This document shows positions 1 to 64,000 of a DNA stretch of 64,000 nucleotides, one piece after another (position 1 is the first letter of the stretch; the number at the start of each line of letters is the position of its first letter). Under the pieces are notes generated by a model that saw only the letters and a list, made by a program, of their open reading frames with translations, was not told where the DNA came from and did not search any database. The translations under genes and the position numbers were made by a program. Location: contig NZ_CP128399.1 in the NCBI RefSeq assembly GCF_030389965.1, positions 248,001-312,000 on the forward strand, written 5' to 3'. The stretch comes from Candidatus Chlorohelix allophototropha. Lineage in GTDB: Bacteria > Chloroflexota > Chloroflexia > Chloroheliales > Chloroheliaceae.

Positions 1-228
1 GGGTTGCAGTTTATTGCGGTTGGTGGTGTGCTGCTTGGTATTTTCCTTACTTTTGTAGTGTTGAGTGCGCGTATTTTCATCAATTACAGCAATGGGTTTC
101 CACCGCTTATGGATTTGCTTAACTCGGCAATAGGGGCATTCGGTCAGATGTTTCAGGGCGATAATCTGGCAGTGCCTATTTTTTGGTTTGTGGCTTTGGC
201 TTTGTCGTGGATGCGTCTTAGTCGATAA
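1..228 (+). CDS. C-terminal end of a membrane protein (5' truncated by window edge)
   Basis: The open frame runs in from the window edge and stops with TAA at 226-228. The visible 75 residues hold two hydrophobic segments (about residues 5-25 and 55-70) joined by a polar loop, ending in a short basic tail. The next gene starts 9 bases on, so it probably belongs with the surface-polysaccharide genes that follow. A polysaccharide polymerase or ligase, or a GT-C enzyme, would suit the context, but nothing diagnostic remains in the fragment. The TTG at 4 need not be a start; the gene very likely begins upstream of the window. Confidence 0.6.
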   Translation, partial: GLQFIAVGGVLLGIFLTFVVLSARIFINYSNGFPPLMDLLNSAIGAFGQMFQGDNLAVPIFWFVALALSWMRLSR

Positions 229-237
229 AAATATAAT

Positions 238-1242
238 ATGCTAACTTCAGAACGTCTCAGGAATTACCTGCCTCTTTTCGAGGGTAAATGCGTGGTAGTG
301 GTAGGTGATTTATACCACGATGAATATATCATGGGCAAACCCAGTCGGATTTCGCGGGAAGCGCCCATTGTGGTGCTGGAATACCGCAGCCGCCGTATTG
401 TGCCGGGTGGGGCAACTGCCCCCGCTTGTAATGTGGTCGCGCTTGGCGGCAAAGCCTACCAATTAGGTGTAATCGGTAATGATGCGCCGGGAAGTGAGTT
501 GCTAGAAGCTCTCAGTTCAAGGGGCGTTAATATCGATGGGTGTGTGGTTGACTATGCACGCCCTACTACCAATAAATTAAGAGTGGTTGCCGAAGGTGAT
601 CATATCTTTCCACAGCAAGTTGCTCGTATAGATCATGCCGTTCGCACTCCAATTAACGGTGAGGTAGAACGGCAGTTGGTAGATTACTTGCGCCGTATTA
701 CTCCACAGGTAGATGCAATTTTATTTTCAGATTATAAATGTGGGGTAGTACAGGAAAGGGTTATCGCCGCCGCGCTGGAGGTAGCAGCAGAGTATAACAC
801 TCCCATCATCGTTGACTCTCAGGGAGACTTAAGCAATTTTCGGCGTTGCACCCTGATTAAATGTAATTTGCAGGAAGCAGAAACCTATCTTGGTTTTGCA
901 CTGGAAAATGAAACTATATTTGCAGAGGCAATGAACCGTCTTTGCAGCGAATTACAGGCACAGGTGGTAGTAATCACTCGCGGCGCTGACGGTATATCGG
1001 TGGTAGATGCGAGCGGACAATATTTTCACACTCCTGTAGCTGCGCCCAGTGAAGTTTTCGATGTCACAGGCGCGGGTGATGCGGTTATCGCCGTGTTGGC
1101 GTTGGCGTGGGTAGCTAAAGTTCCGCTTCAAGATGCGACACACTTGGCAAATTCGGCTGGGCAGGTTGTAATTCAAAAACTCGGTAATGCTACAATCTAC
1201 CGTCGTGATTTGGATGAAGAATTAGGCAAATTGCGGGGTTAA
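238..1242 (+). CDS. rfaE1: PfkB-family heptose-7-phosphate kinase (RfaE domain I type)
   Basis: The 334-residue protein has the ribokinase/PfkB fold: an N-terminal VVVVGDLYHDEYI strand and a glycine-rich PGGATAPACNV substrate loop near residue 60. Near the C-terminus is the DVTGAGD signature with the catalytic Asp. The arrangement (GD-x-x-x-DEY, then the ISREAPIVVLE stretch) matches the kinase half of HldE/RfaE, which phosphorylates D-glycero-D-manno-heptose 7-phosphate at C1. The nucleotidyltransferase that would act later in the same pathway starts 2 bases downstream, so kinase and transferase are separate genes here rather than the fused HldE of enterobacteria. The product would be an ADP- or CDP-heptose for surface glycans. 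A different sugar kinase substrate cannot be excluded. Confidence 0.85.
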   Translation: MLTSERLRNYLPLFEGKCVVVVGDLYHDEYIMGKPSRISREAPIVVLEYRSRRIVPGGATAPACNVVALGGKAYQLGVIGNDAPGSELLEALSSRGVNIDGCVVDYARPTTNKLRVVAEGDHIFPQQVARIDHAVRTPINGEVERQLVDYLRRITPQVDAILFSDYKCGVVQERVIAAALEVAAEYNTPIIVDSQGDLSNFRRCTLIKCNLQEAETYLGFALENETIFAEAMNRLCSELQAQVVVITRGADGISVVDASGQYFHTPVAAPSEVFDVTGAGDAVIAVLALAWVAKVPLQDATHLANSAGQVVIQKLGNATIYRRDLDEELGKLRG

Positions 1243-1243
1243 G

Positions 1244-1762
1244 ATGAACGAGCGAATACTAGAACGTGATAATCTGGCAGAATTTGGCGAACTCTGCCGC
1301 AAACAAGGCAAGCGTCTGATTTTCACAAATGGCGTTTTTGATTTGATGCATATTGGACATGTCCGATGTTTGTGGGCTGCCCGGAATATGGGCGATTTAC
1401 TGATAGTGGGTGTAAACAGTGATAGCTCTACCCGCAAACTAAAAGGAAACCTTCGTCCGCTTATCCCAGAGCAAGACCGGGCTGAAATGTTACTCTCTCT
1501 GCGCTGCGTGGATTACGTAACCATTTTTGAAGAAATAAGCGCCGATGAGACTCTTATGTTGTTAAAGCCTGCGCTCTATGTAAAGGGTGGCGATTATACT
1601 CTCTCCGACCAATCAGAGTCTAAACCCGATGCCAAACCGTTGATGGAAGAAAAAACTGTTAAGTCCTATGGTGGCGAAGTAGCATTGATTCCCTATTTGA
1701 AAGGTTATTCTACCACCTCATTGATTGAGAAAATACTAACTGTCTTCAGGTTAAGTAATTGA
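1244..1762 (+). CDS. rfaE2: Heptose-1-phosphate nucleotidyltransferase (RfaE domain II type)
   Basis: This 172-residue cytidylyltransferase-like protein contains FTNGVFDLMHIGH near residue 30, whose HIGH (HxGH) motif binds the nucleotide triphosphate. It also has VGVNSDSSTRKLKG and a C-terminal GYSTTSLIEKI segment, as in the RfaE2/HldE C-terminal domain. It would activate heptose 1-phosphate with ATP (or CTP). It starts 2 bases after rfaE1 and is surely co-transcribed. Compared with typical RfaE2 (about 160 residues) it has a short acidic insertion (QSESKPDAKPLMEE) before the C-terminal motif. An unfused pair is usual outside Proteobacteria. Confidence 0.85.
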   Translation: MNERILERDNLAEFGELCRKQGKRLIFTNGVFDLMHIGHVRCLWAARNMGDLLIVGVNSDSSTRKLKGNLRPLIPEQDRAEMLLSLRCVDYVTIFEEISADETLMLLKPALYVKGGDYTLSDQSESKPDAKPLMEEKTVKSYGGEVALIPYLKGYSTTSLIEKILTVFRLSN

Positions 1763-1787
1763 TTGATAATAAAAGTATTTGTATAAT
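1759..1787 (+). promoter_or_regulatory. Sigma-70-like promoter for the FHA gene
   Basis: TTGATT at 1759-1764 and TATAAT at 1782-1787 are 17 bases apart. The -35 box overlaps the rfaE2 stop codon. Transcription would start near 1794 and give a leader of about 155 bases before the FHA gene at 1949. A second TATAAT at 1836-1841 has no good -35 partner. Confidence 0.55.
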
Positions 1788-1948
1788 GAATTCGCTGTAC
1801 TTTTCACTAAAGGGCATTATTATCATTTCAACCTGTATAATAATATTAATATCCAGCTTTATTCTGGCGGTTAGGTTCTTGGACAAGGGAATAACTTTCA
1901 CCCGCCAACGCGCCATAGTTAAGAACTAAGAAAGGTAGGTTATTACCT

Positions 1949-3142
1949 ATGCAATTGGTAGTGCAGAGCGGTGCTGAGCCTGGACGCACATATGACCTGA
2001 GACCCGGCAAATTATCTTTAGGTCGTCAATCTGTAAATGATGTGGTAATTAGCGATGAACAGGCTTCCCGGCGGCATGCCGACTTGGAGGTGACTGCAAA
2101 CGGTCTATTAGTAACCGATAACAATTCTGCTAACGGTACTTTCGTTAATGGAACACGGGTTAGTTCACCGCAGTTGTTAAAACCCGGAGATACTTTGCAA
2201 ATAGGCACTACCGTGCTAAAACTTGTGGATGGACAAAGTGGCGCCAGCACCATACCAAGCGGTTACGAGCAACCCGCTCCCCCCGCGCTGGCACAGGATT
2301 TTAATGCACCTTATTCCCCGCCCGCTGCTGCTCCTCAATCGGCATACGGCGCACCCGCTGCCCCGGCTGCGGATTACAGTGTATATGGGCAAGCTGCTCC
2401 TCCGGCTCAACCGGCATACGGTGGCTACGAGCAGCCAGCACAGCAACAATATGGTGGCTACGGTCAGGCGGCGGCACAACCCGCCCAACCGGCATACGGT
2501 GGCTACGAGCAGCCAGCACAGCAGCAATATGGTGGATACGGGCAAGCCGCTCAACCTTCCCAACCTGCATACGGCGGTTATGATCAACCACAGCAATATG
2601 GCGTTCCACCTTATGGCGCTGCCGCCGCACCTGCTAAAAAAGGCAAAATGGGCTTACTTATCGGCATTATCGGTGCCGTAGTAGTAATTGGTATTGTAGC
2701 GGTAGTCTTGTTCGTGTTCGTACTTGGCGGTGGCGGCGGAAGCGGCTTGGGAGATTTGCCTGCGCCCAACAATTCCGAGAAACTCACTGTAAGCGATGCG
2801 GATCAAAGCGTGCTTCAAAACAGTACTGGCTTTCCGAAGGGCGGTAAATTTGCTTATTATAAAACCTCCGAAAAACCGGATGCTCTGAAAACCTTCTATG
2901 AAGGCAAGATGAAGGATAAAGGCTGGACTGCTAGCCCCGGCAATATTCTTGCTAGCGGCACATTGTTGCTGGTATTTATTAAAGGTACAGACGGAGCAGA
3001 GGTGGTTGCTGCTACTCCTACGAAAGATTCCGATATTCAGGATCTTGAGAAAGGCGCTCCTTCTTTAAAGGGTAAGCTGAAAGTCGGCGATACATTGGTA
3101 ATTCTCGTTACTGCCAATGCCAAAGACTTTGCCGGTAGTTAG
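1949..3142 (+). CDS. FHA-domain membrane protein with Tyr/Gly/Gln-rich repeats
   Basis: Residues 1-95 form a forkhead-associated domain: GKLSLGRQ, ASRRHADLE and DNNSANGTFVNG carry the Arg, Ser-x-x-His and Asn residues that read phosphothreonine. Residues 100-228 are a Pro/Ala/Tyr/Gln-rich disordered linker containing three copies of a YGGYEQPAQQQYGGYG-like unit. A lysine cluster and one transmembrane helix (about 232-260) follow, with a glycine patch and a roughly 135-residue extracytoplasmic domain of no recognised family. The topology suggests an inner phosphopeptide sensor tethered to an outer domain. The start ATG has AAAGG about 11 bases upstream. No Ser/Thr kinase gene is in the window to supply its ligand. 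Confidence 0.85.
   Translation: MQLVVQSGAEPGRTYDLRPGKLSLGRQSVNDVVISDEQASRRHADLEVTANGLLVTDNNSANGTFVNGTRVSSPQLLKPGDTLQIGTTVLKLVDGQSGASTIPSGYEQPAPPALAQDFNAPYSPPAAAPQSAYGAPAAPAADYSVYGQAAPPAQPAYGGYEQPAQQQYGGYGQAAAQPAQPAYGGYEQPAQQQYGGYGQAAQPSQPAYGGYDQPQQYGVPPYGAAAAPAKKGKMGLLIGIIGAVVVIGIVAVVLFVFVLGGGGGSGLGDLPAPNNSEKLTVSDADQSVLQNSTGFPKGGKFAYYKTSEKPDALKTFYEGKMKDKGWTASPGNILASGTLLLVFIKGTDGAEVVAATPTKDSDIQDLEKGAPSLKGKLKVGDTLVILVTANAKDFAGS
2408..2610 (+). repeat. In-frame tandem repeat in the FHA gene linker
   Basis: Copies begin at 2408, 2486 and 2561 (periods 78 and 75 bases), each starting CAACC(G/T)GCATACGG. The first two copies are nearly identical at base level and the third is shortened. The repeat encodes QPAYGGYEQPAQQQYGGYGQAA-type units, so copy number may vary between strains without breaking the frame. 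Confidence 0.85.
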
Positions 3143-3213
3143 TCTAATAAATCCACATTTTGGGCTGTCAGTCAGGCTTATGCGCTGGTTGGCAGCTTTT
3201 AATTTTTATACCA

Positions 3214-4716
3214 ATGACGCATAAAAGATTTCTGGGCGCAATGCTATGGGCGCAATTAGGGCGGCTTGGCGAGGTAGGCTTGAGCTTGCTCTTTATTGTG
3301 CTGGTGGTACGTTGGCTCTCCGAATCTAGTTACAGCACCTATACCACTGTTATTAATCTCTTGAACCTGTTCGGGTTGCTTTTCGGGACGGGTATTTCCG
3401 AGGGGTTATTGCGGTTTCTGCCGCTGGAACGACAGCAAAGCCCCATTGCCTCTTTTTGGTTATTTCGCCGCCTCTTTTTCGTACTAATTCTTGCCTCCCC
3501 TTTGCCTATTCTTTTATTGGTGTTGGGTAAAGACTGGTTGGCGGACTGGCTTAATCAAGCGATTTTTGCGGTTGATCCTTGGTTGCCGGCTACTTTGTTG
3601 CTTTTGTTTAATCTGCACGACTTTACAGGTACTTATTTTGTCGCCTCGTTCCGGGTAGGGCGTATCGTGTTAATTCGTTTTCTAGGACAGCTTGTCAATA
3701 TTTTGGTATTGGCAGTGTGGTTCTGGTTCACCCCGCCCACGGCTGAGATTTTGCTGGCAAGCTTGGCGCTGGTCAATACTGGCATGGTGCTTGCAGTGTT
3801 GGTATTACTGGTACAGGACGGTTTGCTGCAAAGAGCAAGGCATAAAGGGTCAATAATACAGACTAAAATGGGGGAGTTGGTGCGCTATTGCCGCGACCAA
3901 TATGTCATCGGTTTAGCCAATATCGGGCTGATGGGGCAAATCGACATTATATTGTTGGCGTTATTGGCTTCCAATGTAGCGGAAGTTTCCTACTATAGCA
4001 TAGCTGCCCTTTTAATCTCACGCCTTTACAATCTGATTACAGGGTGGAGCGCGTCCCTCAACTCGATTATTTCTACCGTTTATCTAGAAAAAGGGCAGGC
4101 TGGGCTGGCACGCTATTTTACCTATTACTACCGCTTTAGCCTACCGTTGCATCTTATTTCGGTAGTAGGGCTATGGGTGGTGTCGCAGCCGTTGGTTACA
4201 TTGGTTTTCGGTGAGCGTTATCAATCGGTAGTAATCCTGCTCAATCTGTTTGCGCTTCAACAGATGTTAATGGCGTTGTTGGGCGCTAGCGTTTGCCCTG
4301 CTTTTATCAATACGCTTGGGCGACAAAATTATATGGTGCGGTTGCGCTGGCTCTTTGGTCTGCTCAATGTGCTGCTTGATGTTTTGCTTATACCATCATA
4401 TGGGGCATTGGGCGCGGTAATTGCCACTTCGCTGGCTAATGTGCTGACACGGGCAGCCGAGGCATGGTTGGTGAGAGAGCTTATCGCCAATTTGGGTTTT
4501 GCTTATATCCTGAAGATTGGTGCGGGTGTGGCTGTGGCAGGCTTGCTTTGCGCTTTTATTGGTGATGCCGGGTTGGTGATATTGCTGGTACGTGGCACAC
4601 TTTTTGTGCTAATCTTGTTTGGTATTTTTTATCTGATAAAGCCGGTGGAAGCCGCCGACCGCCTATTGATAACCAATTTACAGCCACGCCTGGCGCGTTT
4701 TCTGCTCATGTTTTAG
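3214..4716 (+). CDS. Polysaccharide flippase (MATE/Wzx/MurJ-like)
   Basis: About 500 residues with some 12-14 hydrophobic helices and short basic loops, typical of the MOP superfamily lipid-linked oligosaccharide flippases that move glycan units across the cytoplasmic membrane. The N-terminus KRFLGAMLWAQLGRLGEVGLSLLFIVLVVRWL and the later YGALGAVIATSLANVLTR segment fit the Polysacc_synt family. I take ATG 3214; an in-frame TTG at 3160 would add 18 residues that do not look like part of the family. Neither start has a strong ribosome site. The 3' end overlaps the converging glycosyltransferase gene by 4 bases. Together with rfaE1/E2 and the GT2 gene it points to surface glycan export. Confidence 0.8.
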   Translation: MTHKRFLGAMLWAQLGRLGEVGLSLLFIVLVVRWLSESSYSTYTTVINLLNLFGLLFGTGISEGLLRFLPLERQQSPIASFWLFRRLFFVLILASPLPILLLVLGKDWLADWLNQAIFAVDPWLPATLLLLFNLHDFTGTYFVASFRVGRIVLIRFLGQLVNILVLAVWFWFTPPTAEILLASLALVNTGMVLAVLVLLVQDGLLQRARHKGSIIQTKMGELVRYCRDQYVIGLANIGLMGQIDIILLALLASNVAEVSYYSIAALLISRLYNLITGWSASLNSIISTVYLEKGQAGLARYFTYYYRFSLPLHLISVVGLWVVSQPLVTLVFGERYQSVVILLNLFALQQMLMALLGASVCPAFINTLGRQNYMVRLRWLFGLLNVLLDVLLIPSYGALGAVIATSLANVLTRAAEAWLVRELIANLGFAYILKIGAGVAVAGLLCAFIGDAGLVILLVRGTLFVLILFGIFYLIKPVEAADRLLITNLQPRLARFLLMF

Positions 4717-5867
4717 CCCACATATAAACGCCTTGCCATTTCTGTAGCGTACATACGTGTGTAATGCGCCAAAGTTCTATAGTTGCCTACTTCTAGAAAT
4801 ACCGTCGGGTGCTTTGTGATAACAGTGCTTAGGTAAGGCAACGCCTGCGCTGGACGCTTTGCCAGCAACAAGCCGAGTGACATTAATCCAAGCGCGTGGA
4901 GTCGGGTTTTCTCCTGCTCTTCTTCGGCTATTTCGGTTGCCAGCAAAACCGCTGCTACCCCTTTTTCAGCTAAGTCATGTCCTCCGTTGAGCGCATACAT
5001 TTTCAGATAGCTGATAAAAAGTTGCAGCGAGTAGAAAAGGTGGGGCGCTTTCAAATGGGCTTGTTGGAGATGGTATAGTGCCTCTGTTTCGTTGCCGATT
5101 GAAAGAAACTGCCCTGCTGCCAGCGCATGGTTGACAAGATAACTGAAAGCCCGATAACGGTGATACTTGATAGGTAGGTTCATTTCTCCGAATGCTTTAT
5201 CCAACCGTGCAAGATTGCTTTGTACCATCCGGTGGGGGTTACGTGAAGTATTTTGAGCATGAAAGCGATATTGCCATAGCGGCAAAGGCACATGTGCAGG
5301 CTTGTAACCCGCTAGTAAAGCCCGTGTAATCCAATCCCAATCCTCAACCCCTATAAGCTTTTCATCTAGCCCCCCGATTTTCTCCCATAAATCACGGGTA
5401 ATCATCGAGCCGCCGATGGGGAAATAATTATAAGCCAGCACATTTGGCAATCTTACTTCGGCTGCACGCAACCGATGATGCGCTTCTTGAACTTTGCTGT
5501 TTATATCAATCACTTGGTAATCCGAGAAAGCCACGCCACTTTTGCGGGCGGCGGAATGCAACACTTCAATATGATTTGGCAATAATCGGTCATCCGCATC
5601 AAGCATTAGCAGAAATTTCCCATGGGCAGAATTAACTCCCCGATTACGGGCGACGGGCTGCCCTGCATTTGGCTGCCGAATAAGCCGGATAGTAGGTTCA
5701 CTTTGGCGCATACTTTCCACCACTTCGGCGGTGCTATCGGTGCTGCCGTCGTCCACCACTATAATTTCTTCAGGAGCAACGCTCTGACGCAATGCGCTTT
5801 CCAGAGCATCGCCTATGAATTTCTGCCCGTTATAAACCGGGATGATAACGCTTATACTCGAAAACAC
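4713..5867 (-). CDS. Family 2 glycosyltransferase
   Basis: The N-terminal 220 residues are a GT-A domain: SVIIPVYNGQKFIGDALESAL, VVDDGSTDST (nucleotide-sugar binding), the LMLDADDR metal-binding DxD, and an ED-W motif in VEDWDWITRAL (catalytic base region). The remaining roughly 160 residues are helical and look like degenerate TPR-type repeats. It would transfer a sugar from a nucleotide donor to a surface-glycan acceptor; neither is predictable from sequence. It converges on the flippase gene with a 4-base overlap, so the two are not one transcript. Confidence 0.85.
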   Translation of the reverse strand: MFSSISVIIPVYNGQKFIGDALESALRQSVAPEEIIVVDDGSTDSTAEVVESMRQSEPTIRLIRQPNAGQPVARNRGVNSAHGKFLLMLDADDRLLPNHIEVLHSAARKSGVAFSDYQVIDINSKVQEAHHRLRAAEVRLPNVLAYNYFPIGGSMITRDLWEKIGGLDEKLIGVEDWDWITRALLAGYKPAHVPLPLWQYRFHAQNTSRNPHRMVQSNLARLDKAFGEMNLPIKYHRYRAFSYLVNHALAAGQFLSIGNETEALYHLQQAHLKAPHLFYSLQLFISYLKMYALNGGHDLAEKGVAAVLLATEIAEEEQEKTRLHALGLMSLGLLLAKRPAQALPYLSTVITKHPTVFLEVGNYRTLAHYTRMYATEMARRLYVG

Positions 5868-5993
5868 GACATATCCCCATCACTTTAGAATCTAGAAGCT
5901 CATAGCATTTGTTATGGTTTTGGTTCTAGTTTAGATTTTGCTTCTTATTTTAATATTCGCCTACTAATTTCGGCGACAAGTCTATATAACTTA

Positions 5994-6608
5994 TCAGATA
6001 TGGGCGGTTGTGGGTAACGTATAGGGTATGTTCCGGCTAGCTAACTGCTCTTGGACTGCTCCAGCCCATTTGATGGGTAAATCTTCCGTGTAGCTGCTTC
6101 TACGCCCTGCCGAATCGAGATACTTCACTTTTAGCTTCATCCCGATGAAATAATAAGAAATGATGGTGTGATACGGTATGTATCTTGCTGTGCTAATAAT
6201 CCCGTTTTCTCTGAATTCAACTTTGCCTAGAGGAATAAATAAAGTTGCGAAGAGGTTGATGGTCAAAAGGCTAAGGGAAAAGTAAAAGGGAAGAGTTTCT
6301 GATAGCATAGCCTTATCAGGCGTTAAAGTTAGTGTTAAGATTAAAAAAATCGAGGCAAAGGCACCTATAATAATTGAAACTAATCTCCACCTTGTATCAA
6401 AGCTGCACAGCAACACGCCCGCGCTATTTTTCAAGCGGTTTACCTTGCCTCTTTGAATGGCGCTTACAGCGACCATGAAAACGATGTTGAACCCATAAAA
6501 TATAGCTAAAGTGGGAGGATTATCTTTAACAAGCTGGTATAGAGGGAAGAACCCTAGCAAAATAATGATGCTTATTATTACTGCCAGTGCCTTCTTCAAG
6601 CCAACCAT
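5994..6608 (-). CDS. Small membrane protein with a PH-like C-terminal domain
   Basis: Of 204 residues, the first half has four hydrophobic helices (about 8-26, 31-49, 78-97, 99-117). The second half is soluble and strand-rich, with an EFRENGIISTARYIPYHTI pattern resembling bacterial PH-like/DUF5673 domains that follow a membrane anchor. The ATG is preceded by GAGG at a good distance. It stands alone between divergent neighbours. Family assignment is tentative and no function can be given. Confidence 0.6.
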   Translation of the reverse strand: MVGLKKALAVIISIIILLGFFPLYQLVKDNPPTLAIFYGFNIVFMVAVSAIQRGKVNRLKNSAGVLLCSFDTRWRLVSIIIGAFASIFLILTLTLTPDKAMLSETLPFYFSLSLLTINLFATLFIPLGKVEFRENGIISTARYIPYHTIISYYFIGMKLKVKYLDSAGRRSSYTEDLPIKWAGAVQEQLASRNIPYTLPTTAHI

Positions 6609-6783
6609 TTTAACCTCGATTTCTATGATAAATTTCAGCCTGTAATTTATTAAAAAGTATTGCTAAAGCCTTGTCAATCGTAAAATTAAACCAGGTGAGG
6701 TATTGCGCCCACTTTTTTTGCCGATTTGCTACAATACTGACCAAAACTATCTTTAAGTACATTTAGCACTAGGAGAGGTAACA

Positions 6784-7275
6784 GTGCAAATAAGAGCAGC
6801 CCAACTCAATGACTCCCACGCTATCACCGAGATTTACAATCAGGGTATAGATGATCGTATTGCTACCTTTGAAACACGCTCACGCTCTTCCGAAGATATA
6901 TTGAGCTGGTTTGATGCGCAACATCCAATCGTGGTGATAGAAGAGGCTGGAAAAGTAATCGGTTTCGCTTCTACCTCAGATTACCGGAAGAATCGGGAAT
7001 GTTATGCCGGTATCGCCGAATTTTCGGTTTATGTAGCGCGTGAAGCACGGGGACGTGGTGCGGGTAAACTGGTGTTGGAGGCTCTTATATATGAGGCGGC
7101 AAAAGCTGGATTCTGGAAATTGGTTTCGCGGGTTTTTGTAGAGAATAATGCCAGCCTTAGCTTATTGCGTTCGATAGGGTTTAGAGAGGTTGGCATTTAC
7201 GAAAAACATGCCAAATTGGAGGGTGTGTGGCGTGATGTGGTGATTGTAGAACGCTTGATTGAGGCAAATCTTTGA
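6784..7275 (+). CDS. GNAT N-acetyltransferase (phosphinothricin/arsinothricin acetyltransferase-like)
   Basis: The 163-residue protein starts with GTG, supported by AGGAGAGG 7 bases upstream. It shows the PAT/ArsN1 subfamily features: IRAAQLNDSHAITEIYNQGI at the N-terminus, then AEFSVYVAREARGRGAGKLVLEAL with the R-G-x-G-x-G/A acetyl-CoA loop. NNASLSLLRSIGFREVGIYEKHAKLEGVWRDVVIVERL follows. Such enzymes acetylate the amino group of phosphinothricin, methionine sulfoximine or arsinothricin; the natural substrate is often unknown. The gene ends about 65 bases before the leuS T-box promoter and is a separate transcription unit. Confidence 0.85.
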   Translation: MQIRAAQLNDSHAITEIYNQGIDDRIATFETRSRSSEDILSWFDAQHPIVVIEEAGKVIGFASTSDYRKNRECYAGIAEFSVYVAREARGRGAGKLVLEALIYEAAKAGFWKLVSRVFVENNASLSLLRSIGFREVGIYEKHAKLEGVWRDVVIVERLIEANL

Positions 7276-7339
7276 CGGAGTAACTTCACATAATCATAAG
7301 CATAGGGTTATACTTTCAGCCAAAAACCAGATTTTGCGC

Positions 7340-7368
7340 TTGCAAAAATAATGCGCTTGTGATAATAT
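7340..7368 (+). promoter_or_regulatory. Probable promoter of the leuS T-box leader
   Basis: TTGCAA at 7340-7345 and TAATAT at 7363-7368 are 17 bases apart, with TGTGATAAT overlapping as a possible extended -10. Transcription would start near 7375, just ahead of T-box stem I. Confidence 0.45.
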
Positions 7369-7578
7369 TTTAGATGCGCCGGGAAGCCGTCGCAATAAGG
7401 TTAATAACTGCGAACGGAAGTAGTAAGCCACCGCACCACAGAGAGTTTCCGAGGGTGGGAAGGAAACAAGCAAAGGCTGAACTCGTCCGGGAGTTGCAGC
7501 GGTAAACCACACAGGTAGCCGTCGCCGGGAAAGCCCGTTATAGCCGAATCAAGCGGATAGCGCCTTCTACGTTTGCAT

Positions 7579-7651
7579 GGGGATGTAGCTCAGTTGGGAG
7601 AGCACAACACTGGCAGTGTTGGGGTCAGGGGTTCGAGCCCCCTCATCTCCA
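7579..7651 (+). tRNA. tRNA-Ala (anticodon GGC)
   Basis: A complete 73-base cloverleaf can be folded by hand. The acceptor stem GGGGATG pairs with CATCTCC (one G-U), the D arm is GCTC-AGTTGGGA-GAGC, and the anticodon arm is CAACA-CTGGCAG-TGTTG with anticodon GGC. The variable loop has 5 bases, the T arm is AGGGG-TTCGAGC-CCCCT, and the discriminator is A. The 3' CCA is not encoded. It lies inside the leuS T-box leader with no convincing promoter of its own, so it may be transcribed from the leader promoter and cut out by RNase P and a 3' endonuclease. Confidence 0.97.
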
Positions 7652-7703
7652 TCTTTTTATTAAAGGGTAGGCTCTATCAAGTAGGGTGGTACCGCGCAAG
7701 GTC

Positions 7704-7759
7704 AAACGCCTTTCGTCCCTAAGCAGTCAAGGCTGGCTTATGGGAACGGGGCGTTTTTT
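7704..7759 (+). terminator. Regulated terminator of the leuS T-box
   Basis: AAACGCC (7704-7710), CGTCCC and TAAG pair with CTTA, TGGGAACG and GGCGTTT (7750-7756), followed by a run of six T. CCCT in the left arm can pair instead with the AGGG of the T-box, giving the competing antiterminator. Confidence 0.85.
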
Positions 7760-7771
7760 GCTTTTATAATT

Positions 7772-8359
7772 ATGATTACATATTACGAACAAAAACAAGA
7801 TTTGATAAATTACACCATCCGGTACGCCACAGAGGCAGATATTCTTGCGGTTCGAGATGTGGCGCGTATAAGCTGGGATGCTACTTATTCGGAAATAATT
7901 CCGCCTGAAACTCGCGCTATATTTATCAAGCGCAGTTACTCCGATCAGGCTTTGAGACATTTTTTGAATCGCGCTGGGAAGGATAACTGGTTCTTGGTGG
8001 CAGAATCCACAAGTTCGGGTGTGGTTGGCTTTTGCGAAGTAATGTTGCGCCCCGGCTATAACCCTGATGCCGAAATAACCCGCCTCTATTTCCTTCCAGA
8101 GTGGCAGGGGCACGGCATTGGTACTGCTCTTTTGAATGAAATGCTGGCAATACTGCGCGGTCTTGACCCTGAATCCGGTCTTAGACCGCCCCGACTGTGG
8201 TTGACGGTGGCAGCACAAAACCAGCCTGCCATTGCCTTCTATCAGCAGCGGGGCTTCCAGTTTTATCGCGATTATGCTATCAACCTCCCCGAAACGCACG
8301 GTATAGTGCAAGCGTTGGAGGTAAAAGAATATATGCTGGAATTGAATTCACGGAGATAG
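7772..8359 (+). CDS. GNAT N-acetyltransferase in the leuS transcription unit
   Basis: The 195-residue protein has YTIRYATEADILAVRDVARISW at the start, ITRLYFLPEWQGHGIGTALLNEML (the Q/R-x-x-G-x-G/A acetyl-CoA loop) near residue 110, and AAQNQPAIAFYQQRGFQFYRD near 150. This is a single GNAT domain like those acting on small metabolites, antibiotics or protein N-termini. It sits directly behind the T-box terminator and ends 3 bases before leuS, so it should be induced with leuS when Leu-tRNA is uncharged. No Shine-Dalgarno sequence is visible before ATG 7772, because the terminator T-run occupies that position, so translation may be weak or start elsewhere. The substrate is unknown. Confidence 0.8.
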   Translation: MITYYEQKQDLINYTIRYATEADILAVRDVARISWDATYSEIIPPETRAIFIKRSYSDQALRHFLNRAGKDNWFLVAESTSSGVVGFCEVMLRPGYNPDAEITRLYFLPEWQGHGIGTALLNEMLAILRGLDPESGLRPPRLWLTVAAQNQPAIAFYQQRGFQFYRDYAINLPETHGIVQALEVKEYMLELNSRR

Positions 8360-8362
8360 ATT

Positions 8363-10873
8363 ATGGATACTCAAATAAAACCTGAAGTAAACAGGGCGGA
8401 AAAGCCGGTATATCGTCCGGCAGATATAGAATCGAAATGGCAAAAAATATGGGAAGAAGCGGGCGCAAATCACGCCCCTGATGATGATTCCCGCCCTAAA
8501 TTCTATAACTTGGTGATGTTTCCTTATCCTAGCGGTGATTTGCATATCGGGCATTGGTACAACTACACCGGGGTAGATGTGTTCGGTCGTCTGATGCGGA
8601 TGAAGGGCTACAATGTGATGCAACCGCTGGGCTTCGATGCTTTCGGTTTGCCTGCCGAGAATGCCGCTATAAAGCGTGGAGTACATGCGCGCAAATGGAC
8701 TTTGTCCAATATTGCCAAAATGCGCTCACAATTGAAAACGATGGGCGGTATTTGGGATTGGCAGCGCGAAGTCATTACCTGTAACCCGGATTATTACAAA
8801 TGGACTGAGTGGTTCTTCCTAAAGCTGTACGAGAAGGGCTTGGCGTATCGCGCCAAAGCGCCAGTTAACTGGTGTCCGAGTTGCCAGACGGTATTGGCGA
8901 ACGAACAGGTGTTGGCTGACGGCACTTGTGAGCGTTGTAGTACGCTGGTGTACAAGCGCGATTTGGAGCAATGGTTCTTCCGTATCACCGCTTACGCCGA
9001 CCGTTTGCTGGAATATAAGGACGTTAGCTGGCCCGAAAAAACCATGCTGATGCAGCGCAACTGGATTGGACGCAGCGAAGGAGCGCGTGTCAATTTCAAG
9101 GCTACCGGATGGGATGGTCAGGAATACGATTTGCCGATATTTACCACTCGTCCCGATACGGTGTACGGTATCACCTTCTTTGTGTTAGCGCCGGAACACC
9201 CGTTGGTAGAAAAGCTGACTACACCCGACAAGCAAACTGAGGTAAACGCTTACATCGAGAAAGCACGTGGTGAAACTGACATTGAGCGGCAAAGCACCGA
9301 TCGCGAGAAATCGGGCGTGTTTATCGGCAGTTACGTAATCAGTCCTTTCACGGGTGAGAAAGTGCCGATTTGGATTTCGGATTATGTGCTGATGGGTTAC
9401 GGTACAGGCGCAATTATGGCGGTTCCTGCTCACGATCAGCGTGACTTTGAGTTTGCCCGCAAATTTAATCTACCTATTCGCTTGGTTTATATGCCGGACG
9501 ATCGCGAGTTGAGCGAAGATTCGATGAGCGAAGCGTTGGTACATGAAGGGCATGTGGTAAACAGCGGGTCGTTCAACGGTTTGCCGGATAATCAGGAAAC
9601 CGTCAAGCAGTTTATTGACCATATCGAGCATGAGGGTTGGGGCAAGGCAGAAGTCAATTATCGCGTGCGTGACTGGTTAATCAGCCGCCAGCGATATTGG
9701 GGTGCGCCTATCCCGATGGTCTATTGCGACACTGATGGTATCCAGCCTGTGCCGGAAGAACAGTTGCCGGTATTGCTGCCGGAGGAAGTGGAATTTAAGC
9801 CCACCGGGGAGTCACCTTTGAAGTACATCCCTGAGTTTGTGAACACCACCTGCCCTAAATGCGGTGGTCCGGCGCGGCGCGAAACTGACACGATGGACAC
9901 TTTCATGTGTAGCTCTTGGTACTTCCTGCGCTATTGTAGCCCGATTTTTGAAGGGGGCGCGTTTGAGCCGAACCTGATTAAAAAGTGGATGCCGGTTGAT
10001 CAGTACACCGGCGGGGCGGAACACGCCACTATGCACCTGTTGTACGCACGTTTCTTTACGATGGCGCTGCACGATATGGGCTACCTGAGCTTTGAAGAAC
10101 CTTTCACACGCCTGTTCCATCAAGGTACAATCTTGCGCGACAGTAAGAAGATGAGCAAATCGAAAGGGAACGTGGTTGCGCCAGATGTGCTGGTTAATCA
10201 GTACGGGGCGGATGCGGTGCGTGCCTTCCTGATGTTCCTAGGACCCTTTGATAAGGGCGGTAACTGGACAGACACTACTGAGATGCAGATTGGGGGAATC
10301 TACCGCTTCCTAAGCCGTGTATGGGCGCTGGTGACAGATACGGTGGCGTTCGACAAGGGCGGTAGCGTTGATTCTAAAATCGAAGCGGATGTGCGCCGTT
10401 TGCAACACAAGACGATTCGGCGCGTGCTGCAAGATTTGGAGTCGTGGCAGTTTAACACTGCCTTGTCCGGCTTGATGGAATATAACAACGGCTTGATAAA
10501 GATGGCGCAGGATACTCCCGCCGTTCAAGCCAGCGCCGCTTGGCGTGAGGCGTTAAATACAATGCTGGTGTTGTTGGCTCCATTGAGTCCGCATATCACC
10601 GAAGAGTTGTGGCAAATTACCGGACACGAAACCAGTATTCATATCGAGACTCTGCCCATCTACGATGCAGCATTGGCAGCCGATGACTTGGTGACGTTGG
10701 TGGTGCAAATCAACGGTAAGTTGCGCGAACGTATTGATATTCCCGCCGATATGGGCGAGGATGAGGTTAAAGAGACGGTGCTGAGTGCGCCGAAAATCGC
10801 GGCAGCCATCTCTGGCGCTACCCCGAAGAAAATCATCTACGTGCCGGGCAAACTGGTAAATATAGTGCTGTAA
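8363..10873 (+). CDS. leuS: Leucyl-tRNA synthetase
   Basis: This 836-residue class Ia synthetase attaches leucine to tRNA-Leu. HIGH is at residues 61-64 and KMSKS at 596-600. The CP1 editing domain between them includes FTTRPDTVYGITFFVLAPEHPLV and GYGTGAIMAVPAHDQRDFEFA, whose Thr-rich and Asp residues hydrolyse mischarged tRNA. Cys pairs (CPSC...CERC, and CPKCGG later) may bind zinc. The anticodon-binding and C-terminal domains are complete (end IYVPGKLVNIVL). GGAG lies 7 bases before the ATG. It is the second gene of the T-box-controlled unit. Confidence 0.98.
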   Translation: MDTQIKPEVNRAEKPVYRPADIESKWQKIWEEAGANHAPDDDSRPKFYNLVMFPYPSGDLHIGHWYNYTGVDVFGRLMRMKGYNVMQPLGFDAFGLPAENAAIKRGVHARKWTLSNIAKMRSQLKTMGGIWDWQREVITCNPDYYKWTEWFFLKLYEKGLAYRAKAPVNWCPSCQTVLANEQVLADGTCERCSTLVYKRDLEQWFFRITAYADRLLEYKDVSWPEKTMLMQRNWIGRSEGARVNFKATGWDGQEYDLPIFTTRPDTVYGITFFVLAPEHPLVEKLTTPDKQTEVNAYIEKARGETDIERQSTDREKSGVFIGSYVISPFTGEKVPIWISDYVLMGYGTGAIMAVPAHDQRDFEFARKFNLPIRLVYMPDDRELSEDSMSEALVHEGHVVNSGSFNGLPDNQETVKQFIDHIEHEGWGKAEVNYRVRDWLISRQRYWGAPIPMVYCDTDGIQPVPEEQLPVLLPEEVEFKPTGESPLKYIPEFVNTTCPKCGGPARRETDTMDTFMCSSWYFLRYCSPIFEGGAFEPNLIKKWMPVDQYTGGAEHATMHLLYARFFTMALHDMGYLSFEEPFTRLFHQGTILRDSKKMSKSKGNVVAPDVLVNQYGADAVRAFLMFLGPFDKGGNWTDTTEMQIGGIYRFLSRVWALVTDTVAFDKGGSVDSKIEADVRRLQHKTIRRVLQDLESWQFNTALSGLMEYNNGLIKMAQDTPAVQASAAWREALNTMLVLLAPLSPHITEELWQITGHETSIHIETLPIYDAALAADDLVTLVVQINGKLRERIDIPADMGEDEVKETVLSAPKIAAAISGATPKKIIYVPGKLVNIVL

Positions 10874-10892
10874 CCAGAAGAAAAACGGAAGG

Positions 10893-10919
10893 GCGGAGTG
10901 TGATGCTTCGCTCTTTTTT
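10893..10919 (+). terminator. Terminator after leuS
   Basis: GCGGAG (10893-10898) pairs with CTTCGC (10906-10911) around a 7-base loop, followed by TCTTTTTTA. Confidence 0.6.
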
Positions 10920-10961
10920 ATTGCAAATCAAAGAGGCGTTGTAGCCAGTTTATTGAAAGAG

Positions 10962-11657
10962 TTACAACCCCCAAGGATTATTGCGCTGGAGTAGCGAGAA
11001 GAATTTTTGCTGAACCTCGCTGCTCACCTTGTCGCCGATACGTACCATGAACATATTGGCAGCGTCCATAATGACATTCGGTTCGTCTGTATCGTATTGA
11101 TCGAAACCCCCCGATTCGATGACACGTTTGAGCATTTTGCGATATACAAAGCGATTCAAGCCCACTGCTTCGCTATCCCAATGCCATGCGAACTCGTAAG
11201 AGGTGACGATTTTGTCGCGCAACCATTCCTCACCTTCGAAAGCAGCCCGCATAAGACGATAACTCAAACCCACGCCACGCCACTCCCGGCTAACCTCGAT
11301 TGCGCCGAACTCGTACACGTTGGGCGACATATCCACTTCATTCAGCCCATACCAGCGATCGTATTCGTCTATAGGGTGCATACAGATATACCCAGCAATT
11401 TCACCTTTTGCAGTATGCACCAGCACCACGTTGCCAAGCTCCATCCCCGCAATTTTTATCAGATTGGCTTTCTGGCGTTCTAGGTCATAGCGAAAGAATA
11501 TACCCAAGCCTTCGCTCAAGCTCATTTTTTCGATAAAAGAAGCGGGTACACGCCGCCGGAAGTAGAATACCTCGTTCGGAGTTGTCAAGCTTAAGGTATC
11601 TAGCAGAATACCTTCAGGCTCAATAGCAAGCCTTTGCAGGGGTGTTGAATCGGTCAT
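10962..11657 (-). CDS. GNAT-like acetyltransferase, family not recognised
   Basis: The 231-residue protein has a central stretch VVLVHTAKGEIAGYICMHP, then FGAIEVSREWRGVGLSYRLMRAAFE. The latter matches GNAT motif A: beta strand followed by the R-G-x-G-x-x/S-x-R/K pyrophosphate loop. The N-terminal 60 residues, which include VFYFRRRVPASFIEKMS, and the long C-terminal tail rich in Asp and Asn are not familiar. The overall shape recalls AcuA-type acetyltransferases, which acetylate acyl-CoA synthetases, but this is only a guess. It is a single-gene unit converging on leuS. Confidence 0.6.
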   Translation of the reverse strand: MTDSTPLQRLAIEPEGILLDTLSLTTPNEVFYFRRRVPASFIEKMSLSEGLGIFFRYDLERQKANLIKIAGMELGNVVLVHTAKGEIAGYICMHPIDEYDRWYGLNEVDMSPNVYEFGAIEVSREWRGVGLSYRLMRAAFEGEEWLRDKIVTSYEFAWHWDSEAVGLNRFVYRKMLKRVIESGGFDQYDTDEPNVIMDAANMFMVRIGDKVSSEVQQKFFSLLQRNNPWGL

Positions 11658-11692
11658 AGCTTTCTCTATTACCTCTTCGCTCAGAATCGGAT

Positions 11693-13303
11693 TTACTGTT
11701 GATATAATACCAGCAAAACTCGGTCTAGCTCAACCGCTTGCACCCGGGTATATTTGCGGTCGAAGTCTGCCATTAAGCTTACCTGCCAGTCTTTGCTATG
11801 TGCCCAAGGTATATCTAACCCAATCGGCAACGGTCGCGGTTCGGCTAGCGGGTTATCGCCCTGATATAGTTCAAAAAGTACCCAAAAACGCTTGAAGCGT
11901 TTACCTACATCTGCGCTGGCAATAGTTTCGGAATGTAATTTTTCTACTAACAACGGAAAAATATTGGGGGTAGGGTAATCCGAGAGGGAATATTTGGGCG
12001 GCAACGCTTGCGCCCCGTAGTAAACCAGTGGCAGCCACGCAATATCGGTGGCAGTTACAACCGCCTCGGCAGGTTGCTGTGCAAGGTAAGTGTTAATCTG
12101 ATTAACATTATAACGGGCGATATATAACGGTTGCAGTTTGCCGTTGTAAATATCAGGCAGATAGAGGGAACTCCATAACAGCGCAATTACCAACGGAATA
12201 CCCACTAAAATTGCGCCACCCCACTTTTGTGTACCCGGTTTAAAAATTGCCCAGCCCAGTAATAGGTAATAAAACGGCGAGCAGGCGATAAGCGCTTTAT
12301 CCAAATAGAGCGATTGAAATGCCAGCGAAACCAGAATTACCAACCCAAGCGGTGCAAACAGCAACCACAGAGTGCGTGCCAGCCCGGAATCGCGCCTTTC
12401 TCGCCACCACGCCGGAATCGCCATAACGAGAGTTATTGCCAGCAATACGAAAGCAAGCGCGAAAGCCAATATAAATAAATCGGCTGGTGCAGCGCCGAAG
12501 ATAAAAGTAAAAAAGGTACGCAGTATTATTAGTGGCTCAGGCTCTGGTATCCAGAAATTATTCTTAATTGCGTCTAACCGACTGGTAAGTTTGGGGAATA
12601 GGGCAAATCCGGCTACTACCCCTGCCCCTGCCCCTGCGCCCCACATTCGCAACAGGATTCCTTTTTCCCAATATAATCTGGCACGAAATAGCGGATAGAG
12701 GTAAAGAGCCGCTAGGTAAAAAGCTCCGGTGAAATTATAAATAATAGCCAGTGCACTGACACTGCCCAAACCCAGCCAATCCAACCAGCGCGAATTTTCC
12801 AAACCCCGCAACCAGAACCAGATTGCCAGTAAGACCCAAAATTGCATAAAAGAGTAGTTACGGGCTTCCTGTGAAAAATATATCTGGAAGGGGTTGAGTG
12901 CCATAATAGCGGTTGCGCTTAGCGTGATACTAGACTGTTCTGGGAACAATCGGCGACCGATAAGCCATACCAGCCAGATTGCGCCTACCCCCGGCACTAC
13001 CGAGAGCAAACGGATGGTCGCATCGCTGTAACCGAACAAATCTATCCAGAATTTAAGAGTTAGATAATAGCCGAAGGGATGGTTATCGCCGTTATTAAGA
13101 GCAAAGAGAGTTGAAATATCCTGACGAGCGTAAACCGCACTAATCGTCTCGTCAAACCATAGCGGTCGTTCACCTAGTCCGCTCAATCGCCGCGCCAAAC
13201 CCAATAACAGCAAGCCTAGCGCGGCAATATCGGGATTTATTTCATTCCAGAACGCGGCTATTTTTTGTTTCAATTTAATCAGAGGATTGGCTTGAGCGTT
13301 CAA
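11693..13303 (-). CDS. GT-C glycosyltransferase (GT39/ArnT-like membrane protein)
   Basis: The 536-residue protein has about 11-12 transmembrane helices. The first periplasmic loop reads RPLWFDETISAVYARQDISTLFALNNGDNHPFGYYLTLKFW. It contains the Asp-Glu pair and the H-P-x-x-Y pattern typical of dolichyl/undecaprenyl-phosphate-sugar-dependent mannosyl- and aminoarabinosyltransferases. It would move a sugar from a lipid carrier to a glycan or protein on the outer face of the membrane. The gene lies 27 bases downstream of glpX on the same strand and may be co-transcribed with it, although functions differ. Confidence 0.8.
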   Translation of the reverse strand: MNAQANPLIKLKQKIAAFWNEINPDIAALGLLLLGLARRLSGLGERPLWFDETISAVYARQDISTLFALNNGDNHPFGYYLTLKFWIDLFGYSDATIRLLSVVPGVGAIWLVWLIGRRLFPEQSSITLSATAIMALNPFQIYFSQEARNYSFMQFWVLLAIWFWLRGLENSRWLDWLGLGSVSALAIIYNFTGAFYLAALYLYPLFRARLYWEKGILLRMWGAGAGAGVVAGFALFPKLTSRLDAIKNNFWIPEPEPLIILRTFFTFIFGAAPADLFILAFALAFVLLAITLVMAIPAWWRERRDSGLARTLWLLFAPLGLVILVSLAFQSLYLDKALIACSPFYYLLLGWAIFKPGTQKWGGAILVGIPLVIALLWSSLYLPDIYNGKLQPLYIARYNVNQINTYLAQQPAEAVVTATDIAWLPLVYYGAQALPPKYSLSDYPTPNIFPLLVEKLHSETIASADVGKRFKRFWVLFELYQGDNPLAEPRPLPIGLDIPWAHSKDWQVSLMADFDRKYTRVQAVELDRVLLVLYQQ

Positions 13304-13330
13304 TAAAGAGCGCCCAAGCCATAATGTGTT

Positions 13331-14332
13331 TTATTTCTGGCTAGGGGCAAGATATTCTACTTCGCTATATGCCATCAGCTTATCAAGGCTATGCCGCGCT
13401 CGAATGTCTCGGACGGTGCCTGATTTGCTACGCATAACCAGCGAATGGGTTTCTATATGCCGTTCTGAATATTTAACACCATCCACCAACTCACCGTTAG
13501 TTATGCCGGTAATGGATACAAAGACTTGGTCTGAAGCTACCAAATCATCTATGGTATAGAGTTTATTCAGGTCTGCACCCATTGACAAAGCTTTGCGGCG
13601 ATCTTCCTCGTGGCGTGGATAAGGGCGGCACTGCATTTCGCCACCGATACATTTTAGAGCGCACGCAGTGACTACCGCTTCAGGCGAACCACCGATACCC
13701 ATCAATACATCTACGCCCGTATCTTCGAGCACTGTCATTAATGCACCGGCAATATCACCGTCAGTAATCAGTTTAATGCGTGCGCCGGCTTCGCGAATTT
13801 CCCGCATAAGTTGTTCGTGACGAGGACGATCAAGCACAACCACAGTCAACTCTTCCAAGGGGAGGCGTTTGGCTTCGGCAATACTTTTCAAATTCCATTC
13901 GACCGGTTTATCCAAATCAATTGCGCCTTTAGCGCTAGGACCTACGGCAATTTTATTCATATAGAATATTCCGGGGCTGGTATAAAGGCTACCTGCTTCG
14001 GCTAAAGCAACTACTGCTATTGCATTGGGTAAACCCAGCGAAAGTAAACGAGTACCGTCAATCGGGTCAACAGCAATATCTACCTTGGGGGGTTCGCCGT
14101 TGCCGATTTTCTCACCGATATAAAGCATAGGAGCTTCATCTTTTTCGCCTTCACCGATTACAACTGTACCGTCCATACTAATGCTGCCCAATGCTATGCG
14201 CATTGCTCTTACTGCTGCTCCATCGGCTTTGTTCTTATCGCCGCGTCCCATTAAACGTGCTGCTGCCATTGCGGCGGCTTCTGTTACACGTACTAGCTCA
14301 AGTGAAATATTCCTATCAATCTTCTCAGGCAT
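13331..14332 (-). CDS. glpX: Class II fructose-1,6-bisphosphatase (GlpX type)
   Basis: From ATG 14332 (AGGAGG 6-7 bases upstream; a longer frame to 14374 adds residues that do not belong) the protein has 333 residues. Signatures include ARLMGRGDKNKADGAAVRAMR, VVIGEGEKDEAPMLYIGE and VDIAVDPIDGTRLL (metal and phosphate binding), and VLMGIGGSPEAVVTACALKC. It hydrolyses fructose 1,6-bisphosphate to fructose 6-phosphate in gluconeogenesis. In many autotrophs the enzyme also cleaves sedoheptulose 1,7-bisphosphate in the Calvin cycle, which would suit a phototroph, but no other Calvin-cycle gene is present in the window. Confidence 0.95.
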   Translation of the reverse strand: MPEKIDRNISLELVRVTEAAAMAAARLMGRGDKNKADGAAVRAMRIALGSISMDGTVVIGEGEKDEAPMLYIGEKIGNGEPPKVDIAVDPIDGTRLLSLGLPNAIAVVALAEAGSLYTSPGIFYMNKIAVGPSAKGAIDLDKPVEWNLKSIAEAKRLPLEELTVVVLDRPRHEQLMREIREAGARIKLITDGDIAGALMTVLEDTGVDVLMGIGGSPEAVVTACALKCIGGEMQCRPYPRHEEDRRKALSMGADLNKLYTIDDLVASDQVFVSITGITNGELVDGVKYSERHIETHSLVMRSKSGTVRDIRARHSLDKLMAYSEVEYLAPSQK

Positions 14333-14541
14333 ACAGTTCCTCCTAACAATACTTTTACTCAAGTATTGTTGCACATAATTTTAGTCCACACATTGAATTT
14401 CTCTCGGTACATTCCCGCCGCTTCCTGTGTAACCTTTTAATGTTGGGTATTAGCCTCAATATAATCGGCTGAATATCCGTTGCTTGCGGCGGAGTTTCTT
14501 TATTGGCACAACACTTTTTGGCATTGAACAACACGCCTGAT

Positions 14542-14570
14542 TTGCCGCAGTTCCAATTATGCTTTATATA
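14542..14570 (+). promoter_or_regulatory. Possible promoter of the FG-GAP/TPR lipoprotein gene
   Basis: TTGCCG at 14542-14547 and TATATA at 14565-14570 are 17 bases apart, in the divergent gap between glpX and the lipoprotein gene. Confidence 0.35.
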
Positions 14571-14619
14571 ATAACCTTAACTTATCGAACAATCAACGTA
14601 AAAATCGCAGGAGAAATGC

Positions 14620-16056
14620 ATGCAAAGGATTAATTCGCAATTCTTAATTCTTTTGATTCTAATCTTAATTCTTTTGCTCGGTTTGTCGTCTTGCGGCGAA
14701 GAAAAAAACCCTACAGTCCCAGTAGTAGTGGTCACTCACGCTGTTTTTACCCCTACCGTTACGCCACAACCGCTCACTCCATTACCCACTCTTGTATTTG
14801 CTACTCCTACCTTAATACCGATTTCCTCTCCGACTCCATTTCCTACGCCAACTTACCGCCCCACCTCTACTCCTGAAACCAAACCTTTGCCAACCCCACC
14901 ACCGTTTACAATTGCTAAACCCGACCAACTTGCCAACAGCATCGCCGCTTGGCTAAACAAGCAACCTGATGCCTTGCCCTCTAAAGACCCGGCAATTGCT
15001 AAGAATCGTCTCCGTGATTTATTACTAAATTGGAATGCTATCGGTTTAAATAGCGCGGTGGAAGCTGCCGATCTGGATGGAGATGGGCAGCCGGAACTGG
15101 TGGCGACCGTTGCTGAAAGTTGGAGCGAGGTACCCACCATTCAACGAGATGCCGGGTTTCTATTGTTGCTAAAAGGCAACAAAAACCAATGGAGCGCTAG
15201 TTTTTTACGTTCTCGAACCCTCAAGCTTGATGCCGAAGAAGATTTTTTGCACCCACAACTGGAAAAGATTATTGATCTTACCGGAGATAAATTGCCTGAT
15301 ATAGTTTTTTCTGAGCTTATTTGCGGTTCAAACACCTGTATTTTACGGTTACATGCAGTAAGTTGGAATAATGGCAAGTTTACCGACCTGACTCCTGACG
15401 TACCTTCAATGCCCACTGCCCAACTAAGTATTGAACAAAACCCTGTCGTTGGCACGTTACCAGCTTTGATACTTATCGGTGGCACTATTAATTCGCCAAG
15501 CGCCGGTTTGCAGCGCACCCGTTCCGAATATTGGCGTTGGGATGCTGCTAGTAAAAGTGTGAAGTTGGCTGAAACACGCTTTGCTACTTCTTTCTTCTTA
15601 TATCATCGTGTGTTGGATGGCAATGCGGCTCTGGACAAGGGTGATTTAAACCAAGCAATTGATTTGTATTATGGCTCGTTAACCGATTCCACTCTCAAAC
15701 TCTGGTTCGTTGAGTCTCAGGGAACTTCTGAAGATGCCATTCAGGAACGCGAGGTACTCACCGCTTTTGCTCGGTTTCGTTTGGGCATAGCCTACGGTTT
15801 AAAAGGAGACCTTGAACGGGCAAAAACGGTAATGGAGGAGGCAAGCTTGAAGGATGGGAATTATGCAGGTTGGGCTAAAGCTTTTAATATTGCGGTAAGC
15901 TCTGGCAAATTCCCCTCAACTACCGCTGCAATTGCCGAAGGTTGTGCCACGGCAATTAATTATTCACAGCAAAACCGCAGTTTGATAGAAGCGATGAACC
16001 GTTTTGGAAGCGCTAATCCGGTTTTCAAACCTGAGAATATTTGCCCGAAATTATGA
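14620..16056 (+). CDS. Lipoprotein with Pro/Thr linker, FG-GAP-like motif and TPR-like C-terminus
   Basis: The 478-residue protein begins with a signal peptide ending in a lipobox (LGLSSC), predicting a lipid-anchored Cys near residue 27. A linker of about 60 residues rich in Pro and Thr follows. Near residue 150 the segment AADLDGDGQPELVATV has the DxDGDG calcium-binding loop of FG-GAP/VCBS repeats, and IIDLTGDKLPDIVFSE is a second, degenerate copy. The C-terminal third, including LDKGDLNQAIDLYYGSL and FRLGIAYGLKGDLERAKTVMEEA, is TPR-like. AGGAG precedes the ATG. It lies in the same intergenic neighbourhood as the converging reaction-centre gene, but nothing links it to photosynthesis. Confidence 0.75.
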   Translation: MQRINSQFLILLILILILLLGLSSCGEEKNPTVPVVVVTHAVFTPTVTPQPLTPLPTLVFATPTLIPISSPTPFPTPTYRPTSTPETKPLPTPPPFTIAKPDQLANSIAAWLNKQPDALPSKDPAIAKNRLRDLLLNWNAIGLNSAVEAADLDGDGQPELVATVAESWSEVPTIQRDAGFLLLLKGNKNQWSASFLRSRTLKLDAEEDFLHPQLEKIIDLTGDKLPDIVFSELICGSNTCILRLHAVSWNNGKFTDLTPDVPSMPTAQLSIEQNPVVGTLPALILIGGTINSPSAGLQRTRSEYWRWDAASKSVKLAETRFATSFFLYHRVLDGNAALDKGDLNQAIDLYYGSLTDSTLKLWFVESQGTSEDAIQEREVLTAFARFRLGIAYGLKGDLERAKTVMEEASLKDGNYAGWAKAFNIAVSSGKFPSTTAAIAEGCATAINYSQQNRSLIEAMNRFGSANPVFKPENICPKL

Positions 16057-16142
16057 AAGGGCTTTCGCCTTTTCAGGCAAGGGGCATAATCTAATCCCGG
16101 TTCATTCTTTCTGTTTCAAGCGATCAAGCGAGAAAGTCCTAT

Positions 16143-16174
16143 AAAACAAAAACCCCCGCCTATACAAGGCGGGG
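16143..16174 (-). terminator. Terminator of the type I reaction-centre gene
   Basis: Read on the minus strand, CCCCGCC (16174-16168) and GGCGGGG (16160-16154) form a perfect 7-base stem with a 7-base loop, followed by TTTTTGTTTTAT. It lies about 50 bases past the stop codon, so the reaction-centre gene ends its own transcript. It may also stop the converging lipoprotein transcript. Confidence 0.8.
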
Positions 16175-16223
16175 TGTTGTTGAGTTGAAGTGGTAAACAG
16201 CGAAAGTTAGTCCATCGGGTTTC

Positions 16224-18014
16224 TTACGGGGCAGGCAGTGGTACTAAAACTGGCACCCCGATATTCGGTCTCCAGGAATAACCTACTGCTAGGTAGGTAA
16301 AGATGCAGGTGAAAGTACCGCCATAGTAAAAGCATGTACCGAGGAAACGGCTACCCACTAGGGTAGTGACGAACTGCTCAGGCACTAGATTGATGTTAAA
16401 GTGCCGCTTGAGGAAGCGTGATAGTATGTATGCACCTTCCAGACGTGAGCCACGGTACATAAACCAGAACATAAAGCTTAGTAACCAGATCAAATGACCA
16501 TAATATAATATCATAGTTAGATGACCATCATTCCATATCTTACTAGTAGCTTGGAAGATATAGAACAAAGTACCTGGCCTACCGGGGAAACTCAGAGGCC
16601 CGGCGGGGTCTTTCGGGTCGATAGCATACTGGAAGCTGCCAAAGTACGCTCCCATCATGTACCAAACAATGACGCTCAAGGGTTTGATAGCCCACAACAT
16701 CGCCAACCAGATTTGATCCTGGATGGAGAAACCGCACGTACCACCGTAAGCGGGACCAAGGCAAGGATAGTCAAAACTACGTTTGGTTATGCCTTTTGCA
16801 TCAAATAGCGGGCTGCGCCTGGTGAAGAAGACCGCACGTGAGAGCGGTATCATCACGAAGAAGAAGCCAGATGTTAAGGCGTGTAAGAATACCCAGTCGC
16901 TTACACTGGTTTGATAACCGGGCCAGACATGTAATATACCGGGCCAAACAGTTTCAAGTATATAAGGGCGTAGCCAGTCGATATACCACTCTGGTGGGAA
17001 TATCTTGAAGTCCACCAGTGAGTTAATACCCATTACACCCCAAGCTGAGAAGCCAGTGAAGAAGGCGAAGAAGAAGCATATGACCGATATATCTACCTGC
17101 CTATCTTCTTTGTCAAACCACCTAATCCACTTGGATATAACCCAAGGATTCTTGGTGTCGTCGTCACGCACATCCCACAAATATTGAGCGCCGTGGAACA
17201 CACCACCGAAGATATAAAGCGCGCAACAGTTGACATGGTTCCAAACAAATAGGTTTAGAGTCACGTCGCTCCATTGCCCCAAAGCGGCACTTTCACCTCT
17301 AGGGAAGGTGAACCAAGCGAATGCGCTGTAAAGCATGCCCGTCCAGCCGAATATCACGAGGTTAACGTGCAATTGCGCTTTCGGGTCTTCCAAATGCCGA
17401 TTAAATGTTGGCGGTTTTCTATACGTAACTACACCAGCTATAAGTAAAGCACATGCCAGTAACAATAGGAAACCGTCAAAATTCATAAGCGGAATGATTT
17501 TAGCTTGCCTCTGTGCGGCATCGGTCAAGCCTATTCCAAAGAGAACAGGACCGCGCTGCATAACCAGCAGCGACCACAGGTTCCAAGCAAAGCACCACCA
17601 TGCAATGTAAATTAGGTGACCGCCCCATGCTTTTGCATAGGTTAGAGCCGCAGCTTGCAGGATGCGGTTGCGGTAATGCCACCAGCCAAACAAAATGAGA
17701 CCTAGCCCACTGATTATGTGAATCAGTGCATAGGTTAGCACCTTCTCTTTAGTATCGATGCCGAGGTTATATAGTTGCGGCTCGATGGAGAGAAAAAAGT
17801 AGTTTCCCGGCGCTGTAATACCACTCCCGATATTAAAAGCTACCATTACCCCGATCATACCTGAGACAATCAGGTGTCCACCGAATATTTGGTCTTCGGT
17901 ACGTGGGAAGGCGAACAACTGATACCAGTTATAGCCTCGCACATGGAGTTCGGCGGCCTTGTTTAAGGCGGGACGGTTGATTACTGGTGCAGCGGGACGT
18001 AGCTGAATACTCAT
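16224..18014 (-). CDS. pscA: Type I photosynthetic reaction-centre core protein (PscA/PshA-like)
   Basis: The 596-residue protein has 11 hydrophobic helices, as in all type I reaction-centre proteins: six antenna helices, then five electron-transfer helices. The loop after helix 8 carries D-YPCLGPAYGGTC (residues 415-427). Cys418 and Cys427 fit the ligand positions for the 4Fe-4S cluster F_X that is shared between two subunits; photosystem I has PCDGPGRGGTC at this site. His507 in YYGHLIWLLSFMFWF of helix 10 is the likely axial ligand of the special-pair chlorophyll, followed by the YRGSR loop. With one gene and one Cys pair per chain the centre would be a homodimer. The length is close to heliobacterial PshA (about 600) and well short of chlorobial PscA (about 730). 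AGGAG precedes the ATG by 9 bases. The gene symbol marks the family only; the sequence looks distant from all three known lineages. Confidence 0.95.
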   Translation of the reverse strand: MSIQLRPAAPVINRPALNKAAELHVRGYNWYQLFAFPRTEDQIFGGHLIVSGMIGVMVAFNIGSGITAPGNYFFLSIEPQLYNLGIDTKEKVLTYALIHIISGLGLILFGWWHYRNRILQAAALTYAKAWGGHLIYIAWWCFAWNLWSLLVMQRGPVLFGIGLTDAAQRQAKIIPLMNFDGFLLLLACALLIAGVVTYRKPPTFNRHLEDPKAQLHVNLVIFGWTGMLYSAFAWFTFPRGESAALGQWSDVTLNLFVWNHVNCCALYIFGGVFHGAQYLWDVRDDDTKNPWVISKWIRWFDKEDRQVDISVICFFFAFFTGFSAWGVMGINSLVDFKIFPPEWYIDWLRPYILETVWPGILHVWPGYQTSVSDWVFLHALTSGFFFVMIPLSRAVFFTRRSPLFDAKGITKRSFDYPCLGPAYGGTCGFSIQDQIWLAMLWAIKPLSVIVWYMMGAYFGSFQYAIDPKDPAGPLSFPGRPGTLFYIFQATSKIWNDGHLTMILYYGHLIWLLSFMFWFMYRGSRLEGAYILSRFLKRHFNINLVPEQFVTTLVGSRFLGTCFYYGGTFTCIFTYLAVGYSWRPNIGVPVLVPLPAP

Positions 18015-18323
18015 AAAGCTGCGCTCCTGTTCCAGTGTCCAGAAAGCCCGTATGGGGATTTTGTATCTGGACCTTTACAAAACCCAAATAGGATATACTG
18101 ACCGACCCAACCAGTTTTGGATAACACCAAACCGAGCTAACTTAAGCTAGCATGTTTCAACCAGTCGAGACAGTTTGAGCCATTTACCTTGTTTGCATGA
18201 TAAAGTAAGCTCAAGAATGCTTCAGTAGTTTCCACTACACCTCTATTTTTTGTAGAACTAATTACTCTGATGTTAAATACTGTAAAAATTGAGGTAAGAA
18301 GTGATGATAACTCTTATGCTAGG
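18015..18323 (-). promoter_or_regulatory. Upstream region of the reaction-centre gene with an imperfect palindrome
   Basis: This 309-base gap holds no gene. An interrupted palindrome GCTAACTTAAGCTAGC at 18136-18151 (one mismatched pair of positions) lies about 120 bases before the start codon and might be an operator. On the minus strand TTAACA (about 18276-18271) and TACAAA (about 18254-18249), 16 bases apart, make a weak promoter candidate. No clear consensus promoter was found, which would fit activator-dependent or light/oxygen-responsive control, but that is speculation. Confidence 0.3.
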
Positions 18324-20498
18324 CTAACTTTGTAAGCTCAAATCACCAATTGCAAATGCCAAACGGCGTGTATCACTGAACGGCATTTGTAGCTCTTGTG
18401 GAAAGGCAGCGGGCAATAAACTGGTAAAACTCAACAAATTGCTTCCGGTTTTAAGGTTAAGTTTTAAGGTTTGTGGTTGAGGTGTTTGCGTTAAGTTCAA
18501 CTGCGGTTGGGTTAACCCATTTAAGGTTATTTCGAGATGGTTGCCTGCTGCCAAGCTCCATGCTTGTAAATCGAGTTGTACTTCCCCGGCTTTTGCTGTC
18601 ACAATCTGAATTTCCAACCGATTCTCCACCCAGCGATAGGCGCGTCCATCCGGCAATTTCTGAACTTCATAGCCACCACCGCTCGTTGCCAGCAACGCTG
18701 TCTGGCTATCAGTTGCAGACGGCACATGGAAAATTGCGGTACGCCCATCATCAAATACCGCAGCGCCGCTCAGCCCCTTTAAATATTCCTCAAGACCTTT
18801 TATATCTTCCTGACTGAATAAGCCTTCATCTCGGTATAAAACCACATACCGGATGTTGTAAAGCTGTAGCAATTTTAGTTGCGGCTGTGGGTTAGCTGCA
18901 AAAATAGCCTCCGACTTTTGTGGAGGGAAATTGAAAAACGCGCCGATTGGCTCTATTCCTTCGTAAAGCTGGATTACACGTCTGGAAACGTAACCTCCCG
19001 CAATAGGGTGTTGGTGGATGGTCTGGAAGAACATACGGCGACTGTCGCGGGTATAGTGGGAGGTGATAGGCAACTCCAACAGACCATAACTGCGGTCGGA
19101 ATCTTTGCCGATTTCTTGAAAATAGGTGGGGTAGTATAACGAGTCTTGTTTAAGCGGTAGCGCCAAAGTATCAGCTATGAATAAAGCCAATAACAGAGTG
19201 GCGGCTATTCCATACCTAGATTTAGGGAATCGTAGGAAATGCCATTTACTTATGATCCAGCCTGCCCCATAGCCTGCCATCAGGCTGATACCTAGCGTAG
19301 CCAGCGAAAGCAACCGTAACGGGCTACGTGCTAAATTCAAAAGAGGGATTTTTTCAAGCAATTGGTAGGGCATTGGGATGCCGCTACTCAATAGTGTGGC
19401 AGGATCATCGCTAAAGTTAAGACGCAAATATGGACCGAGACTAAGGCTCAATGTTACTAGTGTTATTCCGCACCACCACCACAGCCAACGCTTATTTTCA
19501 CTTCGCCACCACACCCACAAGCCTAATCCTGCCAATGCCAACGCTACAAAGCCCAGATAATAGGGATTGGTGCGGTAACCATCACTACGTTCGGGGTTAA
19601 ATAAGCCGAAGAGTGGGCTTGATTCGAGGATGGTTTCTTGCCTTGACAGGTCGTAATTGAAAACCAGAAAACCATCGCTGTTGCTACGAAAAGCTCCAAG
19701 CGCAATAGGGGCTGGCAATAGTAACCCGCCTGCTCCAATGCTTATAGCTCTAAGACTAAGTTCGCGCCAGTTGTACCCTTCTTTGCCCTTCCTGAAACTG
19801 CGCCAGATCATAAACAGGTATAAGGCTACACTATACATTCCCAGATAGGTAAAATAATACCAATCGCTGTAAAAAGTCAGCCATAGGCACAGGATTGCCA
19901 GCATTGGGTACAAATAAGTGTTTTTGGTGGAACTTTTCGACAGAGCTTTATGCAGAAATAGTAGGTAGAGCGGTATCCATTGTTGCCAGTGAACGTTGAT
20001 TTGTCCGCGTCCCACACTGTGCTGGTGGTATGCCCCAAAGTTGTAGAACGCGCCCACCAGAAAAGGAGCAATGTAAGAAGTGTAACCCATGAAATAACGC
20101 GCCAGCGCATACGCTGCCCAACCTGTAGCAACATATCCGGTTAAAATTATTAGGTTGAAAGCTGCCGCGTTGCCCAGAAAACTTGCTAATATGCCACCCG
20201 GAATACTCAGGGTAGGTTGCAGCGTATGGTAATAAAGCTGAAGAGGGTTTGCAGCATTTCGGTAAGGATAGAAAAGTACGTCGGTAACATAGGGGTTTTT
20301 GAACCGTTCAAAAAGGGAGGTGCGTACCCACCAAAAATTCCAGATATTCTGGTTGCTATCGGGGTAACTTGCCGGGATAGATTCGGTTAGGTGCAAAACC
20401 AGAGGATAGGTGTATAACAATGCCAATAGCAGGTAAGCCAGCGGTACTACCAGTTGAAGCCCTATACTGGATTTGGTACTGCCGACGGGCTTTTGCAC
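18324..20498 (-). CDS. Large multispanning membrane protein, glycosyltransferase-like
   Basis: The 724-residue protein starts at GTG (AAGGA 7 bases upstream). It has about 11-12 transmembrane helices in the first 450 residues and a soluble extracytoplasmic C-terminal part of about 270 residues. The first loop (SIPASYPDSNQNIWNFWWVRTSL) and the next loop around YHTLQPTLSIPGG resemble the large membrane proteins often annotated as GT-C or YfhO-like glycosyltransferases. The C-terminal region has a jelly-roll-like strand pattern. It lies upstream of the reaction-centre gene on the same strand, but with a 309-base gap. No specific function can be assigned. Confidence 0.6.
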   Translation of the reverse strand: MQKPVGSTKSSIGLQLVVPLAYLLLALLYTYPLVLHLTESIPASYPDSNQNIWNFWWVRTSLFERFKNPYVTDVLFYPYRNAANPLQLYYHTLQPTLSIPGGILASFLGNAAAFNLIILTGYVATGWAAYALARYFMGYTSYIAPFLVGAFYNFGAYHQHSVGRGQINVHWQQWIPLYLLFLHKALSKSSTKNTYLYPMLAILCLWLTFYSDWYYFTYLGMYSVALYLFMIWRSFRKGKEGYNWRELSLRAISIGAGGLLLPAPIALGAFRSNSDGFLVFNYDLSRQETILESSPLFGLFNPERSDGYRTNPYYLGFVALALAGLGLWVWWRSENKRWLWWWCGITLVTLSLSLGPYLRLNFSDDPATLLSSGIPMPYQLLEKIPLLNLARSPLRLLSLATLGISLMAGYGAGWIISKWHFLRFPKSRYGIAATLLLALFIADTLALPLKQDSLYYPTYFQEIGKDSDRSYGLLELPITSHYTRDSRRMFFQTIHQHPIAGGYVSRRVIQLYEGIEPIGAFFNFPPQKSEAIFAANPQPQLKLLQLYNIRYVVLYRDEGLFSQEDIKGLEEYLKGLSGAAVFDDGRTAIFHVPSATDSQTALLATSGGGYEVQKLPDGRAYRWVENRLEIQIVTAKAGEVQLDLQAWSLAAGNHLEITLNGLTQPQLNLTQTPQPQTLKLNLKTGSNLLSFTSLLPAAFPQELQMPFSDTRRLAFAIGDLSLQS

Positions 20499-20746
20499 CA
20501 GAAGCTTCCTTTTGCTAGAGATTCTTTGTATAAATGTTCCAGATGTGCAAAAAGCAGAATTAACCTATAAGAAATCCAACTTTTATCTACCCAACAACCG
20601 GGCGAAATTATAGCACAGGAGTTTTTAAAGTCGCAAATAAGCTAAATCGCGTTAATTGAGCTTCGGATTCGCTACAAGTTACTTACAACCTCTATTTAGT
20701 GATAAAATCAGCACAAATCAAAACCCCTTAATAGAAAAGGATAACT

Positions 20747-22225
20747 ATGAAAGATAAATTTATATGGGTTGGGCGTATAATGCCCGTTCTGGCACTATTA
20801 GGCTTGGTGCTGGCAGCGTGCGGAGACGAGCCAAAACCCACTTCTCCTGCCTCTACAACTGTTGCGCTTGCAACTACCGCCAGTGCTACCTCTACCCCGG
20901 TGGTACTGCTTCCTACCGTCGCACAGACTGCACTAGCAGCGACTACTGCGGCTACAACTGCCCTTTCAAATACTGTTGCGCCTGTAACCGCTACTTTGCC
21001 ACCTGCTACCCCGCAACCGCTTCCAACGGGCTTACCGGGTAAAATTAGTATTGTGGGCAATGATGGACAACTTTATCTCTCTCGTCTGGATGGAAAAAGC
21101 CCACAAATTTTATTGGGACAAGCAGGTGTTAACCCGGTTCAAAGCGGCGATGGTCAAATCTTTGCTTTCCCGACATGGAGCAAAGATGGTAAGAAACTGG
21201 CAGCTATTTCTCTGAATATAAAGAGCGGGGCGTTGGTCACCTCGGATGTGTGGGTAGTAAAGGAAGACGGTACAAGCGCCTATAAAGTACGGGATAGTGA
21301 GCCAACCGGTGGTATTTATCTGAACTTCTCACCGGATGGAAACGTTCTTAGTATGTTGGTGGGCGGAAATGGAACGCTTGAATTACAGGTGGCTGATACT
21401 TCTACTGGGTCTGTAGCTAAACCATCTGCACCCCGCAAGTTGCTGGAAGGGCAACCAGTGTACAGTAGTTGGGCTTCAGACAATGCTACTTTGTTAGTTC
21501 ATACTACTGATGCTAATAATGACACTCTCAATATTATTGATGCAAAAAATCCGGGTGGCAAGAATCAGAATATTCCGTTTAAACCGGGTTCTTTTCGAGC
21601 GCCGGAATGGTCGAGTGACGGCACACGTTTTGCCTATGTAGCTGCGGCTGATAGTCCCGGTAAACCACAGGCGTTGGTTATTTCAGATAAAGCTGGCAAA
21701 GAATTAAGCCGTCAGGTTGGCAACGGTGAGGGTATGTCCTTTAACTGGTCGCCGGATGGCAAGCAACTGGCTTTTATGTCACAAGCTACTACCGGGGATT
21801 TTTACGATGCTTTATATCTGGCGGATGTTACCGCTGCTACCAAGACCAAAATTGATGATGGAATCGTGCTGGCGTTTTTCTGGTCGCCCGATTCTCGCAA
21901 AATTGCCTATGTCACTCTCAACCCTACTTCCAATATTTTCACTTGGATTGTGTACGATTTAGTTTCTAAAAAAAGCGCGCTGCTGATGGAATGGGGACCG
22001 AGTGAAGCAACCGCTCAGATTTTGGGCTATTCTGATCAGTATAGCCAGAGTGATTCTATCTGGTCGCCGGATAGCAAGGCGCTGGTTTTCGGGGGTTATG
22101 ATAAAGCTGCTATCTTGCAACCACAGCCGGGTGAGCCGCAAATTTATATATTGCAGGTGGATGGTACGAACAGCGGACAATATTACAAAGCAGGGGTTGG
22201 TGAACTGGCTTTCTGGAGTAAGTAG
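20747..22225 (+). CDS. Lipoprotein with TolB/WD40-like beta-propeller
   Basis: The 492-residue protein has a signal peptide with lipobox LVLAAC (Cys near residue 25) and an Ala/Thr/Pro linker to about residue 90. Repeated blades follow: FPTWSKDGKKLAAIS, YLNFSPDGNVLSML, SFNWSPDGKQLAFMS, AFFWSPDSRKIAYVT and SIWSPDSKALVFGG. The W-S-P-D-G/S-K-x-I/L-A-F pattern is the PD40/TolB propeller signature, giving six or so blades. It would be an extracytoplasmic binding or scaffold protein. AAGGAT precedes the ATG. The partner is unknown. Confidence 0.85.
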   Translation: MKDKFIWVGRIMPVLALLGLVLAACGDEPKPTSPASTTVALATTASATSTPVVLLPTVAQTALAATTAATTALSNTVAPVTATLPPATPQPLPTGLPGKISIVGNDGQLYLSRLDGKSPQILLGQAGVNPVQSGDGQIFAFPTWSKDGKKLAAISLNIKSGALVTSDVWVVKEDGTSAYKVRDSEPTGGIYLNFSPDGNVLSMLVGGNGTLELQVADTSTGSVAKPSAPRKLLEGQPVYSSWASDNATLLVHTTDANNDTLNIIDAKNPGGKNQNIPFKPGSFRAPEWSSDGTRFAYVAAADSPGKPQALVISDKAGKELSRQVGNGEGMSFNWSPDGKQLAFMSQATTGDFYDALYLADVTAATKTKIDDGIVLAFFWSPDSRKIAYVTLNPTSNIFTWIVYDLVSKKSALLMEWGPSEATAQILGYSDQYSQSDSIWSPDSKALVFGGYDKAAILQPQPGEPQIYILQVDGTNSGQYYKAGVGELAFWSK

Positions 22226-22297
22226 TGGCACATATATAGCTTATTGGACTAGAATAGCAAAAATGACTTTAAATTCAAGATTGGCGATAGGAAAATT

Positions 22298-23938
22298 ATG
22301 GATTCAGTGCGTATGAACTCGAATAATATAAATCTGGCGATAAATTCTACTCCCAAGCGGGGAGAACCTGTAAACTTGCGCGAGGTAGCGGTGCTATTAC
22401 ATCCCGGCGATGATGTAGCAATCGCTCGCATGACTCTGCTGTCAGGGGCGCTACTGCGCTTACCCGATGATGCGCAAGATGCCGGAAAATTGGTGGAAGT
22501 AGTGCAATTAATTCAGCCGGGGCATAAGGTGGCGCTGCGGGATATTGCAGTAGGAAGTCCGGTGCGCCGTTACGGTTCGGTGATCGGCTTTACCACGCAA
22601 GCGGTTCAAACTGGGCAGCATGTTCATACCCATAACCTGAGCGTAGGCGCGTTGAACCAGAATTATGAATTTGGAGTAGATTATAGCCAAGTAGAATATG
22701 TAGCGCCCGAATTGCGCCGCACCTTCATGGGCTACAAACGTCCCAATGGGAAAGCTGCTACCCGCAATTATATTGCCATTATCGGTACGGTCAATTGTTC
22801 AGCCAGCGCCATTCGCCTGATTCAAAATCGTTTTGGAGAAGCAACCTTGCGTGATTTTCCAAATGTGGATGGGGTAATCGGGCTAACTCACAAGAGCGGT
22901 TGCGGAATGCGCCTTGGTAGCGATGCGGTTGAACAACTCCAGCGTACTCTGGCGGGTATGGCGGTTAATGCCAATGTGGGCGCATACGTATTGGTTGGTT
23001 TGGGCTGCGAAATCAATCAGGTGCGTGACATGATTGAGAGCATGGGTTTGTCGGGCGAAAACGGCAATTACTCAAGCTGGAAAAAGCCGCTTTTCTACAC
23101 TATTCAGGAGAATCACGGCATCTCTGGGGTAGTGGCTGAGGTTTCACGCATCGTGGGTGATTTATTACCGGAAGTAAACGCTGTCAAGCGTGAGCCGATT
23201 CCTGTCTCCGAAATAACGTTGGCGCTACAGTGCGGTGGGAGCGATGGCTGGAGTGGCATCACTGCTAATCCGGCACTTGGCTTTTGCGTGGATGAACTGG
23301 TAAGGCAGGGTGGCACGGCGATTCTCAGTGAGACTCCTGAAATTTACGGGGCAGAACATATGCTAATCCGGCGCGCCAAAAGCCGAGAGGTCGGCGAGGC
23401 GTTGCTGGAACGCTTCAAGTGGTGGGAACATTACACCTCGATTAATGGAATGGAAATGGATAATAACCCTACGCCCGGTAACAAACTGGGCGGTCTTACT
23501 ACGATTTATGAAAAATCGTTGGGCGCAATAGCGAAGGGTGGCTCTACCCCACTGAACGCAGTTTATAAATACGCCCATCCTGTCACCGAGCGTGGTCTGG
23601 TGATAATGGATACGCCCGGCTATGACCCGGTTTCAGCTACGGGGCAGGTAGCGGGTGGCGCAAACATGATTGCTTTTACCACCGGACGCGGTTCTGTATT
23701 TGGCTTCAAGCCCGCGCCTTCCATCAAAGTTTCCACCAATTCAACCCTTTATGAAAATATGCCGGGCGATATTGATGTAGATGCGGGCGTGGTGCTTGAT
23801 GGGATTAGCACTCAGGAAGTGGGTAGGCGCATTTTTGAAGAGGTCATTGCGGTTGCCAGTGGTAAGCAAAGTAAGAGTGAGGCGCAGGGAATCGGTGAGG
23901 AAGAATTTTGTCCCTGGATTCTTGGCGCTACGCTGTAA
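22298..23938 (+). CDS. UxaA-family (altronate/galactarate-type) dehydratase
   Basis: The 546-residue protein combines an N-terminal SAF domain (about residues 25-115, including VALRDIAVGSPVRRYGSVIG and GQHVHTHNLSVGAL) with the long catalytic domain of the UxaA/GarD family. The latter has FMGYKRPNGKAATRNYIAIIGTVNCSASA, HKSGCGMRLGSD and LQCGGSDGWSGITANPALG, and ends with GEEEFCPWILGATL. Conserved Cys residues in HKSGCG and LQCGG could bind the catalytic iron. The family dehydrates sugar acids such as altronate or galactarate to 2-keto-3-deoxy acids. No other sugar-acid gene is nearby, so the physiological substrate is uncertain. SAF and catalytic domains are in one chain, as in enterobacterial UxaA. 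Confidence 0.88.
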   Translation: MDSVRMNSNNINLAINSTPKRGEPVNLREVAVLLHPGDDVAIARMTLLSGALLRLPDDAQDAGKLVEVVQLIQPGHKVALRDIAVGSPVRRYGSVIGFTTQAVQTGQHVHTHNLSVGALNQNYEFGVDYSQVEYVAPELRRTFMGYKRPNGKAATRNYIAIIGTVNCSASAIRLIQNRFGEATLRDFPNVDGVIGLTHKSGCGMRLGSDAVEQLQRTLAGMAVNANVGAYVLVGLGCEINQVRDMIESMGLSGENGNYSSWKKPLFYTIQENHGISGVVAEVSRIVGDLLPEVNAVKREPIPVSEITLALQCGGSDGWSGITANPALGFCVDELVRQGGTAILSETPEIYGAEHMLIRRAKSREVGEALLERFKWWEHYTSINGMEMDNNPTPGNKLGGLTTIYEKSLGAIAKGGSTPLNAVYKYAHPVTERGLVIMDTPGYDPVSATGQVAGGANMIAFTTGRGSVFGFKPAPSIKVSTNSTLYENMPGDIDVDAGVVLDGISTQEVGRRIFEEVIAVASGKQSKSEAQGIGEEEFCPWILGATL

Positions 23939-24124
23939 GGTTGGCATGCGTGGAAACTAATAGTTAGAAATATAAGGTCGGGAAGTCACAAGTTTGCAGT
24001 CTTTCCCTTTGAAATGTATAGAACATTTTTACTAAAATTAATGTCAGTTTTGACTAATGCTTGCTATACTATTTATGCCATCTGATTTTATAGAAGTGTG
24101 CAATAAGAAAGGAGAACGGGCATT

Positions 24125-24586
24125 ATGGGCTTAACCTGTGGACTTGAAGAGTTAGCTGCGCAACCTGTATTATCCATGCGCACTAGAACCAGTGCACAAG
24201 AATTACCTCAGTTTTTTGGCAAAGCTTATGGGATGGTTTTTCAATATCTGAGTAAATTGAATGCGCCACCTGCTGGACCACCCTTTGCTATGTACTACAA
24301 TATGGATATGCAAAACCTTGATGTAGAGGCAGGTTTCCCTGTTTCCAAGCCGCTTGCAGGCGAAGGCGAATTTATCGCCAATGAAATAGCGGCTGGAAAA
24401 TATGCTACCTGCTTATACAAAGGCTCGTACCAAGAAGTTGGTTCTGCTTATGAGACTCTTTCTACTTGGATTAAAGAAAATGGCTACACTCCGACCGGAA
24501 TTGCCTGCGAAATGTATTTGAACGATCCTGCTGACACTCCTCCCGAACAGTTACTAACAAAAGTCATGTTCCAACTGCTCCCCTAG
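24125..24586 (+). CDS. GyrI-like small-molecule-binding domain protein
   Basis: The 153 residues form one GyrI/AraC effector-binding domain. The order is QPVLSMRTRTSAQELPQFFGKAYGMVFQYL, then AMYYNMDMQNLDVEAGFPV (strand with the conserved D-x-E-x-G-x-P), AAGKYATCLYKGSYQEVGSAYETLSTWI and YLNDPADTPPEQLLTKVMFQLL. Stand-alone members bind hydrophobic or cationic compounds, act as hydrolases on them, or inhibit gyrase. There is no attached DNA-binding domain. A good AAAGGAG lies 8 bases upstream. It is a single-gene unit ended by a bidirectional terminator. Confidence 0.85.
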   Translation: MGLTCGLEELAAQPVLSMRTRTSAQELPQFFGKAYGMVFQYLSKLNAPPAGPPFAMYYNMDMQNLDVEAGFPVSKPLAGEGEFIANEIAAGKYATCLYKGSYQEVGSAYETLSTWIKENGYTPTGIACEMYLNDPADTPPEQLLTKVMFQLLP

Positions 24587-24615
24587 CGAAAGTGAAATCT
24601 GCTATTCCACTAATC

Positions 24616-24654
24616 AAAAAAGGGCTTTCCGGTTAATCTCCGGCAGCCCTTTTA
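24616..24654. terminator. Bidirectional terminator between gyrI-like and plsC-like genes
   Basis: AAAAGGGCTTTCCGG and CCGGCAGCCCTTTT form a long stem with one small internal bulge and a 7-base loop. T-runs follow on both strands, so it serves both converging genes. Confidence 0.85.
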
Positions 24655-24675
24655 ATTTTATTACTGTTACTAACT

Positions 24676-26133
24676 TTATACGGCGTTGCCCTGTCGGCGG
24701 TAATTTTGGAAAGAAATAACATTGTCGGTTTCGGCAACTTGCTCTTCCACCAAATCTCGCGCTTCCAGCAAACTCATCAGTTCATTTGCACAGTATAGTA
24801 CCGGATGATCACCGGGTTTGTGGCATTCCTTGCGGTTTAAAGCCAGTACATCTAGCGCTAACCACTCGCTGTCTCGCACTTGCGCTTTGCTTTCCTGTCG
24901 CGTCACTTCGGAGAGAAAAATCCCACCTTTGCTTTTGCAATAATGAATATAGCTTTGCAGCCTTTTCTCAAATCCGGCGCGAGTTTCAAGCCGCATATCC
25001 ACTTCAAGCCCCGTTGCTTTAAGCTCACAAAGTTGATTCCAAAGTTCATCGCGCATAATAGCGTAATGAACTTTATCCTTGCCGTTTTCAACCGCTTCTA
25101 GCAAGTAACGACTGGCAAGCCCGCTCATCGTAAGAACGGCTAATCCGGCGATTTCCTTGCCCACCAAATCTGCCAGTTCATTTTTGGGGAAGCTTTTAAT
25201 ATTAGTTATTTCCTTGCCGATTACCATAATAGCTTTAGGGCGACGAACTGAATCCATGTAATCATAGGTGACATTGGCGGGAAGCATACGAACTTCGGTA
25301 CGTGCTCCTTGAACTACTCTGGTAAGGGCGGCACGTATTTTCCCGAAACGACCGTTAGGTGTTACCTTGCCTTCGGGGAAAATGAAAATTGAGCCACCTC
25401 GTTCGAGGATACGTGTCATACCATGCAACTGTTGTTTCATCAACTGGTAATGGCGCTCACGAATACGGATATACAGGTGCTCTTTGAAGATGCGTGGCGT
25501 GGCATATTGAGATAACAAAGCTAGGGGGGCACGCAAGAAAGCATCCTTCAAGGTTAAACGAGGGTTATTTGCTTCTGTACCCAGCATTTTTACCCGCCAC
25601 TCGTCCTCAATTGCTTCAATCGCCTTCAGATTGCCTTCAATCCGAATGGTTTCCTGCAAAAGTTGGCTAATAGTCTGCTCATCCGGTAATTTAACGGGGC
25701 AGGTTTGCAGGTCGCGCATCGGACGCGCAATATTGATACGGGCGAGTACAGGTCGCGCCCAATCCAGCCATGGAAAATAAGCTACCAGAAAGCCTTTTTC
25801 CATAAAATCGTCACGGGTTACTTCGTATAATCCGCGCATACGGCGTTGGCGAGTAGGACGGCGGAAATTGTATAAATGAGGTATGACTATAGCGACATCG
25901 GCATCGCGCTTATGACTACATGCAATCAAAGTTCCGGGGGTAAAGGTAAAATTTTTACGTCCACGAATCTCTACATCAAAGAAGGTCTCAGAGGCAGCGT
26001 AGAAAAGGATTGATACTCCATCCCGGTAACGTTGTCGCAACTCTCGCCGTCCCTGCGCAAACCAGAAAGGAATAGGAGTTAGATCTACCAGCTTTTTGCC
26101 AAGTCTAAATAAGGTCTGCATTTTTTCAGCCAA
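24676..26133 (-). CDS. PlsC-like acyltransferase (1-acylglycerol-3-phosphate acyltransferase family)
   Basis: The 485-residue protein contains ACSHKRDADVAIVIPHL, whose H-x4-D is the catalytic pair of glycerolipid acyltransferases. Much further on it has GGSIFIFPEGKVTPNGRFGKIRAALTRV, the substrate-binding FPEG motif. It is about twice as long as ordinary PlsC (about 240). The distance between the two motifs is stretched by a roughly 130-residue insertion, and a C-terminal 150-residue helical extension follows. It would esterify the sn-2 position of lysophosphatidate or a related lipid. It is followed upstream, on the same strand, by a glutaredoxin-like and a DUF2007 gene with short gaps, so the three are probably one operon. 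Confidence 0.75.
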   Translation of the reverse strand: MAEKMQTLFRLGKKLVDLTPIPFWFAQGRRELRQRYRDGVSILFYAASETFFDVEIRGRKNFTFTPGTLIACSHKRDADVAIVIPHLYNFRRPTRQRRMRGLYEVTRDDFMEKGFLVAYFPWLDWARPVLARINIARPMRDLQTCPVKLPDEQTISQLLQETIRIEGNLKAIEAIEDEWRVKMLGTEANNPRLTLKDAFLRAPLALLSQYATPRIFKEHLYIRIRERHYQLMKQQLHGMTRILERGGSIFIFPEGKVTPNGRFGKIRAALTRVVQGARTEVRMLPANVTYDYMDSVRRPKAIMVIGKEITNIKSFPKNELADLVGKEIAGLAVLTMSGLASRYLLEAVENGKDKVHYAIMRDELWNQLCELKATGLEVDMRLETRAGFEKRLQSYIHYCKSKGGIFLSEVTRQESKAQVRDSEWLALDVLALNRKECHKPGDHPVLYCANELMSLLEARDLVEEQVAETDNVISFQNYRRQGNAV

Positions 26134-26147
26134 TTCGTATAGTACAA

Positions 26148-26432
26148 CTAAGCTTTGGTTTTAAGGATACGATAAGTTGGGCCATACCCGTCATTAAAAG
26201 CGCGTCTAATTTTGCTTGCGTTTATACGCGCTTCCAATTCAATTTTCCCGTCCACTACCATCACCGGAATAGTGTATTTGTAACGTTCATAAAGCGTAGA
26301 GTCTTCGTTAATATCAAACTCTTCCAGAATAAAATCAAATTCGCCGGAGAGTGAATTGAGCGCTTCCTTTGCATCTTCACAGAGGTGGCATCCGGGTTTG
26401 CTGTAAAGAACAATTTTGTGCGAATTCTTCAT
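26148..26432 (-). CDS. Glutaredoxin-like thioredoxin-fold protein
   Basis: The 94 residues begin KIVLYSKPGCHLCEDAKEALNSL, with a CHLC (CxxC) redox site at about residues 15-18. TIPVMVVDGKIE carries the cis-proline loop. This matches the DUF836/glutaredoxin-2-like family of small thiol-disulfide proteins. Its start overlaps the stop of the upstream zinc-ribbon gene by 4 bases, implying translational coupling. Confidence 0.85.
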   Translation of the reverse strand: MKNSHKIVLYSKPGCHLCEDAKEALNSLSGEFDFILEEFDINEDSTLYERYKYTIPVMVVDGKIELEARINASKIRRAFNDGYGPTYRILKTKA

Positions 26433-26788
26433 ACCGAACCAATTATTGCAATAGCTTCTTGCGCCATGTTTTCCGGCACGTAAATATGAACTTCTTGCAT
26501 ATCCCCAAGCAGCACTGTTGCTTCAGACTCCAGATAGACCGGAATACCGGAAGACTCAAGTTGAGCTTTTAAAAGTTGCGCATTCATATTGCCGCCAACC
26601 CGGGTTATCATTTTACGCTTTTGCCCGGCGGGCCATTCCAATTTTGTGCTAATTAAATTCGAAATCAAGCTGGAATTTGTGCCTACTTCTTCCAGATTAA
26701 CTTCGCAGAATGGGCAATCAGGACCATCCCAATCGAGAGGTTCGTAAATTCTGCCACAGGAAGGGCAAGTTTTATCTTTTTGCGCCAT
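26429..26788 (-). CDS. Zinc-ribbon plus DUF2007 domain protein
   Basis: Of 119 residues, the first 30 carry CPSC and CPFC pairs forming a zinc ribbon. Residues 60-118 (ITRVGGNMNAQLLKAQLESSGIPVYLESE...VPENMAQEAIAII) match DUF2007, a small domain often called a putative signal-transducing protein. It heads a probable operon with the glutaredoxin-like and PlsC-like genes. Function unknown. Confidence 0.8.
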   Translation of the reverse strand: MAQKDKTCPSCGRIYEPLDWDGPDCPFCEVNLEEVGTNSSLISNLISTKLEWPAGQKRKMITRVGGNMNAQLLKAQLESSGIPVYLESEATVLLGDMQEVHIYVPENMAQEAIAIIGSV

Positions 26789-26955
26789 TACTATTTACAA
26801 TCGAAATCGCGGTATGCACAGCCTGTCTATAAAGTTTTGGTGTAATATCTGGCTGATGCTTTTGATACTAACACTAAGTGACCTTGAAAGTGAAAATAAG
26901 TCAGTTTTTAATATTATAACAGACTTCCCTTAAAAGTGAATTTGCCGATTGACCA

Positions 26956-28113
<1,158 letters not shown>

Positions 28114-28151
28114 CTATTATAAATGCAGATACCTATACTTTCAACAAGCTC

Positions 28152-28179
28152 AAAAACCCCTCTTGATCATGGAGGGGTT
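28152..28179 (-). terminator. Terminator after the TPR gene
   Basis: On the minus strand, AACCCCTC and GAGGGGTT form an 8-base stem with a 9-base loop followed by TTT. It lies in the 140-base gap between the TPR gene and namA. Confidence 0.65.
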
Positions 28180-28202
28180 AGGGGAAGCAAAATAGAATTG
28201 CA

Positions 28203-30002
28203 CTAATTTTTACTTAAAGATATACCCGGTTGGGCGGTGTTTCCATTGATCGCGGAGCTAGAGTCTTGCCGAGAGTTATAATGAGAATGCGGCATATTGC
28301 GAACAATGCGCGCGCGAATTTCAGCTGCTTCCATTTGGGCAGGGGTAAGTTCTCCGTTACGTTGCTTTTCTTCTAACTGTTCTTTAAGCGCTTTTTGGAG
28401 ATTCGCCGAGTTATTGGAACGCTTAACCTGAATGCCTTTCAGCCGTTCGTACTCCCTGATGTGTTTAAGACCGTCATTGGCATTACCCACTCGCAAATAG
28501 GTTGCGCCCAAATGGAAATGAGCCATGTAATGTTCCGGTCGCACTTCTACTACTTTGCTGAGTAGTTCGATAGTTTCTTCCAACCGCCCGATTTCTTTGT
28601 AGGCAACTGCTAGGAAGTATGCCGTTTCAAGGTCATCCGGGTGCATTTTGTAAACCGACTCGAAGGCTTCCGCCGCTTCGTAGTAGCGCCCTCGTTTGAG
28701 GTAAAGTAACCCTAAGTCATAACGGGCAGCGCCCCACCGTTCGTCTAACTCAATCGCGCGTTTCCAAGCCGCCAACGCCCGCGATTCGTAACCGGCGCTT
28801 ATTAAGGCGCGTCCGAGTCGGTAATGCACTTGTGGTTCTTCTGGTAGTAGGTAGGCGGCACGCTCGAAGGCTTTTATAGATAGGTTTAGCTGCCCTAAAT
28901 CGGTCAGGACTATTCCCAGACCCAGAAATATTACGCCATCATGGGGTTGTTGGCGCGCACATTGTACTAGGGTATGATAACTTTCCTTGAGACGTTGTAG
29001 CGCGCGATACGCCAGCCCAAGTTTATAACGTGCCGCATAAAATTCTGGATCATCTTTCAGCACACGCTTATAATCGACAATAGCACGCTCCCATTCTCGC
29101 TGGCGTGCCATAATATTTGCCATATAGTAACGGGCGCGGGTTTCGTCGGGCTTTGCTTGCAAGAGCGCTTGATAGGCGCGTAATGCCCCAACCACATTTC
29201 CCTGTGCCTTGAGTTCGTCCGCCAAACGGTAATACCAACTTGGGTCTTGCTCACCGCTTCCAAATTCGGAGTCTACCACCGCATTGGCGTTTCGCATATA
29301 ATCAGGTTCAACCTGAAGCGCTTCGGCAAAACACTTGGCGGCTTGTTTCATTTCACCGTGTGCCTGATGCAACAAACCTTGGTAATAGATTGGTTCAGCC
29401 GCGTTAGGGCGAAGTTGTCGGGCAATCGTGTAAGAAATATAAGCGTGAGCGTAATCGCCTAACTCGTGATAGCACCGACCAAGCGCAAAGCGGGCTTCGT
29501 ATAACTCAGGGTTATACTGGAGGGCGTATTTGAAAGCTGCAACCGCTTCATACAGTTTGCTGAGTGCCCGGAACGCGACTCCCATATTGTAATGCGCCTC
29601 CGCCAGTTGACTATCAACCTGGGTGGCGTTCATATATTCGTTTAGAGCTTCGTTCCAGGAATCCTGAAAGGCGTAGGAATTGCCGAGGTAGAGATGAATT
29701 ATGGCGCGTTCGCGATCCCAAATCTGGGTGTTCTCATTACCTTCTACGTATGCGGCGATAAGCGCTTGCTTGAATTCTTGAACCGATTCGGTATAACGCC
29801 CATCAAGATACGCGCGCATACCAGTGCCGAAAGCTGCCCCGAGGCTGGAGCCGCTCATGAAACGCTCACTGCCGATAAAGGTGTCAAGGTCAAGAATCAA
29901 CAATCGGTCATCCAGCTTTTGATAGCCTTCTCCGATTTTGGCAATCGGTTGGTTGCCGAGAGATGCAGGTGCCGGAGTGTTACTTTCCCGACCAAAACTC
30001 AT
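28203..30002 (-). CDS. Large TPR-repeat protein
   Basis: From ATG 30002 (AAAGG about 10 bases upstream; the frame opens 3 codons earlier at a GTG too close to that site) the protein has 599 residues. Some 12-13 TPR units fill residues 60-530. Good examples are AIIHLYLGNSYAFQDSWNEALNEYMNA, AEAHYNMGVAFRALSKLYEAVAAFKYAL and YMAHFHLGATYLRVGNANDGLKHI. There is no signal peptide, so it is a cytoplasmic protein-interaction scaffold. The partner is not shown by the neighbours. Confidence 0.88.
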   Translation of the reverse strand: MSFGRESNTPAPASLGNQPIAKIGEGYQKLDDRLLILDLDTFIGSERFMSGSSLGAAFGTGMRAYLDGRYTESVQEFKQALIAAYVEGNENTQIWDRERAIIHLYLGNSYAFQDSWNEALNEYMNATQVDSQLAEAHYNMGVAFRALSKLYEAVAAFKYALQYNPELYEARFALGRCYHELGDYAHAYISYTIARQLRPNAAEPIYYQGLLHQAHGEMKQAAKCFAEALQVEPDYMRNANAVVDSEFGSGEQDPSWYYRLADELKAQGNVVGALRAYQALLQAKPDETRARYYMANIMARQREWERAIVDYKRVLKDDPEFYAARYKLGLAYRALQRLKESYHTLVQCARQQPHDGVIFLGLGIVLTDLGQLNLSIKAFERAAYLLPEEPQVHYRLGRALISAGYESRALAAWKRAIELDERWGAARYDLGLLYLKRGRYYEAAEAFESVYKMHPDDLETAYFLAVAYKEIGRLEETIELLSKVVEVRPEHYMAHFHLGATYLRVGNANDGLKHIREYERLKGIQVKRSNNSANLQKALKEQLEEKQRNGELTPAQMEAAEIRARIVRNMPHSHYNSRQDSSSAINGNTAQPGISLSKN

Positions 30003-30223
30003 TTTTACCACGCCTTTCGAGCTTTAAATTCGAGGGAATTTTCCCCTTAGCTCTTTGAATCTATTACCCTGGCAGTATCCGGTCTAAAACTAAGAACCGA
30101 TTATTTATGAATACCCTTCTCATAACGGCAATTCTTTGCCAACCGCTTTAGGCTATATCCCTATTTTATATTAACAAATAGATATAGCAATAGTTTCTTT
30201 AACCAATTAAGACCTTGTAATAT

Positions 30224-31645
30224 TTAGATCCAATTAATCGATTCGGTTTCCATCTCTATTTCAGAGACACTCTTATCAGAGTTTTTAAGCGGATTTGCTC
30301 CCGAAAACATCAACTCCAAATCGCGCTTTTGCTCTTCTGGATCTGTTTTGGCAGTAACTGGCAGGTATTGCAAAACCACTATAGTAATATCGTCGCTTTG
30401 GGGTGCGCCCGCAGTAAAATCCGAAATCTCATTAAATAATCTGTCGATCATTTCATGCGTTTCGTAATGTTGGTAATATTTGATTGCCTCACGGAACCTA
30501 TCAAAGCCATACATTTCGTTTTTCACATTTATGGCTTCTACTACTCCATCGGTATAAAAAATCACTTTGGTGCCGGGCGCAATTTTTATCTGGCGCTCTT
30601 CGTATTCGACTCCCTCGGCGATTCCCAAAGGCAAACCCGGCATTGCTACTTCTTCCAACCGTTCATTGAGAATGATCGGGTAATTATGTCCCGCATTAGC
30701 AAGGTGCAAGGTATTGGTGGTGGGGTCAACAAAGGCGTATAGCATTGTGACCATCCCGAAGCCGCGTTCTGCTTGGAGTGCTGTATTTACCGAATAAATA
30801 GTTTCGCTAGGAAAGATACGGCGACGCGCTTCGATGCGGAATACAGTACGCACTACTGCCATTTGTAGCGCGGCGGGAATACCTTTGCCGGCTACATCGC
30901 CTACGGCAATACCGCCAATTTTATTGAGATATGGAATATATTCGTAAAAATCCCCGCCCACTTCCTGCGCCGGAACTGATCGGGCAACCATACTCCAGTT
31001 ATCGGTAGTAATTGTATTGGGTGGCATCAGGCTGGACTGGATTTCGTGCGCAATTTTCATTTCGCTGGCTTTGCTCTCGGCTTCCTGTTTGTAATGGTCA
31101 ATTACTAGGTTTTGTCTACCCATGTATAAAACGAGAGTCAAACCCAAGGAGGACAAGGTTACGATTACCGGCACTACAATCTGTATATCAGGTTGAGCTT
31201 TATTCCAGCCGGTGAGCCAAAAAATCAATTCAGCAGCAGCTAGAATAATTGAAGCCAATGTACTCAAATAGACAATCAATCGCCCGTTGTTTAGGCGTTG
31301 CCCGGCTGCCAGAATTAATGGCACTTGCAGAATATTTAGGTATAGCCCTGTCATGGTTGAGAAAGCAAACACAGTTCCACTTATAATAATCGCCCCGGCA
31401 ACCCAAACCTTGTTTGAGAATTTTCTGGATAAGAAGGGAATATCAAATATTAGTACATAGGCAAATACAACCGTTGCGGTCAGAAGTTGGAGCCAGATTT
31501 TCCTGCTGTTAGTTTCTTCATTTGCAAGGAGTCCCACTAACAGCGCTATAAACGCTGAAATAACCCCAAACCCGAATATAATCCAGTAGAGTCGTTTTTC
31601 AGAACTGGTTTTTTTTGTATTTTCAGGCTGCTGCAAAACCATCAA
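30224..31645 (-). CDS. Membrane-anchored PP2C (SpoIIE/RsbU-type) serine phosphatase
   Basis: The 473-residue protein has about six transmembrane helices in residues 20-180, then a coiled linker and a phosphatase domain. The domain begins EIQSSLMPPNTI and contains VGGDFYEYIPYLNKIGGIAVGDVAGKGIPAALQMAVV (metal-binding Asp residues). LHLANAGHNYPIIL, FYTDGVVEAINVKNEMYGFDRF and PQSDDITIVVLQY follow. It would dephosphorylate the STAS anti-anti-sigma factor encoded 16 bases upstream. The membrane part suggests it senses an envelope or membrane signal. Confidence 0.93.
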   Translation of the reverse strand: MMVLQQPENTKKTSSEKRLYWIIFGFGVISAFIALLVGLLANEETNSRKIWLQLLTATVVFAYVLIFDIPFLSRKFSNKVWVAGAIIISGTVFAFSTMTGLYLNILQVPLILAAGQRLNNGRLIVYLSTLASIILAAAELIFWLTGWNKAQPDIQIVVPVIVTLSSLGLTLVLYMGRQNLVIDHYKQEAESKASEMKIAHEIQSSLMPPNTITTDNWSMVARSVPAQEVGGDFYEYIPYLNKIGGIAVGDVAGKGIPAALQMAVVRTVFRIEARRRIFPSETIYSVNTALQAERGFGMVTMLYAFVDPTTNTLHLANAGHNYPIILNERLEEVAMPGLPLGIAEGVEYEERQIKIAPGTKVIFYTDGVVEAINVKNEMYGFDRFREAIKYYQHYETHEMIDRLFNEISDFTAGAPQSDDITIVVLQYLPVTAKTDPEEQKRDLELMFSGANPLKNSDKSVSEIEMETESINWI

Positions 31646-31661
31646 ATTGCTTTCGTTGTGG

Positions 31662-31988
31662 TTATGATTTTCTTGCCGGGAGGAAATCTTCCATACGAGC
31701 GATTGGCATATATCTCAACATATCTACCATTTCGAATACCTTGCGATGATGAGCAGTAACGTTTACTGCGTATAATTTCTTACCCTGTTTGCGTGCTTCT
31801 ATAACCAATTTGAGTAGCGCTGAAATTCCGGCTGAATTGATAAACATTACTGCGCCGAAATCCATAATGGTGATGGGCTGCATTTGATCATTAGCAGCGG
31901 CGATTTCACGTGCAGAAACTGCATCTATGCTATCGTTCATTATGCGAATAATAGTGAGTTCATTAGCTTGCTCAATTTTGAGCGTCAT
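31662..31988 (-). CDS. STAS-domain anti-anti-sigma factor (RsbV/SpoIIAA type)
   Basis: The 108 residues form one STAS domain. The MDFGAVMFINSAGISALLKLV segment corresponds to the phosphorylation loop of RsbV/SpoIIAA, with Ser52 as the likely phosphoacceptor. Unphosphorylated, it would bind the RsbW-like kinase and free that kinase's target. It sits between the kinase gene (58 bases upstream) and the phosphatase gene (16 bases downstream), giving all three parts of a partner switch. Confidence 0.9.
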   Translation of the reverse strand: MTLKIEQANELTIIRIMNDSIDAVSAREIAAANDQMQPITIMDFGAVMFINSAGISALLKLVIEARKQGKKLYAVNVTAHHRKVFEMVDMLRYMPIARMEDFLPARKS

Positions 31989-32046
31989 GTTTTTAAATCC
32001 TCTCTACTTAAATAAAAAAACCATAAGTTACTGTATAGACGGCTAT

Positions 32047-32580
32047 CTAATAAATTGGTTCTGGACCTTCCATTTCGATATTAACGTTCTGTGAATTGTT
32101 TTTACCCTTCTGAATATTAAACCACATGGTAAATTGTGTTCCCCCTTCTTCACTGGCTGTCAATTCGGTATTATCGGCGAGGTTCTGAATCAGGAAAAAT
32201 CCCATACCTCTTGTCAGGTCTTGCTCTAACCGTTCTTCTAGATTCCATTTATCGGGAATGTTATCCATTGCACCCAACGCGCTTTCCCATTGCCCTTTAT
32301 CAGTGACCTGTACTGCAAGCTTGTCCTGACTGATTATAAATTTAACGCCTACTTTTATTGAAGTGTTACACTGGTTTCCATGTTCGATAGCGTTTGTCAC
32401 TGCTTCACTGACTGCCAGTTGCAAGTCGGCAATGCGTTCTTCGACAAATCCAAGGTGCTTTGCCACTACCACGGCGCTTTCCCGTACTACTCGTTCGAAA
32501 ACAAGATCGCTAGGAATATGTATTTCAATGTCATTAATGACATGCGAGTCATAGGTTATATTATTTAGATTCATTGACAT
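32047..32580 (-). CDS. RsbW-like anti-sigma serine kinase (GHKL ATPase)
   Basis: The 177-residue HATPase_c protein has the N box EAVTNAIEHGN (ATP-Mg binding), the G1-like QVTDKGQW and the G2-like TRGMGFFLIQNLAD. It would phosphorylate the STAS protein and sequester a sigma factor or other partner. GAGGTGG precedes the ATG at 8 bases. No sigma factor gene adjoins, so the target is elsewhere or is not a sigma factor. A 286-base AT-rich gap upstream (32581-32866) shows only the terminator of the next gene. Confidence 0.9.
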   Translation of the reverse strand: MSMNLNNITYDSHVINDIEIHIPSDLVFERVVRESAVVVAKHLGFVEERIADLQLAVSEAVTNAIEHGNQCNTSIKVGVKFIISQDKLAVQVTDKGQWESALGAMDNIPDKWNLEERLEQDLTRGMGFFLIQNLADNTELTASEEGGTQFTMWFNIQKGKNNSQNVNIEMEGPEPIY

Positions 32581-32810
32581 TAGCTATTCCCACCTCTTTT
32601 AAAAAAATGCTCTACAATTGATTTCTAGAAATTATTTCTACAGCCTCTTCAAGTGGCATAAATTACAATTTATTCAAGTAATAAACATATAATATGTCAT
32701 AAACATTACAAAAAGGGTTAAGTATTTACTAATATATTTTAATGCTCCTAGGTAACAGCCCCAAACCTTAAAAAATTATCACATAATTAGAGTATAAATG
32801 AAATACTTCA

Positions 32811-32840
32811 AAAAAAGAGACGCACCGGAGTGCGTCCCTC
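32811..32840 (-). terminator. Terminator of the Gld-type ABC operon
   Basis: On the minus strand GACGCAC-TCCG-GTGCGTC forms a 7-base stem with a 4-base loop, followed by a run of about seven T. It lies 27 bases after the DUF4340 gene. Confidence 0.85.
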
Positions 32841-32866
32841 TAAGGTCTATTAATTACTCGCCTTAG

Positions 32867-33589
32867 TTATTTTGTAGTAGGTGGCGGTGCAGTTGTAGTT
32901 GCTGCGGTCGTGGTTGCCACTGTTGTTGTTACGGGTGTAGGCGCAGGTGTCAGGTTTGAATCCGGTGTCCCGCTAGCCGCTACTGTAGGTGATGGTGTAG
33001 GAGTAGGCGGTAACGTAGGCAACGGAGTAGGAGTCGGTGGCAAGGGCGGCGGTTGGTCAACCCAACCTTTTAGCTGATCAATCAAACCGGGTGCTAAAGC
33101 CCAGATTTTATTCGAATCTGCCAATTTAACGTAATAAGCTCCGGTTACAGTGTTGCTGATGCCGACCTGAAGCGTTTTGTTAAAACTACTACCGGAAATA
33201 GTGATTTCAAAGGTTGGTTTGTCCAGCCCTGCGGTGGCAAGGTTCGTACCATTTTCATCAACCAGTTGAGTGCCGTTCAGGTTGCTAAGCGAACGCACAG
33301 TATCGGCGACTGTGGTGCTATCCAGCACAAAGCTGTCTTGCCCCTCTACTTTCCAGTTACCATCCACTTTAAAAACTGTCGTTTTAGCCGGGTTAGCCCG
33401 TTTAAGCTCCAACCGGGTGGGGCTTTCTTTTTCGGGAAAACTGATAATTTGCAACTTTAGTTGTTCTGCCGATACCGTTGGTGTAACATTGGCAGGTGCC
33501 TGAATTGGACTCGGCTGAGTAAGCAGCACTACAACTAATAGCGCTGCGAAGAAAACGGCGATTGCAATTGCGGGGCGATAACGTTTCAA
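32867..33589 (-). CDS. DUF4340 protein, last gene of the Gld-type ABC cluster
   Basis: The 240-residue protein has an N-terminal membrane anchor (residues 8-25), then a domain with FKVDGNWKVEGQDSFVLDSTTVADTVRSLSNLNGTQLV. The latter is the DUF4340 pattern found next to gldG-like genes. The C-terminal 60 residues are a Pro/Thr-rich tail. The stop codon is near-contiguous with the upstream gldG-like gene (1-base gap), so it is translated from the same message. It is presumably an extracytoplasmic accessory of the transporter; its substrate is unknown. Confidence 0.85.
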   Translation of the reverse strand: MKRYRPAIAIAVFFAALLVVVLLTQPSPIQAPANVTPTVSAEQLKLQIISFPEKESPTRLELKRANPAKTTVFKVDGNWKVEGQDSFVLDSTTVADTVRSLSNLNGTQLVDENGTNLATAGLDKPTFEITISGSSFNKTLQVGISNTVTGAYYVKLADSNKIWALAPGLIDQLKGWVDQPPPLPPTPTPLPTLPPTPTPSPTVAASGTPDSNLTPAPTPVTTTVATTTAATTTAPPPTTK

Positions 33590-33590
33590 T

Positions 33591-35261
33591 TTAGCGCCTC
33601 CTCCACCAGACTACAAAGCCGATAAAGAATACCAAAATCGGTAAACCGAATACGACTGAGTAATAGATAAATGTATCCTGCGCCTTGCTGATGGTGATAG
33701 GCGAGGTATCCTGTGTTTTGTTATTGATCACTATTGCATCATTAGCTTCTGCCAGCCAATTGATGGAGTTCACAAAAAGGTTGAAGTTACTACCTTGATT
33801 TATACCAACCGAAGTGTTGTCACTGGCAAAGTTAGTACCTGCAAAAAGCACGAAGCGCGTTTTGCCATTTCCGGTTGGGGCTGGCGTAGGCGTTGTGGCG
33901 GTTGCTGTGGGAGTTGCGCCTGTGGCTGCACTAACACTTGCGGCGGTTTCGTAGCTGGCAGCTACAATTAGCGGACCGCGCTGGTCTTTTTGTGCATCAA
34001 AAGCTGCCTGATTTTGGGACAATTGTGTGGCATCCGTTTTAATGTACGAAGATGCGCTAGTAGTAAGCAATGAGGTAAAACCGGTAGTGTCTGTGCCTTT
34101 ATCGATTGAGCCACTGATTGCATATACTACCGGTTGGTTAGAACCAATACCACGTGTAATGTTCTGGGTAGCTTCTACGTTGGGTATCAACACTGTCGGA
34201 TTTTGAGGCGAAACGTAACCGGGGTCTGTTTCTAAAACCAGCCCTTCCTTGAACTTTGGCGCGCCGTCCCATTGTTTCAAGATGTCGTTTATGCTAGTGG
34301 TAGAATTTGACTTTAGCAGATTAGCCGGGTCATAAAAGAACATCGCTCGTCCGCCCTGCTTCAAATAAGTAGTTACAAACTGGATTTCTTCCGATTTCAT
34401 CGGGCTGGAAGGCGCAACGAAAATTAGAATGTCGGTAGCCGGAACCAGTTGAACGGGTTTTTTATCTCCCCCGGTTCGGGTAATCAAATCCAACGTATCA
34501 ACTTTATAATTGTTGTTGGTAAGGGCAGCGGATGCCATACTAAAACCATCGCCCTGAGTGGCATCACTGTTAAAAGTAGGTCCGCGCTCACCATGACCCG
34601 TTACAAAAAACACCCGTCGGTCAACCTTAGCGCCAAGATTGATAATTGCGCGGGTTAAGCCCTGTTCGTCTATGGTAGCAGCGGTTTCCTGCTTAGTTCC
34701 CTGCTCCACCACAACGGTAGGGTCGGTAGCAACTTTCATATCCCGCGCTTTAGTGAAACCTTCCAATGATTGGAGGTCGTAGATTTGGTAGTTTATCTTA
34801 TCGGTACGTGCCTTATACTCGTTAACCAAGTCAATCGCGCTGTCGCGTTGTGAAGCTGAAGTTGTGCTATAGAAAATATTGACTTTAACCGGCTCGGATA
34901 GCTTATCCAGCACTTTAACGGTTGAGTCTGAAATGCTAAAAGTCTGATTTTTGGTGGTATCGACCCGCACCGTAATACGGGTTGCCAGCACATTGACCAG
35001 AACTACAATTCCCACAACCGATATAACGATAATAGTGGTTACGACCACGTTTCTGACGGCGTGGGTTCTGAATATCATGCCAACGGTTTGGGGGTTAGTT
35101 GCGGTGAATAGTGCAAGACATATTCCCAAACCCAGCAGGAAGACGATAACTATAGGTTCAAATTTTTGGAAAGTAATGAGGCTGATTATGCTGGCTATAA
35201 ACAACGGTACTATCAAATAGCCGGCAAAAAGCCCAACTTGTTTAGTTGCAGAACCACGCAT
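33591..35261 (-). CDS. GldG-like ABC transporter auxiliary protein
   Basis: The 556-residue protein has two N-terminal helices, another near residue 75, a large extracytoplasmic domain and a C-terminal helix (about 530-550). RVDTTKNQTFSISDSTVKVLDKLSEPVKVNIFYS is the start of the ABC-2 type auxiliary/GldG domain, and RRVFFVTGHGERGP is typical of it. LNP-type linkers rich in Ala/Thr precede the last strand. It works with the permease and ATPase encoded just upstream. In Bacteroidetes the related GldAFG transporter is needed for gliding; in other phyla the role is unknown. Confidence 0.87.
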   Translation of the reverse strand: MRGSATKQVGLFAGYLIVPLFIASIISLITFQKFEPIVIVFLLGLGICLALFTATNPQTVGMIFRTHAVRNVVVTTIIVISVVGIVVLVNVLATRITVRVDTTKNQTFSISDSTVKVLDKLSEPVKVNIFYSTTSASQRDSAIDLVNEYKARTDKINYQIYDLQSLEGFTKARDMKVATDPTVVVEQGTKQETAATIDEQGLTRAIINLGAKVDRRVFFVTGHGERGPTFNSDATQGDGFSMASAALTNNNYKVDTLDLITRTGGDKKPVQLVPATDILIFVAPSSPMKSEEIQFVTTYLKQGGRAMFFYDPANLLKSNSTTSINDILKQWDGAPKFKEGLVLETDPGYVSPQNPTVLIPNVEATQNITRGIGSNQPVVYAISGSIDKGTDTTGFTSLLTTSASSYIKTDATQLSQNQAAFDAQKDQRGPLIVAASYETAASVSAATGATPTATATTPTPAPTGNGKTRFVLFAGTNFASDNTSVGINQGSNFNLFVNSINWLAEANDAIVINNKTQDTSPITISKAQDTFIYYSVVFGLPILVFFIGFVVWWRRR

Positions 35262-35987
35262 TTAGGCAGCCCTCCTTGTGCTGATGGATTGCCCCGTACC
35301 GTACAGGAAGAGCGCTATCAAGGATATGAAGAATATAATGTCACGCAAATCCAGTACGCCCTGTGCGAAGCCTTGCATATGGGTTTGCAGGGTGATGAAG
35401 TTAAGGGTGTTTCCAATCCAGTCGGTAGTGCCGGATCTTACCACCAATGGTCCTAAAATATAAAGTATCAGGCTGAATACTAGGCTTAAAACCGCCGCAA
35501 TTACTTGATTAAAGGTGAGGGCGCTGGCAAACAAGCCGATAGCCGAGAATACGCCTGCTTCCAGCAGTAATCCGAGGTAACCAGATACTAACGGACCAAG
35601 ATCAACTTTGCCACCAAGGATTACTAGTATAAGCAAATAATAGAAGGTGAAAAGTAGCGCTACTCCAAACAGTACCATTGAAGCCAGCCATTTACCTAGT
35701 ACCACTTCCCAGTTGCGTACCGGTGAGGTAAAAAGCAATTCTAAAGTACCGGTGCGCTGTTCTTCCGCAATCAGGCGGGTAGTTACGATTGAGCCGAAGA
35801 AGAGCATAAAGAAGCCCACCAGATTGAACCACGAGCGCATAATCTGGTTGGCTTCCTGTACATCAATGGCATAACTATAAAAGAAGATGCCACTGAATAC
35901 CAGAAAGACTGCCATAATCACATATGCGATTGGTGAGGCGAAATACGCATATACCTCTCGCTGGGTGATGTAATAAGTGTTTTTCAT
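35262..35987 (-). CDS. ABC-2 type permease (GldF-like)
   Basis: From ATG 35987 (a frame opening at 36038 runs back into the ATPase gene) the protein has 241 residues. It has six transmembrane helices and the ABC-2 features TYYITQREVYAYFASPIAYVIMAVFLVFSGIFFYSYA and EEQRTGTLELLFTSPVRNWEVVLGKWLAS. That second motif is the coupling segment after the second helix. Four bases separate it from the ATPase stop and 0 from the gldG-like start, so the four genes form a tight operon. It exports an unknown substrate. Confidence 0.9.
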   Translation of the reverse strand: MKNTYYITQREVYAYFASPIAYVIMAVFLVFSGIFFYSYAIDVQEANQIMRSWFNLVGFFMLFFGSIVTTRLIAEEQRTGTLELLFTSPVRNWEVVLGKWLASMVLFGVALLFTFYYLLILVILGGKVDLGPLVSGYLGLLLEAGVFSAIGLFASALTFNQVIAAVLSLVFSLILYILGPLVVRSGTTDWIGNTLNFITLQTHMQGFAQGVLDLRDIIFFISLIALFLYGTGQSISTRRAA

Positions 35988-35991
35988 GGAT

Positions 35992-37143
35992 TTATTTTTT
36001 CCTGTCCGAATCGCGCTTGTCCGACGAATCGGGTTCAATTAACTCGCCGTCTTCATTTTCGCTTAGGAAGGAAGGAGCCTGTTTGATTCCATTTTTGGAA
36101 ACAGCAGGTGCGTCATCCAACTCCTCATCTTCTTCCTCTTCGCTTTCATCCAGATTTTCCTCTTGCTGGTTTTTGGTTTCGAACTCATCTTCGATAGGCA
36201 AATCTTCAGTAATAATTTTTACGAAGATTTCCTCAAGGGTAGGAACGGCAGTTTTAAGTTCTAACAAACCAAAGCCATTAGCGGTAAGAGCAGATACTAT
36301 AGCCTCACGAGGGTCGCCACCGGGTTCTCCATCTACGGTGTACCGATTAATTGTTCCCGGTTCTACATCATCTTTTTGGTTGAGATTGGCTTGGGTTATA
36401 CCGGGCAGACTTTGCAAAGTATGCAGAATTAACCCAGAATTCCCTCGTACTTCCAGTTGCAAACGTTCGCTCTCTTGCCCCTGTCTTTCCAGATTGGCTA
36501 GAGTATCATCAACCAGTACGCGCCCCTGATTAATAATAATTACCCGGTCGCACAAGGTGTTGACTTCTTGCAGGATGTGCGTACTGAGTATCATTGAGTG
36601 GTTTCCCGCCAAATTGCGAATAACATGGCGGATTTCGATTATCTGGCGCGGGTCTAAACCTACTGTTGGTTCGTCCAGAATAATTACGTCAGGGTTATGT
36701 ACGATAGCTTGCGCTAACCCGACCCTTTGTCTGTAACCGCGTGAGAGTTTGCCTATTACCCGACCTGCCACATCGGAGATTCGGCACATATCAATCACTT
36801 CTGCGATTCGGCGACGGCGGTCACGGGATGGTACTCCTCTTAGCTTGGCAGTAAAATCCAAATATGCCTGTACGGTCATATCATTATAAAGGGGTACGGT
36901 TTCGGGCAAATAGCCTAACCGCTTTCGTACTTCTAGGGGGTTTTCGCTGACATCGAAGCCCGCAACTACCGCCCTGCCACCGCTGGCATTGAGGTATCCA
37001 GTAATCATGCGCATGGTAGTGGTTTTACCCGCGCCATTAGGCCCGAGCAAACCGACAATTTCGCCGCGTTCAACTTCGAAGCTGACTTCACGTACAACTT
37101 TACGGCGCCCGTAATACTTGGTTAAATTCTCGGCTTTAATCAT
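35992..37143 (-). CDS. ABC transporter ATPase (GldA-like) with acidic C-terminal tail
   Basis: The 383-residue protein begins with a complete nucleotide-binding domain: GLLGPNGAGKTTTMRMI (Walker A), LSRGYRQRVGLAQAI (signature), VIILDEPTVGLDP (Walker B) and LSTHIL (switch His). Residues 215-310 are the usual C-terminal domain of ABC-2 export ATPases. After residue 315 comes an unusual tail of about 65 residues that is almost all Glu, Asp and Ser, ending SSDKRDSDRKK. Such tails may be disordered regulatory arms; this is inference. It heads the operon. Confidence 0.92.
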   Translation of the reverse strand: MIKAENLTKYYGRRKVVREVSFEVERGEIVGLLGPNGAGKTTTMRMITGYLNASGGRAVVAGFDVSENPLEVRKRLGYLPETVPLYNDMTVQAYLDFTAKLRGVPSRDRRRRIAEVIDMCRISDVAGRVIGKLSRGYRQRVGLAQAIVHNPDVIILDEPTVGLDPRQIIEIRHVIRNLAGNHSMILSTHILQEVNTLCDRVIIINQGRVLVDDTLANLERQGQESERLQLEVRGNSGLILHTLQSLPGITQANLNQKDDVEPGTINRYTVDGEPGGDPREAIVSALTANGFGLLELKTAVPTLEEIFVKIITEDLPIEDEFETKNQQEENLDESEEEEDEELDDAPAVSKNGIKQAPSFLSENEDGELIEPDSSDKRDSDRKK

Positions 37144-37311
37144 TTTTTGATGAGCCTATCTTCTTGAAATTATAATTTTGCAAATTCGCAAAAAAGCTAT
37201 CAAATTCTACAGAGGCGCAATAGGGGAGTCAAATAGAATATGGTTCTAATTCTTAAAATTTTGTAAAAAAGCTACAAATTTTATTCCACATCCGCCAAAA
37301 TGCCGATTTGC

Positions 37312-37340
37312 TTGACAAAGTAAGTCAATCGGCTTATAAT
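37312..37340 (+). promoter_or_regulatory. Consensus sigma-70 promoter of the liv operon
   Basis: TTGACA at 37312-37317 and TATAAT at 37335-37340 with a 17-base spacer: a perfect consensus. The start would be near 37347. The rest of the gap 37144-37311 is AT-rich with nothing else seen. Confidence 0.92.
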
Positions 37341-37602
37341 CCCCCGTCAAAGCGAAGTCGCTATTTTCCTTAACTTTTTACCATCTTTATACTCTCCTCG
37401 CCCGGTAGTGTCTGGTTAACCTATCGGCTGCAAAGCCCTGTTACAGGGTAGCTTACATGATTGTGTAAAGCTTAGTTAGTAGAATCAAACCACGTTTTTT
37501 AGTTAAGTTGGCTTCAGCTTTATCTAGTATTTTACTGGATTACTCGGCTGTAACAATTAAGAATGAGTTGTTCAAGGCAATTCAGGAGGAGAAATTCAAA
37601 CA
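37341..37602 (+). promoter_or_regulatory. Long leader of the liv operon
   Basis: About 255 bases separate the predicted start site from livJ. The leader has possible short hairpins such as AGCCCTGTTACAGGGT near 37433-37448. It has no T-box motif, no recognised riboswitch and no obvious terminator. AGGAGGAG lies 14 bases before the livJ ATG at 37603. Why it is so long is unexplained. Confidence 0.4.
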
Positions 37603-39018
37603 ATGAATAGTGTGACCAGGAAATTCCGGTTGCTTGCTTTGCTGGTAGTTTCTTTCACCGTGATGGCTCTGTTGGCTGCTTGCGGCGACAATACTGCCAC
37701 TCCAGTTCCCGCTACCACTGCCGCAGCTACTAAAGCAGCTACCACTGCTGCTGGCGCTACCACCGCTGCAGCTACCACTGCCGCTGGCGCTACTACTGCT
37801 GCCGGTGCTACTACTGCCGCTGGCGCTACTACTGCTGCTGGCGCTACTACCGCCGCTGCCGGTGCTACTAGCGGTACCATTCGCATTTACTCAAGCTTGC
37901 CGTTGACCGGTTCGAGCAAGGCTCAAGCCGAAACTTTAGTAAACGCCGCGAAATTGGCGCTGGATGACTTTACCGGCGGTACCGGCAAAATCGGTAATTT
38001 CACCATTGACTACGTGGCGTTGGATGATGCTACCGCTGCCAAAGGTCAGTGGGATGCCGATCAGGAAAAAGCAAACGCCAACAAGGCGCTGAATGATCCT
38101 GATGCAATGATCTACCTTGGTACTTTCAACTCCGGTGCTGCCAAAGTTTCTATCCCGTTGCTAAACCCTGCTAACATTGCGATGATCAGCCCTGCCAATA
38201 CTTATCCGGGTCTAACCCGCGCTGCCAAAGGCGTGACTGAGCAAGGTGAGCCGGATGTATATTATCCTGCCAAGACTCGCAACTACTTCCGTGTAGTAAC
38301 CGCGGACGATGTACAGGGTCCTGCCGATGTTGAGTTTATCAAGTCCTTAAACGCCAAGACCGTTTTCGTAATCGATGACTCCCAAGCTTATGGTAAGGGC
38401 GTTGCCGATGCAGTTGCTGCTACTTGCACCTCTGCTGGTCTGGATTGCAGCAATCGCGCTTCGATCACCGGTAAAGAAACCGACTACAAGTCTTTGGCTG
38501 CTACTGTCAAGTCCAAGAACCCAGATGCCATCTTCTTTGGTGGTATTACCCAGCAGCAGGCTGGTAAACTGGTAGCCGACATCCGCGCTGCCGGTATCAA
38601 GGCTCCTTTCATTGGTCCTGACGGTATTAACGAAGAAGCTTTCATCAAGGACGGTGGCGCTGCTGCTGAAGGCGTGTACTCCAGCATTGCCGGTACTCCT
38701 GATGACAAATTGCCTGCCAAAGGTCAAGACTTCCTGAAGCGCTACAAAGCCAAATACGGCAACGTAGAAGCCTACACCATTTACGGTTACGAGATGATGA
38801 GCGTCGCTTTGACCGCTATCAAGACCGCTGGCGTAAAGGATCGCAAGGCTATTCTAGCCGCTGTAGCTGCTACCAAGGATTTCGATGGCGTGCTCGGCAA
38901 GTGGAGCTTTGACAAGAACGGCGATACTACCCTGACCGACTTCGTGATCGATCAGGTCAAGGATGGCAAGTGGGTCAACTTCACCGTAGTGAAGCCGAAG
39001 TTCACTCCCGGTTCCTAA
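37603..39018 (+). CDS. livJ: Branched-chain amino-acid ABC transporter substrate-binding lipoprotein
   Basis: The 471-residue protein has a signal peptide with lipobox LLAAC (Cys near residue 26). An Ala/Thr/Gly repeat linker (about residues 30-90) precedes a type I periplasmic-binding fold: TIRIYSSLPLTGSSKAQAETLVNAAKLALDDFTG, then MIYLGTFNSGAAKVSIPLLN and VFVIDDSQAYGKGVADAV. AYTIYGYEMMSVALTAIKTAG follows. It captures leucine, isoleucine, valine or a related amide or amino acid outside the membrane and delivers it to LivHM. The family binds many ligands, so specificity is not certain. It is the first gene of livJHMGF. Confidence 0.93.
   Translation: MNSVTRKFRLLALLVVSFTVMALLAACGDNTATPVPATTAAATKAATTAAGATTAAATTAAGATTAAGATTAAGATTAAGATTAAAGATSGTIRIYSSLPLTGSSKAQAETLVNAAKLALDDFTGGTGKIGNFTIDYVALDDATAAKGQWDADQEKANANKALNDPDAMIYLGTFNSGAAKVSIPLLNPANIAMISPANTYPGLTRAAKGVTEQGEPDVYYPAKTRNYFRVVTADDVQGPADVEFIKSLNAKTVFVIDDSQAYGKGVADAVAATCTSAGLDCSNRASITGKETDYKSLAATVKSKNPDAIFFGGITQQQAGKLVADIRAAGIKAPFIGPDGINEEAFIKDGGAAAEGVYSSIAGTPDDKLPAKGQDFLKRYKAKYGNVEAYTIYGYEMMSVALTAIKTAGVKDRKAILAAVAATKDFDGVLGKWSFDKNGDTTLTDFVIDQVKDGKWVNFTVVKPKFTPGS
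37738..37869 (+). repeat. 18-base tandem repeats encoding GATTAA units in livJ
   Basis: About six to seven imperfect 18-base units of the type GGCGCTACTACTGCTGCT run through the linker of livJ, giving GATTAA hexapeptides. Differences are mostly silent. The region is prone to slippage and length change without frameshift. Confidence 0.85.
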
Positions 39019-39033
39019 TTGAATCTATAAGAC

Positions 39034-39062
39034 AAGGGGACGGGCTTAATTGCCCGCCCCTT
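39034..39062 (+). terminator. Intercistronic hairpin between livJ and livH
   Basis: AAGGGG-a-CGGGC and GCCCG-CCCCTT form an 11-base stem with one bulge and a 6-base loop, but only a weak T tract follows. It is more likely a partial terminator or 3' stabiliser that yields more binding protein than permease. No strong promoter was seen in the 170-base gap before livH. Confidence 0.6.
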
Positions 39063-39188
39063 CTCTATTGCGATTTTGTTCTGGTCCCCTCACTGTGGAG
39101 TCTCGAAACGAACACTACTGCTCTCTGTCATATTTATGCAGTTTACTTGCTCGACATAATACTAGTGGAATAGGAAATACAATATAGG

Positions 39189-40622
39189 ATGGAAATCATT
39201 GTAAAGCTTCTACTCCTCCTACTTTGGGCAGGATCAGGTGCTTATGGCGCACACCTGTTGGTAAAAAAGGGTTATAACGCGCGTTGGTTACGAACTGCCG
39301 CTTTTTATGCGCTGCCTGTTATAACCGTGCTTTATTTTATTTTCAACGCCATTCAGGATAATTCAACCCCCTGGCCCGCTAACCTACCCGGTTCATTATT
39401 GAATGTAGCCTTAACGGTTCTACTTATGGGCGTTAGCCCGGCAATTCTGATTGCTGCTTATATTCTGCCTGTTTATGATAAATCCGATCCAGTTCGGGCT
39501 GCTGTCCTACGCGAAACTATTTCTCAGAAACAGGGTTGGTTGGTGTTCGGTGGAATTGTTCTGATTTCGCTGATTTTACCGCTGATAGCAGAACAATTAT
39601 TTAAAGAAGCTCCCCGCTATGATAGCGTAATAAGCGTAATTATTAACGGCTTATTGAGCGGTTCACTTTTTGCGCTGGTGGCACTTGGCTATACCCTAGT
39701 TTACGGTATCATTGAGTTGATTAACTTTGCACACGGCGATGTATTTATGATGGGATCGCTGGTGGGTTATGCCGTACTGACTACCTTATTGGGTGCCAAA
39801 GAAGGACGCCCGGTTAGCGCTAGTACTTCTGTATTTTTCGTGATATTTGCAGTATTGCTGGCAATTATTATTGCGATGGTGGTGTGCGGTTTGTTAAACT
39901 ATTCAATCAATCGCATTGCTTACAAACGGTTGCGCAATGCTCCGCGCCTTGCCCCCTTAATTACTGCTATCGGGGTTTCGTTTATTCTGCAAAATATTGC
40001 ATTGTATCTCAATAGCTCCACTCCCAAGAGCTACCCGCTGTTATTCCCTAACTCCTCCAGAGTGTCAAACGTTGACCTAATAAGTGACATTATCGGTCGA
40101 AACGATACCCTTATTACCTTTCCGGTAACCGCAATTCTGGTACTAGTCGGCGCTGGTGTCCTTTTACTGGGGTTACGCTATTTAATCAATAGCACCAGAA
40201 CAGGGAAAGCGATGCGGGCGGTGGCACAAAATCGGGAAGCCGCAGCTTTGATGGGCATCAGTATTGAAGGCACTATAAGCTTCGCCTTTTTGTTAGGTGG
40301 GGCGCTGGCAGGTGCAGCAGGCGTGATTTACGGAATTTATCAGGTTCAGGGCACTGTACGCTATGACCTAGGCTTTGTGAACGGGTTGTTCGCCTTTACT
40401 GCGGCGGTGCTAGGCGGTATCGGCAACGTGAACGGGGCAGTATTGGGCGGCTTGTTTATCGGTCTGATTTATTCGATTAGCCAGTCTAGTGTATTCCAGC
40501 TTACTTTTAATTACCTTAACCTGTCAGTTTGGGCGGCGGTATCCGTGTTTGTAATTCTGGTGTTGGTGATGGTATTCCGCCCTACAGGTATTTTGGGCGA
40601 CAACGTGCAGGAGAAGGTGTAA
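39189..40622 (+). CDS. livH: Branched-chain amino-acid ABC transporter permease with N-terminal extension
   Basis: The C-terminal 330 residues are a standard LivH permease, beginning SVIINGLLSGSLFALVALGYTLVYGIIELINFAHGDVFMMG and containing GKAMRAVAQNREAAALMGI (coupling loop). Before this lie about 145 extra residues with four hydrophobic segments that ordinary LivH (about 300 residues) lacks. The ATG has only a weak AGG upstream. It forms the membrane channel with LivM, 3 bases downstream. Confidence 0.92.
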   Translation: MEIIVKLLLLLLWAGSGAYGAHLLVKKGYNARWLRTAAFYALPVITVLYFIFNAIQDNSTPWPANLPGSLLNVALTVLLMGVSPAILIAAYILPVYDKSDPVRAAVLRETISQKQGWLVFGGIVLISLILPLIAEQLFKEAPRYDSVISVIINGLLSGSLFALVALGYTLVYGIIELINFAHGDVFMMGSLVGYAVLTTLLGAKEGRPVSASTSVFFVIFAVLLAIIIAMVVCGLLNYSINRIAYKRLRNAPRLAPLITAIGVSFILQNIALYLNSSTPKSYPLLFPNSSRVSNVDLISDIIGRNDTLITFPVTAILVLVGAGVLLLGLRYLINSTRTGKAMRAVAQNREAAALMGISIEGTISFAFLLGGALAGAAGVIYGIYQVQGTVRYDLGFVNGLFAFTAAVLGGIGNVNGAVLGGLFIGLIYSISQSSVFQLTFNYLNLSVWAAVSVFVILVLVMVFRPTGILGDNVQEKV

Positions 40623-40625
40623 GCT

Positions 40626-41957
40626 ATGGCAGATACCAATACCCAAACAAAACCACAATCTACGCCTTCCGGTAAAGCTCCAAATCCTTTTGCTCGGTTT
40701 CAAGGCGGAAACACCAAATTAGTCGGGTTCTTCGTGCTGGCGGTTTTCTTTTTGGCATTGCCTTTCGTGGCAAAACCTATTCTCGGAAACTTTGGACCTA
40801 CGGTATTCCCAGATACTTTCTCGGCAGTTAACAGTACCCTCATCTTTATACTGTTGGCGCTAGGCTTGAATATTGTGGTAGGCTACGCCGGGTTGCTTGA
40901 CTTAGGTTATGCCGCCTTCTTTGCCATCGGTGGTTACACGATGGGTTTTCTCACTGCATCCCAGAGCAAGTTATATGATACGCCTTTTCACACTAATTTT
41001 TGGGTAGCGCTTCCTATCAGCTTTTTGATGGCGGCTCTTTTCGGCGTATTATTGGGTGCTCCTACTCTTGGTCTACGCGGCGATTATTTGGCAATCGTTA
41101 CACTTGGCTTCGGCGAAATTGTTCCGATTACCTTTAACAACCTCACCCAATTGACAGGTGGTGACACCGGTCTGGCGGGATTGCAGCAACCCAAACTGTT
41201 TGACTTCCAGTTTTCTTCATCGACTATCGAGGCATGGTATCTGATTGCTCTAGTGGTAGTCTTCTTCTCAATATTTATGATAAGAAGGCTTATAGATTCA
41301 CGTATAGGTAGAGCATGGATGGCAATGCGCGAAGATGAAGTAGCGGCTTCCGCGATGGGTATTGACTTAGTAAAAACCAAATTGCTGGCTTTCGGTTTGG
41401 GCGCTTCGTTCTCCGGTTTTGCCGGGGCAATTTTCGCTAACAGCTTAGGTTCAGCCAATCCTTCCCAATTCAAGTTTGACGTTTCGATTTTCGTGCTGTC
41501 AATGATTATTCTCGGTGGTCTGGGCAACCTATGGGGCGTAATTTTCGGCGCCGCGGCTTTAGCCATGACCGACCGTTACTTTATACCATTTTTTACTGAG
41601 CAAGTTCGTAAAGTGGCGGACGGTATTCAGCTTGATTCTAAATTGGTAGATGGAGTCAGAATCACTGATCCAAATATTCTGAAGGATATTTTGACTAATG
41701 TGGCTACGAACTCCCGCTTGCTGCTGTTTGGTCTGATTCTGGTGACAATGATGTTGGTACGCCCGGAAGGTATATTCCCAAGTGGACGGCGCAAGATGGA
41801 ATTGCATGCTGGTTCTAGCAAAGATATGCAGCCGATGTTGATCGGTTCGGAAGACCCTCTGGAACAAATGGCAGAGAGCCATTCCCTAACCTTCAATCCT
41901 TCTGTAACTGAGTCAACAATTCAGGATAAACATGACAAGAAACACAAAAACAAGTAG
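40626..41957 (+). CDS. livM: Branched-chain amino-acid ABC transporter permease
   Basis: The 443-residue protein has LNIVVGYAGLLDLGYAAFFAIGGYTMGFLT, LRGDYLAIVTLGFGEIVPI and GRAWMAMREDEVAASAMGIDLVKTKLLAFGLGASFSGFAGA (the EAA-like coupling region), all typical of LivM. An N-terminal 40-residue Pro/Thr/Lys-rich leader and a 60-residue hydrophilic C-terminal tail ending KHDKKHKNK lie outside the family core. It pairs with LivH. Confidence 0.94.
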   Translation: MADTNTQTKPQSTPSGKAPNPFARFQGGNTKLVGFFVLAVFFLALPFVAKPILGNFGPTVFPDTFSAVNSTLIFILLALGLNIVVGYAGLLDLGYAAFFAIGGYTMGFLTASQSKLYDTPFHTNFWVALPISFLMAALFGVLLGAPTLGLRGDYLAIVTLGFGEIVPITFNNLTQLTGGDTGLAGLQQPKLFDFQFSSSTIEAWYLIALVVVFFSIFMIRRLIDSRIGRAWMAMREDEVAASAMGIDLVKTKLLAFGLGASFSGFAGAIFANSLGSANPSQFKFDVSIFVLSMIILGGLGNLWGVIFGAAALAMTDRYFIPFFTEQVRKVADGIQLDSKLVDGVRITDPNILKDILTNVATNSRLLLFGLILVTMMLVRPEGIFPSGRRKMELHAGSSKDMQPMLIGSEDPLEQMAESHSLTFNPSVTESTIQDKHDKKHKNK

Positions 41958-41978
41958 ATCGGCTCTTGGTGGGAATAT

Positions 41979-42773
41979 ATGAGCGTAAATATATTAGAAG
42001 CTGCTGGTATATCTAAGAACTTTGGGGGTATCGTAGCAGTTCAGAAGGTGGATTTTACAATTCCACTTCGAAGCATCGTTAGTCTTATCGGACCTAATGG
42101 AGCCGGTAAAACTACCTTTTTCAACCTTGTAACCGGAATTTATGAACCTACAACCGGTAAAATCACTTTTGATGGTAAGCAACTGGAAAGGCTGAAGCCG
42201 CATCAGGTAACTCAGCGTGGTATTGCCCGCACCTTTCAGAACATTCGGCTATTTTCCAATATGACCGCGCTTGAGAATGTGATGGTCGGGGAACATTATC
42301 GCCTGAAAGCCGGGTTGTTAGGGGCTATCTTCCGACCTCCACGGGTTGTAAAAGAGGAAAAAGCGGCATACAGAAAGGCGCTCGACTTGCTCGAATACGT
42401 AGATTTGGGTGGTAAGGGCGAGGAATTTGCAAAAAACCTTTCTTATGGCGATCAGCGCCGTCTGGAAATTGGACGCGCCCTTGCTACCGATCCCAAGTTG
42501 CTGTTGCTCGATGAGCCAACTGCCGGTATGAATCCTAACGAAACAGCCCGCCTTACCCGTTTTATCGATCAGTTACGGCATGACCGCGAGATTTCCGTAC
42601 TGTTGATTGAGCACGATATGAAGGTGGTTATGGAAATTAGCGATCGGGTTACAGTGCTGAACTTTGGCAAGAAAATCGCAGAGGGACTGCCCGCAGAAAT
42701 AAAGGCAAATACTGAAGTGGTAGAGGCTTATCTCGGAAAAGCCTATTCTCAGAACAAAGATGAACAAAAATAG
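41979..42773 (+). CDS. livG: Branched-chain amino-acid ABC transporter ATPase LivG
   Basis: The 264-residue protein has SLIGPNGAGKTTFFNLVTG (Walker A), LSYGDQRRLEIGRALATDPKLLLLDEPTAGMNP (signature and Walker B) and LLIEHDMKVVM. The long GIARTFQNIRLFSNMTALENVMVGEHYRL segment identifies LivG rather than LivF. It drives uptake through LivHM together with LivF. Confidence 0.96.
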   Translation: MSVNILEAAGISKNFGGIVAVQKVDFTIPLRSIVSLIGPNGAGKTTFFNLVTGIYEPTTGKITFDGKQLERLKPHQVTQRGIARTFQNIRLFSNMTALENVMVGEHYRLKAGLLGAIFRPPRVVKEEKAAYRKALDLLEYVDLGGKGEEFAKNLSYGDQRRLEIGRALATDPKLLLLDEPTAGMNPNETARLTRFIDQLRHDREISVLLIEHDMKVVMEISDRVTVLNFGKKIAEGLPAEIKANTEVVEAYLGKAYSQNKDEQK

Positions 42774-42786
42774 AGGGTAAGCATAA

Positions 42787-43521
42787 ATGACTGTTGACAA
42801 CAAGACGTTACTGATACTTGATAAAGTTTCCAGTTTTTATGGCAATATCCAGGCTCTTCGGAACATTTCGCTTACTGTTAATCCGGGAGAAATTGTTACC
42901 CTAATTGGATCAAACGGAGCAGGAAAAACAACCACCTTGAAGACCATTTCTGGTCTCATCAGACCCCGTACAGGGCATATTTACCTTAAGGGTGAGCGCT
43001 TGGACGGTATTGATGCGCAGGAGGTGGTCAAGAAGGGTATTTCACATTCTCCTGAGGGGCGCAAAATTTTCTCTCGCATGACCGTGCTGGAAAATTTGGA
43101 GATGGGTGCGTTTCTTCGAAATGACAAGGCAGGTATCCAAGAGGATTTAGAAAAAGTATACGGCTTGTTTCCACGCTTGAAAGAACGTATTAAGCAAAAA
43201 GCCGGAACTATGAGCGGTGGCGAACAGCAAATGTTGGCAATAGGTCGTGCCATGATGGCTAGACCTTCGATTCTGTTGCTGGATGAGCCGAGTATGGGTT
43301 TGTCTCCCAAGTTGGTGGAACAAATCTTTGAGATTATTCTTGATATTAACAACCAAGGTACAACTATTCTGCTGGTAGAGCAAAACGCCCTTGCTGCGCT
43401 CAGTATCGCGGCACGCGGCTATGTACTCCAAACCGGTTCGATTGTTCTTGAAGATAGCGGTCAAAACTTGCTATCCAACGAAGCAGTAAGGCGAACCTAT
43501 CTAGGCGAAGAAGTAGCCTGA
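42787..43521 (+). CDS. livF: Branched-chain amino-acid ABC transporter ATPase LivF
   Basis: The 244-residue protein has TLIGSNGAGKTTTLKTISGL, KKGISHSPEGRKIFSRMTVLENLEMGAFLR, MSGGEQQMLAIGRAMMARPSILLLDEPSMGLSP and LLVEQNALAAL, all LivF hallmarks. It ends the liv operon and is followed by a strong terminator. Confidence 0.96.
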   Translation: MTVDNKTLLILDKVSSFYGNIQALRNISLTVNPGEIVTLIGSNGAGKTTTLKTISGLIRPRTGHIYLKGERLDGIDAQEVVKKGISHSPEGRKIFSRMTVLENLEMGAFLRNDKAGIQEDLEKVYGLFPRLKERIKQKAGTMSGGEQQMLAIGRAMMARPSILLLDEPSMGLSPKLVEQIFEIILDINNQGTTILLVEQNALAALSIAARGYVLQTGSIVLEDSGQNLLSNEAVRRTYLGEEVA

Positions 43522-43540
43522 TAGGTCTGAACTATTATGC

Positions 43541-43584
43541 AAGCCCCTTTCTTCTGATCTTCTGGGATTTGAAAGGGGCTTTTG
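43541..43584 (+). terminator. Terminator of the liv operon
   Basis: AAGCCCCTTTC (43541-43551) and GAAAGGGGCTTTT (43571-43583) form an 11-base stem around a 19-base loop and end in TTTT. Confidence 0.85.
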
Positions 43585-43623
43585 ACTTTAAAATTCCGCG
43601 GGTTTTCAAAATAGCCTATTGAC

Positions 43624-43651
43624 TTGACTCCGGTAAGACCGATATTATAAT
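43624..43651 (+). promoter_or_regulatory. Promoter of the MCP-like gene
   Basis: TTGACT at 43624-43629 and TATAAT at 43646-43651, spacer 16 bases. The start would be near 43658, about 40 bases before the gene. Confidence 0.65.
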
Positions 43652-43699
43652 CCTGCCACTTATTGACAATCGTTTAAACCACAAGCATTGGGACAAATA

Positions 43700-45388
43700 A
43701 TGACTGCTAATCAGACTCAGCTACCAAAACCTGCTGTTTCAAAATTACTGGTTTATTCTATAACAAGTATTTTGACTATACTTGCTATTACAATCTGGTG
43801 GTTTTACGGTAACTCAGCCGGTAATAATTACACCAATCAAGTTTTCTGGAAGTTTCTGATTGATCTGGTATTGGTGCTGGCATTGGGGCTAATGAATATT
43901 CAGGTAGCAGGAACCCGCTTTAGTATTGCTACCACTATTATTTTTTCGGCTATGTTGACCTTGCCGATTATTCTTTTACCGGTGTTTGCATTTATTATTG
44001 TAGCGGTATACTACTATCTGCTTCCTACTAGCCGGGGAAACTGGCGCACTTTTTACGGTTTTATAATGTTTAATCTGGTTTTTTTTGCAGGGGCTGCCAC
44101 CTTCCGTTTGTTTGGTTCTACCAATATTGAAAAATTAACCGGGCAGCAACTAGTGGCTGTTTTGCTGGCATTTTCTGCATGGGTTATATCCAATTATGGG
44201 TTAATCATTTTAAGGGATTATCTTTTAGGTGTTGAAAGCCCCTTCACGGTTATAAAGCATTTGCCGGCAAGCCTACCGATACAGTTAATTGTAATTCCTG
44301 TTGGACTTTTGCATAGCGTTATATTAACCAACTATGATAATGGCATGGTTGTATTATGGTGCTTGGTGATTGTGGCAATCGGGATATTTACCAACCATCT
44401 TGTGTTGTTACAGGAACGATTACAGTTGCAAAATGATCTTCTTTCGCAGCAAAAGGAAGCACTGGAGAGCGTGCAACAGCGTGAACTTGGAACCGGGAAC
44501 GCTTTAGCCGATTCTGCCGGAGAGTTGAGCGCAATAGCGTTTGAACAAAGCGCCAGTATTTCCCAGCAATTTATGCAGCTCAGTGAATTATCCAAAATTG
44601 TAGATCAATTAAATCGAAGCGCAGAAATCATTGCCGAATCAGCTTATCGGGTTTTGCAAAGTACCGAACAGAGTTTGAGATCGGCAGAGGTTGGGCAAGA
44701 TTCCTTGAATACCAGCTTGGAAGAACTGGCAGATTTGCAAATAAGTCTTGAGGGATTGGTAGAACAGACCACCGAAATGGCAGCCCAATCAAAAGAAATT
44801 AACCAACTTTCTGAGGTGTTACAAGAGATAGCCGAAGAAACTCATTTGCTGGCGGTAAATGCTACAATTGAAGCCAGTAGCGCCGGAGAATATGGTCATA
44901 GGTTCGCTGTGGTGGCTAACGAGGTCAATCAACTTGCCGGACGTGCCAGAAGTGGTAGCTTGCAAGTTCAGAAGGTTATTTCGCGTTTGCGTAAAATAGT
45001 GGAAAGTGTACTTGATCGGATAGAGCAAAGCCGTGATCAGAGTCGCGAGGCGGTTGACAGCTTGACTATTGCCAGCCAGCGAACAGCACAGGTTATTGAG
45101 GTTACACAGCACGCTACGGTGCTTTCCCGACAGATTTCCGGCGCTTCTCAACAACAACGTAGTGGTACGCAGCAAACTGCTAACGGGCTTAGCCTCCTTT
45201 TACAAATAGCGAATGAAGCGGTGAAAATTTCAGAGAAGAGCCGTGAAACTGCCACTCGTCTAGATAATTTGTCCAAAAATTTGCATAAGGGTTCCAGCCA
45301 GATTCCACCTAACGTCCCTCCCGGTAGATCAGATACCGCTCAGATTTCGCCACTGGTTTCAGGAAACTTTAGCCCACAAAAAGCGTAG
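43700..45388 (+). CDS. Membrane MCP-like signal transducer
   Basis: From ATG 43700 (a TTG at 43688 opens the frame earlier) the protein has 562 residues. Seven to eight hydrophobic helices fill residues 15-235, resembling an integral-membrane sensor module. A coiled coil follows, then a methyl-accepting signalling domain around residues 280-530. Its tip reads LQEIAEETHLLAVNATIEASSAGEYGHRFAVVANEVNQLAGRAR, close to the conserved hairpin that contacts CheA and CheW. No che genes, flagellar or pilus genes are in the window. The multispan sensor part replaces the usual periplasmic ligand domain. Confidence 0.85.
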   Translation: MTANQTQLPKPAVSKLLVYSITSILTILAITIWWFYGNSAGNNYTNQVFWKFLIDLVLVLALGLMNIQVAGTRFSIATTIIFSAMLTLPIILLPVFAFIIVAVYYYLLPTSRGNWRTFYGFIMFNLVFFAGAATFRLFGSTNIEKLTGQQLVAVLLAFSAWVISNYGLIILRDYLLGVESPFTVIKHLPASLPIQLIVIPVGLLHSVILTNYDNGMVVLWCLVIVAIGIFTNHLVLLQERLQLQNDLLSQQKEALESVQQRELGTGNALADSAGELSAIAFEQSASISQQFMQLSELSKIVDQLNRSAEIIAESAYRVLQSTEQSLRSAEVGQDSLNTSLEELADLQISLEGLVEQTTEMAAQSKEINQLSEVLQEIAEETHLLAVNATIEASSAGEYGHRFAVVANEVNQLAGRARSGSLQVQKVISRLRKIVESVLDRIEQSRDQSREAVDSLTIASQRTAQVIEVTQHATVLSRQISGASQQQRSGTQQTANGLSLLLQIANEAVKISEKSRETATRLDNLSKNLHKGSSQIPPNVPPGRSDTAQISPLVSGNFSPQKA

Positions 45389-45462
45389 ACAATTAATAGT
45401 AAATGAACAGGCTTATTGAAAATAAAAGCTGACTTCCTCATTATTGGAATGGAGGGTAATTT

Positions 45463-46158
45463 ATGGCAGGAATTATTGACCGCGTGACGATGATTGTCAA
45501 GGCAAATGTAAATGATTTGCTGGAGAAGTCTGAAAACCCAGAGCGCCAGTTGAACTATTTTATTTTGGAGATGGAAGATAGCATCAAGGAAGCTGAAAAT
45601 ACCGTTACAGGCGCTGCTACTCAGGCAAAAATGCTGGATTTGCAGGCACAGGAAGCTCGGCGTAAAGGGCAAGATTGGGAGCAAAAAGCCGAGCGTGCTT
45701 TGAAGGCGAATCGTGAAGATTTGGCGCGGGAAGCCTTGCGGATGCAGGCTCAAGCGGACGAAGAAGCTAATGCTTATCAGGCTCAATACGAAGAGCAGAA
45801 GAAGATACAAGAACAACTGCGCTCTCAAATGACCCTGTTGCGGCAAAAATACAATGAGTTGCAAAGTAACAAACCGACCCTTTTGGCTCGTTACGGTATG
45901 GCAAAGCTGACTAATAAGGTGTATGGAGAAAAAGACCCTATTACCGGAATTAATACCGGAGCTTCTTCTCGCATGGAGCGCAAAATTATGGCGCAGGAGG
46001 CTTTGAGCCAGATGGGTGGCGCTGAAGTAAAGGCGGCTCAAACTGAAGCCGAAATTAATAAGTTGCCGGATGACGACCTAGATTCCGAGCTTGATGCGCT
46101 CAAACAAAAGATGGGTTTGGGGAAGAAAGCGGACGAGCAAAAAGAAGGACAAGCTTGA
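45463..46158 (+). CDS. pspA: PspA/IM30 (Vipp1) family membrane-protecting protein
   Basis: The 231 residues start MAGIIDRVTMIVKANVNDLLEKSENPERQLNYFILEMEDSI, the amphipathic helix and first coiled-coil of the PspA/Vipp1 family, and continue as a long coiled coil to about 190. These proteins form ESCRT-III-like rods on damaged membranes. Vipp1 supports thylakoids in oxygenic phototrophs, whereas PspA answers envelope stress; this one cannot be assigned to either. GGAGGG precedes the ATG. Single gene with its own terminator. Confidence 0.9.
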   Translation: MAGIIDRVTMIVKANVNDLLEKSENPERQLNYFILEMEDSIKEAENTVTGAATQAKMLDLQAQEARRKGQDWEQKAERALKANREDLAREALRMQAQADEEANAYQAQYEEQKKIQEQLRSQMTLLRQKYNELQSNKPTLLARYGMAKLTNKVYGEKDPITGINTGASSRMERKIMAQEALSQMGGAEVKAAQTEAEINKLPDDDLDSELDALKQKMGLGKKADEQKEGQA

Positions 46159-46190
46159 TAGCTGCATAAAATTTATTTGGGCTGTTTGGT

Positions 46191-46219
46191 GGGGCGTAGT
46201 TATTTACGTCCCCTTTTTT
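46191..46219 (+). terminator. Terminator after pspA
   Basis: GGGGCGTA and TACGTCCCC pair (one bulged T) around a 6-base loop, followed by TTTTTT. Confidence 0.8.
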
Positions 46220-46285
46220 ATGCAGCGGGTATTATCGCTTGGAAAGTAGAGTTTCAATTCGAGAAATAATCTTGCTGAGATTGTA

Positions 46286-46315
46286 TTGACATAATCATGC
46301 TCCTCACATTATAAT
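46286..46315 (+). promoter_or_regulatory. Consensus promoter of the adenine methylase gene
   Basis: TTGACA at 46286-46291 and TATAAT at 46310-46315, spacer 18 bases; start near 46322, about 40 bases before the TTG start codon. Confidence 0.85.
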
Positions 46316-46363
46316 AAGTTTACATAAGCATGGCTCAGTTTTTGTTCGGGAGAGGGCGCATAA

Positions 46364-47509
46364 TTGAACTATATCGGCAGCAAGTGGTCTTTACTTCCCT
46401 TTATTCAGAATCTTCTCGATGCCAAACAGCTTAACGGCGGGGTTTTTTGCGACCTGTTTTCAGGTACAACCGCAGTGGGGCAATTTGCCAAGCGTTTGGG
46501 GTTTCAGGTTGTTTCAAACGATTGGCAGTATTATTCCTATGTACTGGGCAAAGCCTTTTTGGGATGCAATCAATATCCTACCTTCGAACTGCTTTTAAAG
46601 GCTTACCCACAAATTTCAGAACGTCAGGTTCAAATCCAACCACCTTTACCCTCCTTTTCCGGCGATAAAGAATACAATTTGCGGTTGCCTTTACTAAAAG
46701 TAGTAGATTGGCTGAATTCGCTATCGGGGATTGATACAGGTTTTGTCTTCAACAATTATTGCTATGGTGGCACCAAAGATTCGGAACATTCGCGCAACTA
46801 TTTTTCCGATGAAAACGGGCGAAGCTGCGATGCGATTCGGCAAACATTGGAAACTTGGAAAGTTGCAGAGTTGGTAAACGAGGATGAGTATTATTTACTA
46901 TTGGCGGCATTGCTAGATGCGTTGGATAGCGTGGCGAATACAGCCAGTGTTTATGGTGCGTTTCTGAAACATCTAAAAACAACTGCTCGTAAACCCTTAA
47001 AACTGAAAACCCCTGTGATTATTCCCGGCGATAAGCCCCACAAAGTATTCTGTAGCGATGCGAACCAGTTGATCCCGCAACTTGATTGTGATGTGCTGTA
47101 TCTTGACCCGCCCTATAATCGTCGCCAATATGCCACTAATTACCATTTGCTTGAAACGGTGGCGCTTGGCGATAACCCCGAACTAAAGGGTAAAACCGGG
47201 CTACGCCCTTATGAGCACCAACGCAGCCGCTATTGCCTGAAGCTAGAAGTAGAAAGGGCATTTACCGACTTGGTAAGCCACGCACGCGCGCGCCACATTA
47301 TCTTGAGTTATAACGATGAAGGCTTTTTAAGCCCGAAAGAGATTGAGCGCATCTTTGGGATGCGTGGCAGAGTAGAAACCCATCGCCTTACTTATCGCCG
47401 CTTCCGTGCCGATAAGAATCGCGATAACCGCAACTACGCCCCTAACCAGAATGTGTATGAATTCCTATTCTATGTTCGAGTAGAGAATGAAGCCGAACTG
47501 GCAGCTTAA
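46364..47509 (+). CDS. D12-class DNA adenine-N6 methyltransferase
   Basis: Translation starts at TTG 46364, supported by GGGAGAGG about 8-10 bases upstream and by the family N-terminus NYIGSK. The protein has 381 residues. The SAM-binding motif is CDLFSGTTAVG (Asp30) and the catalytic DPPY is at residues 248-251 in VLYLDPPYNRRQYATNYHLLE. This is the Dam/FokI-methylase-like D12 family. No restriction endonuclease or specificity gene is adjacent, so it looks like an orphan methylase. It may methylate a short palindrome, regulate gene expression, or be the remains of a restriction system. Confidence 0.92.
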   Translation: MNYIGSKWSLLPFIQNLLDAKQLNGGVFCDLFSGTTAVGQFAKRLGFQVVSNDWQYYSYVLGKAFLGCNQYPTFELLLKAYPQISERQVQIQPPLPSFSGDKEYNLRLPLLKVVDWLNSLSGIDTGFVFNNYCYGGTKDSEHSRNYFSDENGRSCDAIRQTLETWKVAELVNEDEYYLLLAALLDALDSVANTASVYGAFLKHLKTTARKPLKLKTPVIIPGDKPHKVFCSDANQLIPQLDCDVLYLDPPYNRRQYATNYHLLETVALGDNPELKGKTGLRPYEHQRSRYCLKLEVERAFTDLVSHARARHIILSYNDEGFLSPKEIERIFGMRGRVETHRLTYRRFRADKNRDNRNYAPNQNVYEFLFYVRVENEAELAA

Positions 47510-47511
47510 AT

Positions 47512-47541
47512 AAAAAAGGAGCGAGATATTGCACTCGCTCC
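47512..47541 (-). terminator. Terminator of ftsH (converging with the methylase gene)
   Basis: GGAGCGAG (47518-47525) and CTCGCTCC (47534-47541) form an 8-base stem with an 8-base loop. On the minus strand it is followed by TTTTTTA. On the plus strand the T tract is poor. Confidence 0.8.
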
Positions 47542-47566
47542 TCGTTTCGATAAATTTGTGTTACTT

Positions 47567-49531
47567 CTATGCCGAACCGGTGGCAGGGCGTAAAGCTCCC
47601 GGAATGATCTGGTCTTTGTAGATAGCTGCTGCTGCCTGACCTTCGTTTAGGGCAGCTGGCTCTACGCGGAACAACGGCTTAGGTTCAGGGCGTTTGGTGT
47701 CAAACATTGCCTCGAAATCTTCCCCTTCGAGAGTTTCGCGCTGAATTAATAACTCAGCAACCTCAATGAGTTTCTCGCGGTTTTCGCCCAAAATCTTCTT
47801 GGCGCGTTGGTAGTTAGCGTCAATTATTGAACGAACCTCTTTATCGATCTCGTAGGCGATTTCATCCGAGTAGTTGCGCTGCTCGCTGATTTCGCGTCCG
47901 AGGAAGATGAGTTCATCTTTTTGACCAAAAGCTACAGGACCAAGCTTTTTGCTCATACCGTATTGAGTTACCATTCGACGCGCCATATCGGTTGATTTCT
48001 CAATGTCGTTGCTTGCGCCGCTGGAAATCTCGTTGAAGATAATTTCTTCGGCAGCGCGACCACCCAGACCCCAAGCAATTTGATCTTCAAATTGCGCTTT
48101 GGTGCCTAAGAAACGGTCTTCGCTTGGCAGTACACGAGTATAACCACCCGCCATACCACGCGGTATAATCGAGATTTTGTGAACCGGGTCTACATTAGCC
48201 AGCATACGCGCGACTAAAGCGTGACCAACTTCATGGTAAGCAGTAATCGCTTTTTCCTTGTCAGAAATCACACGACTTTTGCGTTCAGGTCCGGCGATAA
48301 CACGGTCAATTGCTTCTTCCAACTCGCTCATGCTGATGCTTTTCTTGTTGCGGCGGGCTGCCAGAATAGCCGCTTCATTGATTAGGTTCTCAAGGTCTGC
48401 GCCACTGAAACCCGGCGTTTGTTTTGCCAGAGTTTCCATTGAAACTTCCTTGTCGAACGGTTTGCCGCGTGAATGCACATCCAGAATAGCCATACGACCG
48501 CGAATGTCAGGGCGATCCAGTACTACTTGTCGGTCAAAGCGACCGGGACGCAATAGCGCAGGGTCAAGCACGTCAGGGCGGTTGGTAGCGGCTATCATAA
48601 TTACATTGGTATTGCTATCAAAGCCGTCCATTTCCACCAGAATCTGGTTTAGAGTTTGCTCACGTTCATCGTGGCTTCCACCCAGACCAGCGCCACGTTG
48701 GCGACCTACCGCGTCAATTTCGTCGATGAAGATAATGCAGGGCGAATTGCGTTTAGCCTGATCAAACAGGTCACGCACGCGGCTTGCGCCCACACCCACA
48801 AACATTTCTACAAATTCACTACCGCTGATGCTGAAGAAGGGTACGCCTGCTTCGCCTGCCACCGCTTTGGATAGCAAGGTCTTACCAGTGCCCGGAGGAC
48901 CTACCAACAACACGCCTTTAGGGATACGCGCTCCCAATGCAGCGAATTTATCAGGATATTTGAGGAATTCCACCACTTCTGCCAATTCTTGCTTGGCTTC
49001 ATCCGCACCGGCAACATCGTTGAAGGTTACGCTGGGCTTGTTGCCCATAAACATACGGGCACGACTTTTGCCAAAAGAAAGCGCCTGATTGTTGCTACCT
49101 TGCGCCTGTCGCATCATAAATACCAGCACCCCAATGAATAACAGAGTAGGGAGCAAGAAGGTTAGGGTATTAAGAATACCACCCCACTGGGAAGACTCGT
49201 TTACTTTGAGGTTAAAGCTGGATTTAGTCAGGTCAACTCCGGCGTTGCGTAGCAAAGAACCGAAATCGGTAACACCGGTCTCACGGCGGAAAACTTTTTC
49301 GGTGCCATCGGTGTATCGGATTCTACCAACATCACTATCGTTGGTAATGACAATTTCTTTGATTTTGCTGCTTTGATTTGGGTCTGCGGCAGTTCTGATA
49401 ACTTCACCTAATGTAATGGTGTTGTTACTATCTTTGCTACCATTACCCAGAATGGTGAAGAACAGTGCAAGTACGGCTACCATGATTATCAGGTAGACGA
49501 AACTGTTCCTTAACCATTTATTTTCACCCAT
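47567..49531 (-). CDS. ftsH: ATP-dependent zinc metalloprotease FtsH
   Basis: The 654-residue protein has a first transmembrane helix at 10-27, an extracytoplasmic domain, and a second helix near 115-137. The AAA module has [19 protein letters not shown] (Walker A), [13 protein letters not shown] (pore loop), [16 protein letters not shown] (Walker B) and [20 protein letters not shown]. The peptidase site [10 protein letters not shown] carries two zinc-binding His and the catalytic Glu. FtsH degrades misfolded membrane proteins; in phototrophs it also turns over damaged photosystem subunits, which is only a possibility here. GGAGG sits 7 bases before the ATG. Confidence 0.98.
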
Positions 49532-49645
49532 AAATAACCTCCGCTGTCACTTCGCCCGGCTCCCGGGTCAGGGAATTAACTGGTTGCCTTTCCGCGCTGC
49601 CAAGACGAGGGGAGCTTTGAGCAGGGCAGAAGTGAATTATTATTA

Positions 49646-49660
49646 TGACCATAATGGTCA
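49646..49660. promoter_or_regulatory. Perfect 15-base palindrome upstream of ftsH
   Basis: TGACCATAATGGTCA is a perfect inverted repeat (7-1-7) about 115 bases before the ftsH start. It lies in an AT-rich region likely to hold the ftsH promoter, so it could be a repressor operator. The rest of the 370-base gap 49532-49901 shows only AT-rich sequence. No second copy was noticed in the window. Confidence 0.4.
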
Positions 49661-49901
49661 GGTATTTTTATATAAAAAAGCAAAAATCGGTTTCATTAAC
49701 TGAAAATACCCCTTCAATTATAACAAACCTTATTTGAAAAAGCCATTTGCATAAAGCCTGTTCAAGCAAACACTAACAAAAGGTTCACTAATCAGGTTAT
49801 CTGTAATAAGAACTTACGCGCTGCCAGTTTTGAAAGTTTCATATTTTGCCAGCATACTCTATCTATCAAGTGTTAGAGTTATGTTAGTTTTTTCTGGTTT
49901 C

Positions 49902-50807
49902 TTATCGGGGGGGCAGGTCATGTCCGTTCAGAATCTCATCAAAGCGGGGGTTTCCTCGCAAGTGATCGAGTTTATCGTCTTCCAACGCCCACTCGCGCAC
50001 TCCTTCGGTATCTAATGCCGCAGCACGTCCCAAATGGTAAAGCGATTCACTTATTCTGAAATTTTCGGCATAAAAACAAGCTAGGTGGTAATGTGCCAGC
50101 AAATATTCGGGGTCAATTTCTATAGCCTTAAGCAAGGAGGTTTCGGCGCGCTCGGATTCTTCTAGCATAATGGCAGACAGTCCCAGATTATGCCATGCAA
50201 TCTGGTCGTTAGAGTCTATTTTTAGGATAGACTCAAGTTGTTGCGCCGATTGGTGATAGTCGCCTTGTTCCCAGAAAATATCAGAGAGCTTAAAACGGGC
50301 ACGGGTATCCTCTGTTTTTTGCTGGATAGCTTTTCCCAGAGATGAAATCGATTTGGAAATTTCACCACGCTCGTAGAGAATTTCGCCCATAACTCGCCAG
50401 GCATCGGGATAGTTGGGGTCTGTGTCAAGCGTTTTTTCAAGAAAAAAGTGGGCGGTATCTAATCCGTTCTGAAGCAAAAAATAACCCAAATTGTATAAAA
50501 CTTCGGGGCGTTTGGGGTCAAGACGGAGTGCCTGTACATAGTGCATCAAGGCATCTTGGTAATTACCTTGTTCAGCGCAAATTGTGCCGAGGTTATCGTG
50601 AAGGGCGGGCCAATTAGGGGCGTATTCAAGGGCTTTACGCACCTCTGCTTCCGCATCCGCGAACCGTTCGGCTTCATAGTACACTTTAGCGCGATCATTA
50701 TGCCCACGCGCCAATTGCATCAGATGTTCATCAGATGCTTCAAAACCGCTTTTATTTTCGCTGCTTTCCCACTCAAAAGACTGTGGATGGTTTTTGTCTC
50801 CCATCAT
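49902..50807 (-). CDS. TPR-repeat protein
   Basis: The 301 residues hold about six TPR units between residues 30 and 265, for example AKVYYEAERFADAEAEVRKALEYAPNW, PALHDNLGTICAEQGNYQDALMHYVQAL and YLLAHYHLACFYAENFRISESLYHLGRA. There is no signal peptide or membrane helix. It lies divergent from mvaB and upstream of ftsH by 370 bases. Function unknown; it is similar in style to the larger TPR protein at 28203-30002. Confidence 0.85.
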   Translation of the reverse strand: MMGDKNHPQSFEWESSENKSGFEASDEHLMQLARGHNDRAKVYYEAERFADAEAEVRKALEYAPNWPALHDNLGTICAEQGNYQDALMHYVQALRLDPKRPEVLYNLGYFLLQNGLDTAHFFLEKTLDTDPNYPDAWRVMGEILYERGEISKSISSLGKAIQQKTEDTRARFKLSDIFWEQGDYHQSAQQLESILKIDSNDQIAWHNLGLSAIMLEESERAETSLLKAIEIDPEYLLAHYHLACFYAENFRISESLYHLGRAAALDTEGVREWALEDDKLDHLRGNPRFDEILNGHDLPPR

Positions 50808-50870
50808 CCTACCCGGTTACTCCCCTGAAATTCACTTCGCCTTTTCAAACTAGCCTATTATAACAGTTCT

Positions 50871-51035
50871 GAACAAGAGTGTGCATGGAAATACCTTTTC
50901 GAGCAGGGCGGATGCAAGTTCGGAAGGGGAGTGTAACCATACGGGTTCATATCCTTTCAGGGCACAGGCAGGCAGTGGGATGCCTGCCGAGGCCGCAAGG
51001 GGTGTTCTCTTGAACTAACCCCTCTCTACTTTTTT
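50871..51035 (+). ncRNA. Candidate structured leader or small RNA upstream of mvaB
   Basis: The 391-base gap between two divergent genes contains, on the plus strand, a perfect 8-base hairpin (50967-50988, GGCAGGCA/TGCCTGCC) and then a terminator-like hairpin with T6 at 50998-51035. No gene precedes it on that strand, so the terminator must serve a short transcript starting near 50870 (TATAAC at 50859-50864 is a weak -10). It could be a small RNA, or a riboswitch/attenuator for mvaB 160 bases further on. GCAGGGC at 50903-50909 is complementary to GCCCTGC at 51082-51088, beyond the terminator. No known riboswitch consensus was recognised. Confidence 0.35.
50998..51035 (+). terminator. Terminator-like hairpin upstream of mvaB
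   Basis: AGGGGT-GTTC and GAAC-ta-ACCCCT form a 10-pair stem (2-base bulge, TCTT loop) followed by CTCTAC and six T. Confidence 0.6.
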
Positions 51036-51198
51036 CCGGCGGGAGCAGCAGGTTATTGCCCTAAAAACGTTTCTTGCAATAGCCCTGCCCAATCAAGCGA
51101 GTTACTAAAACACTTCGCCATATTTTGACAAACTGAGGAAGCCATTCTAATAATTGTTCCATTAGCAAATAAGTGTTTAATTCAGCCAGAAGGGAATT

Positions 51199-52116
51199 AT
51201 GAAATTACCTAAAACCGCTAAAATTCATGAGGTTGGTCCTCGCGATGGGTTGCAGAACGAGAAAGCGCCTGTTTCTACAACAGATAAAATCGCGCTGGTA
51301 AATGCACTGGCGCAAGCGGGTTTGACAAGCATTGAATACGGGTCTTTTGTAAGCCCTAAATGGGTTCCGCAAATGGCAGATAGTGATGAGGTAGGTCGCC
51401 TTATTACTCGTTTGCCGGGTATTAGTTACCAGGCATTGGTTATGAATATGAAGGGCTATGAACGAGCCAAAGCAACTGGGATGGATTCGGTTAACATCGT
51501 TACGGGTGTTAGCGAGACTTTTAACCGCAAAAATATGAACGCTGGCGTGGATGAGTCGCTGGAAAACTACCGTCCCATAATTGCCCAGGCGCGTCAAGAT
51601 GGGATTCAGATTACGGCGTATGTATCCACTGCTTTCGGTTGCCCTTACGAAGGAGAAATACTTTTCGCAAATGTTCTAGAGGTTAGCCGGAAATTCTTGA
51701 CGATGGGGGCGGATGAAGTGATTTTGTCCGATACTATTGGTTGCGCGCATCCTAAACAAGTTAGCGAGTTGCTAGCTATGCATCTTGAGCATATCCCGGT
51801 GGATAAACTCGGTGTGCACTTTCATGATACGCGCGGTTTAGCATTGGCAAACGTGTTGGCGGCGCTTCAGCTGGGAGTGAATCGCTTTGATGGTTCAGTA
51901 GGAGGAATGGGTGGTTGTCCCTTTGCGCCCGGTGCACAGGGTAACGTCTGTACCGAAGATTTGGTTTTTATGCTAGAGGAAATGGGTGTCGAGACAGGCG
52001 TGAATGTTCCCGCGCTTATTGAAGTGTCTCGCACGGTTGAAGGGTTGTTAGGACGTGCCTTGCCCGGTCATATCAAAAGCGCAAAACACAAGCCCAGTTA
52101 TTTGGAGAGAAAATAA
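51199..52116 (+). CDS. mvaB: Hydroxymethylglutaryl-CoA lyase
   Basis: The 305-residue TIM-barrel enzyme begins KIHEVGPRDGLQNE, where the Arg-Asp pair is catalytic and metal-binding. It contains LGVHFHDTRGLALANVLAAL (metal-binding His-x-His), and DGSVGGMGGCPFAPGAQGNVCTEDLVFMLEEMG carries the catalytic Cys. It splits HMG-CoA to acetoacetate and acetyl-CoA in leucine breakdown. Neighbouring genes are not catabolic, so it stands alone. AAGGGAA precedes the ATG. Confidence 0.95.
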   Translation: MKLPKTAKIHEVGPRDGLQNEKAPVSTTDKIALVNALAQAGLTSIEYGSFVSPKWVPQMADSDEVGRLITRLPGISYQALVMNMKGYERAKATGMDSVNIVTGVSETFNRKNMNAGVDESLENYRPIIAQARQDGIQITAYVSTAFGCPYEGEILFANVLEVSRKFLTMGADEVILSDTIGCAHPKQVSELLAMHLEHIPVDKLGVHFHDTRGLALANVLAALQLGVNRFDGSVGGMGGCPFAPGAQGNVCTEDLVFMLEEMGVETGVNVPALIEVSRTVEGLLGRALPGHIKSAKHKPSYLERK

Positions 52117-52156
52117 TGCGGTGTAGATTCAAGCAACTTATCTTTGGCAAGGTATC

Positions 52157-52411
52157 TTACGCTTTGTAAATCGCACGTTTAAATTCATTGAGCATTGTTG
52201 AGTGCCAGTCGCGCTTTCCTTGCCGCAATTCGCTCTCAACTGCTCCCAAATAGTGACCGCAGGTTACACAAAAAACTGCTATCAGAGTTTCGCTTTCCTC
52301 TTCATCGTCATAATCATAAATCATTTCAGTTTCATCGAAAGGATAAACAGGTTCACTGGCAAGATTGGTGCTGCTGCAATGTGGGCATTTCCCACTAATT
52401 TTGTTTTCCAT
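52157..52411 (-). CDS. Small zinc-ribbon protein
   Basis: From ATG 52411 (AGGAG 8 bases upstream; the frame is open further upstream but that part overlaps the preceding gene) the protein has 84 residues. CPHC near residue 9 and CVTCGH near residue 49 form a zinc-ribbon-like pair separated by an acidic loop (YDYDDEEESE). It is the last gene of the four-gene minus-strand operon and its start overlaps the end of the solenoid-repeat gene by 17 bases. Function unknown. Confidence 0.7.
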   Translation of the reverse strand: MENKISGKCPHCSSTNLASEPVYPFDETEMIYDYDDEEESETLIAVFCVTCGHYLGAVESELRQGKRDWHSTMLNEFKRAIYKA

Positions 52412-52757
52412 GGCTTTCACTCCTTTTGAGAGGTGAATTGCGGAAGGAGGCAATTCCGCGTGTACTGAGCGCACTGAAGAAGCTAAGAAAACTGGCAAAA
52501 CTCAAAATGCTGCCAAAACTTGCAATGCTGGTTAATGATAGCAAACTGAACGAACTACCAATAGATAGAATACTGTTGGAACTGCCAATGGAGAGTACAC
52601 TATTGAAACTACCGATTGAGAGTATGCTATTATAACTTCCTATGCTAAGGATACTGTGTTTTTTGCTTTTTTTACCAATCTTACTAGCTATATCTTGTGC
52701 TAATTTTCCATTAGCAATAGGGCTATCGGCGAGTTCCATTTTTTTTCTAGCCTCCAT
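52395..52757 (-). CDS. Small protein with nonapeptide solenoid-like repeats (SILSIGSxN)
   Basis: The 120-residue protein has a basic N-terminal segment (residues 1-33). Four 9-residue repeats follow, SILSIGSYN, SILSIGSFN, SVLSIGSSN and SILSIGSSF, then a degenerate Ser/Leu/Phe-rich continuation to residue 100 and a basic tail. Alternating small polar and aliphatic residues with strict period suggest a beta-solenoid or a membrane-associating surface; no family was recognised. The frame is supported by AGGAGG 5-6 bases before the ATG and by its place in the operon. Ser content is near 30%. Confidence 0.7.
   Translation of the reverse strand: MEARKKMELADSPIANGKLAQDIASKIGKKSKKHSILSIGSYNSILSIGSFNSVLSIGSSNSILSIGSSFSLLSLTSIASFGSILSFASFLSFFSALSTRGIASFRNSPLKRSESHGKQN
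52548..52658 (-). repeat. 27-base tandem repeats encoding SILSIGSxN units
   Basis: Four 27-base units, diverged at silent positions but conserved in protein. This indicates old duplications kept by selection on the amino-acid pattern. Confidence 0.75.
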
Positions 52758-52785
52758 AGTTTCCTCCTTGTTTTCGAAATGAAGA

Positions 52786-53112
52786 CTATCTTTTCGAGCG
52801 GGTACGCATAAAAGGCACCGTCACTGATAATATTACCAGTAACAGGAAGATTCCGGCAAGAATGAGTATGGCAGGAGGTCCACCCCCTTCGGTTTTGGGG
52901 CTTTCAGGTTTTGGAGTTGGCGTAGGTAGCGGCGTAGGTGTCGGTGGTATAGGCGAGGGAGTTGGGGCAACCGCAGTAATTGTAGCTTGCAAGAGGATAT
53001 TATTTCCGGCAGTAACCGGCGTTAAGAATATAAAAACGGCTATAATTCCCAACACCATTACAAGTAATGTGAGGATTAAAAGCCGTTTGATTGGAAAGTT
53101 ATTTACTCGCAT
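52786..53112 (-). CDS. Small bitopic membrane protein with Pro/Thr linker
   Basis: Of 108 residues, residues 8-30 are a signal-anchor helix. Residues 40-75 are mostly Pro, Thr and Ser (PTPSPIPPTPTPLPTPTP), and a second helix lies at 80-102 before a basic RTRSKR end. The outside linker looks like a spacer crossing the cell wall. Its start overlaps the upstream zinc-ribbon gene by 14 bases. Unknown function. Confidence 0.7.
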   Translation of the reverse strand: MRVNNFPIKRLLILTLLVMVLGIIAVFIFLTPVTAGNNILLQATITAVAPTPSPIPPTPTPLPTPTPKPESPKTEGGGPPAILILAGIFLLLVILSVTVPFMRTRSKR

Positions 53113-54034
53113 TCTTGCTGTTTAACACCACATCGCGCAAATTTTCAAGCGCGGCATTTTCACTGGAGAAAGTATCGGTCATTTGATTTTTTAGGTCAAA
53201 GGCTGAATTCCAGAGCGTTTGGTTATTGGTGTTCAAACCATCTTTAAGTCGAGCGTAATACATCTGACGGGTATATAACATATCCAGCATTCGTTGCTGA
53301 TGTATTTCCGCTTCGGGTGGCACTAACCCCTGATCTTTCATAACCCTGAGTTGATTAATTGTACTCTCAATCACCTTCAAGGTTTCATCACAAGCACGTA
53401 CAAAACGTTCTTTGTTGTTAGGGTTACGCCAATAGGTAAAGTTGCTTTTATCCGGCACATCTCCGGCAGTGATACGGAAGTTTTCAATTGCTTGTGTTAT
53501 ATTGCCACGCACCGGTAGAACTTGCTGGTAATATTTCATAGCAGGGGTAGTGGCTACTGGAGTAGCATCGGTTTTGCCCTTGAATAGAAATAGATTGCCC
53601 GCCAACATAAAAGCCAAAAACCCAAGAATAATAGCAGGTAAAACCCAGCGTCTTTTACTACGCCAGTATTTGTTGAAAGCGGCTGCCAGAAAATCCTGAG
53701 CTTGATATAGGAACTCGGAGAATCCCGGTGTAGCTCTTGCGGAGACCTGCCTTCTCGCAATATTGGCTTCGTAGTAAGGGGAATGTAACCCGGAAGGTAT
53801 ATAGATAACCTTGTGGCAGAGATCGCATTTCTGAACAAGACCACGCCTTGCCGTCTCATCCGAATTTTCATTCTCACAAGATTTGCAGACAATTACACCC
53901 CGGTCGTAGCCTACCCATGGAAGGGCAGATTCGGGTTCGTTACGCGCTTTTTCTGCTTCAAGCCCACATGCGGTACAACGCTGCAACCCACCCGGAAAAT
54001 TATTACCACAACGAGGACAATGCTGTTCTGGCAA
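53099..54034 (-). CDS. Zinc-ribbon membrane protein, first gene of a four-gene operon
   Basis: The 311-residue protein has CPRCG and CTACG near the N-terminus (first zinc ribbon). A second pair, CKSCENE and CDLCHKV, lies at about 50-80. A transmembrane helix (about 138-158) and a C-terminal helical extracytoplasmic domain follow. The latter includes IENFRITAGDVPDKSNFTYWRNPNNKERF. No enzyme motif is seen. It would couple a cytoplasmic zinc module to an outer helical domain. The three genes after it overlap or nearly touch. Confidence 0.7.
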   Translation of the reverse strand: MPEQHCPRCGNNFPGGLQRCTACGLEAEKARNEPESALPWVGYDRGVIVCKSCENENSDETARRGLVQKCDLCHKVIYIPSGLHSPYYEANIARRQVSARATPGFSEFLYQAQDFLAAAFNKYWRSKRRWVLPAIILGFLAFMLAGNLFLFKGKTDATPVATTPAMKYYQQVLPVRGNITQAIENFRITAGDVPDKSNFTYWRNPNNKERFVRACDETLKVIESTINQLRVMKDQGLVPPEAEIHQQRMLDMLYTRQMYYARLKDGLNTNNQTLWNSAFDLKNQMTDTFSSENAALENLRDVVLNSKNASK

Positions 54035-54296
54035 GCGTTTTGGTAATTTTATAGGCTCGCTAAAGTCGGAGTAATCTTTAAAGTATTGATTATAATTTCT
54101 GATAGGACGCGCCCTCCATAACAGGCAAACTCACGATACATTAACGACGCATCGTTGCCGTAGTTTGGTAGCCTTTCAGATGAGATTTTAAGCAGTTAAG
54201 ATACCCTATGTATAATTTGGATTCTAACCCCATGTGAAAATTTTGTCAAATGTTGTTAAGGTATTTTAATTGCTTTTGTGTTTTGCTTCGGGGTAG

Positions 54297-54325
54297 TTGA
54301 CAGACCGGAAAAGGGATGTTATATT
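54297..54325 (+). promoter_or_regulatory. Promoter of the trp operon
   Basis: TTGACA at 54297-54302 and TATATT at 54320-54325 with a 17-base spacer. Transcription would begin near 54332, immediately before the T-box leader. The preceding 54035-54296 shows no gene or other clear element. Confidence 0.88.
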
Positions 54326-54330
54326 TTTCT

Positions 54331-54628
54331 ACAGTTAAATAGTGACCTTTTGAAAAACTATGAACAGAACGAGTAAGCTTGAAAGCGAAGCTTCAGAGAG
54401 TCCGGTAAGGTGTGAGCGGGCGCTGGCGCGTAGGCTGAATGGATCTGGGAGTTGCAAACCGAACGTTTACCCAAGTAGGCTTTGCCGGAGTCCCTCCGTT
54501 ACAGGGGAAAGGTATCGGCGTAACAGCCCGTACCCGTTGAGAAGCTGTTCTGTGAAGGCAGCTTGAAGAAGGGTGGTAACACGAGAGTAAGGTTTACTCC
54601 CGTCCCTTTATGGGATGTGGGGTTTTTT
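54331..54628 (+). promoter_or_regulatory. T-box riboswitch (Trp, UGG specifier) of the trp operon
   Basis: Stem I elements are GAACGAGTA near 54367 and AGAGAG at 54395-54400. GAA-TGG-A places the specifier TGG (Trp) at 54440-54442. The stem III region with CCGTTGAG and a linker hairpin AAGCTG/CAGCTT (54542-54564) come next. The T-box core AGGGTGGTAACACG is at 54570-54583, followed by the terminator. Uncharged tRNA-Trp would bind and allow read-through into trpE. The core departs from the usual ACCGCG end (AACACG here). The layout matches the leuS leader of this window. Confidence 0.93.
54597..54628 (+). terminator. Regulated terminator of the trp T-box
   Basis: CTCCCGTCCC and GGGATGTGGGG pair (with G-U pairs) around TTTAT, followed by TTTTTT. 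CCCT of the left arm can pair alternatively with AGGG of the T-box. Confidence 0.8.
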
Positions 54629-54664
54629 GTTTTATACGGCAAATTGAGTAAATGAGGTATAGCT

Positions 54665-56176
54665 ATGCAGAGCGGTCAATACATACCCAGCCTTGAACAG
54701 GTAAAAACACTGGCAGGCAAAGGGAATATCACCCCGGTATACCGCGAGATTTTTGCAGACCTTGAAACGCCCGTTTCAGCCTATCTGAAAGTGTGTCGTG
54801 ATGAGCCGCACAGCTTTTTGCTGGAAAGCGTTGAGGGTGGGGAACGTCTGGCGCGTTACAGTTTTATGGGTTACAACCCCTACCTGACTTTGCGCTTAGA
54901 TAAGGGCGTGGCAAATGCTCGCCAACATGGCTATAAGCAAAGCATTAACTATGATGACCCACTTCAAGTTATTTCTAGTTACCTCCGCGCCTATGAACTG
55001 GTGGAAATCCCTGAGTTGACCAAAGAACTGCCCCGTTTTTACGGTGGGGCAGTGGGTTACCTGACCTATGAGACGGTGCGCTATTTCGAGAAATTACCCT
55101 CTCCTGAAAATGATGGACTTGGTATTCCAGAGGGCATTTTCGTGTTTTGTGATACCGTATTGGTTTTTGACCATCTAAAAAGGCGCATCAAAATAGTCTC
55201 ACATGTGCATTTGGATGGTAGCGATCAGGAAATTGAAGCCAGCTATAAGGATGCGATAGCGCGTATCGAGAAACAAGTTGAGCGTCTCGAAGGTCCTTTA
55301 CCACTTGAACTGATTAAGGGGAAGATGGAAGGCTTTAGTGATGGGGCTGTAACCAGCAACGTTACTAAAGAACAGTATATAGAGCGGGTTGAGAAGGCTA
55401 AAGAATATATTCGCGCCGGGGATATTATTCAGGTTGTACCTAGCCAGCGTCTCTCACGCCCAACCAGCGCAAAAGCCATCAACCTTTATCGGGCGTTGCG
55501 GGCGGTAAACCCCTCACCTTATATGTATTATCTGCACTTTCCTGAAGTTGATATTATCGGAGCATCGCCGGAATTGCTGGTGCAAGTCGAGAACGGCGTG
55601 GTTAGCACCCACCCGATTGCCGGAACGGTGCGGCGTGGCGGTAGTGACGAAGAAGACCGCGAGTTGGGCGCAACCCTCGCTGCCGATGAAAAAGAGCGTG
55701 CCGAACATGTGATGTTGGTGGATTTGGGGCGAAATGACATTGGGCGGGTGAGCGTGCCGGGTACGGTGAAGGTTACCCAATTAATGGATGTAGAACGCTA
55801 CTCGCATGTTATGCACCTTGTTTCTCATGTGGAAGGTCAACTGAAATCGGATATGACTGCTTACGAGGCGTTGAGCGCGTGCTTTCCTGCTGGAACGGTC
55901 AGCGGCGCACCCAAAATCAGGGCGATGGAAATAATCGCAGAATTAGAGAACGACAAACGCGGTTTGTACGCGGGGGCGGTGGGTTATTTCAGCTTCAGCG
56001 GTAACCTTGATACCGCTATTGCTATTCGTACCATTGTATTAAAAGATGGGGTGGCGCATGTTCAGGCGGGTGGTGGGGTCGTAGCCGATAGTGACCCTGA
56101 GAAGGAATATCAGGAGACCTTGAACAAGGCTTACGGGATGCTCAAAGCGCTTGATGAAGTGGAAAAGTTGGCATGA
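54665..56176 (+). CDS. trpE: Anthranilate synthase component I
   Basis: The 503-residue chorismate-binding enzyme has [21 protein letters not shown] near residue 50 (the LLES element is part of the tryptophan feedback site in TrpE). Its C-terminal catalytic core includes [71 protein letters not shown] and [22 protein letters not shown]. It makes anthranilate from chorismate with ammonia or glutamine delivered by TrpG. First gene of the operon, with AGGTAT before the ATG. Confidence 0.97.
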
Positions 56177-56214
56177 AGTATTTTAGGATATATTTTTAAG
56201 GGTAGGTGGCGTGT

Positions 56215-56784
56215 ATGCTGTTGATGATTGATAATTACGACTCCTTTACCTATAATCTGGTGCAATATTTTGCCGAGCTTGGCGAAGAAGTGTTGGTGTA
56301 CCGCAATGATGCCATTACCCTCGATGAAATCAGCCGCATAAAGCCAGCGCGCATCGTTATTTCGCCCGGTCCCGGCGAACCCAAAGATGCAGGAGTAAGT
56401 GAAGATGTTATCCGGCAATTTGGTACCGGAATACCTATACTCGGAGTTTGCTTGGGGCATCAGGCAATCGGTGAGGTTTTTGGCGGTACAGTGGAACGCG
56501 CTCCTGAACTGATGCATGGCAAAGTCAGCCCGATTCATCACAACGGGGAAGGCGTGTTTGCGGGTATTCCGCAGAATTTTAAGGCGACTCGTTACCATTC
56601 GCTGGTGGTGCGCCAAAGTGACCTGCCTTCCGAATTGGAAGTGACTGCCTCTACAGAGAGCGGTTTGATTATGGGCTTGCGGCATCGCCAATATCCGATT
56701 CACGGCGTTCAGTTCCACCCGGAGAGCATTTTAACCGAAAACGGTAAAGATTTACTCCGTAACTTTTTATCAATTAAAAACTAG
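56215..56784 (+). CDS. trpG: Anthranilate synthase component II (glutamine amidotransferase)
   Basis: Start ATG 56215 gives the family N-terminus [19 protein letters not shown] and has GGTAGG 8 bases upstream; the frame opens 3 codons earlier. The 189 residues carry the triad: Cys79 in [11 protein letters not shown], and His and Glu in [11 protein letters not shown]. It hydrolyses glutamine and passes ammonia to TrpE. In many bacteria the same subunit also serves PabB. Confidence 0.97.
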
Positions 56785-56796
56785 CGAGGTCATAGA

Positions 56797-57783
56797 ATGG
56801 GCAAAAGTGCCTTTAGCGGTATCCAACCTAGCGGTGATATGCATATCGGCAACTATCTGGGCGCAATTCGCAACTGGGTAGTTGATTATAATACTGACGA
56901 GAGCATTTATTGTATCGTAGATTTGCACGCCATTACCGTGCCACAAGACCCGGAATTATTGCGAAATCGCATCCGCAGCCTGACTAAAATTTATATCTCC
57001 TGTGGGCTTGATATAAATAAAGTGGCAATTTTCGTGCAATCGCATATCAAAGAGCATGCCGAATTGGGCTGGATTTTCCAATGCCTGACCCCGCTTGGTT
57101 GGGCAAGTCGCATGACTCAATATAAAGAAAAGAGCGCGGATAAAAAAGAACAATCCAGCGTAGGTTTGCTGGCTTACCCCATGCTGATGGCGGCGGATAT
57201 TCTGTTGTATCAGGTGGATGGCGTTCCGGTAGGCGATGACCAGAAGCAGCACGTAGAATTGACCCGCGACATTGCTCAGAAATTCAATCGCGAGTACGGC
57301 GAAGCTTTCAAAGTCCCCGAACCGTGGATTAGAGATTCGGGCGCACGTGTAATGGCTCTGGATGAACCTACTAAGAAGATGAGCAAAAGCGGTGGACCAA
57401 ACAACGCTATTATGCTGCTCGACTCGCCTGCTGTAATAAAGTCTAAAATTATGAAGGCTACTACCGATAGCGGCAGAGAAATAAAATTTAACCCGGAACA
57501 GGCGGGCTTATACAATCTGCTTACCATCTATGAGCTTTTTGCGCCCGGTAATCCAACCCGCCCTGAAATTGAGGAGCAATTTGCCGGGCAAGGTTACGGC
57601 GGACTCAAGAAAGCAACGGTTGAAGTAGTGGTGGAAGGCTTGCGCCCCATTCAAGAGAAATATGCTGAGCTTTCCAAAGATGAGGGCTATGTTGAGCAGA
57701 TTTTGAAGGATGGCGCGGATAAAATTCGCCCAATTGCAGCTAAAACCTTGTCTGAAGTAAAGCAGCGGATGGGTATCGGTTAG
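56797..57783 (+). CDS. trpS: Tryptophanyl-tRNA synthetase
   Basis: The 328-residue class Ic synthetase has FSGIQPSGDMHIGNYLGAIRNW (HIGN in place of HIGH, usual for TrpRS), VGDDQKQHVELTRDIAQKFN and KKMSKSGGPNNAI (KMSKS). It lies 12 bases after trpG inside the biosynthetic operon, so both making and charging of tryptophan respond to the same T-box. Confidence 0.97.
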   Translation: MGKSAFSGIQPSGDMHIGNYLGAIRNWVVDYNTDESIYCIVDLHAITVPQDPELLRNRIRSLTKIYISCGLDINKVAIFVQSHIKEHAELGWIFQCLTPLGWASRMTQYKEKSADKKEQSSVGLLAYPMLMAADILLYQVDGVPVGDDQKQHVELTRDIAQKFNREYGEAFKVPEPWIRDSGARVMALDEPTKKMSKSGGPNNAIMLLDSPAVIKSKIMKATTDSGREIKFNPEQAGLYNLLTIYELFAPGNPTRPEIEEQFAGQGYGGLKKATVEVVVEGLRPIQEKYAELSKDEGYVEQILKDGADKIRPIAAKTLSEVKQRMGIG

Positions 57784-57836
57784 TTAGAGCGGCTGAATAA
57801 TTAAGTGCAAAGCAAACCCAATAAAAGAGAAGCACA

Positions 57837-58868
57837 ATGATTAGAGAAGCAATTGCGAAACTGGTAAACGGCGATTCACTCAGCTATGAAGAAGCTGCCG
57901 CCTCTATGGAAATGATAATGACCGGAGAGGCAACCCCCGCGCAGGTGGGGAGCTTCCTGACTGCCCTTCGTATGAAAGGCGAATCGGTGGATGAGGTGGC
58001 AGGGCTTGCACAGGTGATGCGCGAGAAAGCTACTGTGGTTCACCCCCCCACTAACTTGAATCGCCCGTTGGTGGATGTGGTGGGTACAGGGGGAGATGGC
58101 AAGCACACCTTTAATATCAGTACTACCGCCGCTTTTGTAATTGCGGGTGCAGGTGCGGCAGTTGCCAAGCATGGCAATCGGGCTGCCAGTAGCCGTTGCG
58201 GTAGCGCCGATGTGCTGGAAGCGTTGGGGGTAAATATCAATCTGAAACCGGAACAGGTCGCTGCTTGCATTGAGAAAGCCGGCATCGGTTTTATGTTTGC
58301 ACCGCTTTTCCACCCTTCCATGAAGTACGCTGGTCCAGTCCGGCGTGAAATCGGCATCCGCACCGTCTTTAATATCCTTGGACCTTTGACGAACCCGGCA
58401 AGGGTGCGCCGACAATTGTTAGGCGTACCTGATCCGGCTATTGCCGCAAAGATGGCAGCCGTTCTGAAGCGATTGGGCTGTGACCATGCGATTGTGGCAT
58501 GTAGCTCGGATGGAATGGATGAGATTAGCATTGCCGCTTCCAGCCACTTATATGAAGTACGTGCCGATGGTAATATGCATGAGCAGGTTATCAAACCCGA
58601 AGATTTTGGCTTTAACCGGGCTGAGTTAGATACTATGTTGGGTGGCACTGCCGAGCAGAATCGCGAGATTACCCTGCGCATTTTGCAGGGCGAAAAAGGC
58701 GCACAGCGGGATGTGGTTTTGCTTAACGCGGCGGCGGCTTTAATGGTTGCCGACCTTGCCGGAGATATGTGGCAGGGTATCGAAATGTCGGCTCAGTCAA
58801 TTGATAGCGGCGCAGCTTATGCCAGTTTGAACTCACTGGTAGCAGTTAGCCAGAGCTTTGCAGCGTAG
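57837..58868 (+). CDS. trpD: Anthranilate phosphoribosyltransferase
   Basis: The 343-residue protein has DVVGTGGDGKHTFNISTTAAFVIAGAGAAVAKHGNRAASSRCGSADVLEALG (the GTGGD PRPP loop and KHGNR anthranilate site) and FNILGPLTNPARVRRQLLGV. It joins anthranilate to phosphoribosyl pyrophosphate. Stand-alone, not fused to TrpG. Confidence 0.97.
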   Translation: MIREAIAKLVNGDSLSYEEAAASMEMIMTGEATPAQVGSFLTALRMKGESVDEVAGLAQVMREKATVVHPPTNLNRPLVDVVGTGGDGKHTFNISTTAAFVIAGAGAAVAKHGNRAASSRCGSADVLEALGVNINLKPEQVAACIEKAGIGFMFAPLFHPSMKYAGPVRREIGIRTVFNILGPLTNPARVRRQLLGVPDPAIAAKMAAVLKRLGCDHAIVACSSDGMDEISIAASSHLYEVRADGNMHEQVIKPEDFGFNRAELDTMLGGTAEQNREITLRILQGEKGAQRDVVLLNAAAALMVADLAGDMWQGIEMSAQSIDSGAAYASLNSLVAVSQSFAA

Positions 58869-58880
58869 GAGCTTGCTGAT

Positions 58881-59714
58881 ATGGGCGATATTCTTACCGA
58901 AATAATCCAGCAAAAACGGCTGGAAGTAGCGCAAGCCAAATTGACCGAGCCGGAAAAAGCCTTGTTAGCGAGAGAGCAAGCTTTGCCGCCCCCGCTAGAT
59001 TTTGCAGCGGCGTTGCGTAAACCGCGCTTTGCTATTCCGGTGGCATTGATAGCCGAGATTAAAAAGGCTTCTCCTTCCAAAGGGTTGATAGCGCCTGATT
59101 TTGACGTTGAGAAAATCGCGGGGGCATACAGTGCGGCAGGCGCAAGCGCGATGTCAGTTCTTACCGACGAAAAGTTTTTTCAAGGTCATTTGAGTTACAT
59201 AGAGGTAGCAAAAAAGAGTAGCGGCGGGCGTGTGCCTATTTTGCGCAAGGATTTTATAATTGACGAATATCAGGTCTTGCAAGCGCGGGCGTATGGGGCT
59301 GATGCCATATTGTTAATTATGGCAGCGTTGGATGATGCAACGGCTACAATGCTCCAAGAAAAGGCGCAGAGCTTCGGACTGGGCGTGTTGGTAGAAGTGC
59401 ATGATGCGGCTGAATTGCAACGCGCTTTGTCTATTGGCGCAGATATAATCGGCATCAATAACCGCAATTTGCACACTTTTGAGGTTGATTTGCAGACTAC
59501 CGCGCGGCTTGTGCCGAACATCCCATCGGGTAAGATTATCGTCAGTGAGAGCGGGATAGCCCGGAATGAAGATATAGTTTTACTAGCGCAAACAGGGGTG
59601 CATGCGGCATTGGTGGGAGAGTCGCTGATGCGGGCGGCTTCAACTGCACAGGGCTTAGATATACATGCGCTTCAAACCATGATTCACGAACTGTTTAGAA
59701 ATGCCGAAAGTTAA
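58881..59714 (+). CDS. trpC: Indole-3-glycerol-phosphate synthase
   Basis: The 277-residue TIM-barrel enzyme has VALIAEIKKASPSKGLI (catalytic Lys), VPILRKDFIIDEYQVLQARAYGADAILLI, IGINNRNLHTFEVD and VSESGIARNEDIV. It closes the indole ring from CdRP. Its 3' end overlaps trpF by 14 bases. Confidence 0.97.
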   Translation: MGDILTEIIQQKRLEVAQAKLTEPEKALLAREQALPPPLDFAAALRKPRFAIPVALIAEIKKASPSKGLIAPDFDVEKIAGAYSAAGASAMSVLTDEKFFQGHLSYIEVAKKSSGGRVPILRKDFIIDEYQVLQARAYGADAILLIMAALDDATATMLQEKAQSFGLGVLVEVHDAAELQRALSIGADIIGINNRNLHTFEVDLQTTARLVPNIPSGKIIVSESGIARNEDIVLLAQTGVHAALVGESLMRAASTAQGLDIHALQTMIHELFRNAES

Positions 59715-60387
59715 GGTTAAAATCTGCGGGGTAAAGACACTGGAAGCGGTGCAAGTGGCGGCACAATCCGGAGCGTCTTTCGTGGGGTTGGTGTTTTATC
59801 CGCCCAGTCCTCGCTACCTCACATTAGAAACGGCTCGCGAAATATTGAGTGTATTGCAGCAATTACCAGATGCGCCAAAGTCAGTAGGGCTTTTCGTGAA
59901 TGTAAGCGTGGCTGAAATGGTTGAAACTGCTGAGAAATGCGCACTGGCTTACCTGCAACTGGCAGGCGATGAAACGGTTGAATTATGTCGGGCAGTTGCT
60001 AAGGTGCATCCTGTGATAAAATCGATACGGCTGAAGCCACCCTTGACTTTAGATGAGGCGCTTACTGCTGTTGCTCCCTACGCTGAACTGGAAAATGTGA
60101 CCGTTCTACTGGATGCTTACAAGTCTGGTTTTTATGGCGGTACAGGCGAGCGCGGGGATTGGGAGATTGCGCGGGAAATTGCGCGGCGTTGGCGTTTGAT
60201 TCTGGCGGGAGGGCTAACTCCTGAGAATGTAGCGCAGGCGGTAACGGCAGTGCAACCATGGGGAGTAGATGTGAGCAGTGGGGTGGAAAAAGACGATCAA
60301 CCCGGTATAAAAGACTTGGAAAAAATAAGAAAATTTGCGAAACATGCTTTAAGCGTGCAAAATAAGATAAATCACTCAACATTTTAA
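59701..60387 (+). CDS. trpF: Phosphoribosylanthranilate isomerase
   Basis: The 228-residue barrel has KVKICGVKTLEAVQVAAQSGASFVGLVFYPPSPR (catalytic Cys in KICG), VLLDAYKSGFYGGTGERGDWEIA (catalytic Asp) and GVDVSSGVEKDDQPGIKDLEKIRKF. It performs the Amadori rearrangement of phosphoribosylanthranilate. It overlaps trpC, implying coupled translation. Confidence 0.97.
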   Translation: MPKVKVKICGVKTLEAVQVAAQSGASFVGLVFYPPSPRYLTLETAREILSVLQQLPDAPKSVGLFVNVSVAEMVETAEKCALAYLQLAGDETVELCRAVAKVHPVIKSIRLKPPLTLDEALTAVAPYAELENVTVLLDAYKSGFYGGTGERGDWEIAREIARRWRLILAGGLTPENVAQAVTAVQPWGVDVSSGVEKDDQPGIKDLEKIRKFAKHALSVQNKINHSTF

Positions 60388-60401
60388 GGAAGTGAGCAAA
60401 A

Positions 60402-61637
60402 ATGACCCAATTGGCTGACCTGCAAACCGGAGATGAAAGCCATTATAATTACCCAGATGCGAATGGACATTTTGGTAGTTTCGGCGGCAAATACGCTCCC
60501 GAAACTCTTATGCCCGCGCTTACCGAATTGGAAGAAGCGTATGTGGCGGCTAAAGCAGACCCTTCTTTTAATGCCGAATTGCAACAACTGGCGAAGGATT
60601 ATATTGGCAGACCGACCGCTCTTTACCATGCAAAGGGATTGAGCCGGGAACTGGGCGGGGCGCAAGTCTATCTGAAGCGGGAAGACCTAGCGCATACCGG
60701 GGCGCATAAGATTAATAATGCGCTGGGGCAGGGATTGTTGGTCAAGCGGATGGGAAAGAAGCGCGTAATTGCCGAAACCGGGGCAGGGCAGCATGGGGTT
60801 GCTACTGCTACCGTCTGTGCCATGCTTGGGCTGGAATGTGTAGTTTACATGGGCGAGGTGGACATTCAGCGACAGGCATTAAATGTATTCAGGATGAAGT
60901 TATTAGGGGCGGAAGTCCGCAGCGTTACCAGCGGTAGCAAAACCCTTAAAGATGCTATCAACGAAGCTATTCGCGATTGGGTCACTAATGTGAATACTAC
61001 CCATTATTTAATCGGTTCGGCAGTAGGGATGCACCCCTACCCATTGATGGTGCGCGATTTCCAGTCTTGTATCGGTAGCGAGGCTCGTCAGCAGATTCAG
61101 GAACAAACCGGACGCTTGCCCGATTATGTGCTTGCTTGCGTGGGTGGTGGTTCAAACGCTATCGGCACTTTCTATCCCTTTGTAGAAGATGCAGGTGTTA
61201 AGCTCATAGGGGTGGAAGCCGGAGGCAGCGGGGTGGAAAGCGGCAAACATTCCGCCACATTGGTTGCGGGTAGGGTTGGAGTTTTGCATGGCTCAAAGTC
61301 TTATTTATTGCAGGATGAAAACGGGCAAATAATTGAAACCCATAGTATCAGCGCGGGTTTGGATTATCCCGGTGTTGGACCTGAGCATAGTTTCCTGAAA
61401 GAAATAGGACGCGCCGAGTATGTAGCTATTACCGATGAAGAGGCGTTGGATGGCTTTAAACTACTCTGTCGCACCGAGGGGATTATCCCGGCGCTAGAAC
61501 CTTCGCATACTTTGGGCTATGTCAAAAAGCTCGCCCCTACTTTGCCAAAAGATAGTATTATTCTGGCAACGCTTTCAGGGCGTGGCGATAAAGATATTTT
61601 TACGGTAGCCGATGCTTTCGGGGTGAAGTTACACTAA
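60402..61637 (+). CDS. trpB: Tryptophan synthase beta chain
   Basis: The 411-residue PLP enzyme has [24 protein letters not shown] at the start, [22 protein letters not shown] (PLP Lys), [21 protein letters not shown] and [15 protein letters not shown] (phosphate loop). This is the TrpB1 type that pairs with TrpA. It overlaps the next gene by one base. TrpA is encoded two genes further on. Confidence 0.97.
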
Positions 61638-62260
61638 TGTTGCTACTTTGTGATTTTGACGGCACAATTACCGAACAGGACATTACTAATTTAATCTGGG
61701 ATCACTATCTCGATTATGATTGGCGCGAAGATTTGATACCGCACTTTCGGGATGGCAAATTCAACCATTTTGAGCTTATGGCGATAGGCTACGAGCCGAT
61801 TACCACACCGGAGAGTGAACTGCTGGATTATGTGCGTCCATTGGTGCAATATCGCGCCGGTTTTGAACAATTGGTGGACTTTTGCAAGGAGAAGGAATTT
61901 CATTTCGCGGTTGTAAGTGGTGGACTAGATTTTTATATTAAGCCCTACTTGCCATTGGAAATTCCATGCTACTCCTATACCGCCGAGTTAAACGGGCATT
62001 GGGAAGTAAAGTTACCGATTGGGGTGACTCCTGAAGAAGGCGAGAATTATAAAGTGTTTGTTCTAGAGAAACTCAAACGCGAATATGGTGATCGAGAAGT
62101 AATATTTCTGGGGGACGGGCGCAATGATTTTCAGGCAGCCCAACATGCCGACCGAGTTTTTGCAGTGACAGGCAGTAATCTTGCACAATTATGCCGCGAG
62201 GCTAATATACCCTGCATCGAGTTTGATGATTTTCATGAAGTAGTAGCACTATTGAAATAA
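61637..62260 (+). CDS. HAD-IB phosphatase (MtnX-like) inside the trp operon
   Basis: The 207-residue haloacid-dehalogenase phosphatase has LLLCDFDGTITEQDI (motif I, DxDGT), FAVVSGGLDFYIKPYL (motif II Ser) and VIFLGDGRNDFQAAQHAD (motif III/IV, GDGxND). The closest named group is MtnX, which acts in methionine salvage; SerB-like phosphoserine phosphatases are related. No other methionine-salvage gene is present. Its start overlaps the trpB stop. A role in clearing a phosphorylated by-product of the pathway or making serine for TrpB is conceivable but unproven. Confidence 0.85.
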   Translation: MLLLCDFDGTITEQDITNLIWDHYLDYDWREDLIPHFRDGKFNHFELMAIGYEPITTPESELLDYVRPLVQYRAGFEQLVDFCKEKEFHFAVVSGGLDFYIKPYLPLEIPCYSYTAELNGHWEVKLPIGVTPEEGENYKVFVLEKLKREYGDREVIFLGDGRNDFQAAQHADRVFAVTGSNLAQLCREANIPCIEFDDFHEVVALLK

Positions 62261-62276
62261 GGGGAATGTAGAAGTT

Positions 62277-62678
62277 ATGAAAAAAGCAATCGCTTCATTA
62301 TTAGGGTTGGCAACCCTAGGCGTGGGTATAACCGGAATTGTTTCACCGAAGTTTTTAAGCAAGGTGATGGGCGTAAAAGCCCCAGAAGCTAGCCACTTTT
62401 TGCTTCGTGCCATAGGTGTTCGAGATGTGGCATTTGGTCTTGGGATTTTGGCACATCGCAACAAACCGCGTGAGGCGGCATTTTGGGTTTATTCTATAGG
62501 TGCGGTAGTGGCGGCAGATGGTATAGGCAGATTACCGGGCGTGAAAAATGAAGGAGTGAGAGCCGAGGTTTATCAGGCTGCTGGTGTTGCAACCGCTTGT
62601 TTCATTACCGGATTTTTGCTTTCCAGTTCGGTAATCGAAAAAGAGGAAACTCCGGCTCAAGTGGGTGAGAAAAAATGA
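62277..62678 (+). CDS. Small membrane protein (DUF4267-like)
   Basis: The 133 residues have four hydrophobic helices (about 3-25, 40-60, 65-85, 100-120) and the segment SHFLLRAIGVRDVAFGLGIL that recalls DUF4267. It overlaps trpA by 4 bases (ATGA), so it is translated with it. No function is known, and its place between trpB and trpA is unusual. Confidence 0.75.
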   Translation: MKKAIASLLGLATLGVGITGIVSPKFLSKVMGVKAPEASHFLLRAIGVRDVAFGLGILAHRNKPREAAFWVYSIGAVVAADGIGRLPGVKNEGVRAEVYQAAGVATACFITGFLLSSSVIEKEETPAQVGEKK

Positions 62679-63469
62679 GTAGGATTAAGGCTGCTTTTGA
62701 AAAAATCAAGGCAGAAGGGCGCGGCGCGTGTATCGCCTACGTTACTATAGGTTTCCCGCATCTTGAGGATACTGTGCCGTTAACGCTGGCGTTGCTGGAA
62801 GCCGGAGCCGATATGGTGGAACTGGGCGTGCCTTTCAGCGACCCTTTAGCAGATGGTCCGACTATACAGCATGCTAGCCATATCGCTCTTGAAAATGGAG
62901 TTACTCGCCAATTTTGCTTTGAAGTGGCAAGGGAGATTCGCCAGAAAACCGACAAACCCTTGCTTTTTATGGGCTATTTTAACCCGATTTTTTCGTATGG
63001 CGCTGCCAGATATATTGAAGAATGTGCGGCTGTCGGGATTGATGGTTTGATTGTGCCCGATCTGGCGTTGGAAGAAACGGATGAATTGTTAGGCTTGTGT
63101 CGCGAAAAGCAAATAGACTTGATCCAGTTTATTGCGCCTACCAGCACCGATGAGCGCATCCGCAAAGCGGCAGAGGTTGCCAGTGGCTTCATCTATTGCG
63201 TTTCGATTACCGGAGTTACCGGGGCGCGTACCAACTTGCCCGACTATCTGCCCGAATACATAAACCGGGTACGCAGTTTTAGCGATAAACCGCTGGTAAT
63301 AGGTTTCGGTATTAGTAGCCATGCGCATTTCGTTCAGGCTACCGGGCTGGCGGATGGGGCGGTTTGTGCTAGCGCTTTGCTGGATGCTATTGAGAAAGCG
63401 CCGGAGAGCCAATTGATAGCGACAGGTGTAAACTTTATTAGAAATCTGACCGGAACAAGCAAAAATTAG
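62675..63469 (+). CDS. trpA: Tryptophan synthase alpha chain
   Basis: The 264-residue barrel has the catalytic Glu in GADMVELGVPFSDPLADGPTIQHAS and the catalytic Asp in DGLIVPDLALEE. ITGVTGARTNLPDYLPEYI and VIGFGISSHAHFVQATGLADGAVCASALL follow. It splits indole-glycerol phosphate and channels indole to TrpB. Last biosynthetic gene of the operon. Confidence 0.97.
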   Translation: MSRIKAAFEKIKAEGRGACIAYVTIGFPHLEDTVPLTLALLEAGADMVELGVPFSDPLADGPTIQHASHIALENGVTRQFCFEVAREIRQKTDKPLLFMGYFNPIFSYGAARYIEECAAVGIDGLIVPDLALEETDELLGLCREKQIDLIQFIAPTSTDERIRKAAEVASGFIYCVSITGVTGARTNLPDYLPEYINRVRSFSDKPLVIGFGISSHAHFVQATGLADGAVCASALLDAIEKAPESQLIATGVNFIRNLTGTSKN

Positions 63470-63544
63470 GACTTGCCAAATCTTTTAAAATCAAAATGCC
63501 CGAATAATAATTTGTATAGTTTTGAGAGGGAAATTTTTAGAAAG

Positions 63545-64000
63545 ATGGTTATCTGCAAATCGAAAGCCGAAATAGCCGAAATGCGTGAAGCGGGGCGCAT
63601 TGCAGGGCACACGTTGGATGTGCTGGCAACATATATTCGCCCCGGTGTAACCGCCAATGAACTGGATAAAATCGCCGAGGAGACAATCCGTTCGCAGGGT
63701 GGTATCCCCACTTTTAAAGGTTATGACCCCGGACAACGCGGCTATGACCCGAAATTCAGAGGCTACAACGGCTATCCCAGTACAATTTGTATCTCATTCA
63801 ATGAAGAGATCGTACATGGTATTCCAAGCAAACGCGCTTTAAAAGAAGGCGATATTATCGGAATTGATATTGGCGCCACCTACAAGGATTGGGTTGGGGA
63901 TACCGCTCGCACTTTTATGGTGGGAAAAGTATCCGATGAAGCGCGAAAGTTGGTGGAAGTAACCGAGCAGTCGCTGCACATTGCTATCGAAAAGATGCGG
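63545..64000 (+). CDS. map: Type I methionine aminopeptidase (3' truncated by window edge)
   Basis: An open frame of 152 codons from ATG 63545 to the end of the window, with GAGAGGG about 15 bases upstream. The visible part has CKSKAEIAEMREAGRIAGHTLDVL, ICISFNEEIVHGIPS (His near the active site) and IIGIDIGATYKDWVGDTARTFMVG (two metal-binding Asp). It removes the initiator Met from new proteins. Compared with usual MetAP-I, about 10-12 extra residues (DPGQRGYDPKFRG) lie between the FKGY and GYPSTIC strands. It follows trpA by 75 bases and may be read through from it. Confidence 0.93.
   Translation, partial: MVICKSKAEIAEMREAGRIAGHTLDVLATYIRPGVTANELDKIAEETIRSQGGIPTFKGYDPGQRGYDPKFRGYNGYPSTICISFNEEIVHGIPSKRALKEGDIIGIDIGATYKDWVGDTARTFMVGKVSDEARKLVEVTEQSLHIAIEKMR

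Follow-up and report, generated by a model that had tools for sequence, protein, structure and literature searches.

The leuS leader of Candidatus Chlorohelix allophototropha (Chloroflexota) raises the question of how a complete tRNA-Ala(GGC) gene can lie inside a leucine T-box riboswitch, and of whether the tRNA is cut out of the leader or stays there as a part of it. The locus belongs to a stretch of 64,000 nucleotides that was analysed as a whole (the window), and the nesting had been proposed in a sequence-only reading of that window. When positions 7280-7800 were searched alone, the T-box covariance model (RF00230) aligned over its full length (model 1-219 of 219) to 7401-7723 of the plus strand with 90.8 bits and an E value of 1.4e-20, and the model itself assigned a 109-nt insert to the Stem III loop. 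The gathering cut-off set by the curators of RF00230 is 93 bits; because the leuS T-box scores 2.2 bits below it, a default Rfam scan does not report this T-box, and such a scan of the window returned the nested tRNA and a second T-box at 54351-54610. The AGAGAG motif and the CTC specifier before the tRNA, and the T-box core and the terminator after it, were all located as the earlier reading had described them (Table 1). Stem II and IIA/B elements occupy the space between Stem I and the tRNA in the RF00230 alignment. The CUC specifier for leucine agrees with the leuS gene downstream, and the genome encodes tRNA-Leu(GAG), the partner of CUC.

Table 1. Features of the leuS leader and of the genes that follow it (positions in the window)
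Feature	Position	Strand	Basis
Candidate promoter region, TTGCAA and AT-rich TGTGATAATATT	7340..7368	+	Sequence
T-box Stem I	7407..7496 (approximate boundaries)	+	RF00230 alignment, sequence
AGAGAG in Stem I	7440-7445	+	Sequence
Leu specifier CUC (CTC in DNA) in Stem I	7482-7484	+	Sequence, RF00230 alignment
T-box segment after Stem I	7497..7541 (approximate boundaries)	+	RF00230 alignment
Stem III purine string AAGCG (RRRxG)	7551..7555	+	Sequence, anchored pairing
Stem III 5' arm	7556..7565	+	RF00230, fold, in-register pairing across homologues
tRNA-Ala(GGC)	7579..7651	+	RF00005 64.5 bits (cut-off 29), ARAGORN, sequence
Stem III 3' arm	7669..7678	+	RF00230, anchored pairing, fold
AA flank directly after Stem III 3' arm	7679-7680	+	Sequence, anchored pairing
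T-box sequence AGGGTGGTACCGCG	7683-7696	+	RF00230, sequence
T-box sequence and antiterminator	7683..7723	+	RF00230; predicted fold -10.7 kcal/mol
Competing intrinsic terminator, hairpin then T6	7704..7759 (approximate)	+	Predicted fold -25.3 kcal/mol alone, sequence
GNAT-family acetyltransferase ORF between leader and leuS	7772..8359	+	Pfam PF00583
leuS, leucine--tRNA ligase	8363..10873	+	TIGR00396 993 bits, PF13603

The helix that encloses the tRNA had been called a linker helix, with 8 of 9 positions paired between 7557-7565 and 7669-7677. Those pairs were found again, and the additional pair G7556-C7678 brings the count to 9 of 10, but the label has to be replaced: by the RF00230 alignment and by its RRRxG and AA flanks, the helix is Stem III of the T-box, a part of the discriminator. 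The motif RRRxG-Stem III-AA defines the T-box discriminator, as set out in two reviews (PMC7583486; PMC7778990). It is present in the leuS leader together with the T-box bulge, which reads UGGU within the T-box sequence and agrees with the UGGN consensus. Because it is flanked by this motif, the Stem III helix is a working part of the switch. The predicted antiterminator and terminator are mutually exclusive through a common CGTCCC strand (-10.7 vs -25.3 kcal/mol). When 7551-7682 was folded alone, the minimum-energy structure placed a tRNA cloverleaf in the loop of Stem III; the minimum-energy structure of the whole leader lacks the T-box fold and was left out of the evidence. Ten T-boxes were detected in the genome, and a tRNA is nested in the leuS one only. 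In the other T-box of the window, the corresponding place is taken by an ordinary Stem III hairpin, as expected from the earlier reading.

Stem III pairing across the tRNA was then compared in homologous loci by an anchored test, in which the six bases after the upstream RRRxG were set against the six bases before the downstream AA. All six paired in 67 of 132 distinct loci and at least five in 102 of 132. When the 3' arm was slid by 1-3 bases, at most 11 loci retained six pairs and at most 28 retained five or more. Swapping partners between loci gave a mean of 9 perfect helices vs the 49 observed (93 loci). The pairs are of several standard types, so the sequences differ while the register is kept. 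These loci are related by descent, and the numbers are to be read as counts rather than as probabilities, with a large effect of register. An unanchored search gave 6.2 vs 4.5 bp, a weak test that the anchored and slid versions supersede.

The nested tRNA has a cloverleaf, the GGC anticodon and the alanine identity pair G3:U70. The genome (6.09 Mb) consists of five contigs, of which the largest two measure 2.96 and 2.45 Mb, and all 48 tRNAs detected in it, drawn from 33 short loci, were typed by anticodon. They include one Ala GGC, one Ala TGC, one Ala CGC and one Leu GAG. The nested gene is thus the sole tRNA-Ala(GGC) among the 48, and it must be cut out of the leader to be used. Thirteen other genomes with the nesting were checked by BLAST, which a highly diverged copy could escape: a second GGC copy was not found in 11, and two Dictyobacteraceae possess one. 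Across the homologous loci, G3:U70 and the discriminator A were present in 119 of 119, and the seven acceptor pairs in 118 of 119 despite a varying acceptor sequence. CCA is encoded at the nested tRNA in 90 of 132 loci; it is not encoded in this genome. U(-1) precedes the tRNA in 93 of 134 loci, vs a background of about 20%. This base is optimal for RNase P and the context A(-2)U(-1) is favourable (PMC9433436); A(-2)U(-1) is what precedes the nested tRNA here. In the commonest context (46 of 132 loci), however, the nested tRNA is preceded by G(-2)U(-1), which is inhibitory as a leader context in E. coli and can, by pairing with RCCA, slow cleavage (PMC9433436). From its single copy, we infer that the nested tRNA-Ala is processed and charged in the cell.

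To see how far the arrangement extends, we searched for a tRNA T-arm followed after 21-81 nt by a T-box core, a pattern that is not specific for alanine. Within the class it matched 38 of 158 genomes, which belong to several families (reversed control: none), and within the phylum 38 of 400 sampled genomes. The full arrangement, a leucine T-box with tRNA-Ala(GGC) in its Stem III loop and leuS downstream, was likewise present in 38 of the 158 genomes of the class, and in relatives the match to the T-box model likewise extends across the tRNA, the Stem III arms being about 75-145 nt apart. Among species-level genomes at least 120 stretches fitted the pattern, and at least 110 loci hold tRNA-Ala(GGC) (110 of 120 among the matches listed). 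Downstream leuS was found in 101 of 113 tRNA-bearing loci among the matches listed, most of the others being cut by the end of the contig or locus. These at least 110 nested loci come from Chloroflexota, Thermomicrobiota, Bacillota, Atribacteria, Caldisericota, Coprothermobacterota and others. The matches listed include Syntrophomonas, Thermosyntropha, Desulfofundulus, Desulfallas, Symbiobacterium, Ktedonobacter, Dictyobacter and Sphaerobacter, as well as MAGs labelled Atribacteria, Caldisericota, Coprothermobacterota and Armatimonadota. For T-boxes seen directly to enclose the tRNA in Stem III, the scores were 119.7 bits in Desulfofundulus and 105.5 in Syntrophomonas, and 90.9, 73.2 and 70.4 bits in one MAG each of Atribacteria, Caldisericota and Coprothermobacterota, respectively. 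The only other tRNAs at the nested position, among the matches listed, were one Ala(CGC) and two presumed chance matches. A crude regular expression detected the leucine CUC specifier in 82 loci. In a LeuS tree, for which non-nested LeuS were sampled only near this genome, nested loci occur in both Bacillota and Chloroflexota branches. The nesting is a widespread arrangement and not a peculiarity of one genome.

Eight pattern matches without a T-box tRNA (L128, L132, L151, L170, L178, L218, L222 and L224) were taken as chance. L137 is merely short of bases at the edge of the locus, and L093 (genome G078), where no T-box could be recognised upstream, may represent a partial or misplaced one.

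In some relatives the parts occur separately. Between two species of one genus (G038 and G060), the tRNA in Stem III is cleanly present in the first and absent from the second, and the remainder of the T-box aligns, so that G060 has a T-box without the tRNA. In G022, tRNA-Ala(GGC) lies about 160 nt upstream of leuS (locus L062, 3940-4460) and no T-box was detectable upstream of leuS; this tRNA possibly remained when the switch was lost. In G050, a complete T-box follows the tRNA at a distance of about 54 nt. Since the tRNA and the T-box were each lost on their own in related genomes, the two can be uncoupled, and their association is strong but not obligatory. Such separability argues against an essential mechanical role and favours transcriptional economy, or else a frozen arrangement that is kept because a single-copy tRNA cannot be lost.

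Taken together, the reading that we favour, with a probability of roughly 0.82, is that of a dual-purpose leader, in which tRNA-Ala would be made whether or not leuS is read and leuS would be under T-box attenuation. The leader would be a leucine-sensing transcriptional T-box of the leuS operon, with the precursor of the only tRNA-Ala(GGC) of the cell as its Stem III loop, and one promoter upstream of Stem I would probably drive it. Because every transcript that extends past 7651 includes the tRNA, tRNA-Ala would be made regardless of leucine status; such transcripts would either stop at the terminator at 7704-7759 or continue into leuS. The position of the tRNA upstream of the attenuator would make its supply independent of leucine. 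leuS would be attenuated as usual through the charging of tRNA-Leu(GAG), with read-through dependent on leucine. The tRNA would be freed by RNase P cleavage at 7578/7579 and by 3' processing, which here would have to include CCA addition; the leader would thereby be severed within Stem III. It is probably because the Stem III loop points away from the interface of the T-box and tRNA-Leu that it can accommodate the tRNA, and Stem III and the bound tRNA-Leu may keep the halves of the leader together until the decision is made. Were excision slower than the co-transcriptional decision, the switch would be unaffected; were it faster, Stem III and the bound tRNA-Leu would have to hold the halves together. 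Counted against the dual-purpose leader are a promoter at chance level in this genome, G(-2)U(-1) in 46 of 132 loci, and the whole-leader minimum-energy structure.

The alternatives differ in what they make of the tRNA. A decayed T-box or an assembly artefact, which the sequence-only reading had named as grounds for giving up its own proposal, would fit a score slightly under the Rfam cut-off (90.8 vs 93 bits), but other nested T-boxes reach 119.7 bits, every switch element is present at the leuS leader, including a canonical Stem I with its leucine specifier, and the same nesting recurs in at least 110 loci of separate assemblies, several of them from cultured organisms; the comparative data refute this explanation, to which we give practically no credence, and likewise rule out a chance arrangement. 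Another possibility is that the tRNA is never excised and serves as a part of the riboswitch only, stiffening Stem III or contacting tRNA-Leu. Some Stem III helices do stack 2-4 nt from the acceptor stem, which could hinder RNase P (PMC9433436), and the Desulfofundulus locus L134 has just 2 nt on each side between Stem III and the acceptor stem. A purely structural insert is nevertheless very improbable given that the gene is the only Ala(GGC) of the genome, that G3:U70 and the acceptor pairing are kept, that most loci encode CCA, that a close relative has the T-box without the tRNA, and that nearly all pattern matches listed carry tRNA-Ala(GGC) and no other tRNA. Of the two fates left open by the earlier reading, excision or structural insert, the gene content and the identity elements thus favour excision.

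Nor would the dual-purpose leader hold if the tRNA had a promoter of its own inside the leader, with the nesting a bystander linkage and the T-box only occasionally co-transcribed. Upstream of the leader in this genome, a sigma-70 match of 10 of 12 occurs at 7285-7314 in addition to the candidate in Table 1, and the promoter-like site is weak by consensus, no better than the chance frequency in a scan. In the 123 homologous loci, five matches of at least 10 of 12 lie within 50 nt upstream of the tRNA and would suit an internal promoter, but none lies at 50-100 nt, vs about 90 at 150-350 nt, before or around the start of Stem I. Moreover, Stem II and IIA/B elements fill the space before the tRNA, and Stem III pairing across the tRNA, which would still be required, is seen. 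An internal promoter is therefore improbable, and the grouping of promoter-like sites 5' of Stem I points to a single transcription unit for leuS and tRNA-Ala, as had been proposed. More room, though still as an unlikely variant, is left for regulatory processing, in which tRNA-Leu occupancy or antitermination alters release by RNase P, or excision leaves the leuS mRNA with a processed 5' end and thereby an altered stability. Stem III might then act as an extension of the acceptor stem, so that the state of the riboswitch would time the release of tRNA-Ala(GGC), splitting the leader and determining where leuS mRNA begins and how stable it is; this version we regard as equally doubtful. The recurrence of the nesting in several phyla with one specific tRNA would agree with it, as would the extension of the acceptor stem by Stem III, the slowing of RNase P by leader/RCCA pairing (PMC9433436), and the fact that nucleases attack T-box leader RNAs in B. 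subtilis (PMC3542257). Against it, the parts separate freely (G060, G022, and G050 with the tRNA before the T-box), and no tight geometry is kept, since spacer lengths vary widely among nested loci. If true, regulatory nesting would tie alanine decoding to the sensing of leucine in many phyla.

In mixed tRNA-mRNA operons, a tRNA is co-transcribed with an mRNA and freed by RNase P. The dual-purpose leader would resemble them in yielding a tRNA and an mRNA from one transcript; it differs in that the tRNA lies inside a structured riboswitch with a helix closing across it, and upstream of the attenuator, so that its supply would escape attenuation. It also resembles leuS-type transcriptional T-boxes (RF00230), with AGAGAG and the leucine CUC in Stem I, Stem II and IIA/B, RRRxG-Stem III-AA, an antiterminator with the T-box sequence, a terminator and a synthetase gene downstream, except that the Stem III loop here holds a whole, functional-looking tRNA-Ala gene. 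T-box leaders of B. subtilis are turned over by RNase Y and J1 (PMC3542257), and a leader RNA as nuclease substrate is common to both; there the enzymes are general endonucleases, whereas here the cuts would be those of tRNA maturation and would fall in Stem III, 5' of the T-box sequence. The available parts of the T-box reviews mention uncharacterised insertions and name no tRNA gene (PMC7583486; PMC7778990). We found no description of a tRNA gene inside a T-box in the open literature, including the available parts of T-box reviews, surveys and the database paper.

An RNA that senses one tRNA and serves as the precursor of another, retained in several phyla, appears to be a conserved architecture. 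It is readily overlooked, since many members fall short of the Rfam T-box cut-off; annotation pipelines should permit long Stem III inserts. It brings three questions within reach of a test: how much inserted structure the discriminator can accommodate in Stem III, whether the maturation of the tRNA competes with the riboswitch decision on the nascent transcript, and why a single-copy tRNA gene should be locked to one synthetase leader. Deleting the present leader would also remove a probably essential tRNA.

Several further features were observed around these leaders. In the relatives G001, G003 and G004, leuS also starts 690-725 nt past the T-box core, and this spacing suggests a conserved gene within the T-box operon at the position of the GNAT ORF. 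In at least 23 cases, a tRNA-Ala(CGC) is placed just 5' of the leuS T-box, about 200-330 nt before the nested tRNA, so that the order is tRNA-Ala(CGC) - T-box[tRNA-Ala(GGC)] - leuS (for example L129, L156, L168, L173 and L183, and also L185, L187, L188 and L190). By eye, the Caldilineales/Anaerolineae loci L129, L173, L183, L185, L187 and L190 appear to have an extra strong G+C hairpin after the nested tRNA, within the Stem III loop. The Coprothermobacterota MAG loci L142 and L160 have a divergent tRNA-Asn gene about 240-310 nt before the nested tRNA-Ala. The leuS T-boxes of L163 (Caldisericota) and L142 have a much shortened Stem I, with about 50 model positions absent, and retain the specifier region and the nested tRNA.

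Follow-up and report, generated by a model that had tools for sequence, protein, structure and literature searches.

The window analysed here is a 64,000-nucleotide stretch of chromosome 1 of 'Candidatus Chlorohelix allophototropha' L227-S17 (C1:248001-312000), and it carries on its minus strand an ATG-started open reading frame of 596 amino acids (positions 16224-18014) that encodes a type I photosynthetic reaction-centre core protein and is called pscA below. The genome examined consisted of five contigs (6,086,194 bp; C1 of 2,961,161 bp and C2 of 2,453,413 bp), and the published closed genome comprises two chromosomes (2.96 and 2.45 Mb), a chromid of 375 kb and two plasmids, one of 241 kb and one of 55 kb (Tsuji et al., 2024; PMC10972752). 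Just downstream of pscA and on the same strand (16154..16174) lies a terminator-like pattern, a hairpin of eight pairs (seven of them G-C) followed by a T run, which suggests that pscA is transcribed alone in L227-S17; five such patterns occurred in the region against 3.0 in shuffled sequences.

Two neighbours of pscA, both on the minus strand, may be mentioned. The gene at 18324-20498 encodes a membrane protein of 724 aa with no match in Pfam, and this protein's family has at least 10 copies in each of the five genomes of the family Chloroheliaceae considered here. When this neighbour was used to look for an empty pscA site in the related metagenome-assembled genome (MAG) L227-5C, the best match adjoined no other gene of the window. 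Two genes from pscA, at 13331-14374, lies a glpX-type fructose-1,6-bisphosphatase gene, which could serve the Calvin cycle.

In the Pfam search, the 596-aa protein scored above the gathering cut-off of PF00223 (PsaA_PsaB), and phmmer against PDB gave PscA of green sulfur bacteria (GSB) as the best match (6m32, E 6e-73), together with PscA of the Chloracidobacterium centre CabRC (7vzr, E 4e-53) and heliobacterial PshA (5v8k, E 7e-32); the PsaA chains of PSI matched more weakly than PscA and PshA. This homology covers the five-helix core domain, and a profile search likewise placed the protein inside the type I family. A type I gene coding for 11 helices had been proposed at this position by the first-pass annotation, and both points were borne out: a hydropathy scan revealed exactly 11 non-overlapping peaks of at least 1.0. 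An AlphaFold2 model from a shallow alignment also had 11 long helices, but it was too poor (mean pLDDT 46.5) to count as independent evidence on the fold. Relatives were found with an alignment that included fragments from the PDB matches; a single-sequence scan of genome contigs found none. The nearest homologue, 78% identical over the full length, is encoded in L227-5C (JACAUC010000003.1), another member of the Chloroheliaceae.

It is nearly certain that this gene encodes the type I core protein of 'Ca. Chlorohelix allophototropha' L227-S17, the organism that the first-pass annotation had named as a possible source and from which the DNA indeed comes. The gene is already known: a pscA-like gene on chromosome 1 of L227-S17, the single type I reaction-centre (RCI) gene of that genome, with an F_X motif, 11 helices and ~30% identity of its product to other RCI proteins, was published by Tsuji et al. 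(2024; PMC10972752). We found no difference between the published gene and that of the window, and the two were taken as the same. The gene marked a milestone on publication, as it revealed that the phylum of the type II green non-sulfur bacteria also contains a type I centre, and it bears on the distribution history of both kinds of reaction centre.

Considering that the best solved-structure match was a GSB protein and that Chlorobium MAGs of the same lake series (L227-2013) were among the matches, we also weighed whether the contig could be a fragment of a green sulfur bacterium (Chlorobiota) or a binning error, in which case the gene would be the ordinary PscA of a co-occurring Chlorobium. 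This is extremely improbable. Over the full protein, identity was only ~31% to GSB sequences but 78% to L227-5C, the motifs PCLGPAYGGTC and WYMMG (see below) differ from those of GSB, and the protein fell outside GSB in the tree. In addition, the gene lies within a 2.96-Mb replicon. A binning error was rejected on the identity levels and the large replicon.

The remaining gene content agreed with a phototroph that relies on this centre. PF00223 had a single match in the whole 6.09-Mb genome, and a five-row type I profile, with E values up to 1, also gave one match and thus no second core gene genome-wide; a second, diverged core subunit would have spoken against the earlier proposal of a homodimer, which is implied by one core gene in the genome. 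Genome-wide searches recovered single copies of fmoA (C2:1.377 Mb) and csmA (C1:0.362 Mb), a gene for BchI (C1:1.100 Mb) and a full-length gene for the RuBisCO large subunit (C1:2.384 Mb), and no pufLM (PF00124) was detected in L227-S17 or in four other members of the family. Other phototrophic Chloroflexota carry type II reaction centres encoded by pufLM. The presence of fmoA, csmA and rbcL, the lack of pufLM, and phototrophic growth of L227-S17 with chlorosomes and BChl a/c have been reported previously (Tsuji et al., 2024; PMC10972752). Among the 150 nearest relatives, the type I gene was present in L227-5C alone, and a sample of 400 Chloroflexota genomes contained no other type I centre. 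Three family genomes (G001, G003 and G004) had no RCI gene, fmoA, csmA or true bchI, nor either of the two cytochromes described below; phototrophy is therefore patchy within a single family.

With regard to csmA, the gene has a conserved gene for an ArsA/Get3-like ATPase on one side and two large genes, also conserved, on the other (L016:5406-11360, which corresponds to about 360-366 kb of C1 in L227-S17, and L017:6336-13190). In L227-S17 the products of the latter two have 576 and 802 aa and no Pfam match, and it is possible that they are new chlorosome-related proteins.

To characterize the cofactor-binding residues, we aligned the window protein with that of L227-5C, 13 GSB sequences and one Chloracidobacterium-like sequence. 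The motif of the F_X [4Fe-4S] cluster, PCLGPAYGGTC, is intact at residues 417-427 (16734..16766, minus strand, as for the codons below), as had been noticed earlier, and its cysteines Cys418 and Cys427 align with C527 and C536 of GSB; two predicted ligands per subunit would give four in a dimer. The histidine that had been singled out in helix 10 as suited to the special pair, His507 of YYGHLIW (codon 16494..16496), aligned with GSB His621; in CabRC, H784 coordinates the Zn-BChl a' of the P840 special pair (PMC9751088). Lys444 (16683..16685) aligned with GSB Lys553, the axial ligand of the accessory chlorophyll (PMC8452559). The F_X cysteines, His507 and Lys444 were kept throughout this alignment.

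The Ca2+ site presented a different picture. Solved centres use Asp563 (GSB), Asp732 (CabRC) and Asp468 (HbRC) as Ca2+ ligands (PMC9751088), and at this position L227-S17 has Met454 (16653..16655); likewise, GSB Asn695 is replaced by Val577, and both changes are shared with L227-5C. Among 80 loci retrieved, the motif of this site was WYIDG in 78, WYLDG in one and WYMMG in one, that of L227-5C; the window protein itself also carries WYMMG. At the position of the conserved Tyr599, L227-5C has Phe and L227-S17 retains Tyr (Tyr485), and the P-helix tryptophan position is also altered in L227-S17. From these residues, the donor-side Ca2+ site, a shared trait of all three solved homodimers, is predicted to be absent in L227-S17. 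The loss is not a new observation, because it had been predicted for the Chlorohelix centre by Gisriel et al. (2021; PMC8452559).

The altered Ca2+-site and P-helix residues, and the location of pscA away from other photosynthesis genes, are what one might expect if the protein were a chlorophyll-binding antenna or a decayed type I relative incapable of charge separation. However, L227-S17 and L227-5C, whose PscA proteins are identical at 78% of positions, both retain the F_X cysteines, special-pair histidine and accessory lysine, and L227-S17 grows phototrophically (PMC10972752) with no other reaction centre in its genome. We therefore give this possibility almost no weight and regard the protein as the core of a functional centre.

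Gene order differed between the two phototrophs. On contig JACAUC010000003.1 of L227-5C (cluster at L014:7543-18093), bchD, bchI and a bchO-like hydrolase gene lie on one strand and are followed by a divergent set of cytochrome c, pscA and fmoA genes, with rpoB and rpoC farther along; pscA starts ~30 bases after the cytochrome c gene, whose product has 225 aa. The BchI and BchD matches exceeded their cut-offs, and the BchO match was below (85.7 vs 172.6 bits). The sister genome thus holds a small photosynthesis cluster. In L227-S17, fmoA on chromosome 2 is flanked by the same hydrolase gene and by a gene for a 185-aa homologue of the cytochrome (C2:1,376,164-1,376,718), which precedes fmoA, and bchI and a likely bchD (a 694-aa frame) are located away from both fmoA and pscA. 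The L227-5C cluster is hence dispersed over two chromosomes in L227-S17, in which no large photosynthesis cluster was reported (Tsuji et al., 2024; PMC10972752). We did not find the cytochrome-pscA-fmoA cluster described in Tsuji et al. (2024), its supplement aside, or in Gisriel et al. (2021), and this cluster is one possible contribution beyond the published gene.

The other concerns the electron donor. Gisriel et al. (2021; PMC8452559) reported no PscC-like gene in the Chlorohelix genome and called the reduction route of the centre unclear; a named donor candidate may help with this question. With a single hydrophobic anchor at its N-terminus and a single CxxCH, the fmoA-linked cytochrome is a membrane-anchored monoheme protein, and it matched class I cytochrome c families weakly. 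In PDB it gave weak cytochrome c matches, and PscC, PscX and PscY were not among them. Its two versions are 44% identical over the BLAST alignment, vs 78% for PscA and 80% for FMO. Of the five family genomes, only those of the two phototrophs encode it, and the three non-phototrophic members lack it. As it is adjacent to pscA and/or fmoA and limited to the two phototrophs, we consider it the likeliest electron donor to the special pair (P+), with about an even chance of being correct; the basis is gene order plus co-occurrence. Gene order says little about which protein donates electrons, and the greater divergence of the cytochrome, compared with PscA and FMO, also speaks against the assignment. 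This role was not found in Gisriel et al. (2021) or Tsuji et al. (2024), although Supplementary Note 2 of the latter, on electron transfer, may mention it.

Other donors deserve attention. A second membrane-anchored monoheme cytochrome c is encoded beside a hemL-like aminotransferase gene (C2:1251958-1252494; L111:8955-9494, minus strand); it shares the N-terminal anchor of the fmoA-linked protein (54% identity over 39 residues) and has the same two-genome distribution, with a 40% homologue in L227-5C and none in the three non-phototrophic members. The donor could be a cytochrome from another locus, diffusible or linked to b6f, such as this hemL-linked protein, and the cytochrome beside pscA and fmoA would then have another role. 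Two similar lipoprotein-like proteins with two CxxCH haem motifs each, encoded close together at about 1.111 Mb of C1 (L116:14773-15783 and L116:16603-17541), may extend the list of candidates. On the other hand, only the first cytochrome adjoins pscA and fmoA in L227-5C, or fmoA in L227-S17, and the two organisms belong to different genera. We regard a donor encoded elsewhere as somewhat improbable, yet plausible. A fuller form of the proposal is that the centre is fed by a lineage-specific anchored cytochrome, perhaps relayed via the second one, and works with neither a Ca2+ site nor a P-helix tryptophan, a mode of re-reducing P+ unseen in other homodimers; the chance that all of this is right falls slightly short of even.

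We infer the dimer, its pigment and cofactor ligands and the electron route from homology. Two copies of PscA would pair into a homodimeric type I (iron-sulfur) centre, in which the special pair (with one His507 from each copy), the accessory chlorophylls (Lys444) and A0 would sit within the last five helices, and the F_X cluster would be bound by the four cysteines (418 and 427 of each copy). Antenna bacteriochlorophyll probably binds to the first six helices. Light energy would pass from the chlorosomes (CsmA) via the FMO protein to the centre, and electrons from F_X to ferredoxin, possibly via a PscB-like protein. P+ may then be re-reduced by the membrane-anchored monoheme cytochrome whose gene is next to pscA and fmoA in L227-5C and next to fmoA in L227-S17.

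We also reconstructed a maximum-likelihood tree of the core domain. The two Chloroflexota sequences formed a branch of their own (96/92), separate from the heliobacterial sequence as well as from GSB and Chloracidobacterium together; the deeper joins are unsure because the branches are long. The separate branch agrees with the 'distinct fifth clade' of Tsuji et al. (2024; PMC10972752). The earlier remark that the protein has a heliobacterial rather than a chlorobial length was right as to size (596 vs 600 aa in 5v8k), but this does not mean heliobacterial affinity, because the aligned core was 39% identical to GSB and 41% to Chloracidobacterium, against 32% to heliobacteria.

Compared with the solved centres, the L227-S17 protein resembles GSB PscA (6m32) in its F_X motif, special-pair histidine, accessory lysine, 11-helix plan and FMO and CsmA partners. 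It differs from the GSB protein in that the latter has 731 aa, an N-terminal extension, longer loops, PCLGPVYGGTC or PCIGPVYGGTC as its F_X motif, and WYIDG with Asp563 and Asn695 at the Ca2+ site, where L227-S17 has Met and Val. Chloracidobacterium PscA (7vzr), also part of an FMO-using homodimer and closest in the core domain, is larger (865 aa, with a large insertion), has the Ca2+ site and is served by the known donors PscX and PscY. With heliobacterial PshA (5v8k), the protein shares an identical F_X stretch and a P-helix position without tryptophan in addition to its length, whereas heliobacteria have the Ca2+ site and neither FMO nor chlorosomes. The PscA-like protein of L227-5C has the same ligand residues, including Met in place of the Ca2+-binding Asp, but its gene is clustered with bchD, bchI, the bchO-like gene, cytochrome c and fmoA, whereas pscA of L227-S17 stands alone on chromosome 1.
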